From: Cytobacillus gottheilii
GTDB taxonomy: Bacteria; Bacillota; Bacilli; Bacillales; Cytobacillaceae
Direction of reading: 5' to 3'
Length of the DNA: 64,000 bases
NCBI RefSeq assembly: GCF_001636345.1
Contig: NZ_KV440945.1
Span: forward strand, 1,837,631 to 1,901,630
Notes under the pieces: model-generated
Told to the model about the DNA's origin: nothing
Databases searched by the model: none
What the model saw: only the letters and a program-made list of their open reading frames with translations
In this document: positions 1 through 64,000 of the stretch, one piece after another
Position numbering within the stretch: the stretch's first letter is position 1
Layout: the number at the start of each line of letters is the position of its first letter
Translations under genes and position numbers: made by a program

Positions 1-263
1 TGTGCAATAATGATGTACTTTTTCCGGTCATGTGGTTCAGCTATAATCGTTTTTAATGGATAGCCGAAAGGGGAAGAGATGGAAACTTCTCTTTTAGGAA
101 GATTTTCGAAGGCAAGGGGATCAAATCGGCCAGCCTCTTTTTCACGATTTAAAATAAAATTTTCATCCTTCTTCTTCATATACATTAGGCGATTTGAAAA
201 ATAAACCCCCAGAGTAGTCAAAAAGAGAATGAAAGAAAGTAAAAAACGGAGAAGTCGTCTCAT
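1..263 (-). CDS. yqkD: YqkD-like alpha/beta hydrolase, N-terminal part (runs off the window)
   Basis: Only about the first 87 codons are inside the window, read on the minus strand from ATG at 263. The start MRRLLRFLLSFILFL is a membrane anchor or signal segment, followed by a Lys-rich stretch and the motif SPFGYPLKTIIAEP, which resembles the start of the hydrolase core in YqkD-type proteins. An ATG at 269 is also in frame, but GGGGA lies only 2 nt from it and 8 nt from the ATG at 263, so 263 is preferred. The catalytic residues lie outside the window. Position next to yqkE/yqkF supports the name. The substrate is unknown. Confidence 0.7.
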   Translation of the reverse strand, partial: MRRLLRFLLSFILFLTTLGVYFSNRLMYMKKKDENFILNREKEAGRFDPLAFENLPKREVSISSPFGYPLKTIIAEPHDRKKYIIIA

Positions 264-454
264 ATTCATTTCCCCTTAATGTTTTTTTCTTTTATTTTAC
301 CATTACCAAGAAAAAATAAACTATCGATTAGCCTAAAAATGTAAAATTACACAATATATTCATATTAATAAAGATATGTGATCTCTTCACATATAGTCTT
401 ATGCAAAGGGATAACAGATATGTAGAAAAGGAAAAAACTTAACATAAATTTATG
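264..454. other. AT-rich intergenic region before the 21-bp array
   Basis: The region is very AT-rich and lies upstream of yqkD on its minus strand. It must hold the yqkD promoter, but I cannot point to a convincing -10/-35 pair. I see no ORF with a ribosome binding site. Confidence 0.4.
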
Positions 455-640
455 CCTGATAGGAAGAAGGGGTCGTTTGATAGGAAAACGAAAAATTTTG
501 ATAGGAAAGCGATTTTGTTTGATAGGAAAACGAAAAATTTTGATAGGAAAGCGATTTTGTTTGATAGGAAAACGAAAATTTTTGATAGGAAAGCAGTTTT
601 ATTTGATAGAAAAATGAAAATTTTGATAGGAACCAGGCTG
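455..640. repeat. 21-bp tandem repeat array (about 8 units)
   Basis: Units of 21 bp beginning TTTGATAGGAAA start at 476, 497, 518, 539, 560, 581 and 602, with degenerate units at about 455 and 623. Two unit types alternate (ending CGAAAAAT and CGATTTTG), so a 42-bp doublet is repeated. Overlapping ORFs exist on both strands only because 21 is divisible by 3. No ribosome binding site precedes them and the encoded peptides are simple repeats, so I treat this as non-coding. Confidence 0.85.
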
Positions 641-725
641 AATATGTTGGAAAGCAACTGAAGAAGTGCATAGGAGTTTCCATTTTTCTCATATAGAGCA
701 AGGTTTAGAAACAAAGGTATATGAT

Positions 726-753
726 AAAAAAAGCCGTCTGCTAAAGCAGCGGC
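726..753 (-). terminator. Intrinsic terminator of the 43-aa ORF
   Basis: On the minus strand a stem GCCGCTGC/GCAG-CGGC (one bulged base, TTTA loop) is followed by seven T. It lies about 20 nt after the stop codon at 775. Confidence 0.75.
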
Positions 754-774
754 CCTAACTTGTTAAAGAACAAA

Positions 775-906
775 TCACTGTTGTGAATTTTGTCTTTTGG
801 TGGGATGAATTGCCTTTTCTAATTCTTCAGCGGCTATTGTGTTATTGACTGTATCGCTGTTTGGTTTTCCTTTTTGGCTGTTTCCTTTATCGCGCTTTTG
901 GCTCAT
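775..906 (-). CDS. Small hydrophilic protein of unknown function, 43 aa
   Basis: This ORF starts with MSQKRDKGNSQKGKPNSD and ends KRQNSQQ. AAGGAG sits 8 nt before the ATG, and a good terminator follows, so it is probably expressed. The protein is rich in Lys, Asn, Gln and Ser and has no membrane segment. The composition recalls minor spore or small cytosolic proteins of Bacillus, but I do not recognise a family. An overlapping ATG at 911 is closed at once by a stop. It is transcribed alone, towards the 21-bp repeat array. Confidence 0.65.
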   Translation of the reverse strand: MSQKRDKGNSQKGKPNSDTVNNTIAAEELEKAIHPTKRQNSQQ

Positions 907-990
907 TTCATAAGCTCCTTCCTAAATAAGGTCTTCTTTTAAGATGGATAAAATGTGCGGCACTTATTCATGGAAGTATTTAAAATAAGT

Positions 991-1887
991 TTAAGTATGA
1001 AGTTTATAATACATGCTTTCAATCGGCCGAGTAAGATAGGGCTTGACGGCGTCAACAGCACGAAGCAGCTTATTTAAATCTATATTCGTTTGAATATTCA
1101 TGCGCTCGAGCATGTAAACAACATCCTCGGTGGCTGCATTTCCAGAAGCTCCAGGTGCAAACGGGCAGCCGCCAAGACCGCCTGCAGATGTATCAAAGCG
1201 GCTGATGCCTGCCTGAAGGGCAGCGTAGATATTGGCGAGAGCCATTTTGCGGGTATCATGAAAATGAGCAGTCAATAATGTATTCGGAAATTCCTTGACC
1301 AGCATGGAAAAGAGCTGATAGGACTCTGAAGGAACAGCCATGCCAATTGTATCTGCCACACTGAGCTCATCAGCGCCGGCTTCAGCAAATTGGCGGCAAA
1401 GCTTTAGCGTATCCTGAAAGTCGATCTTTCCCTCATATGGACAATAAAAGGCGGTGGAAATACAGGCGCGCACAAAATATCCCTTTTCCTTTAATTCAGA
1501 AATCAGCGGAACAAGTTCGGTCATGCTTTGTTCTGTTGTTTTGTTTATGTTTTTTTGATTAAACGAATTGCTGACTCCAACAAATACAGCAGCAGCCTTG
1601 CAGGATGTTTGATAGAGCCTGAGGATTCCCTTTGTATTTGGCACAAGGATGATCTCCCTTGTATGTTCTGTCAGACAGGAGAAGGCAATGTCATCAGCAT
1701 CCTGCATTTGCGGCACCCATTTTGGAGAGACAAATGAAGTGATCTCCATTTCTGTAATGCCAGCCTCTTTTAATCTAGCAATAAATTCCTTTTTGACGTC
1801 TGTTGGAACAAATTCCTTTTCATTTTGCAAACCGTCCCGCGGGCCAACTTCAATAATTTTCACTTCGGCAGGAAGACTGTCCGTCAT
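991..1887 (-). CDS. mvaB: Hydroxymethylglutaryl-CoA lyase
   Basis: The 298-aa protein should cleave HMG-CoA to acetoacetate and acetyl-CoA, the last step of leucine breakdown. Visible family features are the TIM-barrel start EVGPRDGLQNE (catalytic Arg/Asp), the metal-binding TAHFHDT, and the active-site loop GGLGGCPFAPGASGN with its catalytic Cys. An in-frame upstream ATG at 1956 exists, but AGGAG lies 8 nt before MTDSLP at 1887, which fixes the start. It is divergent from scoAB, whose product transfers CoA to acetoacetate, so the two units form a leucine/ketoacid catabolic pair. The intergenic region carries a sigma-E-like promoter and a cre-like site. In B. subtilis the homologue yngG lies elsewhere, so this placement is a lineage difference. 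Confidence 0.93.
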   Translation of the reverse strand: MTDSLPAEVKIIEVGPRDGLQNEKEFVPTDVKKEFIARLKEAGITEMEITSFVSPKWVPQMQDADDIAFSCLTEHTREIILVPNTKGILRLYQTSCKAAAVFVGVSNSFNQKNINKTTEQSMTELVPLISELKEKGYFVRACISTAFYCPYEGKIDFQDTLKLCRQFAEAGADELSVADTIGMAVPSESYQLFSMLVKEFPNTLLTAHFHDTRKMALANIYAALQAGISRFDTSAGGLGGCPFAPGASGNAATEDVVYMLERMNIQTNIDLNKLLRAVDAVKPYLTRPIESMYYKLHT

Positions 1888-1961
1888 GTTTTCAGCTCCT
1901 TTTTCATAAAGTAAAAAAGTATAGTCTTTAACATAGAAAATAGCGCATTTCTGCACGCTTT

Positions 1962-1977
1962 AAGAAAGCGTTTTCTT
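1962..1977. promoter_or_regulatory. cre-like CcpA site upstream of mvaB
   Basis: The 16-mer AAGAAAGCGTTTTCTT fits the cre pattern WTGNAANCGNWNNCWW with one mismatch (A for the T at position 2). It lies just downstream of the proposed mvaB -10 element, where CcpA would block transcription. Confidence 0.55.
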
Positions 1978-1978
1978 C

Positions 1979-2007
1979 ATTGTATGGCAGGCTTTTTAGT
2001 AAATGCA
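1979..2007 (-). promoter_or_regulatory. Sigma-E-like promoter for mvaB
   Basis: On the minus strand TGCATTT (2007-2001), a 14-bp spacer and CATACAAT (1986-1979) match the sigma-E pattern, with a perfect -10. This fits mother-cell expression, as known for the B. subtilis mmg-type catabolic genes. Confidence 0.5.
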
Positions 2008-2105
2008 AGAATAATAGGAATTTTGACAAAATAAAAGGATTTTTGCAGATTTTCACGAAGTAATAATATGGATATAGCATGAATCTTTTTTAAATGAGAA
2101 ATGAA

Positions 2106-2121
2106 ATGTAAGCGTTTGCTT
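2106..2121. promoter_or_regulatory. cre-like CcpA site upstream of scoA
   Basis: ATGTAAGCGTTTGCTT matches the cre consensus at every defined position. It lies 25 bp before the scoA start codon, which suggests carbon catabolite repression of scoAB. Confidence 0.65.
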
Positions 2122-2146
2122 TATTAGGAAGAAAGGAGCAGAAAAT

Positions 2147-2836
2147 ATGAAAACTATCTATAGCTCGTTTAGTGAAGCGGTAGAAGAGATACACGATGGC
2201 GCCACCATTATGGTTGGAGGCTTCGGCTTATGCGGAATACCTGAAAATCTTATCCTTGCATTAATGGAGAAGGGTGTAAAAGATTTAACAGTGATCTCTA
2301 ACAATTGCGGAGTTGATGATTGGGGACTTGGATTGCTGTTAAAAAACAATCAAATCAAAAAGATGATCGGTTCCTATGTGGGAGAAAACAAAGAGTTTGA
2401 AAGACAGGTGCTGTCTAGGGAATTGCAGGTAGAATTGCTGCCGCAAGGGACGCTTGCTGAAAAAATCAGAGCAGGAGGAGCAGGCATTCCCGCTTTTTAT
2501 ACACCGGCAGGCGTTGGCACACCGATAGCAGAAGGAAAAGAAATAAAGATCTTCAATGGCAAAGAATATTTACTCGAAGAGGCATTGAAAGCAGATTTCA
2601 GCTTCGTGCGGGCGTGGCAGGGAGATAAAATGGGCAACTTGATCTATCGGAAAACGGCACGCAATTTTAACCCAATGATAGCTGCCGCAGGGACAGTAAC
2701 GATTGCGGAGGTCGAAGAGTTAAAGGAAATCGGTGAGCTGGATCCGAATAGCATTCATACACCAAGCATTTATGTACAGGGAATGATCCAAGGTACCCAA
2801 GAAAAACGGATTGAGCGTTTGACGGTAAGCAAATAA
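2147..2836 (+). CDS. scoA: 3-oxoacid CoA-transferase subunit A
   Basis: The 229-aa alpha subunit of a succinyl-CoA:3-ketoacid CoA-transferase moves CoA between succinyl-CoA and acetoacetate. Diagnostic stretches are the Gly-rich [13 protein letters not shown] near residue 24 and [16 protein letters not shown] near residue 110, both typical of CoA-transferase family I alpha chains. The ribosome binding site GAAAGGAG is well placed before the ATG. It is followed after 19 nt by scoB and preceded by a perfect cre site. Family I also includes acetate:acetoacetate transferases, so substrate preference is inferred from the closest-looking family and the mvaB neighbour. Confidence 0.92.
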
Positions 2837-2855
2837 AGTGAAAGGAGTTGTACAT

Positions 2856-3524
2856 ATGAAGAACGATAAAGCAGCCATCCGTGAAAAAATTGCAAGAAGG
2901 GCAGAAAAGGAAATTAAAGACGGCTATTATGTAAACTTAGGGATCGGAATGCCGACATTAGTGGCAAATTATATCGGAGAAAATAAACAAGTGGTTCTTC
3001 AATCCGAGAACGGTTTACTTGGAATCGGCCCATATCCGCAAGCAGGCGGAGAGGATGCGGATCTAATCAATGCAGGTAAAGAAACCGTCACCGCAATACC
3101 TGGGTCTTCTTATTTTGATAGTGCCGAATCATTTGCCATGATCCGCGGCGGACATGTCGATATTGCCATACTCGGCGGAATGGAGGTATCACAGGAAGGC
3201 GATCTTGCCAATTGGATGATCCCCGGAAAAATGATTAAAGGCATGGGCGGTGCGATGGATTTAGTGCATGGAGCCAATAACATCATTGTCATAATGGATC
3301 ATGTGAATAAAAACGGAGAATCGAAAATCCTGAAAAAATGCACGCTGCCGCTGACGGGAAAGCAGGTCGTCAACCGAATTATCACCGAAATGGCTGTTAT
3401 TGATGTGACTGAAACAGGCTTAAAGCTCGCCGAAGTGGCAAAAGGTTATACAATTGAAGAGGTTGTACAGGCAACAGAAGCGGAGCTACATGTAGATGAC
3501 TCTGTTAAAACCGAAGCTTTTTAA
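2856..3524 (+). CDS. scoB: 3-oxoacid CoA-transferase subunit B
   Basis: This 222-aa beta subunit pairs with ScoA. The active-site segment [12 protein letters not shown] contains the catalytic Glu that forms the enzyme-CoA thioester, and the C-terminal half has the expected [14 protein letters not shown] and GAMDLVHGA segments. The frame is open from 2838, but AAAGGAG at 2841-2847 sits 8 nt before the ATG at 2856, which fixes the start at [11 protein letters not shown]. With scoA it forms a two-gene unit. No terminator is visible before yqkE. Confidence 0.92.
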
Positions 3525-3561
3525 TTCAGATTTTAACATCGCCAAGAGACAAGTTTTTTGC

Positions 3562-3567
3562 TATAAT
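3562..3567 (+). promoter_or_regulatory. Extended -10 element (TGCTATAAT) for yqkE
   Basis: A perfect TATAAT is preceded by TGC, giving an extended -10 element about 30 bp before the yqkE start. No good -35 hexamer is seen at 16-18 bp. Confidence 0.45.
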
Positions 3568-3597
3568 GAGCAAAAAATTAAGCGGAGGATTCAAGCA

Positions 3598-3840
3598 ATG
3601 AAGAGAAAACAGCAGCCGGCCCGTAAACAAGAAGATAAGCCCGTTACGCTCGGAGATATGTTAAATGAGAGCTTAATGGATCAGCTGAAAAATAAAAAGC
3701 AGGAACTTAAAGCAGAAGCCGATCAAAAACGGGAAGAAGAAGAGCGCCGCAAAAAAGAAGAACGTAAACAGCGTGAAAAGAATAAAAGCTTTGAGGAGCT
3801 GCTTGGGGAAAGCAATATGAATTGGCGTGAATACAAGTAA
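3598..3840 (+). CDS. yqkE: YqkE-family small charged protein
   Basis: The 80-aa protein is dominated by a Lys/Glu/Arg-rich helix (about residues 25-62, for example KREEEERRKKEERKQREK) and ends in EELLGESNMNWREYK. It fits the uncharacterised YqkE family of Bacillaceae in length, composition and position next to yqkF. An upstream in-frame start exists, but GCGGAGG before ATG 3598 is the better initiation site. No catalytic motif is visible. It is probably a cytosolic coiled-coil protein. A strong terminator follows directly. Confidence 0.8.
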   Translation: MKRKQQPARKQEDKPVTLGDMLNESLMDQLKNKKQELKAEADQKREEEERRKKEERKQREKNKSFEELLGESNMNWREYK

Positions 3841-3851
3841 AAATCTTATAG

Positions 3852-3889
3852 AAAAAGGTCATCTTAATTTGCTAAGATGACCTTTTTTT
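3852..3889. terminator. Bidirectional terminator between yqkE and yqkF
   Basis: A 15-bp stem (AAAAAGGTCATCTTA at 3852-3866 with its complement from 3873) is flanked by A-rich and T-rich tracts. It can serve both converging genes. Confidence 0.9.
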
Positions 3890-3890
3890 A

Positions 3891-4796
3891 TTACCTGTGT
3901 TCCGAATATCCGGTACTGCTTGTTAGTTGTTGAATCACTTTCAATTCTTCCAGTGATAGGGCCGGTTTGCGGACTGCGGCAGCATTTTGCTGAACTTGTT
4001 CAACCGAGCTTGCTCCAGCAATGACAGAAGCGACTGCAGGCTGTGCCAGATTAAATTGCATAGCGATTTCACCTGGAGAGCGATCGCCAAGCTTCTCTTC
4101 AAGGCTTGGGATTAGCTGCTGCAAATCTTCATAGCTGTAGCTTAAATAGCCGTTTTTTTGTGCTTTGGCCAGATTGCCGTTTAAGATTCCTTTTGCAAGA
4201 GGACCGCGTGTAACTACACTTATTTTTTTCTGCTCTAAAAGCGGAAACGCCTGTTCCTCTGGACGGCGGTCAAGCATGCTGTATTGCATCATAACCGAGA
4301 CGATAGTTGATTTTTCCGCATATTCGCGAATCACATTTGGGCGAATGGAAGAGATGCCATAATAGCGGATATAGCCTTCCGTTACAAGCTCCTCAAATGC
4401 TTCAATCGTTTCCTCTATATTGTCTTCGATTGTACCGCCATGCAGCTGATACAAATCAATATAATCTGTCTGAAGCCTCTGCAGACTATGTTTGACTGCT
4501 TCCTTTATGTGTTTTTTGGAAGGATTCCAGCTCCAGCCATCTTTGTTTTCATTCCAGCGGTTGCCTGCTTTTGTCGCAATGATCACTTTATCGCGAACCG
4601 GCTTCAAAGCTTGGCCTACGATCTTTTCATTTTCGCCAAAATCATATAAATCTGCTGTATCAAAATAATTAATGCCGGCATCAAGAGCTGCTTCAATAAT
4701 GTTCTTCCCTATGTTCAGATCTGTGCCCAGTGACATGCAGCCTAAACCCAACACACTCGCATGAAGCTCAGAAGTGCCAATTTGTCTCTTCTCCAT
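3891..4796 (-). CDS. yqkF: Aldo/keto reductase YqkF
   Basis: The 301-aa protein should be an NADPH-dependent oxidoreductase of the aldo/keto reductase fold. The catalytic tetrad is visible: Asp and Tyr in YFDTADLYDFGENE, Lys in IIATKAGNRW, and His in YQLHGG. The C-terminal NADP-binding segment QPAVASVIAGASSVEQ is also typical. Two Met codons overlap at 4799 and 4796. GGTGG lies 7 nt before the second, so 4796 is preferred. It converges with yqkE on a shared terminator. Substrate unknown. Confidence 0.92.
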   Translation of the reverse strand: MEKRQIGTSELHASVLGLGCMSLGTDLNIGKNIIEAALDAGINYFDTADLYDFGENEKIVGQALKPVRDKVIIATKAGNRWNENKDGWSWNPSKKHIKEAVKHSLQRLQTDYIDLYQLHGGTIEDNIEETIEAFEELVTEGYIRYYGISSIRPNVIREYAEKSTIVSVMMQYSMLDRRPEEQAFPLLEQKKISVVTRGPLAKGILNGNLAKAQKNGYLSYSYEDLQQLIPSLEEKLGDRSPGEIAMQFNLAQPAVASVIAGASSVEQVQQNAAAVRKPALSLEELKVIQQLTSSTGYSEHR

Positions 4797-4924
4797 CATT
4801 CCACCACCAGTTTTTTCTTTTATTTTAACGGAGACAATCCAAGACGCCAAATCATAACACTTCATTAAAAAAATGGGTATGATAAAATAGAGCAGGTAAT
4901 GTACATAAAAGGGAGTGGCAGGAA

Positions 4925-5482
4925 ATGAGCAGTCTTGAAGAAAAAACAATAAAATCGGAATCTATTTTTAAAGGGAGAATCATCAGTCTGCAAGTTGATG
5001 ATGTTGAACTTCCAAATGGAAAGCACGCGAAAAGAGAACTAATTAAGCACCCTGGTGCGGTTGCTATTTTAGCAGTGACAGATGAACAGAAAATCATCAT
5101 GGTTGAGCAATATCGCAAAGCACTTGAAAAAACGATTGTAGAAATTCCGGCAGGCAAGCTTGAACAGGGAGAAGATCCACAAGAATGTGCGAAAAGAGAA
5201 CTGGAGGAAGAAACAGGGTATGAAGCGGCGGAATGGTCCCTATTAACCTCTTTCTATACTTCACCGGGATTCGCGGATGAAATTGTTCATTTATACATAG
5301 CGAAAGGTCTTAGCCAAAAAGAAAATAGTGCAGAACTAGATGAAGATGAATTTGTGAATCTGATGGAATTAACCCTTGCAGAAGCAGAGCAGCTTGTGGA
5401 TGAGCAGAGAATCTATGATGCCAAAACGGCTTATGCTGTATTATATTTAAAACTTCAAGAGGCGCTGAAAACATCGAAATGA
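4925..5482 (+). CDS. nudF: ADP-ribose pyrophosphatase (Nudix)
   Basis: The 185-aa Nudix hydrolase should split ADP-ribose into AMP and ribose 5-phosphate. The Nudix box runs from GKLEQGEDPQ to RELEEETGY (about residues 78-100) and keeps the REXXEE core that binds the metal. The downstream SFYTSPGFADEIVHLY segment is typical of the ADP-ribose subfamily. GGGAGTGGCAGGAA precedes the ATG. It overlaps yqxK by 4 nt, so the two are translationally coupled, as in B. subtilis. Confidence 0.95.
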   Translation: MSSLEEKTIKSESIFKGRIISLQVDDVELPNGKHAKRELIKHPGAVAILAVTDEQKIIMVEQYRKALEKTIVEIPAGKLEQGEDPQECAKRELEEETGYEAAEWSLLTSFYTSPGFADEIVHLYIAKGLSQKENSAELDEDEFVNLMELTLAEAEQLVDEQRIYDAKTAYAVLYLKLQEALKTSK

Positions 5483-6642
5483 GAAATTATTATGCCGACT
5501 TGCATATTCACATCGGAAGAACCTATACAGGGAAGCCAGTCAAAATTACAGGTTCAAAATCGCTGACCTTTTCAAATATCATTGATCATGCCCGTGATGA
5601 AAAAGGGCTGAATATGATCGGTATTATTGATTGTCATTCACCGGAAGTCATTCAAGAGATGGAGATGCTGATTGCTGCTGGGGAGATGGCTGAAACAAAA
5701 GAAGGCGGATTAGATTATGGTGATTTAACCATCATTCCTGGCTCTGAAATAGAAATTTATGATGAAAACTGTAAAGGCCCTATTCATGTTTTATGTTATT
5801 TTCCTGGAATAATGGAAATGAAGAGTTTTTCGCATTGGTTATCACAGCATTTAAAGAATATTACACTCAGCTCACAGAGAATTTATGCTGACGGAAAAGT
5901 ACTGCAGCAAAAAGTAAAGGACCTTGGCGGTTTATTTGTGCCAGCCCATGTGTTTACGCCTTTTAAAAGTCTATTCGGAAAAGGGGTTCACAAAAGCTTA
6001 ACAGAAGTATTTGATGCGAATTTAATTGATGGAATTGAACTTGGTTTGAGTTCAAATACGCAAATGGCAGACCAAATAGGAGAACTGCATCGTTACTCTT
6101 TTTTAACGAACTCTGATGCTCATTCATTAAGTAAAATTGCACGCGAGTATCAAACCCTTTATCTGCAGCATCCATCTTTTCAAGAATTGAAAAAGGCTCT
6201 CCATATTGAGGAAGGGCGGAAAATTGCCGCTAACTACGGCTTGGATCCATTGCTTGGAAAGTATCATGAAACCGTATGTGCTTCCTGTTCAACACGGTGG
6301 CAAAACGCACAGGATACTTGTTCAAATTGCGGACACCATGCATTTGTAAAAGGTGTGGCCGAGCGGATCCTAGAACTGAAAACAGCCGAAGCGGGTAAAG
6401 CAGACAGACCACCATATATTCATCAGATCCCGCTTGAGTTTGTACCAGGATTAGGGCCGAAAATGCTTGAAAAACTTTTGAACCATTTTGGAACAGAAAT
6501 GAATGTGCTGCATCATGTGTCAGAGGAGCAGCTGGGACAAGTCATCCCGGAAAAAATAGCAAATCTGATCGCAAAGGCACGGAGTGGAAAGCTGTCGCTT
6601 GCTGCAGGCGGCGGCGGAAAATACGGGAAAATCTCAGAATGA
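5479..6642 (+). CDS. yqxK: EndoQ-type PHP-domain endonuclease (YqxK)
   Basis: The 387-aa protein begins with a PHP domain (DLHIHIGRTYTGKP, IIDCHSPE, GSEIEI, PAHVFTPF, SDAHSLS metal ligands). It then has a four-Cys zinc module (CASCSTRWQNAQDTCSNCG, about residues 272-290) and a helix-hairpin-helix-like C-terminus (VPGLGPKMLEKLL). This order is that of endonuclease Q. A Bacillus homologue is reported, as I recall, to nick DNA 5' of uracil, hypoxanthine and abasic sites, so a role in repair of deaminated bases is likely. The start overlaps the nudF stop by 4 nt. Confidence 0.88.
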   Translation: MRNYYADLHIHIGRTYTGKPVKITGSKSLTFSNIIDHARDEKGLNMIGIIDCHSPEVIQEMEMLIAAGEMAETKEGGLDYGDLTIIPGSEIEIYDENCKGPIHVLCYFPGIMEMKSFSHWLSQHLKNITLSSQRIYADGKVLQQKVKDLGGLFVPAHVFTPFKSLFGKGVHKSLTEVFDANLIDGIELGLSSNTQMADQIGELHRYSFLTNSDAHSLSKIAREYQTLYLQHPSFQELKKALHIEEGRKIAANYGLDPLLGKYHETVCASCSTRWQNAQDTCSNCGHHAFVKGVAERILELKTAEAGKADRPPYIHQIPLEFVPGLGPKMLEKLLNHFGTEMNVLHHVSEEQLGQVIPEKIANLIAKARSGKLSLAAGGGGKYGKISE

Positions 6643-6677
6643 AAATTCCGGCGCGGAAAGCAGCCGGAATTTTTTTG
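6643..6677 (+). terminator. Terminator after yqxK
   Basis: Ten-bp arms AAATTCCGGC/GCCGGAATTT are followed by a run of T (TTTTTTTGTTTT). The stem begins right at the yqxK stop. Confidence 0.9.
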
Positions 6678-6720
6678 TTTTAGTCATGCGAGCTATTATT
6701 CCTCGCAACCTCGCAGTCTT

Positions 6721-7284
6721 CTACTCTTTTACCTTCGCAAACACACATGTATCACGCAATTGTGTTCCATCTGCACTCATCGAGTCTTTGCGGAGAATGC
6801 CTTCAAGCGTAAAGCCGAGCCGCTCAGGAATCTTCCTGCTGGCTGTGTTCAGTGTGTCGCAGCGAATTTCCACCCGGTTTGCATGAAGCTCCTCAAACGC
6901 AAAAGCGGTAAGTCCTTGTACGGCTTCAGTCAGATACCCCCTTTTGGTCCAGCGGGTGTCGCACCAATAGCCAATTTCAAATTTCCTGACTTCCCAAGAT
7001 ATACGATGTAACCCAATTGATCCAATAAAAATTTGGTCGTCTTTTCTAAAAATATGGAGTCTAATATCCTCTCTCCTAATGAATTGAGCATAAGACATGC
7101 GAATGTTTTTTTCTGTCTCTTCAAGCGTTTGCTCTTTATGAGCGAATGGAAACCATGGCTTAAACTCCTCTAAAGAATGCTGAATAGCTTCATAAGTTAC
7201 TTGCCCATCTCCAGGCAGACACGGACGAATCAGCAGCCGTTCTGTTTCAATTTTTTCCGGAAAATCAAATAGTATAGGATTCAT
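6721..7284 (-). CDS. RimJ/RimL-type GNAT N-acetyltransferase
   Basis: The 187-aa protein starts with ETERLLIRPCLPGDG, the hallmark N-terminus of ribosomal-protein/aminoglycoside-like GNAT enzymes. The acetyl-CoA region is seen at EIGYWCDTRWTKRGYLTEAVQGLTAFAFEEL, followed by NRVEIRCDTLNTASRKIPERLGFTLEGI. AGGAGGG precedes the ATG. The acceptor could be a ribosomal protein N-terminus or a small molecule and cannot be told from sequence. It is transcribed alone, against its neighbours. Confidence 0.88.
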   Translation of the reverse strand: MNPILFDFPEKIETERLLIRPCLPGDGQVTYEAIQHSLEEFKPWFPFAHKEQTLEETEKNIRMSYAQFIRREDIRLHIFRKDDQIFIGSIGLHRISWEVRKFEIGYWCDTRWTKRGYLTEAVQGLTAFAFEELHANRVEIRCDTLNTASRKIPERLGFTLEGILRKDSMSADGTQLRDTCVFAKVKE

Positions 7285-7369
7285 GGAGTATCCCTCCTAA
7301 GTAAATTGATAATATTATAGGCGCTATTGGGCTGATCTTCAATAACTTTCTGGAAATTAAATGAAATAG

Positions 7370-7398
7370 TCATGACACTGTGAGGACAGGCATACAAT
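7370..7398 (+). promoter_or_regulatory. Sigma-E-like promoter of spoIIM
   Basis: TCATGAC (7370-7376), a 14-bp spacer and CATACAAT (7391-7398) fit sigma-E, with a perfect -10. The gene is sigma-E-dependent in B. subtilis. Confidence 0.65.
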
Positions 7399-7430
7399 GG
7401 AGTAACTGAATATGTACAGGAGGATTAGCA

Positions 7431-8072
7431 ATGAAGAAAAAAAAGTACCAGAACGTCGCCGCAACCCATTTTCGTGAGCATTCCTCGATCTATTTATTTG
7501 TGATTGTCTTGTTTTTCATGGGTGTTATATTTGGAGCTATTGTTGTCAATAGCCTAAGTTTTACTCAAAAAGAAGATTTATTTTATTACTTATCGCAATT
7601 TTTCGGACAGGTTTCAGCCGAAGAAGTTGCTACATCTAATGATTTGTTTAAACAAAGCTTGCTTCATAATGCTAAATATATAGGATTGATTTGGCTTTTG
7701 GGCATTTCAATTATCGGCTTGCCTGTTATTCTGGTTATGTTATTTATAAAGGGAATGGTTGTAGGCTTTACTGTTGGTTTCCTAGTCAATCAGATGGCAT
7801 GGGACGGATTCCTCTTGTCCTTTGTTTCCATCCTGCCGCAAAACTTAGTCATCATCCCGGTGTTCATTATTGCTGCCACACTTGCCGTTGCTTTTTCATT
7901 AAAAATGATAAAAAAGCAATTTATGAAAAGAATGGGCGACCCCATGCTTCCTTTATTCGGACGGTATGCTGCATCGTTTGCCATCGCTTTAGTTTTTATA
8001 GCAGCCGCAGCTGGAGTTGAAGCATTTATATCACCGCCATTAATGAAATCGGTTATACAATCAATACAATAG
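7431..8072 (+). CDS. spoIIM: Stage II sporulation protein M
   Basis: The 213-aa multi-spanning membrane protein belongs with SpoIID and SpoIIP in the engulfment machine that remodels septal peptidoglycan in the mother cell. After a basic N-terminus (MKKKKYQNVAATHFREH) there are about five hydrophobic helices (for example IYLFVIVLFFMGVIFGAIVV). The length matches the family. AGGAGG lies 7 nt before the ATG, and a sigma-E-like promoter precedes it. Gene order spoIIM-fur-yqzK-xerD is as in B. subtilis. Confidence 0.95.
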   Translation: MKKKKYQNVAATHFREHSSIYLFVIVLFFMGVIFGAIVVNSLSFTQKEDLFYYLSQFFGQVSAEEVATSNDLFKQSLLHNAKYIGLIWLLGISIIGLPVILVMLFIKGMVVGFTVGFLVNQMAWDGFLLSFVSILPQNLVIIPVFIIAATLAVAFSLKMIKKQFMKRMGDPMLPLFGRYAASFAIALVFIAAAAGVEAFISPPLMKSVIQSIQ

Positions 8073-8084
8073 AAATAATAGAAA

Positions 8085-8120
8085 GAAAAAACCAAGATAC
8101 AATCGTAATCTTGGTTTTTT
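8085..8120 (+). terminator. Terminator after spoIIM
   Basis: The stem AAAAACCAAGAT/ATCTTGGTTTTT has a 9-nt loop and continues into a T-tract. Confidence 0.9.
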
Positions 8121-8181
8121 CTTATCAGCACCTAAGGGAACTCTGACCTGCTGGAAGATCCTCCTCGTTTTGTTCACATAT

Positions 8182-8205
8182 ATTACATAATAATCATTCT
8201 AAAAA
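8182..8205. promoter_or_regulatory. Possible Fur/PerR-type operator upstream of fur
   Basis: TTACATAATAATCATTCTAA shares the core ATAATNAT with Fur and PerR boxes but has mismatches at the outer positions. It lies about 20 bp upstream of the fur -35 element. B. subtilis fur is controlled by PerR, so such a site would be expected. Confidence 0.35.
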
Positions 8206-8226
8206 GTTATTTGTAATTATTTTATT

Positions 8227-8254
8227 TTGACACTATCGGGTGATCTGTTATAAT
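8227..8254 (+). promoter_or_regulatory. Sigma-A promoter of fur
   Basis: A perfect TTGACA (8227-8232), a 16-bp spacer and a perfect TATAAT (8249-8254) lie 34 bp before the start codon. Confidence 0.85.
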
Positions 8255-8287
8255 GAGAATGTTAGCGGCAAGGGAGGGACTTTCGGT

Positions 8288-8758
8288 ATGGAAAGCAGAA
8301 TTGATAGAATAAAAAAACAGTTGCATTCATCCAGTTATAAGCTTACTCCACAGCGTGAGGCTACTGTAAGTGTACTGCTGGAACATGAAGAGGATCATTT
8401 AAGTGCGGAAGATGTCTACCTCCTTGTAAAAGAGAAGTCGCCTGAAATTGGTTTAGCAACTGTATATAGAACACTTGAACTACTAACAGAATTAAAAATA
8501 GTGGACAAAATTAACTTTGGTGATGGCGTATCCAGATATGATTTGCGTCAAGAAGGAGCTGCGCATTTCCATCACCATTTAGTATGCATAGAATGTGGTG
8601 CAGTTGATGAAATTCAAGAGGATCTGCTTGAAGATGTAGAAGAAGTGGTCGAAAGACGCTGGAACTTTAAAATCAAAGATCATCGTTTAACATTTCATGG
8701 TATTTGCTATCGCTGTCAGGATAAGGACAGTGAAGATGAAACAAAAACAGAAGATTAA
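8288..8758 (+). CDS. fur: Ferric uptake regulator
   Basis: The 156-aa metalloregulator represses iron uptake genes when bound to Fe(II). The winged helix is at residues 15-85 (TPQREATVSVLLEHEEDHLSAEDVYLLVKEK and GLATVYRTLELLTELKIV). The dimerisation part has the His-rich HFHHHLVC and two CxxC pairs (CIEC, CYRC) that bind structural zinc. AGGGAGG precedes the ATG at 8288; the longer upstream frame overlaps the promoter and is rejected. The promoter is textbook sigma-A. PerR and Zur are paralogues, but the operon neighbours yqzK-xerD support Fur. Confidence 0.94.
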   Translation: MESRIDRIKKQLHSSSYKLTPQREATVSVLLEHEEDHLSAEDVYLLVKEKSPEIGLATVYRTLELLTELKIVDKINFGDGVSRYDLRQEGAAHFHHHLVCIECGAVDEIQEDLLEDVEEVVERRWNFKIKDHRLTFHGICYRCQDKDSEDETKTED

Positions 8759-8762
8759 TTCT

Positions 8763-8797
8763 AAAACCTTTTCTTCCTATAGAAAGGGTTTTTTTGT
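8763..8797 (+). terminator. Terminator after fur
   Basis: AAAACCTTTTC pairs fully (one G-U) with GAAAGGGTTTT across a short loop and runs into seven T. Confidence 0.85.
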
Positions 8798-8941
8798 ATT
8801 GATTTTTTATTGTATCTCCTATTCTGAAGCTCGTGGGGAACATTTTCTAAAATAAATGAATGGAATTCCTTCCTTAGGTATATTTCTTGTCCAATTTGGC
8901 ATATCTTTTACTAATATGCAACAGGGTTGGAGGATTTATAT

Positions 8942-9169
8942 ATGAGATCGGGATTAAAAATGATTTTTCAGACAACAAAAGTATTTGTGCTGTTTACAGG
9001 CTGCACAATTCTTTTCTATTACGGAATAATGTGGTTAAATGAAGAATATCAGGACTATCATCGCTATGATGAGCCCGATGGAGCGGCTGTCAAAGTTTCG
9101 GCAAGCGGAGAAAATCATGACAGCAATTTCTTGGATAGGTTATTTCTTTTCTATCTAAATGGGGAGTAA
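8942..9169 (+). CDS. yqzK: YqzK-family small membrane protein
   Basis: The 75-aa protein has one transmembrane helix (about residues 11-30, [19 protein letters not shown]) followed by an acidic, His/Tyr-containing tail. It matches the uncharacterised YqzK family by size and by position between fur and xerD. GGAGG lies 8 nt before the ATG at 8942. An upstream TTG overlaps the ribosome binding site and is not used. Its stop is 7 nt before the xerD start, so the two are one operon. Confidence 0.82.
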
Positions 9170-9176
9170 TGAAAGA

Positions 9177-10070
9177 ATGGAAGATCAGTTAAAGGACTTT
9201 GTGCACTATTTGACAGTGGAAAAGGGTCTTGCAGAAAATACGATTGTATCATATGAAAGAGACTTAAAGTTTTATATTCGCTTTTTAAAAGAAAATGAGA
9301 AATTGACTTCTTGGCATGATGTGCAGCGTGCACAAATTATCCAGTTTTTAGGTTCGCTTAAAAAAGAAGGAAAATCTTCTAAAACATTAGCACGGCATAT
9401 TGCCTCGATTCGAGCATTTCATCAATTTTTATTGCGTGAAAGAGCAGTGGAGCATGATCCGTCCGTTCATATTGAATCGCCGCAGCAGGAAAAGTCTCTG
9501 CCAAAGGTATTAAATATGGCAGATGTTGAAACACTTTTGGATTCGCCGAAAACAAACAACCATTATGGGCTGCGTGATAAGGCCATGCTGGAGCTTTTAT
9601 ATGCAACAGGAATCCGTGTCAGTGAATTAATTAATCTTAACCAGGAAGACGTACATTTGACGATGGGATTTGTCAGATGCATCGGAAAAGGGAATAAAGA
9701 GAGAATTATTCCGCTCGGACGTACTGCAGCTAAAGCACTTGATGACTATCTGCAAAAGGGAAGACCCGTCTTCCAATCCAAAAAGCATCGCGACGATGCC
9801 TTATTTTTAAATCATCATGGCAGGAGGCTGTCCAGACAAGGATTCTGGAAGATCTTAAAGGGATTGGCGCAAGCAGCCGGAATCCAGAAAGAGTTAACTC
9901 CTCATACACTAAGGCATTCGTTTGCAACCCACCTGTTAGAAAATGGAGCGGACCTTAGAGCTGTTCAGGAAATGCTTGGCCATGCGGACATATCTACAAC
10001 GCAAATTTATACACATGTAACCAAAACAAGGCTAAAGGACGTATATAGCCAATTTCATCCAAGAGCTTAA
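9177..10070 (+). CDS. xerD: Tyrosine recombinase XerD
   Basis: The 297-aa site-specific recombinase resolves chromosome dimers at dif together with CodV/XerC. It has an N-terminal SAM-like core-binding domain (residues 1-85) and a catalytic domain. The visible catalytic residues are Arg in TGIRVSELI, Lys in GKGNKER, His-x-x-Arg in [10 protein letters not shown], His in LGHADIST and the nucleophile Tyr in TQIYTH. GGGGAG lies 10 nt before ATG 9177; an in-frame ATG at 9159 overlaps yqzK and has no ribosome binding site. No flanking att-like repeats were seen, as expected for the housekeeping enzyme. Confidence 0.94.
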
Positions 10071-10082
10071 TAAAAGATTTAC

Positions 10083-10117
10083 AAAGCTGCCCGGAAAAAA
10101 AGGCAGCTTTTTCTTGT
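10083..10117 (+). terminator. Terminator after xerD
   Basis: Arms AAAGCTGCC/GGCAGCTTT are separated by an A-rich loop and followed by TTTCTTGTTTTTTT. Confidence 0.9.
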
Positions 10118-10135
10118 TTTTTTATGATTATTCGT

Positions 10136-10161
10136 TACAATAGAGATGTCAGACTTCTGAC
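10136..10161 (+). promoter_or_regulatory. deoB promoter region with 14-bp palindromic operator candidate
   Basis: A -10-like TACAAT (10136-10141) is followed 6 bp later by GTCAGACTTCTGAC (10148-10161), a perfect 6-2-6 dyad at the expected transcription start. The regulator is not known to me. The -35 is weak. Confidence 0.5.
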
Positions 10162-10267
10162 GTATGTATATGTGTATTTCAAGCTGAAAAGGGTAATATA
10201 AGCAATAAAGATATACATTAATAGAATGGATTTTGTAAGGGTATTCAATTTTATAGGAGGAACATTA

Positions 10268-11452
10268 ATGACAAATCATACATATAAAAGAATTTTTCTC
10301 GTTGTAATGGACTCAGTTGGTATTGGGGAAGCTCCTGATGCAGAGAGATTTGGCGATAAAGGTTCTGACACATTAGGCCATATTGCTGAAAAGATGGACG
10401 GCTTGAAGATGCCAAACATGGGGAAATTAGGACTGAGCAATATTCGTGAGATCAAAGGAATTCAGAAAGCGGAAAAACCGCTTGCTTATTATACGAAAAT
10501 GCAAGAGGCATCCAATGGAAAAGACACGATGACAGGACACTGGGAGATTATGGGATTAAATATCCAAACACCTTTTAAAGTGTTTCCAGATGGTTTTCCG
10601 CCCGAACTTATTGCTGAACTGGAAGACCGCACAGGCAGAAAAGTGATCGGAAACAAACCGGCAAGCGGAACAGAAATACTGGATGAACTTGGCGAAGAGC
10701 ATATGAAAACAGGCGCACTTATTGTCTATACTTCAGCAGACTCTGTACTGCAGATTGCAGCACATGAAGAGATCATTCCTATCGAAGAACAATACAACAT
10801 TTGTGAAATCGCAAGAGAATTAACATTAGATGAAAAGTATATGGTTGGACGTGTTATTGCACGCCCATTTCTCGGTGAGCCAGGGGCATTTAAACGTACA
10901 TCCAACCGTCATGATTATGCACTAAAGCCATTTGACCGAACAGTGATGAATGAGCTAAAAGACGGTGGATATGATGTCATTGCCATTGGGAAAATCTCAG
11001 ATATTTATGATGGCGAAGGTGTTACAGAATCATTAAGAACCGTTTCCAACATGGATGGAATGGATAAGCTTGTTCAAACATTGGACATGGACTTTACAGG
11101 TCTAAGCTTCTTAAATCTTGTCGATTTTGATGCACTATTTGGACATAGAAGAGATCCAATTGGCTATGGTGAAGCTTTAGAGGAATATGATGCCCGTTTA
11201 GATGAAGTATTTGCAAAGCTGAATGAGGATGACCTTCTAATTGTAACAGCAGACCATGGAAATGACCCTGTGCATTATGGTACAGATCATACAAGAGAAT
11301 ATGTGCCATTGCTTGTCTACTCAAAAGGGATGACAGAAGGAAAAGAATTGGCGATCAGAGAAACATTTGCCGACATTGGTGCAACTGTTGCGGAAAATTT
11401 CAATGTGAAACTTCCGGCATTCGGGAAAAGCTTCCTGCAGGAATTAAAATAA
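10268..11452 (+). CDS. deoB: Phosphopentomutase
   Basis: The 394-aa enzyme interconverts (deoxy)ribose 1-phosphate and 5-phosphate. It has the alkaline-phosphatase-type metal sites: [14 protein letters not shown] at the N-terminus, and TADHGNDP plus [14 protein letters not shown] near the C-terminus, with the phosphopentomutase cap between. GGAGG lies 7 nt before ATG 10268; the frame is open from 10226 without a better start. It leads the nucleoside salvage genes deoB-punA-pdp. The products of PunA and Pdp are its substrates. Confidence 0.95.
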
Positions 11453-11557
11453 GAGCTTATAGAAGAACGTACAGTTAAATAGAGGAGAGTTTTTCTCACA
11501 GAAGGAAAGATCTATTCACTATCCTTTTTTAAATATAGAACCGAAGGAGATTAAATC

Positions 11558-12376
11558 ATGGATGTAAACAAAATTGTAAACGCAGCCTCATTTTTAAAAG
11601 AAAAATACTCGAAGGTTCCTAAAATCGGATTAATTTTAGGCTCTGGTTTAGGAGTATTAGCAGACGAAATTATTGAACCAGTTAAAATCCCTTATAACGA
11701 AATTCCAGATTTTCCTGTGTCAACGGTTGAAGGTCATGCAGGACAGCTTGTTTTCGGCGATTTAAATGGTGTGGATGTCGTTGCCATGCAAGGACGTTTT
11801 CATTATTATGAAGGCTATTCTTTTGATAAAGTAACATTTCCTGTACGCGTGATGAAGGAGCTTGGGGTTGAAATCCTCATTGTTACTAATGCAGCTGGCG
11901 GTGTTAACGAATCCTTTACACCAGGCGATTTGATGCTGATTTCAGATCATATTAATAATATGGGAAGCAACCCGCTGATCGGACCGAATGATTCGAAGCT
12001 TGGCGTAAGGTTCCCTGATATGTCAGAAGCATATGCAAAAGATCTTCGTAAGGCAGCAAAAGAGATTGCACAGCAGCTGAACATCAATGTAAAAGAAGGA
12101 GTTTACGTCGGCAATACGGGCCCTACATATGAAACACCTGCAGAGGTTAGATTGCTTCGGGTATTAGGCGGAGATGCAGTTGGTATGTCAACAGTACCAG
12201 AGGTTATTGTTGCTCGCCATGCCGGATTAAAGGTACTTGGCATTTCCTGCATCAGCAACATGGCTGCTGGGATCTTAGATCAGCCGCTTAACCATGAAGA
12301 AGTAATTGAAACAACAGAAAAAGTGAAAAAAGATTTCCTTCAATATGTAAAAGCTTTAGTTAAAAATATGGCGTAA
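11558..12376 (+). CDS. punA: Purine nucleoside phosphorylase
   Basis: The 272-aa trimeric-type phosphorylase splits (deoxy)inosine and guanosine with phosphate. Motifs in order are [34 protein letters not shown] and [14 protein letters not shown], then [24 protein letters not shown], which forms the purine site. GAAGGAG is 7 nt before the ATG. It is 105 nt after deoB and probably in the same transcript. The B. subtilis equivalent is pupG. Confidence 0.95.
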
Positions 12377-12385
12377 GCAAACTAG

Positions 12386-12423
12386 GTTAAAAGCGCCATT
12401 TAATGTTAAAAGCGCCATTTAAT
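12386..12423. repeat. Perfect 19-bp tandem duplication between punA and pdp
   Basis: GTTAAAAGCGCCATTTAAT occurs twice head to tail (12386-12404 and 12405-12423) with no mismatch. It looks like a recent slippage or duplication event in the punA-pdp spacer. Confidence 0.9.
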
Positions 12424-12474
12424 GAACCTTGCAGTGGTGCTTGCACTTTTAGAATAGAAGGGCGGATTCACACA

Positions 12475-13779
12475 ATGAGAATGGTTGACATAATTGAAAA
12501 AAAGCGTGACGGGATTGAATTAGCAAAAGAAGAAATTCAATTCTTTGTAAATGGGTATACAAATGGATCAATTCCTGATTATCAGGTGAGTGCTTTGACA
12601 ATGGCGATTTTCTTCAAAGGAATGACAGAAAACGAACGTGCTGACTTGACGATGGCTATGGTAGAATCCGGGGATCAAATCGACCTGAAGAAAATAGAAG
12701 GCATCAAAGTAGATAAGCACTCAACAGGCGGTGTTGGTGATACAACGACACTTGTTTTAGGACCGCTTGTAGCGGCAGTTGGCGTGCCTGTTGCAAAAAT
12801 GTCTGGACGCGGATTAGGGCATACGGGCGGCACCATTGATAAATTGGAAGCTGTTGAAGGATTTCATGTAGAAATTGAAAATGAAGAATTTATTAAGCTT
12901 GTGAATGAAAATAAAATTGCTGTAATCGGCCAAAGCGGAAACTTAACGCCTGCAGATAAAAAGCTGTATGCATTGCGCGATGTTACGGCTACAGTTGACA
13001 GCATTCCGCTCATTGCCAGCAGCATTATGAGCAAAAAAATTGCAGCAGGTGCTGATGCGATCGTTCTTGATGTAAAAACAGGCGCTGGTGCTTTTATGAA
13101 AACGCTGGAGGATTCCAAAGAATTAGCGAGCGCAATGGTTCGCATTGGAAACAATGTGGGCCGGAACACAATGGCTGTTATTTCAGACATGAGCCAGCCT
13201 CTTGGTTTTGCCATCGGAAATGCGCTTGAAGTGAAAGAAGCGATTGATACGCTAAAAGGGGAAGGCCCGGAAGATTTAACAGAGCTATGCCTAACCCTTG
13301 GCAGCCATATGGTTGTTTTAGCGAAAAAAGCTGCAACTGTAGAGGAAGCACGTGAAAAGCTGCAGCAAGTAATAAATGATGGCAGTGCACTTGAAACCTT
13401 TAAAACATTCTTAAGCTCTCAAGGCGGAGATGCGTCTGTTGTGGATCAGCCAGAAAAATTGCCTCAAGCAAAATATCAATTTGAACTTGAAGCAAAAGAG
13501 GATGGCTTTGTGTCAGAAATTGTGGCTGATGAAATTGGAACAGCTGCCATGCTTCTTGGGGCAGGGCGTGCAACAAAAGAATCAACCATCGACCTTGCAG
13601 TTGGATTAATGCTGCGCAAAAAAATCGGAGACGAAGTGAAAAAAGGAGATTCACTCGTAACCATCTATAGCAATTTTGAAGATGTCAGCGATGTTAAAGA
13701 GAAATTATATGCAAATATCATGCTGACAAGCGAAAAAGTAAGTGCACCAGTTTTAATTCATGGTGAAATCACGAAATAA
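12475..13779 (+). CDS. pdp: Pyrimidine-nucleoside phosphorylase
   Basis: The 434-aa enzyme should split uridine, thymidine and deoxyuridine. Visible motifs are [12 protein letters not shown] (phosphate binding), [18 protein letters not shown] (family signature) and the C-terminal PYNP domain around [15 protein letters not shown]. The start [13 protein letters not shown] at 12475 is typical of the family. The ribosome binding site (GAAGGGCGG) is mediocre. An in-frame ATG at 12403 falls inside the 19-bp duplication and is unlikely. It shares the salvage unit with deoB and punA. Confidence 0.94.
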
Positions 13780-13802
13780 AAAAATGAATTACTATATACG
13801 AA

Positions 13803-13838
13803 AGAGCTGCCGAGATATATATGGCAGCTTTTTTTCAT
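13803..13838 (+). terminator. Terminator after pdp
   Basis: Arms AGCTGCC/GGCAGCT with an AT-rich loop are followed by eight T. Confidence 0.9.
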
Positions 13839-13915
13839 TTAAATATATCTTGGAGACTATTTGGTCTGGCTTTAGGGCAAAGTGGACAGATCTTGGGTAA
13901 TAATGTACGCATTAT

Positions 13916-14436
13916 TGGATAATAGAGGTGTGTTTCGGAGCTAAACGCGACTATGAAATCCTATATATGGAAAATTGTGTCGTGGAAATGCTCTAATCAC
14001 GAAGGAATAATCCAATAAATGGATAACAGAGGTGTGTTTCAGAGCTAAACGCGACAGTAAAATGCTATATATGGAAAATAGTGTCGTGGAAATGCTCTAA
14101 TCACGACAGAATAATCCAATAAATGGATAACAGAGGTGTGTTTCGGAGCTAAACGCGACTATGAAATCCTATATATGGAAAATAGCGTCGTGGAAATGCT
14201 CTAATCACGACAGAATAATCCAATAAATGGATAACAGAGGTGTGTTTCGGAGCTAAACACGACAGTAAAATCCTATATATGGAAAATAGTGTCGTGGAAA
14301 TGCTCTAATCACGACAGAATAATCCAAAAAAATGGATAACGGAGGTGTGTTCCGGCACTAAACACGACAGTATAATCCTTTATATGGAAAAAGGTGCCGT
14401 GGAGATGCTTTAATCACACCAGAATAACCTAATAAC
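13916..14436. repeat. 104-bp tandem repeat array (5 units plus a remnant)
   Basis: Units begin TGGATAA at 13916, 14020, 14124, 14228 and 14333, with a broken sixth start at 14437, giving periods of 104, 104, 104, 105 and 104 bp. Units 1-4 are nearly identical; unit 5 is diverged. Each unit holds the dyad GTCGTG/CACGAC (13-nt loop), a second CRCGAC upstream able to pair with the same GTCGTG, and ATCCA/TGGAT across unit junctions. There is no ORF with a ribosome binding site and no gene between pdp and dacF. Confidence 0.9.
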
Positions 14437-14670
14437 TGGATAATAGAGTCCCGTTTCATCTATTAACTAAACTTAGACTAGTTATCCCAGCTCAACCATA
14501 ATAAATCCCCCCTTAAATTTAGAAACTCTAGTTTTGTTCTTTCCCTCAAACCCCAAAAGCTACAAATCACTAACGCTCTCCCACTAATTTAGTCTCTTAT
14601 AGCCTCTATCTTTCCCTATCAAGGTTTCTCCTAAGTGCTCTTCCTCCTCATGAATATTTTTACCGGAATG
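14437..14670. other. Intergenic remainder before the dacF promoter
   Basis: The AT-rich sequence has C-runs but no ORF, hairpin-with-T-tract or promoter that I can support. The first about 30 bp look like a decayed sixth 104-bp unit. Confidence 0.4.
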
Positions 14671-14698
14671 GTATAGATTTTCCTCAAATGGAAATGAT
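14671..14698 (+). promoter_or_regulatory. Sigma-F-like promoter of dacF
   Basis: GTATA (14671-14675), a 14-bp spacer and GGAAATGAT (14690-14698) match the sigma-F pattern GYWTA / GGNRANANT with one mismatch. B. subtilis dacF is a forespore gene. Confidence 0.65.
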
Positions 14699-14755
14699 GG
14701 TAGCAAACGAAACGATCATCAGTCTATGCTGGTGTCATTTTTTGGAGGGGTTTAT

Positions 14756-15925
14756 ATGATGAAGAAAATTGTCTTATTAATGATGCTTTCTTTTCTTATG
14801 CTTACAAGCTTCTTACCTTCAGCATTCGCTGAAGAGCAGAAAGCAGAATTAGCTGAGGGAGTAAAATCAGCCATTTTGATAGAAAGAGATACAGGAACGA
14901 TCTTATACGAAAACAATAGTAAAGAACAGCTGCCGCCAGCCAGCATGACAAAAGTGATGACAATGCTTCTGATTATGGAAGCAATTGATGAAGGCAAGCT
15001 TACATGGGATGAGAAGATTCGTACGAGTGAGTATGCGGCATCTATGGGAGGATCGCAGATTTTTCTTGAGCCTGGTGAAGAAATGACAACAAAGGAAATG
15101 CTTAAAGGCATTGCAATCGGATCTGGGAATGATGCATCCGTGGCAATGGCAGAGCGGCTTGCCGGTTCAGAGGATGAATTTGTTGAAATGATGAACAGTA
15201 AGGCAAAGGAGCTTGGTTTAAAAGATACATTCTTTAAAAATCCAACAGGTTTGCCGGAAGAAGGTCATTACAGTACAGCACATGATATGTCAGTAATGGC
15301 AAAAGAGCTGCTGAAATATGAAGATATAACAAGTTTTACGGGAACGTATGAATCCTATTTGCGTGAAGGTACAGATAAAAAATTCTGGCTTGTTAATACG
15401 AATAAACTTGTTCGTTTCTATCCTGGTGTTGATGGATTAAAAACAGGGTTTACGAATGAAGCAAAATATTGTTTAACGGCAACCGCTGAAGTAGATGGAA
15501 TGCGTGTGATTGCGGTAGTGTTTGGAGCTCCAACTTCTAAAGACCGCAACGCGCAAGTAACGAAAATGCTCGATTATGCTTTTAGTCAATATAAAACACA
15601 TTCAGTGTTTGAAAGAGATCATACATTAGGCAAGGTAAAGGTTAGCAAAGGCGAGCACAAATTTGTCGATGCAGTGACGAGTGAACCTATTTCTCTGTTA
15701 ACAAAAAAGGGAGAAAGTATAGATAACGTTAAGCAGAAGATAGAGCTGTCAGAAGACATTAAGGCTCCGGTGAAAAAAGGAGATGAAGTCGGCCAGATCA
15801 TTTTTGAAAAGGATGGCAAACAGATTGTAGAAAGCAAACTTGTCGCCAAAGAGGATAGTGCTGATGCAAGCTGGTGGACACTATTTAAACGGTCCATGGG
15901 TATGTTTACAAAATCTGGTGAATAA
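14756..15925 (+). CDS. dacF: Penicillin-binding D-alanyl-D-alanine carboxypeptidase DacF
   Basis: The 389-aa protein trims pentapeptide stems of spore peptidoglycan and so limits cross-linking of the cortex or germ cell wall. It has a signal peptide (MMKKIVLLMMLSFLMLTSF, cut after SAFA). The serine-DD-peptidase motifs are SMTK (SxxK), SGN (SxN) and KTG, and a beta-rich C-terminal domain follows. Two adjacent ATGs follow GGAGGGG. It lies just upstream of spoIIAA, as in B. subtilis, and has its own sigma-F-like promoter. Confidence 0.94.
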   Translation: MMKKIVLLMMLSFLMLTSFLPSAFAEEQKAELAEGVKSAILIERDTGTILYENNSKEQLPPASMTKVMTMLLIMEAIDEGKLTWDEKIRTSEYAASMGGSQIFLEPGEEMTTKEMLKGIAIGSGNDASVAMAERLAGSEDEFVEMMNSKAKELGLKDTFFKNPTGLPEEGHYSTAHDMSVMAKELLKYEDITSFTGTYESYLREGTDKKFWLVNTNKLVRFYPGVDGLKTGFTNEAKYCLTATAEVDGMRVIAVVFGAPTSKDRNAQVTKMLDYAFSQYKTHSVFERDHTLGKVKVSKGEHKFVDAVTSEPISLLTKKGESIDNVKQKIELSEDIKAPVKKGDEVGQIIFEKDGKQIVESKLVAKEDSADASWWTLFKRSMGMFTKSGE

Positions 15926-15939
15926 AGAAGGCAGGAATA

Positions 15940-15946
15940 TGTCGAA
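15940..15946 (+). promoter_or_regulatory. Spo0A box (TGTCGAA)
   Basis: This is a perfect match to the 0A box, about 60 bp upstream of the sigma-H -35 element of spoIIA. Confidence 0.6.
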
Positions 15947-15970
15947 GTGTTCCAAGCTTCCTTCTAATTT

Positions 15971-15977
15971 TGGCGAA
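15971..15977 (+). promoter_or_regulatory. Second Spo0A box (TGGCGAA)
   Basis: It fits TGNCGAA, lies 31 bp after the first box, and is in the position expected for activation of the spoIIA promoter by Spo0A~P. Confidence 0.5.
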
Positions 15978-16000
15978 AGCACACTAGTTTTGTCTTCTTG

Positions 16001-16029
16001 AAGGATATCGGAAGTGAAATATAGAAATT
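16001..16029 (+). promoter_or_regulatory. Sigma-H-like promoter of the spoIIA operon
   Basis: AAGGATAT (16001-16008), a 12-bp spacer and ATAGAAATT (16021-16029) fit RNAGGAWWW / RNNGAATWW with one mismatch at the -10. Confidence 0.6.
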
Positions 16030-16139
16030 GACTCACTAAAGGCGGATAAAGGAGCCTGCTTCAGTTTAAAGCACTCTGCATCCGAATGCTGCTGCGATTT
16101 CATTTAGCGGCTTCATACCACATAAGGAGGCTATGAATA

Positions 16140-16490
16140 GTGAGTCTTAACATTAACCTGGAAGTGAAAAATGAAATTTTATGCATTCGATTAAGCGGGG
16201 AGCTTGATCACCATTCAGCAGACGAATTGCGTGAGCAAGCAACAGCCGCAATTGAGGAATTTCATATCCGTCATATCATTCTTAACCTAGAGCATCTCTC
16301 ATTTATGGATAGCTCGGGGCTGGGAGTCATACTTGGAAGATACAAACAAATAAAACAAGTACACGGAGAAATGGTTGTTTGTGCCATCTCCCCAGCTGTG
16401 CAAAGATTATTCGATATGTCCGGTTTATTCAAAATCATTCGTTTGGAACCGACAGAAGAATATGCATTGCAAAGATTGGGGGTTGCCTAA
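16140..16490 (+). CDS. spoIIAA: Anti-anti-sigma factor SpoIIAA
   Basis: The 116-aa STAS-domain protein frees sigma-F by binding SpoIIAB. The segment [20 protein letters not shown] carries Ser58, the residue phosphorylated by SpoIIAB, at the family position. The start codon is GTG (GTGAGTCTT), with AAGGAGG 10 nt upstream. An ATG 7 nt earlier is out of frame and ends after five codons. The operon continues with spoIIAB (2-nt gap) and sigF. The sigma-H and Spo0A sites upstream fit activation at the onset of sporulation. Confidence 0.96.
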
Positions 16491-16492
16491 AC

Positions 16493-16933
16493 ATGAAAAA
16501 TGAAATGCACATTCAATTCAGCGCTTTAAGCCAGAACGAGTCTTTTGCTCGTGTAACGGTGGCTGCTTTTATTGCTCAGCTTGATCCAACGATGGATGAG
16601 CTTACTGAAATTAAAACAGTTGTATCAGAAGCCGTTACGAATTCTATTATTCATGGCTATGAGAATGACCCGAATGGTCTTGTGTACATTTCTGTCACGA
16701 TAGAAGATGGATTGGTTGATCTATCGATTAGAGATGAAGGATTAGGCATTAGCGATGTCGATGAAGCGAGACAGCCGCTTTATACGACAAAGCCAGAGCT
16801 TGAACGTTCTGGCATGGGCTTTACCATAATGGAGAATTTCATGGATGAAATAGCGGTTGTATCACACCCAGGGGAAGGCACAGAAATCCGCTTAAAAAAG
16901 CATTTATCAAATAGTAAAATGCTATGTAATTAA
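16493..16933 (+). CDS. spoIIAB: Anti-sigma F factor and kinase SpoIIAB
   Basis: The 146-aa GHKL-family kinase holds sigma-F inactive and phosphorylates SpoIIAA. The N-box is [13 protein letters not shown] (about residues 46-58), the G1 box RDEGLGISD and the G2 box [14 protein letters not shown]. The ATG at 16493 follows the spoIIAA stop after 2 nt, with GGGGG upstream. A longer frame from 16379 lies inside spoIIAA and is rejected. It is part of the three-gene spoIIA operon. Confidence 0.96.
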
Positions 16934-16945
16934 GGGAGTCTTGCT

Positions 16946-17704
16946 ATGGATGTGGAAGTAAAATCAGGTAAGGGCCAAACGTATTTAAAGGATCATGAAG
17001 TCAAGGAACTAATTCAGCAAAGCCAGAGCGGTGATCAGAGTGCCCGGGATACAATTGTTCAGAAGAATATGAGACTCGTCTGGTCTGTCGTGCAGCGTTT
17101 CTTAAATCGGGGCTATGAACCTGATGATTTATTCCAAATCGGGTGCATCGGATTGCTTAAGTCTGTAGATAAATTTGATTTGAGCTATGATGTAAAGTTC
17201 TCTACTTATGCTGTTCCAATGATTATTGGGGAGATTCAGCGGTTTATTCGTGATGATGGGACCGTTAAAGTAAGTCGATCCTTGAAGGAACTCGGCAATA
17301 AAATCCGAAAAGCGAAAGACGAACTATCGAAAACATTAGGACGAATTCCAACCGTTTCGGAAATTTCAGAGTACCTGGATATTCCGTCTGAGGATGTCAT
17401 TCTCGCACAGGAAGCAAGCCGGATTCCATCGTCTATTCATGAAACGGTTTATGAAAATGATGGAGATCCAATCACATTGCTTGACCAAATAGATGATGGC
17501 AATGAGGGCAAATGGTTCGATAAGATTGCTTTAAAGGAAGCGATTAGAGAACTGGATGAACGCGAAAGGTTGATTGTGTATCTTCGTTATTATAAGGATC
17601 AAACTCAATCAGAAGTAGCCGAAAGACTCGGAATATCCCAAGTACAAGTCTCCAGGCTGGAAAAGAAGATATTGCAGCAGATGAAGGACCGTATGGATTT
17701 ATAA
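16946..17704 (+). CDS. sigF: RNA polymerase sigma-F factor
   Basis: The 252-aa forespore-specific sigma factor has region 2 (AVPMIIGEIQRFIRDDGTVKVSRS and DLFQIGCIGLLKSVDKFD), region 3 (LGRIPTVSEISEYLDI) and region 4 with the helix-turn-helix QSEVAERLGISQVQVSRLEKK. AAGGGAG precedes the ATG. It is the last gene of the spoIIA operon. Its final codons lie inside the terminator palindrome. Confidence 0.96.
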   Translation: MDVEVKSGKGQTYLKDHEVKELIQQSQSGDQSARDTIVQKNMRLVWSVVQRFLNRGYEPDDLFQIGCIGLLKSVDKFDLSYDVKFSTYAVPMIIGEIQRFIRDDGTVKVSRSLKELGNKIRKAKDELSKTLGRIPTVSEISEYLDIPSEDVILAQEASRIPSSIHETVYENDGDPITLLDQIDDGNEGKWFDKIALKEAIRELDERERLIVYLRYYKDQTQSEVAERLGISQVQVSRLEKKILQQMKDRMDL

Positions 17705-17721
17705 ATCCATACGGTTTTTTT
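17689..17721 (+). terminator. Terminator overlapping the end of sigF
   Basis: A perfect 26-bp palindrome (17689-17714, half CCGTATGGATTTA) is followed by T-rich sequence. The sigF stop codon lies within the stem. Confidence 0.9.
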
Positions 17722-17763
17722 ATCGTGTCTCAACATAATGGTAATTCATGAAATTATTGCCTT

Positions 17764-17793
17764 TCATGAAGATAATACCTGCAACTCATACTA
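17764..17793 (+). promoter_or_regulatory. Sigma-G-like promoter of spoVAA
   Basis: TCATG (17764-17768), an 18-bp spacer and CATACTA (17787-17793) resemble sigma-G (GYATR / CATNNTA). The -10 is perfect and the -35 has one mismatch. The spoVA operon is sigma-G-dependent in B. subtilis. Confidence 0.6.
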
Positions 17794-17829
17794 TATGTAA
17801 GGAAATCACTCGCGTGGGAAGTGAAAAGA

Positions 17830-18450
17830 ATGGAACACACAGTGTATATTCGTTTGCGCCATCGGCTCCAAGTCAGGCCGAATACGGCGATCCACTTAGA
17901 GGACATCGCGCAGATCATTGCGGATGAAGAACTATTTTCTGTATTGCGCAGATTAAAAATGCATCAGGTCATTGAAGAAGATAATAACATCATTATTATC
18001 GACATCATGAAGGTCATCAAACTTATAAAAAACCAATTTCAGATGCTTGAAATTCAAACCATTGGTCCTTCACAGGTGATTGTAGAAGTGGCCAGAAAAA
18101 AAAGAAAAACGTCCATGTCGTTATTTGTTTTAGTATGGCTCCTATTATTCTTTGGAGCTGCCTTAACGATCATGAATTTTCATGAGGATGTAAGTATGAG
18201 AGAAGTTCATCTGAAGATTTTCACCATCATTACTGGAATTGAAGACGAAAAGCCGCTCGTATTTCAAGTGCCGTATTCAATTGGTCTTGGAGCGGGGATG
18301 ATTATCTTTTTTAATCATTTATTCAAGAAGCGCCTCAATGAGGAGCCAAGCCCGCTTGAGGTAGAGATGTTTAATTATCAGCTTGATTTAGATAATTATG
18401 TGGCTATGAATGAAAACAAGGAGAGCATGAAAAACATTGATGACGATTAA
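17830..18450 (+). CDS. spoVAA: Stage V sporulation protein AA
   Basis: The 206-aa protein has a soluble N-terminal domain (IRLRHRLQVRPNTAIHLEDIAQI) and two transmembrane helices (about residues 96-115 and 140-158). It is part of the SpoVA machinery linked to dipicolinic acid movement. An in-frame GTG at 17821 is only 2 nt from GGGAA; the ATG at 17830, giving MEHTVYIRLRHR, matches the known family start. Its 3' end overlaps spoVAB by 11 nt. The C-terminal LFKKRLNEEPSPLEVEMFNYQLDLD is highly characteristic. Confidence 0.93.
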   Translation: MEHTVYIRLRHRLQVRPNTAIHLEDIAQIIADEELFSVLRRLKMHQVIEEDNNIIIIDIMKVIKLIKNQFQMLEIQTIGPSQVIVEVARKKRKTSMSLFVLVWLLLFFGAALTIMNFHEDVSMREVHLKIFTIITGIEDEKPLVFQVPYSIGLGAGMIIFFNHLFKKRLNEEPSPLEVEMFNYQLDLDNYVAMNENKESMKNIDDD

Positions 18451-18862
18451 GATCATCGCGGTGATCTTCTTAGGCATTGCAAGCGGCTTGGCTGTAGGAG
18501 CAGGATTTGTGGCTTTTCTGACAGTACTGGGGATTATTCCCCGCCTGACACAGCTCACAAAAACAATGAAAATGATCCGTTACTATGAATGGTCGGTAGT
18601 ATTAGGAGTTATTGCGGGTTCGGCTGCGACTCTTTGGGATATTGCTTTTGCTTTTCCGCCATGGTTATTAATCCCTCTTGGTGCATCATCAGGCATTTTT
18701 GTAGGCATGCTTGCTGCAGCTTTAACAGAGGTTCTGAACGTACTGCCTATTTTAGCTAAAAGAATTGGCATTGATGGCCAGATTGTTATTCTGCTGATGG
18801 CCCTTGTTTTCGGCAAAATCGCCGGCAGCCTCTACCAATGGTTTTATTTTATAGGAAAGTAG
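18440..18862 (+). CDS. spoVAB: Stage V sporulation protein AB
   Basis: This is a 140-aa, very hydrophobic integral membrane protein with about four helices. The conserved stretches are GLAVGAGFVAFLTVLGIIPRL and GMLAAALTEVLNVLPILAKRIG. The ATG at 18440 overlaps the end of spoVAA, and the ribosome binding site (AAGGAGAG) is rather distant, so coupling to spoVAA translation is likely. In B. subtilis spoVAC follows, but here spoVAEA begins 34 nt later. Confidence 0.92.
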   Translation: MTIKIIAVIFLGIASGLAVGAGFVAFLTVLGIIPRLTQLTKTMKMIRYYEWSVVLGVIAGSAATLWDIAFAFPPWLLIPLGASSGIFVGMLAAALTEVLNVLPILAKRIGIDGQIVILLMALVFGKIAGSLYQWFYFIGK

Positions 18863-18896
18863 AAAAAAGATTGAATGACAAAAGGAAGGATCGATT

Positions 18897-19487
18897 TTGG
18901 ATATGAGTGAAAAGCGAAATGTCATTCTCATAACAGATGGAGATGTTTATGCCCGTAAGGCGGTTGAACTTGCTGCACAGGAAATTGGCTGCAGATGTAT
19001 AACTTCTTCTCAAGGAAATCCCTCTGTATTGAGCGGCCCTCAACTTGTAAAGCTCATTCATAAGGCAAAGTGTGATCCAGTGCTTGTCATGTTTGATGAT
19101 AGCGGGTTTGTTGGTGAGGGGGCAGGTGAACATGCAATGAAATACGTGGCGCATCATGAAAGCATACAGGTATTAGGAGCCATTGCGGTTGCCTCTAAAA
19201 CAAGGCATGAAGAATGGACACATGTCGATGTCTGTATTGATCGCTTTGGAGAGCTTACACACTATGGTGTAGATAAATATGGCATTCCAGAGATGGAGGA
19301 AGGCAGAATCACAGGAGATACGGTATATTGCTTGGATGAATTGGATCTGCCAATTGTCGTTGGTATTGGAGATATAGGAAAAATGGGGAAAATGGATCAC
19401 TTTACAGTTGGTTCACCTATTACCATTAAAGCCATCAAGCTAATACTGGAAAGGAGCGGAAAATATGACAGCAGCAAAGAAGGATAA
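18897..19487 (+). CDS. spoVAEA: Stage V sporulation protein AEA
   Basis: The 196-aa soluble protein of the spoVA operon is probably forespore-made. Family landmarks are [23 protein letters not shown], the [23 protein letters not shown] segment and [11 protein letters not shown]. Function is not established; a role in germination is reported in B. subtilis to my recollection. TTG at 18897 is preferred because GGAAGG is 7 nt upstream; the ATG at 18903 would be 13 nt away. It overlaps spoVAF by 23 nt. It directly follows spoVAB, without the usual AC, AD and AEB genes. Confidence 0.9.
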
Positions 19488-20946
19488 TATGAAACCCATC
19501 CCTATATCGGTAAACGAAATTGAAACTTATATGAAAAATAGAGTTGGACTGGGTGAGAGTTTTGATCTGGGAGTCCGAAAATTAAAGGTTCTGCGCAAAG
19601 ATGTTCATTTTTACTACGTTAATGGATTGACAGACACCCAATTTATCATTGAGATTGTTGAAGAATTAGTGGCTATAAATGACCATGAGAAACTTTCAAC
19701 CAAATTGTTCAGCGTCATCGAAAACCGACTTGTTCATCAATCTGTGGATAAGATTAAGACGCTTGATGAACTTGTTGATCAGGTTCTTTCCGGACTAATT
19801 GTCGTTGTCATGGAAGGAGAAGACACAGCTTTAGTCGTTGATGTCAGAAGTTATCCCGGCCGTACACCGCAAGAACCGGACACAGAGAAAGTGGTGCGCG
19901 GTTCAAGGGATGGCTATGTAGAAAATATAATTATCAATACAGCATTAACGAGAAGAAGGATTCGAGACGAACGTCTTCGTTTTGAAATGCTTAAAGTAGG
20001 AGAACGCTCCAAAACAGATGTAGCCATAGGTTATATAAAAGATGTAGCAGATCAGGATCTAATTGATATTATTAGAAAAGAAATTGAAGCGATTGACATT
20101 GACGGGATTACAATGGCAGATAAAACCATTGAAGAATTCTTGTTAAAACAAGGATATAACCCGTTTCCGCTGGTCCGTTATACAGAGCGTGCAGACGTAT
20201 CTGCAACACATCTTCTGGAAGGGCATGTTGTCATTTTTGTTGATACATCCCCAAGTGTCATTATTACACCAACAACTTACTTTCACCATCTGCAGCATGC
20301 AGAGGAGTATAGACAGTCACCGGCAGTCGGTACGTTTGTAAGGTGGATTCGATTTTTAGGACTACTATCATCACTTCTTTTATTGCCGCTTTGGTTCTTA
20401 TTTGTATTAGAACCTTCGCTTTTGCCTGAAGCTATAGCGTTTATAGGACCAAATGAAAAAACAAATATTCCAGTCATCATTCAGCTCTTTATAGCAGATG
20501 TCGGGATTGAGTTTTTAAGAATTGCAGCCATTCATACGCCAACCCCTTTATCGACAGCAATGGGTTTAATAGCGGCTGTTTTAATCGGTCAGATTGCAAT
20601 AGATGTTGGGTTATTTGTACCGGAAGTCATTCTTTATGTTGCTTTGGCAGCAATTGGAACATTTGCAACACCAAGCTATGAGCTAAGCATTGCCAATAAG
20701 TTAGTCAGACTTGGAATTTTAATTCTCGTTGCAATCTTCCATACTCCTGGATTAGTAATTGGCACCACGGCCTTTATTCTTTGGCTTGCGAGCATAAAAT
20801 CTTTAAATGTTCCTTATTTATGGCCGTTTATACCATTTAATCCTGGTGCGTTTGTTCATATTCTTATCCGAAGAGCTGTTCCGGGTTCTAAGATCAGACC
20901 AAGTATTGTACATGCGAAAAATCGTTATAAGCAGCCTGTTAAATAG
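19465..20946 (+). CDS. spoVAF: Stage V sporulation protein AF (GerA-like)
   Basis: The 493-aa protein resembles the A subunit of nutrient germinant receptors. It has a large soluble N-terminal half (about 1-290, including [22 protein letters not shown]) followed by about five or six transmembrane helices and a basic tail ([16 protein letters not shown]). GAAAGGAG precedes the ATG inside the end of spoVAEA. It is the last spoVA gene here, and no clear terminator follows. Confidence 0.92.
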
Positions 20947-21083
20947 TGTGCCACCCATGCTCCGTTGCGGGATTGATTGAATTGTGTTAAAGTATTTTCA
21001 ACTGAATAAAGCGTTAAAGGATACAGAATATTTTATTATGCTTATAAAAGAGTTCAGCACCAGCGCTTAGGATGCACGTAAGT

Positions 21084-21127
21084 CATAAATGGTTAAAAAA
21101 CAGCAACGTTCAACGTTGCCATTTATG
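21084..21127 (+). promoter_or_regulatory. Two-tier hairpin in the lysA leader
   Basis: An outer stem CATAAATG/CATTTATG encloses an inner perfect stem GCAACGTT-C-AACGTTGC (21103-21119). No T-tract follows, and it lacks the features of the lysine riboswitch. It lies 53 nt before the lysA start, so a leader regulatory role is possible. Confidence 0.6.
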
Positions 21128-21180
21128 GTTAGATGGACTGAGCATGGTGCGTGCGCTTTTCTTTTGGGGGTATTGGGTGG

Positions 21181-22500
21181 ATGTATTTTAATGGCACAGC
21201 ACAGGTAAATGAAAAAGGGCACTTGCAAATTGGCGGAGTAGATACACTTGACTTAGTAAGTCAATTTGGAACGCCGCTTTATGTATATGATGTTGCATTA
21301 ATCAGAGAACGTGCAAGAGGCTTTAAGGAAACGTTTGACAAGCTTGGCGTAAAAGCACAAGTCGCCTATGCAAGTAAAGCCTTTTCTACGATTGCGATGG
21401 TTCAGCTTGTAGAAGAAGAGGGATTATCACTTGATGTCGTTTCAGCAGGTGAACTGTATACAGCTTTGGCTGCAGATTTTCCAGTGGAACGCATTCACTT
21501 CCATGGCAATAATAAAAGCCGTGAAGAGCTGGAAATGGCTCTGGAAAAAGGAATCGGCTGTATAGTTGTTGATAACTTCTATGAACTTCAATTATTAGAG
21601 CGTATATGCGGAGAAAAAAAGCAGAAGGCTAACATTTTATTGCGCGTTACACCTGGAATTGAAGCACATACACATGATTATATTTTAACTGGCCAGGAAG
21701 ATTCTAAATTTGGCTTTGATCTGCAAAATGGACAAGCAGAAGCTGCTCTGCAGAATGCTTTAAATTCTCAAGCATTTGAAGTGCTTGGCATCCATTGTCA
21801 TATCGGGTCACAGATTTTTGAGACAACTGGATTTATTTTAGCTGCTCAGAAAATCTTTGAAAAACTAAATGATTGGAAACAGCGTTTATCGTTTGAACCT
21901 GCTGTTTTAAATTTAGGCGGCGGATTTGGCATTCGTTATACGAATGAGGATGAGCCGATTGCTGCGTCACAATATGTGGAAGATATCATTACAGAAGTGA
22001 AAAATCTTGCACAGCACTATAACATGAAAATGCCCGAAATTTGGATTGAACCTGGCCGCTCTCTTGTTGGAGATGCAGGGACAACTCTTTATAAAATTGG
22101 ATCACGTAAAGAAGTGCCAGAAGTAAGAAAGTATTTGGCGGTTGATGGAGGGATGAGCGATAACATCAGACCAGCTCTTTATCAGGCGAAGTATGAAGCA
22201 GTTTTGGCTGGAAGACCTCTGGAAAAAGCAAATGAGGTCGTTTCAATTGCCGGGAAATGCTGTGAATCCGGGGATATGCTCATTTGGGATTTGCCTTTGC
22301 CTGAGAGTGATGACAATGATGTGCTGGCCGTTTTTTGTACAGGTGCTTATGGCTATTCAATGGCCAATAATTATAATCGTCTGCCGCGCCCGCCAGTTGT
22401 CTTTGTGGAAAACGGTGAAGCTCAGCTAGTCGTCCGCCGTGAAACATTAGATGACTTAATCCGTTTAGATTTATCTATTCAAACGAAAATCAAGAATTAA
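21181..22500 (+). CDS. lysA: Diaminopimelate decarboxylase
   Basis: The 439-aa PLP enzyme makes lysine from meso-diaminopimelate. Landmarks are AYASKAFST (the PLP-binding Lys), HCHIGSQI, the Gly-rich LGGGFGIRY, EPGRSLVGDAG and the active-site Cys in GKCCESGD near the C-terminus. The frame opens at 21151, but the start MYFNGTAQVNEKGHLQIGGVD at 21181 fits the family. GGGGGT lies 12 nt upstream and GGGTGG directly before it. It follows spoVAF, as in B. subtilis. A group II intron is inserted immediately after its terminator. Confidence 0.95.
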   Translation: MYFNGTAQVNEKGHLQIGGVDTLDLVSQFGTPLYVYDVALIRERARGFKETFDKLGVKAQVAYASKAFSTIAMVQLVEEEGLSLDVVSAGELYTALAADFPVERIHFHGNNKSREELEMALEKGIGCIVVDNFYELQLLERICGEKKQKANILLRVTPGIEAHTHDYILTGQEDSKFGFDLQNGQAEAALQNALNSQAFEVLGIHCHIGSQIFETTGFILAAQKIFEKLNDWKQRLSFEPAVLNLGGGFGIRYTNEDEPIAASQYVEDIITEVKNLAQHYNMKMPEIWIEPGRSLVGDAGTTLYKIGSRKEVPEVRKYLAVDGGMSDNIRPALYQAKYEAVLAGRPLEKANEVVSIAGKCCESGDMLIWDLPLPESDDNDVLAVFCTGAYGYSMANNYNRLPRPPVVFVENGEAQLVVRRETLDDLIRLDLSIQTKIKN

Positions 22501-22548
22501 TGTCTTTAGCGTAAAATGAATCACATGAACCTATAAATACTTTTTCAG

Positions 22549-22577
22549 CAAAGCTGCCGGAACCGGCAGCTTTTGTT
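22549..22577 (+). terminator. lysA terminator
   Basis: A perfect 11-bp stem AAAGCTGCCGG with a 2-nt AA loop is followed by TTTTGTTAATT. The group II intron begins directly after this tract. Confidence 0.92.
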
Positions 22578-22581
22578 AATT

Positions 22582-24471
22582 GTGTGCCCGGCATGGGTGC
22601 AGGCTCTAGGGTGCGAGTCCCGAACGGCGAAGGCAGTAGTAGCCGTAGCTTAAGACAAGGATATGCGGGGTGACCCTCCTATCTGAAGGAAGTCGGCGGC
22701 AAACTTCCGCTCTGAGGAACACGAATCTCATATGAGGCTAGATGACATTGGGTGAGTCTGCAATACAAGACAAAGTCCATACTGCCAAAGGTGTCACATA
22801 GTAAATGAGGCGGAGACATGGAAGGAAAGTCTGTACTCTTACCCGGGGAGAACCTGTCGATATGCCGTACTCATGCGGTAAGCCTATCCGTGAGGATAAG
22901 TTGAACGACAGGCGTCAGCAGAAGCCATAGTACTTATTCGCTTAAGAGGATAAGGAAGGGCTGAACCGGTTATGGAAAATAGGAACTAGGCGTATCTTTC
23001 CATTCGATGAAACAGAAAACATAGTACCTGTTTAATGAAAGAAACGGTGAATCCGCGGGGGTCATTAAACAGGGTGGAGAATGAAAAGGACACAAACAGA
23101 ACACCTATTTACGCGGGAGGTTATATCAATGTTAATGGAACGAATCATGTCACGGGAAAACCTACTTAATGCGATTAAAAGAGTAGAAAAGAATAAGGGA
23201 AAACATGGAGTGGACGAAATGCCCGTCACTGCTCTTCGTGGACATATTATGCTCAACTGGAGCGAACTGCGAAAATCCCTCTTCGAGGGAACCTATATCC
23301 CATCCCCCGTCCGTCGAGTCGAAATCCCGAAACCAGACGGCAAAGGGAAGAGGAAACTGGGAATCCCAACCGTGACAGACCGTTTCATTCAACAAGCAAT
23401 CACCCAAGTGCTTACCAGAATGTATGACCCTAGTTTCTCTGAATGTAGCTTCGGCTTTCGCCCTAACAGGCGAGCGCACCAGGCTGTTAAATTAGCCCAA
23501 AGCTATATAGAAGAGGGTTATCGATGGGTAGTCGACATTGACCTTGAAAAGTTCTTTGACAAGGTTAACCACGATAGATTAATGAGTAAATTAGCCATGA
23601 GGATAAAGGATAGTACTCTCCTCAAACTAATAAGACGGTTCTTAACCTCTGGTGTTATGGAAGGCGGACTTGTCAGTCCTAACCTTGAGGGGACACCGCA
23701 AGGTGGACCTTTAAGCCCTTTACTTTCGAATATTGTGTTGGATGAACTGGATAAAGAACTGGAGCGCAGAGGACATCGCTTTGTCCGCTACGCCGATGAT
23801 TGTAATATCTATGTGAAATCTAAAAGAGCTGGAGAAAGAGTTATGAAGGCAATGACCCATTTTATCGAGAGGAATCTTAAACTGAAGGTTAACAAGGATA
23901 AAAGTGCTGTAGACCGCCCTTGGAAAAGGAAATTTCTTGGGTTCAGTTTTACAAGTAATCTAAAACCGAAGGTGAGAATATCTCCCCAATCAGTTAAACG
24001 GTTTAAAGATAAAATAAGAAAGCTTACAAGCAGACGAAGGTCAATTGCCATGGAAGATAGGATTCATAACCTTAACCAATATCTAGTGGGATGGGTTAAT
24101 TATTATCATTTAGCAGATACCCGTTCAGTAATCGCAAAACTCGAAGGATGGCTTAATCGAAGGTTAAGAATGATTCGATGGAAGGAATGGAAACTTCCCC
24201 AAACGAAGGTCAAGAAACTTATTAAACTAGGTGTTTCGAAAGGGAAAGCATATGAATGGGGAAATACAAGAAAGGCTTATTGGAGGATATCCAAAAGTCC
24301 AATTCTTCATAAAACATTAGGGAAAGCCTACTGGCTTTCCCTTGGGTTAAAAAGTATTTCTGCTAGATATGACTTACAGCGTTCGACTTAATCGGAACCG
24401 CCGTATACGGAACCGTACGTACGGTGGTGTGAGAGGGATAAATGGAGGTTAATCGCCTCCCCCTATCTCAA
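22582..24471 (+). mobile_element. Group II intron (class C type) with maturase ORF
   Basis: The element begins with GTGTG, fitting the 5' consensus GUGYG, just behind the lysA terminator stem. It contains a reverse transcriptase ORF in domain IV. Downstream, domain V spans about 24396-24429 with arms ACCGCCGTA/TACGGTGGT and contains a CGC triplet. Domain VI follows (arms GGAGG/CCTCC and GGATA/TATC), ending near CTATCTCAAT. The RT lacks an endonuclease domain. All this fits subgroup IIC, which is known to insert behind rho-independent terminators. The exact 3' boundary is uncertain by a few bases. Confidence 0.88.
23081..24391 (+). CDS. ltrA: Group II intron reverse transcriptase/maturase
   Basis: The 436-aa intron-encoded protein has RT motifs in order: KPDGKGKRKLGIPTVTDRF, SFGFRPNRRAHQAV, VVDIDLEKFFDKVNHD, GTPQGGPLSPLLSNIVL and the active-site FVRYADDCNIYV. 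The maturase (X) domain covers about residues 310-390 (LNQYLVGWVNYYHLAD). No HNH endonuclease follows, as in class C elements. The frame opens at ATG 23081. A second ATG at 23129 (MLMERIMSRENLL) has a better ribosome binding site (GGGAGG, 8 nt) and may be the true start. No frameshift is seen, so the element may be active. Confidence 0.93.
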   Translation: MKRTQTEHLFTREVISMLMERIMSRENLLNAIKRVEKNKGKHGVDEMPVTALRGHIMLNWSELRKSLFEGTYIPSPVRRVEIPKPDGKGKRKLGIPTVTDRFIQQAITQVLTRMYDPSFSECSFGFRPNRRAHQAVKLAQSYIEEGYRWVVDIDLEKFFDKVNHDRLMSKLAMRIKDSTLLKLIRRFLTSGVMEGGLVSPNLEGTPQGGPLSPLLSNIVLDELDKELERRGHRFVRYADDCNIYVKSKRAGERVMKAMTHFIERNLKLKVNKDKSAVDRPWKRKFLGFSFTSNLKPKVRISPQSVKRFKDKIRKLTSRRRSIAMEDRIHNLNQYLVGWVNYYHLADTRSVIAKLEGWLNRRLRMIRWKEWKLPQTKVKKLIKLGVSKGKAYEWGNTRKAYWRISKSPILHKTLGKAYWLSLGLKSISARYDLQRST

Positions 24472-24581
24472 TTTTGTGAGACTTCAATTGCACGGCTAAA
24501 AAGCACATGGAAAAATCAGAGCAGATGGTGTACAATGAATCATAGTTTCCATTCACTACAGATTGCAGGAGTATGGTGTAT

Positions 24582-24674
24582 ATGAAAAAAAGCAATTGGA
24601 TCCTTTTTACCGTCATTCTGATGTTTGGTCTGCTCTGGGGTTTATATTATTGGTTTTTTATCGTTCTTGGCTAA
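24582..24674 (+). CDS. Small membrane protein of unknown function, 30 aa
   Basis: The ORF MKKSNWILFTVILMFGLLWG continues as LYYWFFIVLG: a short basic head and one hydrophobic, Trp/Tyr-rich helix. AGGAG lies about 12 nt before the ATG and GGTG closer. It is not one of the families I recognise. It lies between the intron and ribT, where B. subtilis has ppiB and the rib operon. Confidence 0.5.
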   Translation: MKKSNWILFTVILMFGLLWGLYYWFFIVLG

Positions 24675-25238
<564 letters not shown>

Positions 25239-25305
25239 ATGTGTTCATTTCTTTAACTGTATCCACCAATCCTGAGTAAGGACCGCAGCATATACGAGTG
25301 AAGGT

Positions 25306-25818
25306 TTACCTTTTATTCTGTAAGGCGGCATCTCTTTCCGCAATTACCTCACTGCGGTCTCTTCTTGAATGGCGGTGGATTAAATCCAGGTTTGTTAAAT
25401 CACTTGCACAGCACCACGCTAATCCTAATGAAGTACACTCCTCCATCGCTCTCTGAATAAGAACAGGATCCTTAATAGGCATATTATAGCTTTCATACGG
25501 CTGTCTATTTTCGATCTCTGTATACTTCTTCTGTAAATCCGCAAGAAAAACATTCGTTTGCAGACCAAGGCCAGTTATTTTCTCTTTTTTGTTATAAAAA
25601 ATATCAAGCGCTTTTTTTAATGTCCGTTCTGCTCCGTGATAGTTTAAACGGCGATGATGATAACAGGAAACGGCAAATAAAATAAAGCCGACCCAAATAG
25701 AGTTTTTATGGTAATCCTCTGTTTGTTTCCAATATTCCTCTAAAATTTCATGACATTCAAAATAATCACGGTCTCCGTGAAAGTGAACGATAAATTTTAT
25801 ATATTCGAGTGGGTACAA
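25306..25818 (-). CDS. ypuF: YpuF, DUF309 family protein
   Basis: The 170-aa all-helical protein contains the DUF309 signature FHGDRDYFECHEILEEYWKQ near the N-terminus and HRRLNYHGAERTLKKAL further on. The conserved His/Glu residues suggest a bound metal, but the function is not established. The start is TTG at 25818 with AAGGAG 7 nt upstream; an ATG 5 nt earlier is out of frame. It is divergent from scpA, as in B. subtilis. Confidence 0.88.
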   Translation of the reverse strand: MYPLEYIKFIVHFHGDRDYFECHEILEEYWKQTEDYHKNSIWVGFILFAVSCYHHRRLNYHGAERTLKKALDIFYNKKEKITGLGLQTNVFLADLQKKYTEIENRQPYESYNMPIKDPVLIQRAMEECTSLGLAWCCASDLTNLDLIHRHSRRDRSEVIAERDAALQNKR

Positions 25819-26111
25819 GTCATCACTCCTTCATAAATCCTGACGTGCAATTTAAACAGTTTTTCTTTATTTGAATTATTTTATCATAAAAAGACAAATA
25901 CATACCTAATTTTAGCATTGGATAACCGCAATGAATCCTATATACTAATATAGAAAATCTGTTTGTGACTAGGTTCTGCTGTCAATACAGAAAAGACATA
26001 TCTGTTCATACTTATGATATTAAAATACCCATTAGGACAATCATATGGCATAATGGATATTCATGCATAATAATTCTCTATTTGATTCTTGAAGAAATTT
26101 TGGTGGTACGA

Positions 26112-26882
26112 ATGATGCAATATAATGTTAAGATAGATGCTTTTGAAGGTCCATTGGACTTGCTGCTGCACTTAATCAATCGATTGGAAATTGATATTTA
26201 TGATATTCCAGTGTCAAAGATAACGGAACAATATTTACTATATATCCACACGATGAAGGAGCTGCAGCTTGATGTGGCAAGTGAATATTTAGTAATGGCT
26301 GCGACACTTCTGGCAATTAAGAGCAAAATGCTCTTGCCTAAACATGAAGAAAATGAGCTTGAGGATGAGTACGGACTGGAAATGGAAGACGATCCCCGGG
26401 ATGAACTTGTTGAAAGATTAATAGAATATAAGAAGTATAAAGAAGCAGCCGAAGAGTTAAAAGAGATGGAACAGGAAAGAGGCATGATTTACACTAAGCC
26501 TCCGAGTGACCTTGCGGTATATGCGGAAAGCGAGCAGAATGATTTAAAAGATCTAAATGTTTCTTTATATGACATGCTGGGAGCCTTTCAGAAGCTATTA
26601 CGCAGGAAAAAACTGCAAAAGCCGCTATCAACAAAGATTACCCGACAGGAAATACCCATTGAAACAAGAATGGAAGAAATCATTTCATTTATTAAAAATT
26701 CTCGCGGCCGTACAACCTTCTACAGCTTATTCCCAAAAGAGGACAAGGAGCATCTTGTTGTTACCTTTTTAGCAGTATTAGAGCTAATGAAAAGGCAGGA
26801 GATTGCTGTAAGTCAAGCGGGGAATTTTTCTGAAATTTTTATAGAAGCAACGGAAGGAGAAGCAGTAAATGGAATTAATTAA
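26112..26882 (+). CDS. scpA: Segregation and condensation protein A
   Basis: The 256-aa kleisin subunit of the SMC condensin complex acts in chromosome organisation and segregation. The N-terminal SMC-binding part reads [29 protein letters not shown], a very acidic middle follows, and the C-terminal winged helix ([19 protein letters not shown]) binds the other SMC head. The frame is open from 25965, but the family start MMQYNVKID at 26112 with GGTGG upstream is right. It overlaps scpB by 14 nt. Confidence 0.95.
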
Positions 26883-27456
26883 TTGGAAAGGCATCTTAGA
26901 AAGTCTTCTTTTTGCTGCAGGAGATGAAGGTTTATCGATAAAGCAAATTATGAACGTGCTTGAGATTGATGAATTGCAGGCAATTGAAACCGTTGAAAAG
27001 CTTAAGCAGGAATATGATGAGCAAACTTCAAGAGGTATTATGCTTGTTGAAATGGCAGGAACATATCAGCTCGCTACAAAAAAGGAAAATGCCGTATACT
27101 TAAAAAAACTGGTCGAATCTCCTTCAACCGCATCCCTCTCACAGGCTGCTTTAGAAACATTAGCCATCATTGCTTATAAACAGCCCATTACGAGAGCTGA
27201 GATAGAAGAAATCCGCGGAGTTAAAACAGAGCGTCCCCTGCAGACACTAACCTCTAAAGTGCTGATTAAAGAAGTAGGCAGAGCTGAAGGAACAGGACGT
27301 GCCTATTTGTATGGCACTACAAAAGAATTCCTGGATTATTTTGGCCTCAATCACATTGATGAGCTTCCTCAGCTCCCAGATGACGTTGAGGATGAATCAT
27401 TGTTGGACGAAGCAGATTTATTTTTTGAAAAATTCCAGGAAACGATTGATAATTGA
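26869..27456 (+). CDS. scpB: Segregation and condensation protein B
   Basis: The 195-aa condensin partner forms a dimer that binds ScpA. Two winged-helix domains are recognisable: [27 protein letters not shown] and the conserved [30 protein letters not shown], followed by an acidic tail. GAAGGAG lies within the end of scpA, giving translational coupling. Confidence 0.95.
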
Positions 27457-27498
27457 CTTTTCTGAAACATTTAAAGCTTGTTTGTGGTAAAATTAAAT

Positions 27499-27541
27499 AG
27501 GAAGTACGATCCTTCAGATTGAGACTAGGAGGGACGATCCT
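27499..27541. repeat. Two copies of a 15-bp motif upstream of ypuI
   Basis: AGGAAGTACGATCCT (27499-27513) and AGGAGGGACGATCCT (27527-27541) match at 13 of 15 positions and start 28 bp apart. Each has AGGA/TCCT ends. They may be operator sites for ypuI; no regulator is known to me. Confidence 0.5.
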
Positions 27542-27673
27542 ATTTAGCAAAGTGTAGAGAAGGACAAGCAGGAAAATCGTCATTGTTCAGGACAATTACA
27601 TGTCCGAAATTGGAAATTTGTCATAAGCTAATATAAAAAAAGAGTGCTGTTTGATCATTTGGAGGTGTAAGTA

Positions 27674-28162
27674 TTGGGAAATGCCATTGTTAAGACGCAA
27701 ATGGAGGATGTTAAAAATTTCCTAGGGAATACTGTATCTGTATTTGAAGATTTCCTGAACGAAACGACCGTTTCAGGGTTATTATCGGAAGAGCAAGGCA
27801 ACAAGGATTATTATAAACAGGTTCTTTCTAATATAAGAAAGCTGCTCGTTTATTGTGAAGAAGGCTTAGATGCTTGTAATATCATTATTTTAGGTGAACC
27901 CTTCCAGAAGGGAGCTGCAGAAAAGACGCTTTATCGCATTTATCATCAATGTGTAGAAGAATTTTTCTCTCCTAAAAATGATACTTGGTTCGAGAACAGC
28001 CGATCTGCTTACACTGGAAAAAATTCAATCCGTTTTCATGAACCAGTGCCGCATAGTGTGCAAAACCTTTTCCAAGGACTAGAATCTGATTTTCAGCATA
28101 TTAGAGAAGAACTAGAATACTATGAGACGGATTATAGAACAAAAATGATCCAATCAAGATAA
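27674..28162 (+). CDS. ypuI: YpuI family protein
   Basis: The 162-aa mostly helical soluble protein starts MGNAIVKTQMEDVKNFLGNTVSVFEDFLNE and matches the uncharacterised YpuI family by sequence style and by position after scpB. The start codon is TTG with GGAGGTG 7 nt upstream. There is no catalytic motif or membrane segment. A clear terminator follows. Confidence 0.85.
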   Translation: MGNAIVKTQMEDVKNFLGNTVSVFEDFLNETTVSGLLSEEQGNKDYYKQVLSNIRKLLVYCEEGLDACNIIILGEPFQKGAAEKTLYRIYHQCVEEFFSPKNDTWFENSRSAYTGKNSIRFHEPVPHSVQNLFQGLESDFQHIREELEYYETDYRTKMIQSR

Positions 28163-28186
28163 ATCCTGAATATAATCAAGACAACC

Positions 28187-28228
28187 AGCCGAAACCATCA
28201 TATAAAGTTGTTTTCGGCTTTTTTTTAT
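28187..28228 (+). terminator. Terminator after ypuI
   Basis: AGCCGAAAC pairs with GTTTTCGGCT (one bulge), followed by eight T. Confidence 0.85.
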
Positions 28229-28268
28229 CCAGAAATATATGAGCAAAATGAAGAATGGAGTGCTGTGG

Positions 28269-28364
28269 ATGACAGTCAGAAATAGAAAACCGCTTATGTT
28301 TGTATGGGCAATCATAGGCGCTATTTTTGGAATGATAGCTTATCAAAATGGATGGTTAGGTTAA
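28269..28364 (+). CDS. Small membrane protein of unknown function, 31 aa
   Basis: The peptide MTVRNRKPLMFVWAIIGAIF continues GMIAYQNGWLG. It has a basic head and one transmembrane helix. GGAG sits 8 nt before ATG 28269; further in-frame ATGs at 28248 and 28239 lack ribosome binding sites. I do not recognise a family. It lies alone between ypuI and sodF. Confidence 0.5.
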   Translation: MTVRNRKPLMFVWAIIGAIFGMIAYQNGWLG

Positions 28365-28463
28365 TAGTCAGTTCTTTTGCTCATCAGGACATTTTCTCAT
28401 TCTAGCGGCCAAGCAATCTTTCATACGATTGTAGGAGGTCATTGAAAAGAAAGGAAGGTTCAG

Positions 28464-29357
28464 ATGAGCAAAATGAATGAATACGTGCAGGATGTTTTTA
28501 AATGGAATGATGAAATGAAGAAATTTCTGGAATCAGAAAATGTGGATCGCAATAACGAGCTATGGCAAAAGCTGGACAGTTTCACTGAAATTATGAACAG
28601 AATGAATCAGCCATTAAATGCGCAAGAAATCAACGGTATTCATGAACAAGTAGAGGGCTTGCAGGAGGATATGGAAAATTATTTTCGGGAGCGTTCAAGC
28701 TTAGGCAATATATTCTCAACTCAAGAGCCCTTTATTTCAGCAGGAAAACATGCCCTGCCTCCGCTGCCATATGCTTATAACAGCCTAGAGCCCTATATCT
28801 CAGAAGAAATTATGAGATTGCATCATGATAAGCATCATCAATCTTATGTAGATGGCTTGAACAAAGCAGAAAAAGAATTAGAGAAGGCAAGAACAACAAA
28901 TGACTTTTCACTAATAAAGCATTGGTCTAGAGAGCTGGCCTTTCATGGATCTGGTCATTATTTGCATACGATATTCTGGAATAACATGTCTCCTAATGGC
29001 GGAGGAAAACCTTCAGGCTCACTCTTAAAAGAAATAGACAAATACTTTGGCAGCTTTGATCAATTTAAAAAGCAATTCTCTGAAGCAGCAAAACAGGTAG
29101 AAGGCGTAGGCTGGGCGATACTAGTATGGTCACCGAGGTCGCGCCACTTGGAAATCCTTCAATCAGAGAGACATATGATCTTAACTCAATGGGACACAAT
29201 TCCCTTGCTTGCACTAGATGTTTGGGAGCATGCTTATTATTTACAATATAAAAATAAGAAAGCAGACTATGTGGATCAATGGTGGAATATAGTCAACTGG
29301 AAAGACGTTGAAGACCGATACTTAAAAGCTTCTGAATTAAAGTGGAAGCCATATTAA
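28464..29357 (+). CDS. sodF: Iron/manganese-type superoxide dismutase with N-terminal extension
   Basis: The 297-aa protein has an about 95-residue helical N-terminal extension and then a full Fe/Mn superoxide dismutase: LPPLPYAYNSLEPYISEEIM, MRLHHDKHHQSYVDGLNKA (first His ligand), HGSGHYLHTIFW (second His ligand) and DVWEHAYYLQYKNKKADYV (Asp and His ligands). This layout matches B. subtilis SodF. Metal preference cannot be read safely. GAAAGGAAGG precedes the ATG. In B. subtilis sodF lies elsewhere, so its place between ypuI and dacB is a rearrangement. Confidence 0.92.
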   Translation: MSKMNEYVQDVFKWNDEMKKFLESENVDRNNELWQKLDSFTEIMNRMNQPLNAQEINGIHEQVEGLQEDMENYFRERSSLGNIFSTQEPFISAGKHALPPLPYAYNSLEPYISEEIMRLHHDKHHQSYVDGLNKAEKELEKARTTNDFSLIKHWSRELAFHGSGHYLHTIFWNNMSPNGGGKPSGSLLKEIDKYFGSFDQFKKQFSEAAKQVEGVGWAILVWSPRSRHLEILQSERHMILTQWDTIPLLALDVWEHAYYLQYKNKKADYVDQWWNIVNWKDVEDRYLKASELKWKPY

Positions 29358-29373
29358 TAACAAAAAAAATGTG

Positions 29374-29420
29374 AAACACAAGGAATGCATACTCCATATT
29401 CCTTGTGTTTTTGTTTTTTT
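29374..29420 (+). terminator. Terminator after sodF
   Basis: AAACACAAGGAAT/ATTCCTTGTGTTT (13 bp) with a 11-nt loop, then a long T-tract. Confidence 0.9.
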
Positions 29421-29453
29421 AAGACGAAGTAAAACATCTTGTTCCAATTCAAG

Positions 29454-29481
29454 GCATATCCATCTTCATTTTGCATAAACT
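29454..29481 (+). promoter_or_regulatory. Sigma-E-like promoter of dacB
   Basis: GCATATC (29454-29460), a 13-bp spacer and CATAAACT (29474-29481, one mismatch to CATACANT). dacB is a sigma-E gene in B. subtilis. Confidence 0.65.
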
Positions 29482-29514
29482 TGTACAAACAATAATGTGA
29501 AACGGGGATTGGCA

Positions 29515-30666
29515 ATGAAACTCTTTAAAAAGCTCGTCATTTTATCGATTACTTTGACATTTCTTTTGGTGAATGTCCCGCATAAAGCAGACGCTGCCAT
29601 ATCAGTCAGTGCCAGCAGCGCGATCTTAATGGAACAAGAGTCTGGAAGGGTTCTATATGGAAAAGAGGCAAATACGAAACGAAGAATTGCCAGCATTACC
29701 AAAATAATGACGGCGATTCTTGCAGTAGAATCTGACAAGCTTGATGAAATGGTTAAGGTAAGCGGAAATGCGATTAGGGCAGAAGGTTCTTCCATCTATT
29801 TGCAGGAAGATGAAAAGATAAAGCTTGAAGATTTAGTTTATGGGCTAATGCTTCGCTCCGGCAATGATGCGGCCGTTGCGATTGCTGAGCATATTGGCGG
29901 CAGTTTAGAAGGTTTTGTTTTTTTAATGAATCAGAAGGCAGAGGAAATTGGGATGATAAATACTCATTTTGAAAATCCTCACGGGCTCGATGATCATGAA
30001 AACCATTATTCAACGGCATATGATATGGCAATCCTGACTCGGTATGCAATGGAAAATGAGATGTATAAAAAGATCTCTGGAACAAAGGTACATAAAGCAC
30101 CAAATCCAAATGAAAGCTGGGATCGTGTCTGGAATAATAAAAATCGCTTATTAACACAACTGTATGATCATACAACTGGAGGGAAAACGGGCTATACGAA
30201 AAGAGCTAAACGCACTTTAGTGACTACAGCAGAGAAGGATGGGCTAGAGCTTATTGCTGTTACACTCAATGGTCCAGATGACTGGAATGACCATATTCAA
30301 ATGTATGAAACAGCCTTTAAAACATACGAACCGGTAGAAATATTATCGGAAGGAAGTATTGAAGAGGCAGATGAAGGAATTTATAAAAATAAAATTTATT
30401 TAAAAGGTCATTATACCTATCCAGCAACAGCAGAGGAAAAAGAGAATTTTAAAGTGGAGTATCAATTAATCACTCCTAAAGATGGTTGGGAAGAAAGTGC
30501 TGACATACCCGATGTGGTCGGGAAAGCCATTGTCTATTTGAATAATGAACAAATAAAAACGATGCCCATTTATTTTGAAAAAGAACAAGAATTAGAAGAA
30601 AAATCATTCTTTGATAAATTCCGCAGTATATTCTCTTTTATTGTGGGTGTGAAGCAAGATGGTTAA
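29515..30666 (+). CDS. dacB: Spore D-alanyl-D-alanine carboxypeptidase DacB (PBP5*)
   Basis: The 383-aa mother-cell carboxypeptidase controls cross-linking of spore cortex peptidoglycan. It has a signal peptide (MKLFKKLVILSITLTFLLV, cut near ADA) and the motifs SITK, SGN and KTG, with the usual C-terminal beta domain. The ATG at 29515 follows GGGGAT; an in-frame ATG at 29497 lacks a ribosome binding site. It overlaps spmA by 8 nt, forming dacB-spmA-spmB as in B. subtilis. Confidence 0.94.
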   Translation: MKLFKKLVILSITLTFLLVNVPHKADAAISVSASSAILMEQESGRVLYGKEANTKRRIASITKIMTAILAVESDKLDEMVKVSGNAIRAEGSSIYLQEDEKIKLEDLVYGLMLRSGNDAAVAIAEHIGGSLEGFVFLMNQKAEEIGMINTHFENPHGLDDHENHYSTAYDMAILTRYAMENEMYKKISGTKVHKAPNPNESWDRVWNNKNRLLTQLYDHTTGGKTGYTKRAKRTLVTTAEKDGLELIAVTLNGPDDWNDHIQMYETAFKTYEPVEILSEGSIEEADEGIYKNKIYLKGHYTYPATAEEKENFKVEYQLITPKDGWEESADIPDVVGKAIVYLNNEQIKTMPIYFEKEQELEEKSFFDKFRSIFSFIVGVKQDG

Positions 30667-31246
30667 TATCATTTGGGTTCTATTAACGTTGATTGGAATT
30701 GTGTTTGCGATGTTCAATGGAACAATGAGTGAAGTGAATGAAGCTGTCTTTAATGGAGCGAAAGAGGCAGTGACTTTATGTATTGGTTTGATCAGCATTC
30801 TCGTCTTCTGGCTCGGAATGATGAGAATTGCTGAGGATGCTGGTCTATTGAAAAAGCTGGCAAACTTGTTTAAGCCGATTGTCAAAAGGCTATTCCCTGA
30901 GGTACCTAACGATCATCCTGCAATGGGCTATATTTTATCCAATATGATGGCCAATTTATTCGGATTAGGCAATGCAGCTACACCGCTAGGCATTAAAGCG
31001 ATGGAAGAATTGAAAAGGCTAAATGGCGGAAAAGATTATGCAAGCCGCTCGATGATTACTTTTTTAGCAATAAATACTTCAAGCATTACCCTCATTCCAA
31101 CGACGGTCATTGCCATCCGAATGAATTATGATTCTGCCAATCCTACCGATATAGTCGGACCAACGCTGATTGCAACCTTTTGCTCTGCTCTTGGTGCTAT
31201 TTTAATAGACCGCTATTTTTATTATAGAAGAACTCGAAAAGGATGA
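30659..31246 (+). CDS. spmA: Spore maturation protein A
   Basis: The 195-aa integral membrane protein is needed for spore core dehydration. It starts MVNIIWVLLTLIGIVFAMFNG and contains the nucleoside-transporter-like gate segment MGYILSNMMANLFGLGNAATPLGIKAM. It pairs with SpmB. It overlaps dacB and is followed after 6 nt by spmB. Confidence 0.94.
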   Translation: MVNIIWVLLTLIGIVFAMFNGTMSEVNEAVFNGAKEAVTLCIGLISILVFWLGMMRIAEDAGLLKKLANLFKPIVKRLFPEVPNDHPAMGYILSNMMANLFGLGNAATPLGIKAMEELKRLNGGKDYASRSMITFLAINTSSITLIPTTVIAIRMNYDSANPTDIVGPTLIATFCSALGAILIDRYFYYRRTRKG

Positions 31247-31252
31247 GGTTGT

Positions 31253-31783
31253 ATGCAAATTGTCTCACTTATATCTTTGTGGTTTATACCCGTTTTAATT
31301 GGCATCATACTTATCTACGGTACGATAAAAAAAGTTCCAACCTATGAAAGCTTTACTGAGGGCGGTAAAGAAGGAATAAAAATTGCGGTATCAATTATTC
31401 CCTTTCTAGTTGGAATGCTTGTAGCGATATCTGTATTTAGAGCTTCTGGCGCCCTTGAATATGTGATGGGCTTTATTAAACCGGCATTAGAAGCAGTAGG
31501 AATTCCAGCTGAGATTGTACCTCTAGCCATCATTCGGCCAATTTCCGGAACGGCAGCACTCGGAATGACGAGTGATTTAATTGCTTCATATGGACCAGAT
31601 TCCTTTATTGGAAGACTTGCATCTGTGCTGCAGGGGAGTACAGATACTACTTTTTATGTGCTGACAGTCTATTTTGGTGCTGTTGGGATTAAGAAAATGG
31701 GAGATGCATTAAAGGTTGGACTGCTGGCTGACCTTGTCGGTATTGGAGCAGCGATCATTGTTGTAACCCTGCTTTTTGCTTAA
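31253..31783 (+). CDS. spmB: Spore maturation protein B
   Basis: The 176-aa membrane partner of SpmA has the conserved GGKEGIKIAVSIIPFLVGMLVAISVFRASG and RPISGTAALGMTSDLI segments. AAAAGGATGAGG is upstream of the ATG. It is the last gene of the dacB-spmA-spmB unit; the transcript ends at a strong terminator. Confidence 0.94.
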   Translation: MQIVSLISLWFIPVLIGIILIYGTIKKVPTYESFTEGGKEGIKIAVSIIPFLVGMLVAISVFRASGALEYVMGFIKPALEAVGIPAEIVPLAIIRPISGTAALGMTSDLIASYGPDSFIGRLASVLQGSTDTTFYVLTVYFGAVGIKKMGDALKVGLLADLVGIGAAIIVVTLLFA

Positions 31784-31810
31784 ATGATTATTACTATATA
31801 ATATAAAACA

Positions 31811-31866
31811 AAAAACCCGATCCATTAGCAGGTGTTTAAATCTGTTTAATGGGCCGGGTTTCTTAT
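31811..31866 (+). terminator. Terminator after spmB
   Basis: AAACCCG plus CCATTA pair with TAATGG plus CGGGTTT across a 16-nt loop, with one internal loop, followed by TTTCTTATT. Confidence 0.8.
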
Positions 31867-32035
31867 TATTTTTAAAATAGTGAAATGGAGCTTAAATTAG
31901 CATATTTTCATCGTCATATGCTATTTTTCTGCGAGTTTTTACAGTTTATCGTATAGCTTACTTTGAAAAGAAGCTGGAATATGGCATAATTCATAAGGAT
32001 AGAAAATGTATTGTCGAAATATATGAGGTGACAAA

Positions 32036-32764
32036 ATGGAAAGATTGCAAAAAGTAATAGCCCATGCTGGCATTGCGTCAAGGCGTAAAGCAGAACAATT
32101 AATTAGCGAGGGGCATGTGAGAGTAAATGGTCAAGTCGTCAAAGAGCTGGGAGTTAAGGTTGGCTCTAATGATAAAGTAGAAGTTAATGGCATCCCGATT
32201 GAACGGGAGCAGCCTGTTTATTTCTTATTTTATAAACCAAGAGGAGTTCTCTCCGCGGTATCAGATGATAAAGGCAGAAAAGTAGTAACAGATTATTTTC
32301 AGCAAATCGAACAGCGAATCTACCCTGTTGGCCGATTAGATTATGAAACTTCAGGTTTGCTGCTCTTAACAAATGACGGAGAATTCGCCAACTTGTTAAT
32401 GCACCCAAGAAATGAGATTGAAAAGGTATATGTGGCAAAGGTGAAAGGCATTCCATCAAAAGAGAGTTTAAGAAGTCTGCAAAAAGGCATTCGGCTAGAA
32501 GATGGGAAAACAGCACCAGCCAAAACAAAGCTGTTATCAATGGACAAGAAGAAACAAACTTCGATCATTGAATTAGTCATTCATGAAGGAAAGAATCGTC
32601 AAGTGCGCAGAATGTTTGAAGCAATTGGCCATAATGTCCTGAAATTAAAAAGAGAACGATATGCTGCATTAACCTTAGAAGGACTTTCTCCTGGGGATGG
32701 AAGAGAGTTAACTGCTCATGAAGTGAAACAGCTTAGAACACTAGCAAACCAAGGAAAAAAATAG
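32036..32764 (+). CDS. rluB: 23S rRNA pseudouridine synthase RluB
   Basis: The 242-aa enzyme has an N-terminal S4 RNA-binding domain (MERLQKVIAHAGIASRRKAEQLISEGHVRVNG) and the RsuA-type catalytic domain. The catalytic Asp is in GRLDYETSGLLLLTNDG; KNRQVRRMFEAIGH is also conserved. It should modify the large-subunit rRNA near position 2605 (E. coli numbering). GAGGTGAC precedes the ATG. It sits before the res genes, as B. subtilis ypuL/rluB does. Confidence 0.93.
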   Translation: MERLQKVIAHAGIASRRKAEQLISEGHVRVNGQVVKELGVKVGSNDKVEVNGIPIEREQPVYFLFYKPRGVLSAVSDDKGRKVVTDYFQQIEQRIYPVGRLDYETSGLLLLTNDGEFANLLMHPRNEIEKVYVAKVKGIPSKESLRSLQKGIRLEDGKTAPAKTKLLSMDKKKQTSIIELVIHEGKNRQVRRMFEAIGHNVLKLKRERYAALTLEGLSPGDGRELTAHEVKQLRTLANQGKK

Positions 32765-32785
32765 AAAATATAGAAATGATTTTGT

Positions 32786-32886
32786 GTAAATGTCACATTT
32801 ACTTCACATTGTTAACAACGTCTATATGCTAAAAAATGTTATAATTATGTACAAATTGCTTTACTGAGTATTTGTGATCAGATACA
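32786..32886 (+). promoter_or_regulatory. resA promoter region with dyads
   Basis: The region contains a perfect 8-1-8 palindrome GTAAATGT-C-ACATTTAC (32786-32802), TTCACA and TTAACA hexamers (32803-32817), a TATAAT (32840-32845) without a matching -35, and the dyad TTTGTGATCAGATACAAA (32869-32886). The lack of a -35 fits an activator-dependent promoter, such as ResD or PhoP control known in B. subtilis. Confidence 0.5.
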
Positions 32887-32938
32887 AAATGTTTCCTTAA
32901 CGCTCTGTTTTTTTGTGTTGAATGGGGGAGGGCAAACG

Positions 32939-33460
32939 ATGAAGAAAAAACGGCTTGTGATACGAACGGTGATCCTGCTCCTGCTCGGAGCTGCAGTAGC
33001 TTATACATTGTATGCAAATTTCAGCAGTGATGATATTAGAAAAGTGGCTATTAATGAGAAGGCTCCTGACTTTGTACTAACAGATATGGAAGGAAATAAG
33101 CATCAGCTCTCCGATTATGAGGGACAGGGGGTATTCCTCAACTTCTGGGGGACATGGTGCAAGCCTTGCGAGAAAGAAATGCCATATATGAACAACCAAT
33201 ATAAGCAATTTAAGGAGCAAGGGGTACAGGTGCTTGCAGTGAATATTAACGAATCGGATTTTGCCGTCAATAAATTCACTTCAAGATATAATCTGGATTT
33301 TCCAATTGTAATTGATAAAGGGGAAGTAATGGAAGCTTACGGAATTGGTCCGCTGCCTACAACGTTTTTAGTTGATAAGGATGGAATCGTTATCAAGAGA
33401 CTTGAAAGCGGAATGACGGAAGCAATGATTAAGGGGTACATGGAAGAGATTAAACCATAA
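32939..33460 (+). CDS. resA: Thiol-disulfide oxidoreductase ResA
   Basis: The 173-aa membrane-anchored thioredoxin-like protein reduces the haem-binding Cys pair of apocytochrome c outside the membrane. An N-terminal helix (residues 6-26) is followed by the thioredoxin fold with the CxxC active site in WGTWCKPCEKEMPYM and the cis-Pro in GPLPTTFLVDK. GGGGGAGGG precedes the ATG at 32939. It is the first gene of resABC(DE). Confidence 0.95.
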   Translation: MKKKRLVIRTVILLLLGAAVAYTLYANFSSDDIRKVAINEKAPDFVLTDMEGNKHQLSDYEGQGVFLNFWGTWCKPCEKEMPYMNNQYKQFKEQGVQVLAVNINESDFAVNKFTSRYNLDFPIVIDKGEVMEAYGIGPLPTTFLVDKDGIVIKRLESGMTEAMIKGYMEEIKP

Positions 33461-33482
33461 GGGTGTATGGGGAGTTTTTACA

Positions 33483-35102
33483 ATGAAAGAAGTTATTTGT
33501 GAATGCGGTCACCACAATCCGCATGGTACCGTTTTGTGTGAATCATGCGGAAAAGTTCTAATTGAAAAAGATAAAGATAAAAAGCTGCTGGATATGCGGT
33601 ATGAGGGAAGTGCAAGACGTTCTCAAACCTACAATAAAACAATTATTGATAAAATCTGGAACTTCTTCTCTTCTGTCAAAGTGGGCGTATGGCTAATTGT
33701 CATCACATTGATTGCTTCAGCACTAGGTACAATATTTCCGCAAGAAATGTACATACCGCCAGTTATGCCTGCATCTGAATACTATGAAGACCAATACGGC
33801 TGGTTAGGGCAACTATATTATACACTTGGCTTTCATAATTTATACAGTTCTTGGTGGTATCTGCTCTTAATAGCCTCTATTGGAATCTCTATCATTATTG
33901 CCAGCTTAGATAGAGGGATTCCTCTTTACAGGTCTTTAAAAACACAGAGAGTAACAAGACATGAAGGGTTTTTAAAGAGACAGAGACTATTCAGTGTGTC
34001 AGAGGCAGGAAGCGAAGATCAAACGTTTGAATCAGTTAAAGAAAAGCTAAAAGCAAAACGTTATCGCATACGTGAAGAAGATGGAAATATCCTCGCTGAA
34101 AAAGGCAGATTTTCTAGATGGGGTCCATATGTGAACCATGTTGGCCTAATCATTTTCTTAATAGGCGGTATGCTTAGATTTGTTCCTGGGATGTATGTCG
34201 ATGAAATTTTATGGGTGAGGGAAGGCGAAACAAAAGTTATTCCTGAAACGGATGGCCAATATTATCTTGAAAATCACGAATTTATTCTTGAGACGTATGA
34301 CAAAGAAAATTCTAAAGAAGAATTTGCTGCAGCCATTGATGATAAAGGAATGGTGGCGAAGAACTTCCAGTCAGATGTCACTTTGTATAAAACAAAGGGA
34401 GAAACAGTTCATGGTGAAACACCACAACTGGAAAAAGTAAGAGATGACAGCATCCGTGTTAACCATCCACTTAAATTCGAAGATTTGGCCTTATATCAAG
34501 TAGACTATAAGCTTGATGAGCTAAATCAAATGACCTTTGCTTTATCCAACAAAGAAACAAATGAGGAATATGGAGATTTAACCATTGACTTGTATGACCC
34601 AAAGGACACCTATGATCTTGGTAATGGATATCAAGTAGAGATTGTTAGTTATTTCCCTGATTTTGAATTTGACGAAAACTCTGAGCCTATTACAAAATCA
34701 AGAATACCGAACAATCCAGCATTTGTATTTAAAATGTTTACACCAGACAAGCCTGAGGGAGAAGTGAGTTTTGTAGCAATACAGCAAACCATTGAACCTT
34801 TCACGGACAATGAATACAAAATGTCTTTTAAAGCGGTAGAAACGAAAGATGTTACAGCCTTAACCGTCAGAAAAGATTTAACGTTATGGGTGCTGGCACT
34901 GGGCGGATTCATTTTTATGATTGGCGTCGCACAAGGATCCTACTGGAATCATCGCCGAATCTGGCTGCGAAAAGTCGATGGCGAAGTCTGGATGGCAGGA
35001 CATACAAATAAAAACTGGCATGGTCTTAAACGTGATATAGCTTCTGTTATTGATGGAACAGACTTGAACGAACCAGCAGATCAGCTTGATAAGAAAGAGT
35101 AA
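33483..35102 (+). CDS. resB: Cytochrome c biogenesis protein ResB
   Basis: The 539-aa membrane protein works with ResC in haem delivery to cytochrome c. An N-terminal zinc-ribbon-like piece (Cys 6, 8, 19, 22) precedes transmembrane helices near residues 68-90, 125-145 and 215-237, and a large extracytoplasmic domain, then a final helix (TLWVLALGGFIFMIGVAQG). GGAG lies before the ATG, 22 nt after resA. The length matches the Bacillus family. Confidence 0.94.
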   Translation: MKEVICECGHHNPHGTVLCESCGKVLIEKDKDKKLLDMRYEGSARRSQTYNKTIIDKIWNFFSSVKVGVWLIVITLIASALGTIFPQEMYIPPVMPASEYYEDQYGWLGQLYYTLGFHNLYSSWWYLLLIASIGISIIIASLDRGIPLYRSLKTQRVTRHEGFLKRQRLFSVSEAGSEDQTFESVKEKLKAKRYRIREEDGNILAEKGRFSRWGPYVNHVGLIIFLIGGMLRFVPGMYVDEILWVREGETKVIPETDGQYYLENHEFILETYDKENSKEEFAAAIDDKGMVAKNFQSDVTLYKTKGETVHGETPQLEKVRDDSIRVNHPLKFEDLALYQVDYKLDELNQMTFALSNKETNEEYGDLTIDLYDPKDTYDLGNGYQVEIVSYFPDFEFDENSEPITKSRIPNNPAFVFKMFTPDKPEGEVSFVAIQQTIEPFTDNEYKMSFKAVETKDVTALTVRKDLTLWVLALGGFIFMIGVAQGSYWNHRRIWLRKVDGEVWMAGHTNKNWHGLKRDIASVIDGTDLNEPADQLDKKE

Positions 35103-35121
35103 ACATAGGGGGGAACTTTAG

Positions 35122-36321
35122 GTGGATTTAGTAAGTTTGAGCGGCAATCTTCTTTTTATAGCCTTTTTGCTCTACTTAGTAGGTACGGTATTTTTTGCCG
35201 GCTCTATTAAAGATAAACGTGCAAAAGAAAGAGAAAAAGGCACTGGCCCGAACAAATGGGCGAAGACTGGGATTGCCATTACAATTGCAGGTTTCATTTC
35301 ACAGTTAGGATACTTTATTTTAAGATGGATTGCTGCTGGGCACGCTCCTGTCAGTAATCTGTTTGAATTTACTACCTTCTTTGGAATGTCACTAGTTGGA
35401 GCATTTATTGTTATCTACTTTATATACAAAACGGCGGTATTAGGACTATTTACACTTCCAATTGCAATGCTTCTGATTGGCTATGCAGCTATGTTTCCTA
35501 GAGATATTGCACCGCTGGTACCATCATTGCAGAGCCACTGGCTGCATATTCACGTAACAACAGCAGCGATGGGACAAGCAATCTTAGCCATCAGTTTTGC
35601 TGCTGGTCTTCTTTACCTGGTAAAAGTGATTGATCATACAAAAAAGTCTAAAGAAAGTTTTTGGCTTGAAGCCGTTATGTTCGGTCTTGTATGTACATTA
35701 GGATTTATCTTTATTTCAACAGGATTCTCTGCTTCAGGGTATAAAGCGGATTTCAGTTGGGTAGATAAAAATAATGTAGAGTCGATTGCCGAGTATCAGC
35801 TGCCTCCGCTAGTTGGTCCCAATCAGGGAGAGAGCTTGACTGAAGGGGCAATGGAGCCGCTGGTTGAAATGCCGGGAATCATTAATGCAAAAAAATTAAA
35901 TACTGTTATTTGGTCGATCATGGCGGGAATTGTATTATATCTTCTATTAAGATTAATTTTGCGGAAACGCATTTCAGCAGCTCTTCAGCCTCTGACAACG
36001 AAGGTAAACGCAGATTTAGTTGATGAGATTGGCTATCGTTCCGTATTAATTGGATTTCCTGTATTTACTCTCGGTGCACTCGTGTTTGCGATGATTTGGG
36101 CGCAAATTGCTTGGACGCGTTTCTGGGGCTGGGATCCAAAAGAAGTTTGGGCTCTTATCACCTTCTTATTTTATGCAGCCTATTTGCATCTGCGTCTCTC
36201 AAAAGGCTGGCATGGGAAGAAATCAGCGTGGCTTGGTGTAATCGGGTTTATCATTATTATGTTTAACCTTATTGTCGTGAACCTGGTTATTGCCGGATTA
36301 CACTCCTATGCAGGTTCCTAA
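35122..36321 (+). CDS. resC: Cytochrome c biogenesis protein ResC (CcsA-type)
   Basis: The 399-aa multi-spanning protein carries the haem-handling tryptophan-rich WWD-like motif [19 protein letters not shown] and conserved His residues ([23 protein letters not shown]). GTG is the start, with AGGGGGGAAC upstream. With ResB it forms the system II synthetase that attaches haem to apocytochrome c. A terminator lies between resC and resD, so resDE can be expressed apart. Confidence 0.94.
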
Positions 36322-36369
36322 GCTGTTCAGCATGACTGAAATGTAAAGTGATTTATATCATAATCTCAT

Positions 36370-36402
36370 AGCCTTCACTATTAAAAGTGAAGGCTTTCTT
36401 TT
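36370..36402 (+). terminator. Terminator between resC and resD
   Basis: AGCCTTCACT/AGTGAAGGCT (10 bp) with a 6-nt loop, followed by TTCTTTT. Confidence 0.8.
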
Positions 36403-36439
36403 AAAACAAATCGTTACTTTTAATAAGGAGATGAATATC

Positions 36440-37156
36440 ATGGATCAAAATGCAAAAATTTTAGTTGTAGATGATGAGGAAAGAATTCGCCGCTTATTAA
36501 AGATGTACCTAGAGAGAGAAGATTACATAATTGAAGAAGCTGAAGATGGGAATGAGGCATTAGAAAAAGCACTTCATAATGAATATGATGTCATACTTCT
36601 CGACTTAATGATGCCAGGAAAAGACGGACTTGAAGTGTGCCGTGAAATTAGAGAAAAAAAAGCGACACCTATTATCATGCTGACAGCTAAGGGAGAAGAA
36701 GTAAACCGGGTCCAAGGTTTTGAGGTTGGAACAGATGATTATATCGTAAAACCGTTTAGTCCGAGAGAAGTCGTTCTGCGAGTAAAAGCACTGCTCCGCC
36801 GTTCTTCTGCTTCAAGTTATGTGCAGGCAGAACCGTCAGCTAAAGATGTAATCGTTTTTCAGCATTTAACAATTGATAATGATGCACATAGAGTTTTAGC
36901 GGATGGAAAAGAAGTTAGTTTAACTCCGAAGGAATATGAACTGCTGTATTTTCTGGCGAAGTCTCCTGATAAGGTATTTGATCGGGAACAGCTTCTTAAA
37001 GAAGTTTGGCACTATGAGTTTTTCGGAGATTTAAGAACAGTTGATACCCATGTGAAACGACTGCGCGAAAAGCTGAATAAGGTTTCAGAACAGGCAGCAA
37101 GAATGATTGTGACTGTTTGGGGAGTAGGCTATAAATTCGAGGTTATTAATGAATGA
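36440..37156 (+). CDS. resD: Response regulator ResD
   Basis: The 238-aa OmpR-family regulator activates respiration and oxygen-limitation genes. The receiver domain contains [12 protein letters not shown], the phosphoacceptor Asp in [11 protein letters not shown], and the conserved Lys in [13 protein letters not shown] winged helix ([17 protein letters not shown] to [20 protein letters not shown]) follows. ATG 36440 has AAGGAG 9 nt upstream; an in-frame ATG at 36431 abuts the ribosome binding site. It overlaps resE by 4 nt. Confidence 0.94.
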
Positions 37157-38937
37157 TGCTTTGGCGAAGTGTAGTAGGTAAGCTGTGGATTACCATTATC
37201 CTGCTCGTTTCCTTTGTTTTATTTATTTTAACAGTCATGCTATTAGAGTTTTTTGAAAACTATCATATAGATGAAACTGATAAGGGACTAGAAGCCACAG
37301 CCATAAAGATTTCAAGGATTCTAGAAGAACATGATCAGGATATAGGTCTAGAGATTGCCTGGGAATTGATTGATGATGTTACAAAAGTCATTATTATTAA
37401 GGAAGATGATGAATATTATTATTCTCCCAATCACTTGAATGATTCAGAAAAATTGCCTATTTCGTATTTAAGAGATGATGATGAATTAAATCAAGTCTTT
37501 ACGGATGATCATACTGTTCGAAAAATATCTTCCTATTTTTCAGCTAATCCAGAAGATGAAGACGAGGCAAGGGCATTAATAATTGGTGTTCCGCTTCCTG
37601 CTAATGAGAGTGAAGATGGCGCCGTCTTTATTTATCAATCAATCGAAGTAATGCAGGAAACAACAAAAACAACAACAAAATTCATCCTTCTGGCGGCTGG
37701 TGTGGCAATCATATTAACCACTATTTTTGCTTTCTTCTTATCAACGAGGATTACTGCGCCGCTCCGAAAAATGCGGGAAGCCGTTTCGGAGGCAGCTAAG
37801 GGAAAATTTGATACGAAGGTTCCATTTTTGTCTTATGACGAAATCGGAGAATTGGCTACCGCCTTTAACCAAATGGGTAGGCAGCTTAAATTTAATATGG
37901 ATGCCCTGAGCCAGGAAAAAGAACAGCTCGCAAGTATTTTAAGCGGAATGGCAGATGGAGTCATTACCTTTAATCGCGATGGAACGATATTGATTACCAA
38001 TCCACCTGCAGAGAGGTTTTTGCAAAGCTGGTATTTTGAAAAAGGCAATGAACATAATCATACTTCAGAAGCAGTGCCGTCAAAAGTAAGTGAGCTATTT
38101 CAGCTTGCAGTCAGTACGGAAAAGGAGCAGGTTGGCGAATTGTCCATCCAGGGCCGCTTCTGGGTCATGATCATCAGTCCTCTCTATAATCAGAAGAATA
38201 TTCGCGGAGCCGTTGCTGTTATTCGTGATATGACAGAAGAAAGACAGCTCGATAAGCTGCGGAAAGACTTTATTGCCAATGTTTCACATGAGTTAAGAAC
38301 ACCAATCGCAATGATGCAGGGCTATAGTGAGGCAATTGTTGACAATATAGCTTCCACAGAGGAAGAAAAAAATGAGATGATTAAGGTCATTCACGATGAA
38401 TCACTGCGGATGGGACGCCTTGTAAATGAACTGCTAGATCTCGCAAGAATGGAAGCAGGGCATATTCAGTTAACAAAAGAGCAGGTTGATGTAACTCCTT
38501 TTATCCAAAAAATCATCCGTAAATTCCAAGGACTGGCCAAAGAAAAAGGCATCTCTTTGGGAGAGCTGCTGCAAGGAGATTATGTCTTTATGTTTGATCC
38601 GGATCGTTTGGAGCAGGTTTTAACAAACTTAATTGATAATGCCATGCGGCACACACCGGAGAGAGGAACAATTTCCGTTGCCTCGAGTATGGATGAACGC
38701 GGTTTGTACATGGAGGTAGCCGACTCTGGATCAGGAATTCCGGAAGAAGATCTGCCGTTTATCTTCGAACGATTTTACAAAGAGGACAAGGCAAGAACAC
38801 GAGGAAGATCCGGTACAGGTCTGGGCTTAGCTATTGCAAAGAATATTATTGATGCACATAAAGGTCATATTACTGTGCAGAGCAGGCTTGGACATGGTAC
38901 GACATTTTCTATATTTATTCCGCGAAATATTGAATAA
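37153..38937 (+). CDS. resE: Sensor histidine kinase ResE
   Basis: The 594-aa sensor has two membrane helices (about 10-33 and 175-197) around an extracytoplasmic domain, then HAMP ([23 protein letters not shown]), a PAS-like part ([17 protein letters not shown]), the HisKA motif [22 protein letters not shown] with the phospho-His, and a HATPase domain ([37 protein letters not shown]). It partners ResD. The start codon overlaps the resD stop. Confidence 0.94.
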
Positions 38938-38998
38938 ATGCTAAAAATATGCCGATTGTTCTTGATTCACAAGAAACAATCACATATGATGAATAGGA

Positions 38999-39037
38999 GA
39001 AAGGAAGGATATGGCATTGTGATCCTTCCTTTTTTCT
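38999..39037 (+). terminator. Terminator after resE
   Basis: AAGGAAGGAT/ATCCTTCCTT followed by TTTTC. A second stem GATTGTT-CTTG/CAAG-AAACAATC (38953-38981) lies just before it without a T-tract. Confidence 0.82.
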
Positions 39038-39060
39038 ATGATAAATATTATATTTAGATT

Positions 39061-39086
39061 GTAACTTTTTATCCTGAATTTACGAC
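39061..39086 (+). promoter_or_regulatory. Sigma-X autoregulatory promoter
   Basis: GTAAC (39061-39065), a 17-bp spacer and CGAC (39083-39086) match the ECF sigma-X consensus fully, 28 bp before sigX. Confidence 0.8.
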
Positions 39087-39113
39087 TATTATATTGAACG
39101 GGGAGGGGAATCG

Positions 39114-39653
39114 ATGGACTCCGTTTTTGATGACCTATACAATAAATATCATCATGACGTTTTTCAATTTTTATTTTATATGGTAAGAAACAAGGAACTG
39201 GCCGAGGATTTGGTGCAAGAAGTATATATAAGAGTATTGAAATCCTATGAAAAATTTGAGGGGAAAAGCAGTGAAAAAACCTGGCTTTTTTCGATTGCCC
39301 GAAACGTTGCAATCGACTCATTCCGCAAGCAAAAAGGATGGAAGCAGAAACTGATCGAAACCTTTGATTGGTCAACACATCAAGTGAAGGATGATCTGCC
39401 TATACCAGAAGATATCCTCATGCAGAAGGAAGAAGTGCGCGTAATGTATAAATGCCTAGGCTATTGTACGGTTGATCAGAGATCTGTCATTGTGATGAGA
39501 TATATACAAGAATTAACAATTACTGAAACGGCTGAGGCGTTGAACTGGACGGAAAGCAAAGTCAAAACAACTCAGCATAGGGCACTAAAAGTGCTAAAGA
39601 AACATATGGAAGAATTAATGGTAAAGGAGGGTGTGGATAATGCGGAAGAATGA
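39114..39653 (+). CDS. sigX: ECF RNA polymerase sigma factor SigX
   Basis: The 179-aa extracytoplasmic-function sigma factor should control cell-envelope charge and antimicrobial peptide resistance genes. Region 2 (DVFQFLFYMVRNKELAEDLVQEVYIRVLKSYEKFEGKS, TWLFSIARNVAIDSFRKQKG) and region 4 (RYIQELTITETAEALNWTESKVKTTQHRALKVLKK) are clear. GGGGAGGGG precedes the ATG. A matching promoter is upstream and the anti-sigma gene overlaps its end. Confidence 0.93.
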   Translation: MDSVFDDLYNKYHHDVFQFLFYMVRNKELAEDLVQEVYIRVLKSYEKFEGKSSEKTWLFSIARNVAIDSFRKQKGWKQKLIETFDWSTHQVKDDLPIPEDILMQKEEVRVMYKCLGYCTVDQRSVIVMRYIQELTITETAEALNWTESKVKTTQHRALKVLKKHMEELMVKEGVDNAEE

Positions 39654-40887
39654 ACATAGCGATAGGGATATCGAAGAGTTATTAAAACAAATGCCAAAAG
39701 TGAAAGATCAGCGCGGAAAACGGGAAGTTTATCAAAATGTGACCATGAAAATGAACCGGCGAAAACGGCAGACATGGCTTATTCCTACAGCAGCGGCCGC
39801 TGCCGCACTGCTTCTTTTGGTTATTCTTATCCCTGGAATGATGGGCGGGCAAGATACCGCTGAAGAATCCTCGAGCGGTTCAAACGAATCGGCGCAATAT
39901 AGTACTGCTACCAATGAATCAGCTGATAGAGCTGAAAGTACTCAGGAAGAAGATACAAGTTCATCCGAGAATGACTTTACAAGTAATGAAAATCCTAAGA
40001 ATACTATAGATGATGATCAAGGCGTTAAATCCGAGGGGGAAATACAACGGGAAAGTGACTATACAACAGCTGTATATGAAGAGGAACTTCAGGATCAGGA
40101 AGTACTCACATATCCCATACTGGATAATGCAGTCCAAAATATAGTTTCTGTCAGTGTTTTAGTTCCTAAAGAAGATGGGAAATCAAAGTTTGATTTATAT
40201 AAAGAAACAATGCCATTGTTAACAGAAGAACAATGGGGATTATCCGACAATTATCCATTGGAAGCTGATCTTATTTATAATGATGAGCAGAAAACGCTGA
40301 CTGTTGACATGTTTGAAGATCATGGATATAGCTATGGTCCTGCCAATAGTCTATTTATCAATACTGTACTAAGCAATCTATGGTCTGATTTTGATCTTGA
40401 AAAAATCACATTAATGACTGATGGAGAGCCAGGCGTTGATTTTGAACACAATGAGCCAATCACAGAGTTTAGTCCTAATGATGTTACAGCTTATCCTGGA
40501 TACTATCTATTTTATCCGAATGACCAGGAGGAACAGCCAATGTTTGTTCCATATGTGCAGCTTGAACAGCCAGAAACAATTCAGGAAGTATTCAACTTCA
40601 TGAAACAAGATGTTGATACACATTTTCTAAAGGCATCAATTCCAGAAGATATTGATTTTGAAGCGAATGTAGATGATGAAACAGTAGTGATCACGTTTAC
40701 CGATGAGTCAGTAATCGAAGATAATGAAGAAACAGCGCATATGATTGAAGCCTTATTATTAACGGCTAAGGAATTTCATTACGAGCATGTCAGAGTGGAA
40801 AATGCAGATGTTGATACAATTGGCAGATTTAACCTCAGTCAGGAGCTGGAACTTCCAATTGCACCAAATCAAAAAGAGTTGCCTTAA
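39640..40887 (+). CDS. rsiX: Anti-sigma-X factor RsiX
   Basis: The 415-aa membrane anti-sigma factor has a cytoplasmic N-terminus (1-45), one transmembrane helix (about 46-67, WLIPTAAAAAALLLLVILIPG), a Ser/Glu/Asn-rich low-complexity stretch (about 72-135) and a large extracytoplasmic domain. AAAGGAGG lies 9 nt before ATG 39640, within the end of sigX, so the pair is coupled. Length and layout resemble B. subtilis RsiX. Confidence 0.9.
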   Translation: MRKNEHSDRDIEELLKQMPKVKDQRGKREVYQNVTMKMNRRKRQTWLIPTAAAAAALLLLVILIPGMMGGQDTAEESSSGSNESAQYSTATNESADRAESTQEEDTSSSENDFTSNENPKNTIDDDQGVKSEGEIQRESDYTTAVYEEELQDQEVLTYPILDNAVQNIVSVSVLVPKEDGKSKFDLYKETMPLLTEEQWGLSDNYPLEADLIYNDEQKTLTVDMFEDHGYSYGPANSLFINTVLSNLWSDFDLEKITLMTDGEPGVDFEHNEPITEFSPNDVTAYPGYYLFYPNDQEEQPMFVPYVQLEQPETIQEVFNFMKQDVDTHFLKASIPEDIDFEANVDDETVVITFTDESVIEDNEETAHMIEALLLTAKEFHYEHVRVENADVDTIGRFNLSQELELPIAPNQKELP

Positions 40888-40918
40888 AACGAGCCTATAT
40901 GCTCGTTTTTTTTTTTAT
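40885..40918 (+). terminator. Terminator after rsiX
   Basis: AAAACGAGC/GCTCGTTTT with a 6-nt loop and a run of T. Confidence 0.9.
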
Positions 40919-41143
40919 TGCATAATCACCCTGTATAGGGACACATACTAAAAAACGTGTCTTTGCTGAGAGACTCTTAATTATTAAATGTTCTAATTAT
41001 GTACATGCCTTCATAGGCTGTGAAAGAGAGTTTTAGAATAAAAGGCTGCTGCACATTTGAAATAAATTTCTGCTTTATTTGGTTGGAAAATATGTGCTTA
41101 AAGCTTCGAAAATAAGCTGCAGTCAAAATTAGGAGGAAAAACA

Positions 41144-42097
41144 TTGAAGGATTATATAAAGCGTTTATTAATCGCTGGGGGTTTGGCGCTTTGTGTTAGT
41201 TTGCTGTTTCTTGGTGGAAAGACAATAAAAGCTGAAACGTTTAATATTACGGACGAAACAACACACTGGATATGGCCAGCTGATGGAGTCATTACAGATA
41301 CTTTTGGGACAAGAAATGGAAAACATAAAGGAATTGATATAGCAGCAGACTCGGGAACACCTATTTACGCTGTAGATCAGGGTACGATCACGAAATCCTA
41401 TTATTCTGGTTCTTACGGTCATGTTATTTTTGTCAAACATAAGAATGGCACTGAAACGATATATGCCCATTTACAAGAGCGCCTTGGGGAAGAAGGAGAT
41501 GAAGTAGAACAAGGAGAGGTAATTGGCAAGATGGGCAGTACTGGAAACTCTTCTGGCGTACATTTACATTTCGAAATACATAAACATGAATGGACATATG
41601 AAAAAGAGAATGCTCTTGATCCATTTTTAGCTTTTGGTCCTGAATCACTGGGTGATTCAGTCGAAGTATTTGGAAGAGAGGATTCTGCTGTTAACATAAG
41701 GACTGCAGCTGTACTCAATGAATTTGGTTCAAGAGGACAGAATTATGATCATGAATCAGAGGAAGATGAAAACAATAGTGCAAAAAAGACAGAGGAACAT
41801 GAGTCTATTACCCATATTGTGCAGAGCGGTGAAACCCTATGGGATATTTCAGTTCAGTATAAAATGGATGTCATCTCCATTCAAGAGGCAAACAAGCTTG
41901 ACTCAGATCATATTGAGCCTGAACAAAGTTTAATAATTCCCGACATAGATCCTGATAAGGTTTATTTGGTGAAAAGAGGGGATACCTTGTCTTCTATTGC
42001 TGAAGAGAAGAATCTTACAGTACAAGAGTTAAAAGATTTAAATATGTTAAAAGACGATACAATTCAAATAAATGAAAGAATCATGATCTCAAATTAA
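41144..42097 (+). CDS. M23-family peptidoglycan endopeptidase with two LysM domains
   Basis: The 317-aa protein has an N-terminal signal or anchor helix (residues 8-27). The lytic metallopeptidase domain is at about 43-165, with the zinc ligands in GKHKGIDIAADSGTP (His, Asp) and VHLHFEIHKH (HxH). An Asp/Glu/Lys-rich linker follows, then two LysM modules (THIVQSGETLWDISVQYKMD and VYLVKRGDTLSSIAEEKNLT). It should cut peptide cross-links of the cell wall. It may act in growth or sporulation; SpoIIQ is a distant relative, but the LysM tail differs. The start is TTG with AGGAGG 7 nt before. I do not recall this gene at this place in B. subtilis. Confidence 0.87.
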   Translation: MKDYIKRLLIAGGLALCVSLLFLGGKTIKAETFNITDETTHWIWPADGVITDTFGTRNGKHKGIDIAADSGTPIYAVDQGTITKSYYSGSYGHVIFVKHKNGTETIYAHLQERLGEEGDEVEQGEVIGKMGSTGNSSGVHLHFEIHKHEWTYEKENALDPFLAFGPESLGDSVEVFGREDSAVNIRTAAVLNEFGSRGQNYDHESEEDENNSAKKTEEHESITHIVQSGETLWDISVQYKMDVISIQEANKLDSDHIEPEQSLIIPDIDPDKVYLVKRGDTLSSIAEEKNLTVQELKDLNMLKDDTIQINERIMISN

Positions 42098-42110
42098 CCT
42101 ACCTATTTTT

Positions 42111-42153
42111 CTCCTGCTCGATCGCTGTTTTTCAACAGAGCAGGAGTTTTTTA
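42111..42153 (+). terminator. Terminator after the M23/LysM gene
   Basis: CTCCTGCTC/GAGCAGGAG with an inner CTGTT/AACAG stem, then six T. Confidence 0.9.
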
Positions 42154-42230
42154 GTGAGAAAATCAAACTTGTCCATTGCCTGATTTTTCTGATAAGCGTA
42201 TAATGATGTCTAAATTAAGGGGGAGATTAC

Positions 42231-43043
42231 ATGCTCACGGATTATCATAATCATTTGGAAAACGGAACGCTATCATTAGATTATTTAACAAAATTTACAG
42301 GTAAGGCAAAAGAACTTGGAATAGAAAGCTTTGGTATTTCAGAACATGCTTATCATTTTTACCAGACGGCTGATATATTACAGAATCCATGGGTAAATGA
42401 AAGACGCTATTACGATATGAAAGACTATGAAGCTTTATTTCAGCATGCTTGGAAACGTGATATAGATGTCAAAATGTCAATAGAAATGGATTATACTCCA
42501 GGAAAGCATAAAGAAATGGAGCAATTTATCAAAAGCTATGATTTCGATTATGTGATTGGCTCCATTCATTGGGTCGGTGACTTCGGCATTGATTTAGCTG
42601 AGTACAGAAAAGAATGGGACAGAAGAGACGTTGCACAAGTCTATAAGGCTTATTTTGACCAGGTTGTTACATTGGCAGAGTCTAATTTATTTGATATCGT
42701 CGGTCATCTTGATTTAGTGAAAATATTTAAATATGTACCAGATGATGAAGAATTTTTATTCCAGCAATATGAACGGGCAACTGATGCATTAGCGAAGTCA
42801 AAGACTTGTGTAGAAATCAGCACGGCCGGGTTAAGAAAACCGGTTGGCGAAATATATCCAGATCCTAGATTGCTGCAAAAATGCTTCGAGAAAAACATTC
42901 CGATTGTTTTATCATCAGATGCCCATTTCCCAGAACATGTCGGAGCGAACTTTGATCAAGCTTTGAAACTTGCAAAAGAGATTGGTTATACATCAATTAT
43001 GACTTTTTCAAAGGGAGAAAGAAAAGAATACCCGATTGGCTAA
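42231..43043 (+). CDS. PHP-domain phosphatase (histidinol-phosphatase-like)
   Basis: The 270-aa PHP-fold hydrolase shows metal-binding motifs MLTDYHNHLENGTL, FGISEHAYHF, IEMDYTPG, GSIHWVGDFG, GHLDLVKIF and SSDAHFPEHVG. Members of this group include histidinol-phosphatase (HisJ/HisK). No histidine operon is adjacent, so the substrate stays open. GGGGGAG precedes the ATG. It converges with serA on a shared hairpin. Confidence 0.82.
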   Translation: MLTDYHNHLENGTLSLDYLTKFTGKAKELGIESFGISEHAYHFYQTADILQNPWVNERRYYDMKDYEALFQHAWKRDIDVKMSIEMDYTPGKHKEMEQFIKSYDFDYVIGSIHWVGDFGIDLAEYRKEWDRRDVAQVYKAYFDQVVTLAESNLFDIVGHLDLVKIFKYVPDDEEFLFQQYERATDALAKSKTCVEISTAGLRKPVGEIYPDPRLLQKCFEKNIPIVLSSDAHFPEHVGANFDQALKLAKEIGYTSIMTFSKGERKEYPIG

Positions 43044-43073
43044 CGAGACGGATTGAGAAGGAAATAAAATAAT

Positions 43074-43112
43074 AAAGCGCGCTGCATATTTGCGGCGCGC
43101 TTTAAGCTTTTG
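43074..43112. terminator. Bidirectional terminator between the PHP gene and serA
   Basis: AAAGCGCGC/GCGCGCTTT with a 12-nt loop; T-rich on one side and A-rich on the other. Confidence 0.82.
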
Positions 43113-43129
43113 TTAAAGGTATTCAACTG

Positions 43130-44704
43130 CTAAAGCAAAATGGAATTAATGGATACAATGTCCTCTAACTTAGATAAAGCGGATAATGTTTGTTCCTCTA
43201 TTGGATTATCAAATGATAAGACCATAATCGCTTCTCCACCGGCTTCTTTCCGGCCAACTTGCATGGTGGCAATATTGACTGATAAATCACCCAGAATTTT
43301 TCCTACGCGGCCAATGACCCCAGGGCGGTCCATATGCTGAATATATAGAAGGTTTCCATCTGGGAGAAAGTCAATATTAAAGCCATTTAAAAAAACAATT
43401 CGAGGACCATAATGATCAATATATGTTCCTCTCACAGTGAAAGCCGAGTCTTCTCCTTTAGCTGTCACCGTAATGCAATTAGAATAGCCAAATGCGTCTA
43501 CAGAGATTTTTTCACCAATTGTAATGCCGCGCTCTTTTGCTGTTAACAGGGCATTTACTTCATTTACATAAGCATCAATTCTGTTCTTGAAAAAGCCGGA
43601 AATTAGCGCTTTTGTTAAGTATGGTGTTTCTAAGTCTGTTGCCGATCCAGAATAGGTGATGCTCAATTCATGAATACCGGTTTTTACACATTGAGACAGG
43701 ATCGCTCCCATTTGTTTAGCGAGCTGATGAAAAGGCTGCAACTTAGCATATAAGTCTTTTGATATGGCAGGTAAATTGATTGAATTGGAAACAGGCATAT
43801 CTTCAAGAAATAACCGGACTTCCTTTGCAACTTGTGTAGCTACATTTAATTGTGCTTCTTTTGTTGATGCCCCGAGGTGAGGGGTGGCAATGACTTGATC
43901 AAATTTAAGAAGCGGGTGCTCTCCGGGCGGTTCTAATTCAAAAACATCAAGTGCTGCACCAGCCACATGCCCGCTCCCAATATAATCAGCGAGAGCGTGT
44001 TCATCAATGATGCCTCCGCGTGCACAATTTAAAAAATATACTCCTTTCTTGGTGAGTGATAAGCTTTTAGAATTAATAAGTCCTTTGGTTTCTGGAGTGA
44101 GTGGTGTATGTACGGTGATAATATCAGATGATTGAAGCAACTGCTCTAGTGATGCGGATTCAACGCCAATTTTAGCTGCACGTTCCTTAGTTAAAAATGG
44201 ATCAAAGACTGTGATCGTCATGCCAAATGCTTTGGCGCGTTTTGCAAGCTCTGCTCCGATTCTGCCTAATCCAACAATTCCTAATGTTTTTCCGTGAAGC
44301 TCCGTTCCAACAAATGTACTGCGTTTCCATTCTGTGTTTTTTACGCTTACATAAGCTTGTGGAATCCTTCTCATTAACGATGCCATCATGGCAAAGGTAT
44401 GCTCCGCAGTCGAGATTGTATTGCCGTCTGGTGCATTGACGACAACGATCCCTTTCTTAGTTGCAGCCGGAACATCAATATTGTCTACGCCTACTCCTGC
44501 TCTGCCAATAATTTTCAATTTAGGCATTTGATCCAGCAGCTGTTCAGTAACTTTAGTAGCACTTCTGACAAGCAAAGCATCAATGCTTTCAAGACGAACG
44601 GATGGATCATCACTTTTCTTCTGAATAATTGCTAGATTAGGCATGTCAAGAAGCGGTTTGAGTCCTTCAGCATTTATAGCATCTGAAACTAATACGGTAT
44701 ACAT
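43130..44704 (-). CDS. serA: D-3-phosphoglycerate dehydrogenase
   Basis: The 524-aa enzyme starts serine synthesis by oxidising 3-phosphoglycerate. The NAD-binding motif is [24 protein letters not shown], the catalytic Arg is in [13 protein letters not shown], and the Glu/His relay is in [11 protein letters not shown] and ATPHLGAST. An intervening domain and a C-terminal ACT domain ([33 protein letters not shown]) follow, which can sense serine. GGGGATC precedes the ATG. It is transcribed alone, divergent from ribU. Confidence 0.95.
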
Positions 44705-44836
44705 AAGATCCCCCTGGAGAGTACGATTTTTTTGACTATTTTACAAGAACGCCAATAGTCTGTCAATTTAAATTATGCACTAATGTAAAAAGGAAACGCT
44801 TTAAAGAGTTAAAATACTTGGTCTGAGATTTATTTC

Positions 44837-44865
44837 TTCACAAAAGGATCTTTCTTCAGTATAAT
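44837..44865 (+). promoter_or_regulatory. Sigma-A promoter of the FMN riboswitch-ribU transcript
   Basis: TTCACA (44837-44842), a 17-bp spacer and a perfect TATAAT (44860-44865), 28 bp before the riboswitch. Confidence 0.8.
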
Positions 44866-44892
44866 GTACCTGTATGATAATTTAATATGGTC

Positions 44893-45066
44893 TATCTTCG
44901 GGGCAGGGTGAAATTCCCGACCGGCGGTGATAAGCGCAATGCTTTAAGCCCGCGAGCCTGATTGTATGGTGTGATGATGCACTTCACTCACAAGCCATAC
45001 GTTAAATTAAGCAGGATTTGGTGCGATTCCAAAGCCGACAGTACAGTCTGGATGGGAGAAGATGGA
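44893..45066 (+). promoter_or_regulatory. FMN riboswitch (RFN element)
   Basis: The conserved RFN blocks are present in order: ATCTTCGGGGCAGGGTGAAA, TTCCCGACCGGCGGT, the GCCCGCGAGC block, a variable arm, GGATTTGGTGCGATTCCAAAGC, and finally GACAGTACAGTCTGGATGGG with AGAAGATGGAG. It should bind FMN and switch off ribU by favouring the terminator at 45127-45157. Confidence 0.96.
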
Positions 45067-45126
45067 GGTTCCGCAAGCGTTCAAAAAATGCAGGATTTTG
45101 AGCGTTTATTAAAGCGTGCCTATTTC

Positions 45127-45157
45127 TCCCTCAAGTACACACTTGGGGGTTTTTTTA
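45127..45157 (+). terminator. Riboswitch-controlled terminator before ribU
   Basis: CCCTCAAG/CTTGGGGG with loop TACACA, followed by seven T, 65 nt before the ribU start. Confidence 0.88.
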
Positions 45158-45221
45158 TGCCGCTTACTTTGCTGAACCTTTCTTCTTTAGGAGAGATAGC
45201 CTAAAAAGGAGAGAGGAAAAA

Positions 45222-45812
45222 ATGAAAAAATTGAATGTAAAAGCTTATGTAGCAATTGGAATGCTGAGCAGTATCGCATATGTATTAATGCTGCTGAACT
45301 TCCCGCTGCCGCCATTTCCAAACTTTCTAATGATTGATTTCAGTGATATTCCTGCACTAATCGCTGCATTAATCTTTGGACCGCTGGCTGGCATTTTGGT
45401 TGAATTATTTAAAAATATTCTGGATTATTTTATGACAGGAAGTGCTACTGGAGTTCCTGTTGGACATATATCGAATTTCTTGGCAGGAATCTTATTTGTT
45501 CTTCCCGTTTACTATATTTTCAATCGTCTTAAATCGAAAAAAGGAATGACAATTGGACTGATCTCGGGTTCAATCATCATGGCGATTATGATGAGTGTTC
45601 TCAATTATATAGTGATTCTTCCGGCGTACACATTCTTTTTGAATTTTCCTGCGATGTCCGCTCCTGAAATGCGGACAATGGTTGTTACGGGGATCCTGCC
45701 TTTTAATATCATCAAAGGATTATTAATTGCAGCCGTATTTATGCTGATTTACTCTAAAATGAGTGTATGGATAACCAAACAAAGTCAAAATGCACTTAAA
45801 AGTGCCGTTTAA
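45222..45812 (+). CDS. ribU: Riboflavin transporter RibU (ECF S component)
   Basis: The 196-aa, six-helix substrate-binding subunit of an ECF transporter takes up riboflavin together with EcfAA'T. It has the family stretches MLLNFPLPPFPNFLMIDFSDIPALIAALIFGPLAGI and TGVPVGHISNFLAGI. AAAGGAGAG precedes the ATG. It is controlled by the FMN riboswitch. Its own terminator has been split by an IS element. No riboflavin synthesis genes occur in the window. Confidence 0.94.
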   Translation: MKKLNVKAYVAIGMLSSIAYVLMLLNFPLPPFPNFLMIDFSDIPALIAALIFGPLAGILVELFKNILDYFMTGSATGVPVGHISNFLAGILFVLPVYYIFNRLKSKKGMTIGLISGSIIMAIMMSVLNYIVILPAYTFFLNFPAMSAPEMRTMVVTGILPFNIIKGLLIAAVFMLIYSKMSVWITKQSQNALKSAV

Positions 45813-45820
45813 ATGTAAAA

Positions 45821-45843
45821 AGAGCAGCCTAAGAAGCTGCTCT
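45821..45843 (+). repeat. Left target-site duplication of the IS element (ribU terminator stem)
   Basis: A 23-bp copy with arms AGAGCAGC/GCTGCTCT and loop CTAAGAA. It is identical to 47404-47426. This copy has lost its T-tract to the insertion. Confidence 0.9.
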
Positions 45844-45857
45844 CAGATTGTAGACAA

Positions 45858-45903
45858 AAGGGGTTCGGAATGGTCTCATTCCGAACCCCTTTTGAAGTTT
45901 TTT
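45858..45903. terminator. Terminator-like hairpin at the left end of the IS
   Basis: A 16-bp stem AAAAGGGGTTCGGAAT/ATTCCGAACCCCTTTT with a GGTCTC loop, then GAAGTTTTTTT on the plus side. It can stop both the transposase message and read-through from ribU. Confidence 0.82.
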
Positions 45904-45953
45904 TCTATTTTTATTCCTTTAGAGGACAGAATGCAGCTATCCTATCCTAAGAT

Positions 45954-47312
45954 TTATACTGTTTTTGGGTCCTGCCACGTCCAGTTGGCTATTTTCTTTA
46001 AATTCATGGACGCGAAAGTAAGCATCGCTTGCATCGACAATTTTTTAAGTCCCCTTAACGTTGTCCAACGCATTCCATGCTTTTCTTTTGCATCAGCGAA
46101 AACACGTTCAATCGTTTCCTTTCGCTTTGCGTATATTGGTTTTACATCTTTGTGATGGCGAAGATGTTCCACTTCCTCCACATATTCCTGCCAAATATGC
46201 CGGGTCACCACTTTTTGGTGATTCTTACTCTGTGTACATTGGTGCAATAATGAACAAGTGCCACAAGTCTGTTTCGATGATTTGTATTCACGGTAACCTT
46301 CCTTGGTGGTAGTTGAATAGTTCAAAATTTTGCCCGCTGGGCAAATATAACAATCAAAATGTTCATCATAAACATATTCGTGCTTTCGGAAGAATCCATC
46401 CTTTGTACGTGGTCTTGTATAAGGGAGTGCAGGTGTTATTTCATGTTCAATTAAGTACTTCGTGATGGCAGGTGTTTTATAAGCTGCGTCTGCGGCAACG
46501 GCTTCAGGTTTTCCAACTCTATCAATCACTCGTTCAACTAAAGGCTCAAGGATTCCACTATCATGAATGTTTCCTGGTGTAACTATATTTCCTAAGATAA
46601 ATCCGTTGCGATCAGAGGCGGCATGAAACGAATAAGCAAACTGTTTAGTGCGTTCGTCTTTGACGTAGTAGCCACTTTCTGGGTCTGTGGTACTTTCTTT
46701 GATCTCTTTTGTTTCCTCTTTTTCAAATTTATCAGGTGGAAATGGCTTCTTCCCATGATCTTCACGGTCATCGTTGATTTCTGTCTGAAGCTGTTCTTGA
46801 TATGCGCGTGTTTCCTTACGCACAACTTTCTTCGCAAATTTATGTTTATTCGCGCTTGCTTTTACGTGTGTCGAGTCAATAAAAACATGTTCAGCGCTAA
46901 TTAATTTCTTTTCCGTGGCCGTTTTTAAGATTCGATAGAAGATCTGTTCAAATAGATCAGTATCTTTAAAACGACGCTCATAGTTTTTACCGAAGGTAGA
47001 GAAGTGAGGAACTTTATCATAAAATCCATATCCTAAAAACCAGCGATAAGCCATGTTTGTTTTTAGTTCCTCAATGGTTTGGCGCATGGACCGAATACCG
47101 AAGGTATATTGAATAAAAGTAAGCTTTATTAAAATTACCGGGTCAATACTTGGACGACCTACTTCTGAATATGTATCTTTCACTAAATCATAAATGAAGG
47201 AGAAGTCAATTGCAGCCTCCATTTTTCGTACTAAATGGTTTTCAGGTACCAGTTGATCTAACGTAACCATTTCAAGCTGATCACGTTGAATCGAATTATG
47301 TTTGGAAAGCAT
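45954..47312 (-). CDS. IS1182-family DDE transposase
   Basis: The 452-aa transposase has the N-terminal DUF772-type region (LVPENHLVRKMEAAIDFSFIYD, RPSIDPVILIKLTFIQYTFGIRSMRQT) and the DDE catalytic residues in HVFIDSTHVKASAN, AVAADAAYKT and ETIERVFADAKEKHGMRWTTLRG. A Cys cluster (CYICPAG, CGTCSLLHQC) lies between the second Asp and the Glu, as usual in this family. GAGGTGATG precedes the ATG. There is no frameshift, so it is probably functional. Confidence 0.95.
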   Translation of the reverse strand: MLSKHNSIQRDQLEMVTLDQLVPENHLVRKMEAAIDFSFIYDLVKDTYSEVGRPSIDPVILIKLTFIQYTFGIRSMRQTIEELKTNMAYRWFLGYGFYDKVPHFSTFGKNYERRFKDTDLFEQIFYRILKTATEKKLISAEHVFIDSTHVKASANKHKFAKKVVRKETRAYQEQLQTEINDDREDHGKKPFPPDKFEKEETKEIKESTTDPESGYYVKDERTKQFAYSFHAASDRNGFILGNIVTPGNIHDSGILEPLVERVIDRVGKPEAVAADAAYKTPAITKYLIEHEITPALPYTRPRTKDGFFRKHEYVYDEHFDCYICPAGKILNYSTTTKEGYREYKSSKQTCGTCSLLHQCTQSKNHQKVVTRHIWQEYVEEVEHLRHHKDVKPIYAKRKETIERVFADAKEKHGMRWTTLRGLKKLSMQAMLTFASMNLKKIANWTWQDPKTV

Positions 47313-47403
47313 CTTTCATCACCTCTAACCTTATTCTCCTTTTATTCTAAAACAAAAAAGACTGTAGGCAAACTCGATTTTCATCGAGTTTGTCTACAGT
47401 CTG

Positions 47404-47432
47404 AGAGCAGCCTAAGAAGCTGCTCTTTTTAT
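47404..47432 (+). terminator. Right copy of the duplicated ribU terminator, with T-tract
   Basis: The second 23-bp copy (47404-47426) is followed by TTTTTATTT, the original T-tract. It is now 1.6 kb from ribU. Confidence 0.88.
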
Positions 47433-47448
47433 TTACACCTTAAAAAGA

Positions 47449-47480
47449 AAAATCTCCTTTCAGCTGAAAGGAGATTTTAG
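47449..47480 (-). terminator. Terminator of fer
   Basis: On the minus strand AAAATCTCCTTTC-AGCT-GAAAGGAGATTTT runs into TTCTTTTT. Confidence 0.88.
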
Positions 47481-47492
47481 AAGAAACCTTTT

Positions 47493-47840
<348 letters not shown>

Positions 47841-47905
47841 TCAACTTTTCAATAAAAAGATGTTGAGAATACTTATCACAGTAGGGTTTTCGTGTTTTGT
47901 AAACG

Positions 47906-47921
47906 AATAAAACGCTTACAT
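47906..47921. promoter_or_regulatory. Possible cre site in the fer-ypbB intergenic region
   Basis: On the minus strand ATGTAAGCGTTTTATT matches the cre pattern with one mismatch (A for C near the end). Confidence 0.35.
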
Positions 47922-48022
47922 TAAACAACCCTTTTTCTTTCATGATACAATGATCGTAACGGTTTAAAAGATAACTGTTCACTTTTTAATTTATACGAAA
48001 TTTGAAAAGGGGATACAATACA

Positions 48023-49081
48023 ATGTTTGGGTGTTATAAAAAGAGCATTATCCTATATTGCCTCCACCGAATAGCAGATGAACGCACCGTCTATTCAGTT
48101 TTCCATTTATTAAACGGTAAAAAATCCTCCCAAACGATCCAAGATGCTTTTCTTTTTCAGCTCACACCATTTTTTCGTGTATATCCTTCTATGACAAGGC
48201 TGCAATTTGATCAGCACCTGACAGAAATGACAAAGGTAAAATGGATTTTAGAATATGAACCTTCTCAGTATCGTCTTACAGACCTGGGCAGAGAGGCACT
48301 AAAGGAACAATTAAAAAAGCAGCCGCTGCCTGTAAACTTAAACGGCTGGAAATATCATCAGCTATCTGTAGTATTTTGGGAAAGACTTTCATTGCTCGTA
48401 CAGGTTATTTCAAACCTCATGTATAGCAATTCTAAATATTTGCCGATTCAGCGTAAAAAAGAAACACATTTATGGCTTAAACAGTTTTTACAGGACACGA
48501 AGATGGACAGGCAAGTTCTTGCCCAAAAAGTGTTTAATGAAGTGGTCGATTGTCTAGAAAATAGCACAAGTATACAGCCGGAGTTTTTGATCAGCAGGCT
48601 GACCGGAGCGGAGACAATTGGTCTTACGAAAGAACAGGCAGCATTACAGTATTCAATGGACCAGGATTATTTTGAGCTGCAGTTTCAAAGTATTCTGCAT
48701 ACTATGCTCTCGGTGATAAAAGAGAAACCTGTTCAATTGCCATTGCTGAATAAAGTAATACAGTCTGCTGAAACTGAATTTACGATGACCGTCTCTGCGC
48801 AAAGAACGGAAGAATTATTGCAGCAGGGCTTTACAATTGAAGAAATAGCAACTTTTAGAAAGCTAAAGAGAAACACAATAGAGGACCATATTGTCGAACT
48901 TGCACTCAACAAGCCTGATTTTGAAATAGGAAGATTTGTTACTGATAAAAATGTGGCCGAAATAGCAGAAGCAGTAAAAAAAGTAACATCGAAACAGCTA
49001 AAACATATTAAAACGATTGTTCCGCATGCACCGTATTTTGAAATAAGGTTAGTGCTTGCGGTATTTGGTGACTCACTATGA
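48023..49081 (+). CDS. ypbB: YpbB, helix-turn-helix protein paired with RecQ
   Basis: The 352-aa protein is of unknown role. The C-terminal third has an RQC/HTH-40-like winged helix (QRTEELLQQGFTIEEIATFRKLKRNTIEDHIVELAL). The N-terminal part is helical with the pattern ILYCLHRIADERTVYSVFHLLNGKKSSQTIQDA. ATG 48023 follows AAAAGGGG. It overlaps recQ by 4 nt, so it probably supplies a domain missing from the short RecQ helicase; this is inference from context. Confidence 0.87.
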   Translation: MFGCYKKSIILYCLHRIADERTVYSVFHLLNGKKSSQTIQDAFLFQLTPFFRVYPSMTRLQFDQHLTEMTKVKWILEYEPSQYRLTDLGREALKEQLKKQPLPVNLNGWKYHQLSVVFWERLSLLVQVISNLMYSNSKYLPIQRKKETHLWLKQFLQDTKMDRQVLAQKVFNEVVDCLENSTSIQPEFLISRLTGAETIGLTKEQAALQYSMDQDYFELQFQSILHTMLSVIKEKPVQLPLLNKVIQSAETEFTMTVSAQRTEELLQQGFTIEEIATFRKLKRNTIEDHIVELALNKPDFEIGRFVTDKNVAEIAEAVKKVTSKQLKHIKTIVPHAPYFEIRLVLAVFGDSL

Positions 49082-50592
49082 TAATTGAAGAAGTATTAAA
49101 AGAACGTTTTGGCTATAGCCATTTCAGAAGCGGTCAAAAAGAAGTTATTACCACCCTTTTAGCAGGGAAAAATACGCTGGCTATGCTTCCAACAGGTACA
49201 GGGAAATCACTCTGTTATCAGCTGCCAGGTTATATGCTGAATGGACAAGTAGTTATTGTGTCCCCTTTGCTTTCTTTAATGCAGGACCAGGTTGATCAGC
49301 TGAAAATAAATGGAGAAAAAAGTGTCATTGCCATTAATTCTTTTTTATCGTTTGATGAAAAGCTGAATGCTTTAAGACAATTAAATACATTTAAATTTAT
49401 TTTTATCTCACCGGAAATGCTGGTGACAGAAAATGTTTTAGCAAGAATGAAAAGTTTAAATATCGCCTTGTTTGTTATTGATGAAGCTCATTGTATATCG
49501 CAATGGGGTCATGATTTTAGACCAGATTACTTAAAGCTGGGTTATATTCGCGAGCAGCTGGGAAATCCCCTGACAGTTGCCCTGACAGCAACGGCAACAA
49601 GTGAAGTCCGTGCTGATATCATTCATTCACTTTCACTTCAGGATTGCGAACAAATTATTTATTCTGTTAACAGATCTAACATTACAATTGCTGTAGAGCA
49701 CTTTCAGCATTATCGGGAAAAAAGGGATCGCTTAATTGAACTTGCAAAAAGATTACAAGGACCCGGTATTGTTTACTTTTCAAGTAAAAAATTGGCAGAG
49801 CAAATAGCTGCTGATTTAAAACAGCAGGGAGTCGGAAATGTGATGCCATACCATGGTGGTCTTGAGCAGGAGACTAGAATGCTCATTCAGCAGCAATTTC
49901 TTCATGGGCAGCTGGATCTTATATGTGCCACAAGTGCTTTCGGGATGGGAATCAATAAAGAAAATATCCGATATGTCATTCATTTTCATATGCCGATGCA
50001 ATTTGAATCGTATGTGCAGGAAATTGGCCGAGCCGGGAGGGATGGTCATCCCTCTATTGCATTTATGCTTTATAGTGCGGGAGATGAAATGCTTCAGCAT
50101 CAGTTAATTGAAGGAGAGCTGCCGGATGAATCACAAATATCCCTTCTTGAAAACTGGCTGAATGAACAAAAACCAACCCTTCAGAATGTGACAGAGTTTG
50201 AAGAAGAATTATCATTGATTTGCGGATTGAATGAAATTCAGCTTAGATTAACTCTTGATTACTTAAAGAATTGCCTGGCTAACGGAAATGACTTCTCAGT
50301 GTTCAGTTCTAAATTTAAAAACTTTATTAGGGAACGTCTGGATAGTAAAAAAAGTAAAATTGAGGAAATGGTCAATTGGATCCGTTCGGAAAAGTGCAGA
50401 AGACTTCAGCTGCTTGATTACTTTGAAGAGTCGGGGCAGCAGCAGATGAATGATTGCTGTGATCATTGCGGATTTTCGATAGTGCCATTTGAGCGCATAG
50501 AAGCAGAAAATACAGAAAGCAAACACAAAGAGGTCAACTGGAAAGAAAGATTGGCAGACATACTGCTGAAGAAACGAGAGGGAGAGCATTGA
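49078..50592 (+). CDS. recQ: ATP-dependent DNA helicase RecQ (short form)
   Basis: The 504-aa superfamily 2 helicase has Walker A MLPTGTGKSLCYQLP, the DEAH box VIDEAHCISQWGHDFRPDY, TALTATAT, VMPYHGG and the motif VI EIGRAGRDGHPS. A C-terminal zinc-like Cys set (SEKCRRLQLLDYFEE, CCDHCGF) follows, but there is no HRDC domain. It corresponds to B. subtilis YpbC (RecQ1-type). It should act in replication-fork repair and recombination. Coupled to ypbB upstream and ypbD downstream by overlaps of 4 nt. Confidence 0.93.
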   Translation: MIIEEVLKERFGYSHFRSGQKEVITTLLAGKNTLAMLPTGTGKSLCYQLPGYMLNGQVVIVSPLLSLMQDQVDQLKINGEKSVIAINSFLSFDEKLNALRQLNTFKFIFISPEMLVTENVLARMKSLNIALFVIDEAHCISQWGHDFRPDYLKLGYIREQLGNPLTVALTATATSEVRADIIHSLSLQDCEQIIYSVNRSNITIAVEHFQHYREKRDRLIELAKRLQGPGIVYFSSKKLAEQIAADLKQQGVGNVMPYHGGLEQETRMLIQQQFLHGQLDLICATSAFGMGINKENIRYVIHFHMPMQFESYVQEIGRAGRDGHPSIAFMLYSAGDEMLQHQLIEGELPDESQISLLENWLNEQKPTLQNVTEFEEELSLICGLNEIQLRLTLDYLKNCLANGNDFSVFSSKFKNFIRERLDSKKSKIEEMVNWIRSEKCRRLQLLDYFEESGQQQMNDCCDHCGFSIVPFERIEAENTESKHKEVNWKERLADILLKKREGEH

Positions 50593-51179
50593 AGAATCGC
50601 CAAAGTGATTTATTGGAGGAAATTTCTGATCGTGAGCTTGTATTTCACCTATATTTGACGCAAGTTATTCTGCTAGCACTTTCAGCGTTATTAGCGTGGA
50701 TATTTTTTGACAAATACAGTGAAATGTTCGCTCTGTTTAAATGGGATATGAAAGAAATCGTGTTAATTGGCGGCGGAGCGGGTATTCTTGTTGTTCTTTT
50801 TGATACTATCATGATGAAGATTCTGCCGAAATCTTATTATGATGATGGCGGATTGAATGCAAAAATTTTCAGCAAGCGTCCAGTATGGCACATCGCAGTT
50901 ATTTCACTTGTGGTGGCCATAAGCGAAGAGATCCTCTTCCGCGGTGTCATACAAACTCATTTTGGGCTTATTATCTCAAGCGCTGTTTTTGCCCTTATTC
51001 ATTTTCGATATTTATTTCACTGGTATTTATTTTTAAATATTGTGGCACTCAGTTTTTTTATTGGTTATATTTATGTTATAACAGAAAATTTATTTGTGAC
51101 TATTTTCATGCACTTTTTGATTGATTTTTTACTTGGGGTCATTATTAAGTATGGAAAAAACACGAATACTTCAGTATAG
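50589..51179 (+). CDS. ypbD: CPBP-family intramembrane metalloprotease
   Basis: The 196-aa membrane protein has about five helices and the CPBP (Abi) motifs SEEILFRGVIQTHFG, FALIHFRYLFHWYLF and a third HFLIDF, which should form the metal active site. Substrates are unknown. The start is TTG overlapping the recQ stop by 4 nt, with GAGGGAG upstream. Confidence 0.9.
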   Translation: MKNRQSDLLEEISDRELVFHLYLTQVILLALSALLAWIFFDKYSEMFALFKWDMKEIVLIGGGAGILVVLFDTIMMKILPKSYYDDGGLNAKIFSKRPVWHIAVISLVVAISEEILFRGVIQTHFGLIISSAVFALIHFRYLFHWYLFLNIVALSFFIGYIYVITENLFVTIFMHFLIDFLLGVIIKYGKNTNTSV

Positions 51180-51192
51180 GCAGGGATGATTT

Positions 51193-51906
51193 ATGAATAA
51201 AGAGGGTCCATATAGAGATCAAGCAGAAAGGCTGCGAAAAAAGATTACCAAAAAAGCTGCTGAGAAAACAGATGTCGTGAAAGAGGAGCTTCCTCCACGG
51301 AGCAGGGTGCACAGAAACAAGCAGACGAAAAAAGGTATTAAAGTTAAATACCCAGTGATTCGGCTGCTTGCTCTATTCTTTATTTTGCTTCCAATTATTA
51401 TTTTTACTGTTTACACGTATGCGAATTGGGGAGATAGTGAAACGACGACAGCTTCTTCAGGCTTTGAGACGTTTGATTACGGGAAAAACAACGAGAATGA
51501 AAATGAAGTGATTTTTGAAATAGATGAACAAATGGACGAGAACAAAGAAGAACAGCCAGAGGAGGACAAGCAGCAAACTGAGGATCAAGATCAGAAAGCT
51601 GATCCTGCTGAACAGCCCTCTGAACCTGATTCTTCTAATAAACCTGAACAGAACAATCCAAAAGAGCCAGCAGACGAGACCGATAAGCAGCAAGACGAAA
51701 TTACAAATGAGAGCAATAAGCAAAATAGTGAACCAGCAGAAGGGAAAATCGTCTATCATACTGTGAAAGCAAGTGAAACATTGTTTCGGGTCAGCATGAA
51801 TTATTATGGTTCTCCTGATGGAGTAGAAATCATTAAGCAGGCTAATGGCCTTTCAAGCAATGAAATTCAAGCTGGACAAGTCTTAAAAATCCCTTTAAAT
51901 CAATAA
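51193..51906 (+). CDS. ypbE: YpbE, membrane-anchored LysM protein
   Basis: The 237-aa protein has a basic cytoplasmic head (1-54), one transmembrane helix (about 55-76), a long Glu/Gln/Asp/Pro-rich linker (about 95-180) and a C-terminal LysM domain (VYHTVKASETLFRVSMNYYGSPDG to AGQVLKIPL) that should bind peptidoglycan outside the membrane. It follows ypbD after 13 nt in the same operon. The low-complexity linker probably spans the cell wall. Confidence 0.9.
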   Translation: MNKEGPYRDQAERLRKKITKKAAEKTDVVKEELPPRSRVHRNKQTKKGIKVKYPVIRLLALFFILLPIIIFTVYTYANWGDSETTTASSGFETFDYGKNNENENEVIFEIDEQMDENKEEQPEEDKQQTEDQDQKADPAEQPSEPDSSNKPEQNNPKEPADETDKQQDEITNESNKQNSEPAEGKIVYHTVKASETLFRVSMNYYGSPDGVEIIKQANGLSSNEIQAGQVLKIPLNQ

Positions 51907-51980
51907 CTATAACTACCCCTTATTGATCATATTTAAGCGTACAAGCTCATATGATGTACGGATGATAGGGAGGGGGACGG

Positions 51981-52439
51981 ATGGAAACAGCCATTATTGA
52001 ACTGGATCACCGAACAGATCAGGCTACAAGGCAAATGCTGCAAAAAGTCGTGGATAAAAAGAAAAAATTTGATAAATTAAAGCTCTGGCATTTATATGTC
52101 ATGTGGGCCGTGTTAATTGCTTCATTCTTATATCTTCTCTTATTATATAAGAATGTTATGGAGCCATACTCTTATTCTTTTGAGGCCATGTTTTCTGCAT
52201 TTGTTCATTTGCCATTTAATATGTATATGCTGGTCTTTATCGTTGCTTTATACGGCTTTATGAATGTCTTAAAAGAAAAACGCGAAAAAGCGGATAAAGA
52301 ATTTAATGCTTTAAGATGTGAAATCATCGACAAGAGCAAGGATTTATGGAAAAAAGAAGAAGAATGGAAAAATCGCCACTTGGTATATGAAATGATGAAA
52401 AAAACATTTGATGTTAATTTATATCATGAAAATAAATAG
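51981..52439 (+). CDS. ypbF: YpbF family membrane protein
   Basis: The 152-aa protein has two transmembrane helices (about 40-58 and 81-98) with Lys/Glu-rich coiled ends on both sides. It matches the uncharacterised YpbF family by layout and position. AGGGAGGGGG precedes the ATG. A terminator follows directly. Confidence 0.87.
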   Translation: METAIIELDHRTDQATRQMLQKVVDKKKKFDKLKLWHLYVMWAVLIASFLYLLLLYKNVMEPYSYSFEAMFSAFVHLPFNMYMLVFIVALYGFMNVLKEKREKADKEFNALRCEIIDKSKDLWKKEEEWKNRHLVYEMMKKTFDVNLYHENK

Positions 52440-52446
52440 TGAATAA

Positions 52447-52476
52447 AAAAAGAAGCGCTGAGCTTCTTTTTTTTAT
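52447..52476 (+). terminator. Terminator after ypbF
   Basis: AAGAAGC/GCTTCTT with a short GCTGA loop and eight T. Confidence 0.88.
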
Positions 52477-52781
52477 TCTGGAATAACATTAAATCGTAAA
52501 TACCATCTATATTGGGATCTGTTTTATATATTTATAAAGGAATTAGTATGCAGTGAAGAATATTTTATTTTAATTGCTTCGGGCACTTGGTTTACATCAT
52601 ACAAATGGGTAAAGAATTTAATTTTTGGGTAACAGTCAAGTGAAAACTTATTCATTTGATATCAATTTTAATGTTTTAAAATAATTTATGAATTAAATGT
52701 GAAATGCAAGTTAGTTTTGCTCATAAAAGAGGTATTTTCATGGATATGTGGAAATATACGTATATACTGAAAAGAATAGGT
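52477..52781. other. AT-rich intergenic region before the CBS gene
   Basis: I see no ORF with a ribosome binding site, hairpin or clear promoter pair here. It marks the junction where the B. subtilis order ypbF-ypbG is broken. Confidence 0.4.
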
Positions 52782-52793
52782 GAGGTGGTTTTA

Positions 52794-53426
52794 ATGTTTG
52801 TAAAAAATAGCATGATTCCTAAGCATGGATGTATAACTATTCAGGAAGATGAAACTTTACAAACTGCCTTGGAGAAGCTGGAGGAACACAAAATTGATGC
52901 GCTTCCAGTACTAAAAGGCGAACAATATGCTGGAATTGTTACGAGATATCACATTTATGAATCGTTTTTCTCAAAAGGCGGATCGAAAGAAGATTATCTA
53001 AACAATACGCTCGCAAAAGATATTGTTACTTTTGTAGACAAATACTTAGAGGGAAGCGAAGTATTTGAAAATACATTGCTGGAATTAAAAGATTTCCCGC
53101 TGTTAGCTGTAGTAGGACCAAATCAGAAGTTCCTGGGTATTGTGACTAGATTTGATGTCCTCGCACAGTTTCAATCTGCTTTTGGCACCAATCGCCCAGG
53201 AGTAAGAATTGCTTTTACATCGGTAGAATCTGAGGGCAGAATTGCACGGCTTGCAGAAATTGCTCATCAATTCCACGAGCATATTATTTCCTTAGTAACC
53301 TTTGATGAGACAGATAAGCTTGTTAGGCGTATTGTAATGAAAGTCGAAAAGAATGAAAATATAGATAAGTTTACCAAAAAACTGGAAAGCTCAGGCTTTA
53401 GAATTATAAGCATTCAGGAAATGTAA
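52794..53426 (+). CDS. CBS-domain pair protein with C-terminal ACT-like domain
   Basis: The 210-aa protein has CBS 1 (MIPKHGCITIQEDETLQTALEKLEEHKIDALPVL), CBS 2 (about residues 75-135, GIVTRFDVLAQF) and a C-terminal ACT-like module from RIAFTSVESEGRIARLAEIAHQF. This order resembles AcuB-type proteins. CBS pairs bind adenosyl nucleotides (AMP, ATP, c-di-AMP), so it is probably a regulatory sensor. ATG 52794 follows GAGGTGG; the upstream in-frame start at 52704 lacks one. It stands alone between terminators. I do not recall it here in B. subtilis. Confidence 0.85.
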   Translation: MFVKNSMIPKHGCITIQEDETLQTALEKLEEHKIDALPVLKGEQYAGIVTRYHIYESFFSKGGSKEDYLNNTLAKDIVTFVDKYLEGSEVFENTLLELKDFPLLAVVGPNQKFLGIVTRFDVLAQFQSAFGTNRPGVRIAFTSVESEGRIARLAEIAHQFHEHIISLVTFDETDKLVRRIVMKVEKNENIDKFTKKLESSGFRIISIQEM

Positions 53427-53468
53427 GAGGCAATGGGCTGGGACATAAATAGTTAGTACCGTGATCCA

Positions 53469-53513
53469 TCCGGATGATTAGAACATAACACTTTCTAATC
53501 ATCCGGTTTTTTA
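53469..53513 (+). terminator. Terminator after the CBS gene
   Basis: A 13-bp stem CCGGATGATTAGA/TCTAATCATCCGG followed by TTTTTTATT. Confidence 0.92.
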
Positions 53514-53829
53514 TTGTTGCTTTTAAAAAATACTTTCAATTTCAATAAAATATAATAAAAGAAAAAGCTGCAAGAAGAGAATTTCTTGACGGCAATTAAG
53601 CATGATAAGTGTGGCCCCGCTATTGAATTGTACAAGGTGCAAACTATATATTCTCCTCGGAACTTCCATCTTTCCCATTACATACACTAAATAGTCATTT
53701 AAATAAGCTGGCCTATGATGGCGAGTTTTCTTTATACTTTTAAAAATTGTGTGATAAAATCATAACATTCGTCGCTTTGACGAAATTGAAAATGGATGAC
53801 GCTCTTTGAGAGCTTTTTTGGGGGTTCAT
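53514..53829. other. Intergenic region before ypbG
   Basis: AT-rich and without an ORF. Its end holds a short hairpin GCTCT-TTG-AGAGC with six T (53801-53819), directly before the ypbG ribosome binding site; it may be a weak terminator or attenuator. CGTCGC-TTT-GACGA lies 30 bp earlier. Confidence 0.4.
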
Positions 53830-54606
53830 ATGATTTATTTTATCGTGCTGTTCGTACTATTAATGATTTTTCTGCTTCTATATATGGTAAAAGAGGCATT
53901 TGCCAATAGAATCCTGCATCAGGAATTAGCTTTTGATGATTTTCCGATCGGGTTCGGAGAAGTTAAGATTTTCTTTATATCAGATATCCATAAGAGAAAA
54001 ATCCATGAGGATATTATTAATGAAGCCTCTGCTTCCAACTCTGATATGGTGATTATCGGCGGAGACTTGCTGGAGAAAAAGGTTCCTTTGTCAAGAGTGA
54101 AAGAGAATCTGCAAAAATTAAAGAGTGTTGCGCCGGTATATTTCATTTGGGGAAATAATGATTATGAGGTTGATGTTAAAAAATTGAATGCATTGCTAAT
54201 GGAATGCGGTGTAAAAATATTGGATAACTGTGCTGTTACCTTCAAGTCTGCGTTAAATGAATCTTATGCGCTATTAGGAATTAATGATATCAGCTTAAAA
54301 AAGGATCGTCTTGATTTAGCAATAAAAGATGCAGAAGACGCTGATTTTAGAATACTAGTAAGTCATGAGCCAAGAGTTATGAGCAAACTGAAGAATGATC
54401 ATCGTATTTCTTTAGTTCTAAGCGGACATACACATGGAGGGCAAATTCATTTTTTAGGATTTGGTTTGTATGAAAAGGGGAAGATAAAAAAGGCGGACAC
54501 CGCTACCATTTTGGTTAGTAATGGTTATGGCACTACCGCGCTGCCTCTTCGGCTAGGAGCAAAAGCTGAAACCCATGTTCTCACAATTAAAAACTCAAAT
54601 CTCTAA
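53830..54606 (+). CDS. ypbG: YpbG, membrane-anchored metallophosphoesterase
   Basis: The 258-aa protein has an N-terminal membrane helix (residues 1-22) and a calcineurin-type phosphoesterase domain with all metal motifs: FISDIHKRK (DxH), IIGGDLLE (GGD), FIWGNNDYE (GNxD), LVSHEP and LSGHTHGGQ. The substrate is unknown. ATG 53830 follows TTGGGGGTT; the upstream in-frame start at 53806 lies inside a hairpin. It corresponds in place to B. subtilis ypbG. Confidence 0.9.
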   Translation: MIYFIVLFVLLMIFLLLYMVKEAFANRILHQELAFDDFPIGFGEVKIFFISDIHKRKIHEDIINEASASNSDMVIIGGDLLEKKVPLSRVKENLQKLKSVAPVYFIWGNNDYEVDVKKLNALLMECGVKILDNCAVTFKSALNESYALLGINDISLKKDRLDLAIKDAEDADFRILVSHEPRVMSKLKNDHRISLVLSGHTHGGQIHFLGFGLYEKGKIKKADTATILVSNGYGTTALPLRLGAKAETHVLTIKNSNL

Positions 54607-54751
54607 TGGTAACTGATGTGTTAAAGTGAGTATAAATCCCTGTTTGCCAACAGCAATGATGAATTGTTAAATATGACAGCATTGGACTAATCACCATCTC
54701 AGATTTCTTTCATACACTATCGCAAGAGTTGGTTCAGCAGGGGGCATAAAT

Positions 54752-55336
54752 ATGCGCTTAGAACGTTTGAATTATAACAAAATCAAAATTTTCCTTTCAT
54801 TGGACGATTTAATAGACAAAGGTTTGACAAAAGAGGATATTTGGAAAGATTCACTGAAATGGCATCAGTTATTTCATGAAATGCTAGAAGAAGCAAGTGA
54901 AACTTTTGGGTTTGAAATACATGGATCAGTTGCAGTGGAAATCTTTTCTGTGCAGGCACAAGGGATGATTATGATCGTTACGATGGAAGAGCATACTGAA
55001 GAAGAAGAACTGCTGCAAGAAGGCTTTGTTGAGATGCAGGTCACAATAGACAGCACAGAAGAGAGCGTCTATGAATTTAACGAATTTGATGACATTATCC
55101 TGCTTGCAGGGACATTGTATAGGAATGGTTTTGATGGAGGAAGCGTCTACTACTGGAACAATAAATACTTCTGTATATTAAAGGCTGATTCTTCACAAGC
55201 TGCAAAACAATTATTTGCCTTAACAGAAGAATACGGCAGTTTAAGTAGTCTTACCAGTCATTATTTACTTGAATATGGAAAGCCGGTAATCAAAGAAAAA
55301 GCGATCCAAAATATACATCATTACTTTCATGGGTGA
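54752..55336 (+). CDS. ypbH: MecA-family adaptor (MecB/YpbH)
   Basis: The 194-aa adaptor should guide proteins to the ClpCP protease. The N-terminal substrate-binding part reads MRLERLNYNKIKIFLSLDDLIDKGLTKEDIW, an acidic linker (about 82-95) follows, and the C-terminal domain (YEFNEFDDIILLAGTL, EYGS) binds ClpC. The place between ypbG and gudB fits the second copy (MecB/YpbH) rather than mecA, which lies near spxA. GCAGGGGG is upstream of the ATG. Confidence 0.9.
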   Translation: MRLERLNYNKIKIFLSLDDLIDKGLTKEDIWKDSLKWHQLFHEMLEEASETFGFEIHGSVAVEIFSVQAQGMIMIVTMEEHTEEEELLQEGFVEMQVTIDSTEESVYEFNEFDDIILLAGTLYRNGFDGGSVYYWNNKYFCILKADSSQAAKQLFALTEEYGSLSSLTSHYLLEYGKPVIKEKAIQNIHHYFHG

Positions 55337-55375
55337 GTGCTATCTTAGAAAGCAGCCCTTAATACTGCATAACAG

Positions 55376-55409
55376 TAAGCCTCCACTTGGCTGTTAGAGA
55401 GGAGGCTTA
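55376..55409 (+). terminator. Possible terminator after ypbH
   Basis: TAAGCCTCC/GGAGGCTTA (9 bp) with a 16-nt loop, but no clear T-tract follows. Confidence 0.5.
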
Positions 55410-55639
55410 TGATTGTAATTCATCCCTCACAGTTCCTCAAATGAAAAAGATAGGAACAATTAGCAGAGTGAAAAAGGAATTGGAATCCAAAGTGGAATAA
55501 GACTAAGAAGAGAAGCTGATAGAACTAGCAGAAGCTGATGCTGAAATCATTAGAATATACTGAAAATTCCCTTGCTGCATCAACGTTGGTAGCGTTTACA
55601 TAAAATGATAGAAAAATGCGTAAAATAAGTTTTTTCTTC

Positions 55640-55667
55640 TTGCATAAATCAATCAAAAGTGTATACT
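55640..55667 (+). promoter_or_regulatory. Sigma-A promoter of gudB
   Basis: TTGCAT (55640-55645), a 16-bp spacer and TATACT (55662-55667), 52 bp before the start codon. The stretch 55410-55639 before it holds no gene that I can support. Confidence 0.65.
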
Positions 55668-55719
55668 ATGTCATGAAAGCGGACAACTAAAGAAAGTGAT
55701 TTTTCTAGGAGGTTTACAA

Positions 55720-56997
55720 ATGGTAGCCGATAAAGGTACTGATCATAAAAACAATGAAGACAAACATGATGTTTTAAAATCAACTCAAACAGTTATCCAT
55801 AAAGCATTGGAAAAGCTGGGTTATCCGGAAGAAGTATATGAGCTCTTAAAAGAGCCAATGCGATTAATGACGGTTAAGATACCAGTTCGAATGGATGATG
55901 GAACAGTTAAAGTCTTTACTGGCTACCGGGCGCAGCATAATGATTCCGTCGGCCCAACAAAAGGCGGTATACGTTTTCACCCTCACGTAACAGAAAAAGA
56001 AGTCAAAGCTCTATCTATTTGGATGAGTTTAAAGTGCGGTATTGTTGACTTGCCATACGGAGGAGGAAAAGGCGGGATTGTCTGTGATCCACGTGATATG
56101 TCTTTCCGCGAACTTGAGCGGTTGAGCCGTGGCTATGTACGTGCAATTAGCCAAATTGTTGGACCTACTAAGGATATTCCTGCACCTGATGTATTTACAA
56201 ATTCACAAATCATGGCATGGATGATGGATGAATACAGCCGAATAGATGAATATAACTCACCAGGTTTTATCACAGGAAAACCATTAGTGCTTGGTGGATC
56301 TCATGGCCGTGAATCGGCTACTGCTAAAGGTGTAACGATTTGTATACATGAAGCTGCTAAGAAGAGAGGAATTGACCTTAAAGGTGCTAGAGTGGTTGTC
56401 CAGGGGTTCGGAAACGCAGGTAGCTTCCTTTCTAAATTTATGCATGATGCTGGCGCTAAAGTGGTTGGTATTTCAGATGCATATGGCGGGTTATATGACC
56501 CTGAAGGTCTTGATATAGATTATTTATTGGACCGCCGTGACAGCTTTGGAACTGTGACTAAATTATTTAATGATACGATTACAAATAAAGAGCTGCTTGA
56601 GTTGGATTGTGATATTTTAGTTCCCGCGGCTATTGAAAACCAAATTACTGAAGAAAATGCCCACAAAATCCGCGCGAGTATTGTAGTGGAAGCAGCCAAT
56701 GGCCCAACAACACTTGAAGCAACGGAGATTTTAACAGAACGAGGCATCCTGCTTGTTCCTGATGTGCTTGCTTCTGCTGGCGGTGTTACAGTTTCTTACT
56801 TTGAATGGGTGCAAAACAACCAAGGATATTATTGGACTGAAGAAGAAGTGGAAGAGAAGCTTGAGAAAATATTGAGTAAATCGTTTAATAATATTTATGA
56901 TCTCGCTCAAACACGCCGAGTGAATATGCGCCTGGCTGCATATATGGTTGGTGTTAGAAAAATGGCTGAAGCATCAAGGTTCCGCGGCTGGATTTAA
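55720..56997 (+). CDS. gudB: NAD-specific glutamate dehydrogenase
   Basis: The 425-aa enzyme oxidises glutamate to 2-oxoglutarate and ammonium. The glutamate site is GPTKGGIRFHP, then KCGIVDLPYGGGKGGIVCDP with the catalytic Lys, IPAPDVFTN, and the NAD-binding GARVVVQGFGNAGS. TAGGAGG precedes ATG 55720. The segment EKEVKALSIWMSLKCG has no repeated VKA triplet, unlike the inactive gudB of B. subtilis 168, so the enzyme should be active. rocG is a paralogue, but the place beside ypdA supports gudB. Confidence 0.93.
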   Translation: MVADKGTDHKNNEDKHDVLKSTQTVIHKALEKLGYPEEVYELLKEPMRLMTVKIPVRMDDGTVKVFTGYRAQHNDSVGPTKGGIRFHPHVTEKEVKALSIWMSLKCGIVDLPYGGGKGGIVCDPRDMSFRELERLSRGYVRAISQIVGPTKDIPAPDVFTNSQIMAWMMDEYSRIDEYNSPGFITGKPLVLGGSHGRESATAKGVTICIHEAAKKRGIDLKGARVVVQGFGNAGSFLSKFMHDAGAKVVGISDAYGGLYDPEGLDIDYLLDRRDSFGTVTKLFNDTITNKELLELDCDILVPAAIENQITEENAHKIRASIVVEAANGPTTLEATEILTERGILLVPDVLASAGGVTVSYFEWVQNNQGYYWTEEEVEEKLEKILSKSFNNIYDLAQTRRVNMRLAAYMVGVRKMAEASRFRGWI

Positions 56998-57032
56998 TTT
57001 TCAACAATAATGTGAATTCATTGTATGTATTT

Positions 57033-57072
57033 AAAAAATCTCCTATCATATATGGATGGGAGATTTTTTGTA
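57033..57072 (+). terminator. Terminator after gudB
   Basis: AAAAAATCTCC plus TATC pair with GATG plus GGAGATTTTTT (one mismatch). Confidence 0.88.
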
Positions 57073-57115
57073 TCTTTTAAGCTCGTCGCTTTTGCGTATA
57101 GGGTAAGTATACAAT

Positions 57116-57187
57116 TGTAGAATTGAAGAAGGATAAAAATCGGATGTGTTTCTACATTCGCATTGCGAGACATAAAGCAATTCTACA
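57116..57187 (+). promoter_or_regulatory. 10-bp inverted repeats in the ypdA leader
   Basis: TGTAGAATTG (57116-57125) and CAATTCTACA (57178-57187) are perfect inverse copies separated by 52 bp, ending 41 bp before the ypdA start. They could form a long-range RNA stem or two operator half-sites. A TATACA-like -10 (57109-57114) lies just upstream. Confidence 0.5.
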
Positions 57188-57228
57188 TACATAACAGAAT
57201 TTAATTATAGATCGGGGAGCTGATTTTT

Positions 57229-58206
57229 TTGAATGAACAAGAAGCAATCATAATAGGCGGGGGACCGTGTGGCCTGGCAGCTGCCATTGCTCTTCAGGAT
57301 GTCGGAATTAGACCGCTTGTTATCGAAAAAGGGAATATTGTCAATGCCATTTACCATTATCCAACACATCAGACATTCTTCAGTTCCAGCCAAAAACTTG
57401 AAATTGGTGAAGTGCCTTTTATAACAGTGGAACATAAACCAACCCGGAATCAGGCATTAACGTATTATCGTGAAGTAGTTAAAAGAAAGAACCTGGACAT
57501 TCATGCATATGAAAAGGTGTTATCTGTTGCGAAAAAAGAAGATGGACAGTTTATGGTTGTTAGTGACAAACAAACATATAAAACACCATACGTCGTTATT
57601 GCGACTGGATATTATGATCATCCAAATTATATGGACATACCTGGAGAAGATCTACCGAAAGTGTTCCACTATTTTAAAGAGGCTCATCCTTATTTCGATA
57701 AAGATGTAGTGGTTATTGGCGGGAAAAATTCTAGTGTAGATGCTGCTTTGGAATTGGTAAAAGCAGGTGCAAGAGTGACTGTTTTATACAGAGGAGAGTC
57801 TTATTCACCAAGCGTAAAGCCGTGGATCCTTCCCGAATTTGATTCACTGGTCCGGTCGGGTGCGATTTCAATGGTTTTTCAGTCCCATGTAGTAGAAATC
57901 AAAGATGATACAGTCATTTATGAAGTAAATGGTGAGACACATGAAATAGAGAATGATTTCGTCTTTGCAATGACAGGCTATCATCCGGATCATCAATTCT
58001 TAAAGAGCGTTGGAATAGGAATTGATGAAAGTACTGGAAGACCTTTATATACGGAGGAAACGAAGGAGACGAATGTAGAGGGTATTTATATAGCTGGTGT
58101 TATTGCTGCAGGCAATAATGCCAATGAAATTTTTATTGAAAATGGCAGGTTCCACGGAGCTGAAATCGCAGCTTCTATCGTTCAAAAACAAAAGGCTGAT
58201 TCCTGA
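57229..58206 (+). CDS. ypdA: YpdA, bacillithiol disulfide reductase
   Basis: The 325-aa FAD/NADPH-dependent flavoprotein should reduce bacillithiol disulfide. It has an N-terminal FAD motif IIIGGGPCGLAAAIALQDVG (with the conserved Cys), the ATG motif VVIATGYYDHP, the NADPH motif VVVIGGKNSSVDAALELVKAG, and GIYIAGVIAAGNNANEIFIENGRFHG near the end. The start is TTG with GGGGAG about 9 nt upstream; a nearby ATG is out of frame. Its end overlaps its terminator. Confidence 0.9.
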   Translation: MNEQEAIIIGGGPCGLAAAIALQDVGIRPLVIEKGNIVNAIYHYPTHQTFFSSSQKLEIGEVPFITVEHKPTRNQALTYYREVVKRKNLDIHAYEKVLSVAKKEDGQFMVVSDKQTYKTPYVVIATGYYDHPNYMDIPGEDLPKVFHYFKEAHPYFDKDVVVIGGKNSSVDAALELVKAGARVTVLYRGESYSPSVKPWILPEFDSLVRSGAISMVFQSHVVEIKDDTVIYEVNGETHEIENDFVFAMTGYHPDHQFLKSVGIGIDESTGRPLYTEETKETNVEGIYIAGVIAAGNNANEIFIENGRFHGAEIAASIVQKQKADS

Positions 58207-58226
58207 ATGGAACAGCCTTTTGTTGT
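58190..58226 (+). terminator. Terminator overlapping the end of ypdA
   Basis: AAAGGCTG plus TTCC pair with GGAA plus CAGCCTTT across TGAAT, then TTGTTGTT. Confidence 0.82.
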
Positions 58227-58237
58227 TCTCGGGGGGG

Positions 58238-58765
58238 CTGAACAAGCCGCCTCCGCATTTCTACATGTCCAGCTCCGGCGGCTAGCCCCTCGAGGTCTTA
58301 AGCCAATCCAGCCAAAAGGTCAAAGAACGACCTTTCGTCCGACTTGTCTTAAGCTTGTCGGGGCTGAACAAGCCGCCTCCGCATTTCTACATGTCCAGCT
58401 CCAGGCGCTAGGGGCTCGAGGTCATAAGTCAATCCGTCTAGAAGGTTAAAGAACAACCTTCCAGCCGGCTCGCCTTATGCTTGTCGCCCCTGAGCAAGCG
58501 CCTTCCGCTTTTCTACATGTCCAGCTCCGGCGGCTAGCCCCTCGAGGTCATAAGTCAATCTGTCCAAAAGGTTAAAGAACAACCTTCCGGCCAGCTTGCC
58601 TTATGCTTGTCGGGGCTGAACAAGCCGCCTCCGCTTTTCTAATTGTCCAGCTCCAGGCGCTAGGGGCTCGAGGTCATAAGTCAATCCGTCCAGAAGGTTA
58701 AAGAACAACCTTCCGGCCGGCTAGCCTTATGCTTGTCGCCCCTGAGCAAGCGCCTTCCGCTTTTC
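58238..58765. repeat. 126-bp tandem array forming four covarying hairpins
   Basis: Left-arm starts recur at 58238, 58364, 58490, 58616 and 58742, an exact 126-bp period. The right arm of each unit pairs with the left arm of the next, giving 101-nt hairpins at 58277-58377, 58403-58503, 58529-58629 and 58655-58755. Hairpins 1 and 3 use GGCGGCT-AGCCCC with GGGGCT-AGCCGCC; 2 and 4 use AGGCGCT-AGGGGC with GCCCCT-AGCGCCT. Inner stems are CTTAAG or CATAAG/CTTATG and AAGGTT/AACCTT (AAAGGTC/GACCTTT in hairpin 1). Linkers are 25 nt. The sequence is GC-rich, unlike its surroundings. No gene is contained. Confidence 0.93.
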
Positions 58766-59743
58766 TTATAACCCAAACATTTTTTCGATTTCGGGTTTGG
58801 TTTGTTGGTTGGCTAGGCCGATCATTAGTTTTAGGCGGGCTTTTTGGCCGTTTAGTCCGTTGGAGAAGATGACACCTAGTTCTTTTAAGTGTTTGCCTCC
58901 GCCTTCGTAACCATAGACATCCTGGGCGATACCGTTAAAGCACCGTGAAACAATGACAACGGGAATGTTGGCAGCTGTCATTTCTTTAATCCCATCAATT
59001 GCAGCAGGAGGAAGGTTTCCTTGACCGAGTGCCTCAATAACCACACCATCATAATTGAGTTCTTTAATGGCGTGCAGGAGGGTAGAATCCATTCCGGCGT
59101 GTGCTTTCAATAGTGCTACCTTTTGGTTTAAATCCTTAATTTCATAAAGCTCTTTTTTTGTTGGCATATGATGGAAAAGAATACCTCGTTTCGTTACAAT
59201 ACCAATTGGTCCATATTGCGGGCTTTGGAATGTAGAAACATTACTGGTATGCGTTTTTGTGACATTTTTGGCTGTATGTATTTCATCATTTAGAACAACC
59301 AGAACGCCTTTGTAATGAGCCTCTTCACTCATTGCAACCCTTATAGAGGAAATTAGATTATACAGTCCATCAGAGCCAATTTCATTGCTTGAACGCATGG
59401 CACCAGTTAGTACAACCGGCAGCTGCACATCAACTGTTAAATCCAGAAAATAGGCTGTTTCCTCCAATGTGTCAGTCCCATGTGTAATGACAACACCAGA
59501 AACATCTTTCCTTTTCACGTGATCTTCAATCAAGTTCTTTAATATGTTCATTTCTTTTACCGTAATATGAGGCGAAGGTAAATTAAAGGGCTCCTCTACT
59601 ATAAGATCAGCAAGGGCATGCAATTCATTTGTTTTATCTGTTAATGGGTTTTTTTCATTTGTTGAGACTGCACCGGTTGAGCTGTCTTCACTCATAGATA
59701 TGGTGCCTCCTGTATGTATAAGCAGAATTTTTTTTCGATTCAA
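58766..59743 (-). CDS. ansA: L-asparaginase, type I
   Basis: The 325-aa enzyme hydrolyses asparagine to aspartate and ammonium. Both active-site signatures are present: IHTGGTISM with the nucleophile Thr near residue 12, and VITHGTDTLEETAYFL with the second Thr and Asp. LTGAMR is also typical. The start is TTG at 59743 with GGAGG 9 nt upstream. It is the only minus-strand gene in this stretch and its stop lies 10 nt from the repeat array, whose hairpins may end its transcript. The aspartase gene ansB is not adjacent. Confidence 0.93.
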   Translation of the reverse strand: MNRKKILLIHTGGTISMSEDSSTGAVSTNEKNPLTDKTNELHALADLIVEEPFNLPSPHITVKEMNILKNLIEDHVKRKDVSGVVITHGTDTLEETAYFLDLTVDVQLPVVLTGAMRSSNEIGSDGLYNLISSIRVAMSEEAHYKGVLVVLNDEIHTAKNVTKTHTSNVSTFQSPQYGPIGIVTKRGILFHHMPTKKELYEIKDLNQKVALLKAHAGMDSTLLHAIKELNYDGVVIEALGQGNLPPAAIDGIKEMTAANIPVVIVSRCFNGIAQDVYGYEGGGKHLKELGVIFSNGLNGQKARLKLMIGLANQQTKPEIEKMFGL

Positions 59744-59860
59744 TGCTTTGTCCTCCCTAATTTGAAAAATATAGAATATAATTAAATATGCTGTAATGCA
59801 TTTTCAATCCAATATGATCATGTTACGATTATAGAGACGATTTGAAAAGGAGGGTGGCTC

Positions 59861-60550
59861 ATGTTTGGGATATTATCTGCGGGAATTGCCCCAGGATTAG
59901 CTTTATTAAGCTATTTTTACTTGAAAGATCAATATGAGTCAGAACCCTTTTCAATGGTGTTTAAAACGTTCATGTCAGGTGCAATGCTGGTGTTTCCCAT
60001 CATGTTTATCCAGCATGTAATGGAAACGGAGCATATGATTGATTCCAGCTTCATTAGTGCATTTCTCTCATCTGGCATGCTGGAAGAGTTTTTCAAATGG
60101 TTTATTTTATTTTACACAGTCTATCAGCATGTGAATTTTGATGAGCCATACGATGGTATTGTATATGGTGTGTCTGTCTCGTTAGGATTTGCAACAGTTG
60201 AAAACATATTATATTTATTTGCACTTGGCATTGAACATGCTGTAGGCAGAGCGCTTCTTCCTGTATCAAGTCATGCACTTTTTGGTGTAATCATGGGTTA
60301 TTATATAGGAAAAGTGAAATTTTCAGCAACTTCTCGAGGAAAATGGCTTATATTATCCTTATTTGTGCCTTTTTTGCTGCACGGCACATACGATTACATT
60401 TTATTAACTTTCAAGTATTGGCCGTACTTCATGGTACCATTTATGATTTTCCTATGGTGGCTGGGTATGAGAAAGGTGAAAAAGGCGAGAGTTTTAACCA
60501 TCCGGCAAAATCAGGACGCCTTCAAATTTGAACCCCCTTTAAACATGTAA
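59861..60550 (+). CDS. prsW: PrsW-family intramembrane glutamic protease
   Basis: The 229-aa membrane protease should cut anti-sigma factor RsiW (site 1) after envelope stress. About seven helices are present, and the family motifs are EEFFKW (EExxK), [18 protein letters not shown] (with Glu), [15 protein letters not shown] and [23 protein letters not shown] is upstream of the ATG. It precedes sleB, as in B. subtilis (ypdC). sigW-rsiW are not in the window. Confidence 0.92.
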
Positions 60551-60582
60551 AGAAAGATCTTATAGATGAAATGGTCTGTAAT

Positions 60583-60624
60583 GAAAAAACACTGATAACC
60601 TAGATGTTATCAGTGCTTTTTTGC
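60583..60624 (+). terminator. Terminator after prsW
   Basis: CACTGATAAC/GTTATCAGTG with loop CTAGAT, flanked by A6 and T6. Confidence 0.92.
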
Positions 60625-60832
60625 TATTAAATACTATGTAAACAGCTGTTTGAAAGAAATTCAAAGGTGTGGCTACATATTCTTATTTGTTCTCTTATCA
60701 GACTTCCTTCTTGAAAGATCTCCATTGGTAAAATACCCCACTCAATCTGATCCTAGTTTTTTGTATAAAAATCCAGACGCTACAGAAAATAGGGTTAATG
60801 TAATAAAGAATTACTTTTGGAGGTTATTATAC

Positions 60833-61825
60833 ATGAATAAAAAGTTGCTTCTATCCAAGATAATGATCATAATCTCCTTTCTTGTGCTGATGATTCCTTT
60901 GATTGGAAATGGCGAAAAAGCAGCCGCCTTCTCTGATCAGGTCATACAGCAAGGAGCTGTTGGAGATGATGTCATTGAACTTCAATCAAGGCTGCAATAT
61001 CTTGGTTTTTACAATGGGAAAATCGATGGTGTATTTGGCTGGGGAACCTATTGGGCATTAAGGAATTTTCAATATGAATTCGGTTTGCCTATTGATGGGC
61101 TTGCTGGTCAAAAAACGAAAGAAAAGTTAGCGAAAGCTTCAAACTATAACGAGCAATTTGTGAAAGAGCAAATTAACAAAGGTAATAAATTTACTCATTA
61201 TGGCGGTGTAGATTTAAATAAGCAGAAAAAACCTGCTCCTTCCGGTGGCGCAAACCAAAAGAAACAGCCTGCTAAACAAGGACAGACAGGAGGAGGTCAA
61301 TCTGGCGGCGGAACTCAGTCGGGCGGAGGACAAACCGGCGGGACTCAGGGACAAACTGGCGGTAACCAAGGACAAACCGGCGGCACTCAGGGACAAACTG
61401 GGAATGGAGGAACGGCAAATCAGGCTCCTGCTCAGCAAAAACCAACGGCAGCAAATATGCCTAACGGATATTCTGAAAATGATATACAGTTAATGGCAAA
61501 TGCGGTTTATGGTGAAGCACGCGGAGAGCCATATACTGGGCAGGTTGCTGTTGCAGCAGTTATTTTGAATCGGGTAGAAAGTGCAACATTTCCAAACACC
61601 GTTTCTGGCGTCATTTTCGAACCTAGAGCTTTTACAGCTGTAGCTGATGGGCAAATTTGGCTCACACCAAACGAAAAAGCACGTGAAGCAGTATTAGATG
61701 CCATCAATGGCTGGGATCCTACCGGAAATGCTTTATACTATTTTAACCCAGACACGGCAACAAGCGGCTGGATATGGACACGTCCGCAAATTAAGAGAAT
61801 TGGAAAACATATATTCTGTAAATAA
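60833..61825 (+). CDS. sleB: Spore cortex-lytic enzyme SleB
   Basis: The 330-aa lytic transglycosylase degrades cortex peptidoglycan during germination. Order: a signal peptide (residues 1-32), a peptidoglycan-binding domain (about 38-101, GAVGDDVIELQSRLQYLGFYNGKIDGVFGWGTYWALRNFQ), an unusually long Gly/Gln/Thr linker with QTGG-type repeats (about 136-205), and the hydrolase domain (216-330) with the catalytic Glu in MANAVYGEARGE. GGAGG lies before ATG 60833; an earlier frame from 60650 lacks a site. It is followed after 11 nt by ypeB, its usual partner. Confidence 0.94.
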   Translation: MNKKLLLSKIMIIISFLVLMIPLIGNGEKAAAFSDQVIQQGAVGDDVIELQSRLQYLGFYNGKIDGVFGWGTYWALRNFQYEFGLPIDGLAGQKTKEKLAKASNYNEQFVKEQINKGNKFTHYGGVDLNKQKKPAPSGGANQKKQPAKQGQTGGGQSGGGTQSGGGQTGGTQGQTGGNQGQTGGTQGQTGNGGTANQAPAQQKPTAANMPNGYSENDIQLMANAVYGEARGEPYTGQVAVAAVILNRVESATFPNTVSGVIFEPRAFTAVADGQIWLTPNEKAREAVLDAINGWDPTGNALYYFNPDTATSGWIWTRPQIKRIGKHIFCK

Positions 61826-61836
61826 GGGGTGAAAGC

Positions 61837-63186
61837 ATGCTAAGAGGCGTTTTAATTGGTGTACTGACATTAGGAGTCGCAGGAACAGCCTTTTGGGGGT
61901 ATCAGGAGCATAGAGAAAAAAATGCCATCCTAATCAACGCTGAAAATAACTATCAGAGAGCATTTCATGATCTAACCTATCAGATTGATTTGCTGCACGA
62001 TAAAATTGGAACAACATTAGCAATGAATTCAAGAGAATCTTTGTCACCGGCACTTGCTGAGGTATGGAGGGTTACCTCAGAAGCACATACGGATGTCGGT
62101 CAGCTTCCCCTTTCTTTGCTGCCATTCAATAAAACAGAAGAATTTTTGGCGAAGATAGGAGATTTCAGCTATCAGACTGCAGTCAGAGATTTAAATAAAG
62201 AACCTTTATCAGACAAAGAATACGATTCACTAAAACAGTTATACACACAAGCAGCCGATGTTCAAAATGATTTACGTGAAGTTCAGCATATGGTACTGGA
62301 AAATAATCTGCGCTGGATGGACGTTGAAATGGCATTGGCAGCAGGAGATGAAGCAGGAGATAATACAATCATTGACGGCTTTCAAACGGTTGAAAAGACT
62401 GTAGATGGATACGGGGAAACTGATTTTGGCCCTGCATTTGTCAACATGCAGAAGAAGGATGAAAACTTTAAGTACCTAGAGGGTAAAGAAATTACAGAAA
62501 ACGCAGCGATCAAAGAAGCTAAGGAATATGCTGGATTAGGCAATGATGTGAATGTAAAAGTGACGGAAAATGGAGATGGCTCTGACTACGGCTTCTTTAG
62601 TGTGACACTTCAAGATAAAAAATCAAAACAGGAAGCCAATATGGATATAACCAAAAAAGGCGGATATCCGATCTGGTACCTTATGTCAAGGGAAGTAACA
62701 GATCAAAAAATCAGTTTAAATGAAGCAAGCAACAAAGCGGTTGAGTTTTTAAAGAAGAATCAATTTGAAAATCTTGATCTCTTTGAAAGTGCGCAATATG
62801 ACAACATGGGTGTTTTCACTTTTGTCTCTACGCAAGATGGTGTGCGTGTATATCCGGATTCCATCAAAATGAAAATGGCTCTTGATAATGGCAAAATCTT
62901 AGGCTTCTCTGCTGAAGATTATTTAAAAGCGCATCATGCAAGAGAAATTCCTGATCCAGGGATTACAGTTGATGAAGCCCGAGAAAAGATTAATCCAGCA
63001 GTAGAGGTTATGGAGAACCGGCTGGCAATCATCATCAATGATATAAGCGAAGAAGTACTCTGTTATGAGTTTATGGGTACTTTAGGGGAAGATACGTATC
63101 GAATTTATATTAATGCAGATACAGGCATTGAAGAAAAAGTAGATAAATTAAAGAATGCAGAGCCTGTATATGAAGATGTGGTGTAG
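61837..63186 (+). CDS. ypeB: Germination protein YpeB
   Basis: The 449-aa protein is needed for SleB assembly or stability in the spore. It has an N-terminal uncleaved signal-like helix (residues 3-21), a helical N-terminal domain (22-220) and C-terminal PepSY repeats (ENAAIKEAKEYAGL, ITVDEAREKINP). AGGGGTGAAAG is upstream of the ATG. It forms the bicistronic sleB-ypeB unit, closed by a terminator. Confidence 0.94.
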   Translation: MLRGVLIGVLTLGVAGTAFWGYQEHREKNAILINAENNYQRAFHDLTYQIDLLHDKIGTTLAMNSRESLSPALAEVWRVTSEAHTDVGQLPLSLLPFNKTEEFLAKIGDFSYQTAVRDLNKEPLSDKEYDSLKQLYTQAADVQNDLREVQHMVLENNLRWMDVEMALAAGDEAGDNTIIDGFQTVEKTVDGYGETDFGPAFVNMQKKDENFKYLEGKEITENAAIKEAKEYAGLGNDVNVKVTENGDGSDYGFFSVTLQDKKSKQEANMDITKKGGYPIWYLMSREVTDQKISLNEASNKAVEFLKKNQFENLDLFESAQYDNMGVFTFVSTQDGVRVYPDSIKMKMALDNGKILGFSAEDYLKAHHAREIPDPGITVDEAREKINPAVEVMENRLAIIINDISEEVLCYEFMGTLGEDTYRIYINADTGIEEKVDKLKNAEPVYEDVV

Positions 63187-63220
63187 GAAAAGCGAACTAA
63201 GCTTTTCCTTTTTTTTCTAT
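63187..63220 (+). terminator. Terminator after ypeB
   Basis: GGAAAAGC/GCTTTTCC with a 7-nt loop, followed by eight T. Confidence 0.92.
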
Positions 63221-63331
63221 AAACTATATCTTATTTCCTGTGTATTTCGTAAAATGGTCTTGCAACATATATGAGTCACATGTCATAATTAACTGACAAG
63301 TTTATCCTTTCGGACAGGGGAAGTGCGGTAA

Positions 63332-63991
63332 TTGATTAAGATAGGGGACACAATTATATTAGAGACAAAATACTCTGAAAGCGGGGAGAGGTATCAAAGT
63401 AAAGTAATTGATCAGTCAGAACACTATATATACATAGATTATCCAAAAAACATGGAAACACATAAAACGGCCTTCTTATTGGATGGCACACAATTAAAAG
63501 CTTCTTTTGTTGCTGCTGCAGGTGCAGTTTACCTATTTGACAGTGAGGTTGCCGGCAAAGTCAAACGCAATGTTCCGATGATCATGCTTACATATCCTGG
63601 AGATGAACAGCTGATGAAAATTCAGCGCCGGCAATATGTACGAGTTGAAACGGCTGTTGATGCAGCTTTGCATTCGCCTGAGGAGAATTTTCCTCCCTTA
63701 GTTTGTGTTACAGAGGATATTAGTGCAGGGGGAGCCTCTTTTTCAACAAAATCACAAATTCATGTAGAACCAGAAATGAATGTAAACCTATGGCTTGTTC
63801 TCCTTATGCATGGCGGCGAATACCATTATCTAAACTTAAAGAGCAAGATTGTCCGTATTATAAATACGAAGGAGAATAACCGAAAAATCTCAGTTCAGTT
63901 TTCAAACATTACTCCGAATGAACGGCAATTATTATTGCGCTATTGCTTTGATCGTCAGCTTGCCTATAAAAAACGCGGAATTGAAGCATAA
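63332..63991 (+). CDS. ypfA: PilZ-domain c-di-GMP receptor (YpfA/MotI type)
   Basis: The 219-aa protein has an N-terminal YcgR-like domain (1-95) and a PilZ domain with the c-di-GMP motifs QRRQYVRVE (RxxxR) and TEDISAGGASF (D/NxSxxG). In B. subtilis this protein binds the flagellar stator and slows motility at high c-di-GMP. TTG 63332 follows AGGGGAAG by 8 nt. It lies downstream of sleB-ypeB as in B. subtilis. The window ends 9 nt after its stop. Confidence 0.9.
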   Translation: MIKIGDTIILETKYSESGERYQSKVIDQSEHYIYIDYPKNMETHKTAFLLDGTQLKASFVAAAGAVYLFDSEVAGKVKRNVPMIMLTYPGDEQLMKIQRRQYVRVETAVDAALHSPEENFPPLVCVTEDISAGGASFSTKSQIHVEPEMNVNLWLVLLMHGGEYHYLNLKSKIVRIINTKENNRKISVQFSNITPNERQLLLRYCFDRQLAYKKRGIEA

Positions 63992-64000
63992 AATAATGAA

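Follow-up and report, generated by a model that had tools for sequence, protein, structure and literature searches.

Families of structured interspersed repeats described from bacteria include the REPs, palindromes of 20–40 bp marked by GTAG or CGTC tags (PMC3733652), and the BIMEs, in which the orientation of the units alternates (PMC2817692). In the Bacillus cereus group, the interspersed intergenic repeats bcr1–bcr18 have been reported, some of which are structured and transcribed in UTRs, and the presence of bcr3 within a transcript correlates with the decay rate of the mRNA (PMC3446304). Bacillus halodurans carries Bhal-1, a 74-bp intergenic stem-loop family of 36 copies (PMC2267715), and the MRSC are multi-copy structured motifs that show covariation and an inconsistent gene orientation (PMC11109978). 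The hairpin repeat of Cytobacillus gottheilii analysed here resembles these structured interspersed repeats (REP/BIME, bcr, MRSC) but departs from REPs, BIMEs and MITEs in the features compared. Like the REP/BIME and RAYT systems it is high-copy, intergenic, palindromic and often clustered; its unit, however, measures 122 nt at a period of 126 instead of the 20–40 bp of a REP palindrome, and the units stand head to tail in one orientation in the arrays read, unlike the alternating units of a BIME. In contrast to a MITE, the complementarity of its ends, GAAAAGCGGA and GGAGCTRGACA, is by eye limited to AGC/GCT. It shares with the MRSC the many copies, the covarying fold and the inconsistent gene orientation, whereas the example shown for that class, MRSC-65-2, consists of one long stem with UYCCGG; the present units are rods with conserved loops and are arranged in heteromeric tandem arrays. 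MRSC may be associated with transposase, integrase, nuclease or helicase genes; here a link to a transposase was not found among the Y1 genes of one genome. The bcr repeats are described from the B. cereus group, and Bhal-1 is described as shorter than the present unit.

The window, meaning the whole stretch of 64,000 nucleotides that was analysed (contig NZ_KV440945.1 of assembly GCF_001636345.1), holds an array of this repeat between two convergent genes: ansA on the minus strand (58766..59743), encoding an asparaginase (Pfam PF00710, PF17763), and on the plus strand (57229..58206) the gene of a pyridine nucleotide-disulphide oxidoreductase which, following an earlier note, we take to be ypdA. 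The original prediction of an exact 126-bp array of four hairpins was confirmed: the window has four full units, which recur every 126 bp without deviation. On the minus strand the array begins with GAAAAGCGGA immediately 3′ of the ansA stop codon, and its four 122-nt units with their 4-nt linkers span 58765–58266. Unit 1 (58644..58765, 0 nt from the stop codon) and unit 3 (58392..58513) carry the arms AGGCGCT/AGGGGC, unit 2 (58518..58639) and unit 4 (58266..58387) the arms GGCGGCT/AGCCCC, and of a truncated fifth unit on the same strand the 5′ part alone is seen in the sequence (58234..58261). The array is the sense-oriented 3′ flank of ansA, bounded on the other side by the inverted repeat AAAAACAAAAGGCTG/CAGCCTTTTGTTGTT (58184..58227), a probable bidirectional terminator common to ypdA and ansA, and this position makes it plausible that the array is transcribed by read-through from ansA. 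In a survey of the genus (36 genomes searched, 30 loci fetched, 28 readable), two ansA loci had the array behind the gene, namely those of the window's genome and of a second C. gottheilii genome, G522, whose AnsA is 98% identical in amino acids. It was absent within up to 260 nt 3′ of the stop codon in the other 26, many of which show by eye a terminator-like hairpin after the stop, in several relatives a similar AAAGGCTG...CAGCCTTT hairpin.

The arms of neighbouring units in this array do alternate between two compensating versions, every partner arm matching, and the inner stem covaries as had been claimed. The original prediction had, however, paired the right arm of each unit with the left arm of the next; the hairpins as such stand, but when the array is cut at the linker the arms pair within their own unit, which forms one long rod interrupted by internal loops and a 5-nt bulge. 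The folding of either strand is better than that of each of 100 shuffled sequences (z −7.2 for the plus and −7.7 for the minus strand). In the test for an intrinsic terminator, a T run was absent from the linker that follows a unit on the folding strand; terminator-pattern matches in the array region numbered 3 against 1.4 expected, the sole minus-strand match being an inner stem, and the complement strand has one weak terminator-like match at 58748–58762. None of the four gathering-level matches that Rfam 15 gave in the window lies on the array, and a comparison of 58100–58900 with Rfam up to an E-value of 10 returned only sub-gathering matches, none of which was judged real. Other features of the window include a group II intron (22664–24472, plus strand) and an FMN riboswitch (44890–45067, plus strand), both by Rfam models, and about five tandem 104-bp copies matching at 90% (13916–14448) that bear no obvious relation to the hairpin array.

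The expectation that related structure-keeping repeats occur in many copies between genes of Bacillaceae relatives was borne out. A blast search of the window's genome found the repeat at 47 places, and a covariance model was built from an alignment of 38 of its units, kept out of 53 first matches after leaving out chance matches, opposite-strand matches and units of other length. With this model the same genome gave 89 matches at E ≤ 0.01, many of which are weak echoes from the opposite strand; a single-copy occurrence is thereby excluded, and the second C. gottheilii genome gave 130 at E 1e-6 or better. Of the 101 genomes sampled from the window's family, 99 had matches (24 of 25 genera), and matches were found in 148 of 199 of its order (74 of 98 genera). 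The class sample had 29 positive genomes among 250, 15 of the same order and 14 of one family of another order, and the phylum sample three among 299, all of the same order as the window. Copy numbers per genome are "at least" values in many of the sampled genomes, and some positive genomes have one or two matches only. The hairpin repeat is a large family that is apparently undescribed so far: among the open papers listed, a literature outside which most subscription journals lie, unit fragments were not met in any on bacterial repeats, the matches that did occur being mostly primers matching short fragments or unrelated, and topic searches of the open literature on bacterial repeats gave no name for it. 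A phage collection contained no match to the unit and a plasmid collection one matching record, from Cytobacillus spongiae. An exact pattern of the unit core matched one IMG/VR contig classed as viral (L278); the inner stem of the unit that it holds (1–119) is paired almost throughout.

Several members of the family deviate from the common form. Degenerate units scoring 46–56 bits in the window's genome (at 418886, 1408592, 1577535, 2762609, 4085385 and 162413) are apparently decaying family members. In the second C. gottheilii genome (G522:C4:356318-360932), a normal unit alternates with a lower-scoring variant unit in about 14 repeats of a 312-bp period. Chimeric units, found at L020, L021 and L028 of the window's genome and at L102 (4293–4413), L178 and L185, carry a second module in place of the 5′ half of the P2 stem; this module has CCAC..GTGG hairpins, and a GCAGAC/GTCTGC stem encloses one of them. 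The idea of a CsrA sponge, raised by the CCACAGGAYGTGG hairpins of the chimeric units, was dropped, since the window's genome has four exact matches to the motif, two pairs that all fall at two chimeric loci.

Family units are about 122 nt long, with linkers of a few nucleotides, and fold into a rod of stems with a GNA/GNA 3x3 loop, a 5-nt bulge, an internal loop and a terminal loop. The original prediction that structure and not sequence is preserved was half right: the stems vary, but the GNA/GNA loop and the internal loop (CGACARGC opposite GACCYCGAG) are nearly invariant and the terminal loop is conserved. In the 38-unit alignment 96.0% of the cells pair, 20 of the 35 pairs have changed on both sides, and the covariation score is 0.399 against 0.151 in shuffled and at most 0.095 in slid alignments; further pair types are not in excess (33 vs 32.3 in shuffles). 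RNAalifold on its own recovers a nearly identical structure. Among 114 distinct units of other genomes, whose alignment was fitted to the model and hence leans towards it, both partners have changed in 33 of 35 pairs, with a score of 0.608 (0.179 shuffled). A wider set of 317 aligned units included 282 kept as full (at most four gaps, outer arms readable), and all 13 outer pairs are present in 230 of these, 12 in 29 and fewer in 23, so arms that change without compensation are not general, although 52 units lack at least one pair; one uncompensated hybrid unit was seen at L002.

The deviations from Watson-Crick pairing are biased towards one strand; since a G-U pair on one strand is an A-C mismatch on the other, the minus strand is the better folded one in the window. 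Over the 35 pairs, the 38 units of the window's genome have 1235 Watson-Crick, 38 G-U and 1 A-C cells, with 48 purine-purine and 4 pyrimidine-pyrimidine cells; in the wider set, whose 258 distinct units lean to the consensus as all loci were drawn from best-scoring matches, the corresponding counts are 8276, 347, 48, 253 and 74. This bias arises mostly in the inner stems and is weak in the outer arms, whose 13 pairs have 42 G-U, 23 A-C, 49 purine-purine and 35 pyrimidine-pyrimidine cells in the 258 units. In the same units G8.A114 (245) and A10.G112 (246) enclose one free position and form the GNA/GNA loop, G29.A98 (248) and A30.G97 (245) are nearly invariant, and position 41.85 is A.G in 140, G.A in 77 and A.A in 27. 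At 33-95, A-T in 219 units is replaced by G-C in 17, and at 52-74 G.U is the commonest state (116 units). Inspection of the internal loop by eye as a possible kink-turn led to this idea being dropped. DNA cruciforms or symmetric protein-binding dyads, offered earlier as possible roles, leave the one-strand excess of G-U and G.A unexplained.

The alternation of neighbouring arms is local and not general in the family. After the further removal of identical pairs that recurred and of units forming fewer than 12 of the outer pairs, cross-pairing between the arms of neighbours amounted to 8.28 of 13 against 9.59 expected in the window's genome (p 0.010, 16 pairs), 9.64 against 9.61 in the second C. 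gottheilii genome (p 0.55, 21 pairs) and 9.28 against 9.59 in four genomes pooled (p 0.18, 47 pairs). Selection for alternating arms was set aside, as only the window's genome shows a significant effect and the count of same-arm neighbours there (2 vs 3.7) gives p 0.23. Positions 9, 113, 118, 121 and 122 in the linker and stem base are more alike within than between arrays, whereas the arms are not clearly so, and hence the arrays look mosaic rather than like fresh tandem duplications.

By simple ORF calls, the arrays examined lie between ORFs. The context set comprised 103 arrays, including a few near-duplicate loci from close genomes, and 100 of them had an upstream ORF, to which 45 are sense and 55 antisense; hence most copies are not sense 3′ UTRs. 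Relative to the stop codon, 31 of the sense arrays start at −3 to +5 nt (11 of 15 sense arrays of the window's genome and 20 of 30 elsewhere), compared with one of the 55 antisense arrays that starts as near to a start codon. When a simple detector was run on 220 nt to either side of these 31, it found terminators behind 13 of the arrays and ahead of none.

Sites are largely retained between the two C. gottheilii genomes. Both flanks of 26 of 28 arrays of the window's genome were located in the other genome, where 23 sites hold a unit, two a remnant (L006, L027) and one is empty (L015); covariance-model matches were found by script at 21 of the 26, and L004 and L026 were added on the basis of matches in the same-place loci L161 and L178 and of units legible in the sequence. 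A clean recent insertion was not found among the 26 sites, and the empty one shows at most an imperfect 6-nt duplication. Unit numbers and content differ between orthologous sites. From 18 loci, 30 orthologous unit pairs were compared, 19 of them close (at most 12 differences). In the close pairs 3 of 513 core sites, which had been picked beforehand as family-invariant, 52 of 1327 paired sites and 42 of 475 other sites have changed; in all 30 pairs the figures are 18 of 806, 207 of 2094 and 113 of 749. Eight base pairs in the close set changed on both sides with pairing kept, against 1.0 expected, 11 changed through a G-U step, and 25 were broken by a single change. Such in-situ compensation, exemplified by L012/L180, L007/L167 and L017/L175, suggests that selection acts at the site, although this constraint could be mimicked or reinforced by gene conversion between copies.

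The folding strand is oriented with respect to chromosome replication. With the origin placed at dnaA and the terminus set opposite, it is head-on to the fork in 31 of 39 arrays of the window's genome and in 38 of 52 of the second C. gottheilii genome, whose orthologous sites overlap with the former. Nine genomes pooled give 119 of 159 arrays head-on, or 81 of 107 without the second C. gottheilii genome, the share per genome ranging from 5/9 to 11/12; five of the nine are not significant singly (G063 7/12, G089 6/7, G200 8/10, G416 5/9, G455 5/9). Arrays were merged by hand for this count, which in seven genomes covers the best-scoring matches listed only. It omits contig C3 of the second C. 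gottheilii genome, echoes on the opposite strand, fragments next to arrays, and four weak places of the window's genome, at 1536248, 1836097, 2834731 and 3794750, half of which are head-on. The antisense preference does not account for the replication bias, because 9 of the 15 sense arrays of the window's genome are head-on, and hence behind lagging-strand genes, compared with 38 lagging ORFs among 159 sampled (p 0.003).

The reading we favour, with a probability of roughly 55%, is that of a dispersed, slowly turning-over structured repeat whose propagation or retention is related to the replication fork and whose single-stranded fold, probably as RNA, is under selection. The element would spread or survive by way of a fork-dependent process and otherwise behave as a semi-domesticated repeat, and behind genes such as ansA it would form a transcribed, structured 3′ UTR upstream of the terminator. 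The strand-specific fold would more likely be selected as RNA than as single-stranded DNA, and the reason for this selection may be a factor that binds the conserved loops.

A mobile repeat acting purely as single-stranded DNA, of the REP or IS200/IS605 type, would be the substrate of an HuH (Y1) enzyme and have no RNA role, which we consider unlikely. It would suit the dispersed, multi-copy occurrence with mixed gene orientation, the replication-strand bias and the possible imperfect target duplication at L015. Energy favours it as well, in that the same strand is more stable in 262 of 263 units with DNA parameters; RNA parameters favour this strand in 251 of 263, so RNA and single-stranded DNA are not separated by energy, and the comparison was dropped as a test between them. 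The window's genome has two Y1 transposase genes, L216 and L217, but neither lies near a unit among the matches listed, and unlike in a REP/RAYT arrangement the palindromic repeat behind the RAYT-like gene L216 (near 597181), GGGACAGGTTCCTCGACCC...GGGTCAAGGAACCTGTCCC, is another one. IS200/IS605 elements prefer the lagging-strand template, opposite to the folded strand here, which is the leading-strand template, and the predominance of G.U at 52-74 would be odd for DNA.

Doubtful, too, is a host-functional RNA selected site by site, in which the arrays would be structured antisense RNAs or 3′ UTRs that protect, terminate or mark transcripts. The RNA-like character and strand specificity of the pairs and loops, arrays that begin at stop codons and before terminators, and the retention of sites with a slowly evolving core all speak for it, whereas the 55 antisense arrays among 100 and the occurrence of the ansA array in two of 28 readable loci of the genus speak against it. 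There is also little sign of a fixed gene set: locus pairs with a common flanking protein number 17, several of which are overlapping or near-duplicate loci, and a gene-specific regulon was dropped since flanking genes recur little. An improbable further reading is an RNA device against head-on transcription, whose units would fold best in transcripts that run against the fork, lying sense behind lagging-strand genes and antisense behind leading-strand genes; there the transcript would be stopped, cut or marked by a factor bound to it. Maintenance of the palindromes by template-switching (quasi-palindrome correction) or as double-stranded cruciform dyads, without any strand-specific selection, fits the weak strand bias of the outer arms and their blockwise changes (GCG to CGC, GGG to CCC) with few wobble intermediates and may be an added influence there, but as the sole cause it is largely refuted and very improbable, since it would treat both strands alike, against 347 G-U and 48 A-C cells over all pairs, and would erase the conserved G.A mismatches that persist.

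The repeat matters because it is present in most sampled genomes of one order (148 of 199), its loops are conserved and almost all of its pairs covary, and it has no match in Rfam and was not found by its sequence fragments among the open papers searched. Its strand-specific fold raises the question of which factor binds the loops, and its orientation to replication raises the question of whether the direction of the fork governs where structured repeats land or survive.
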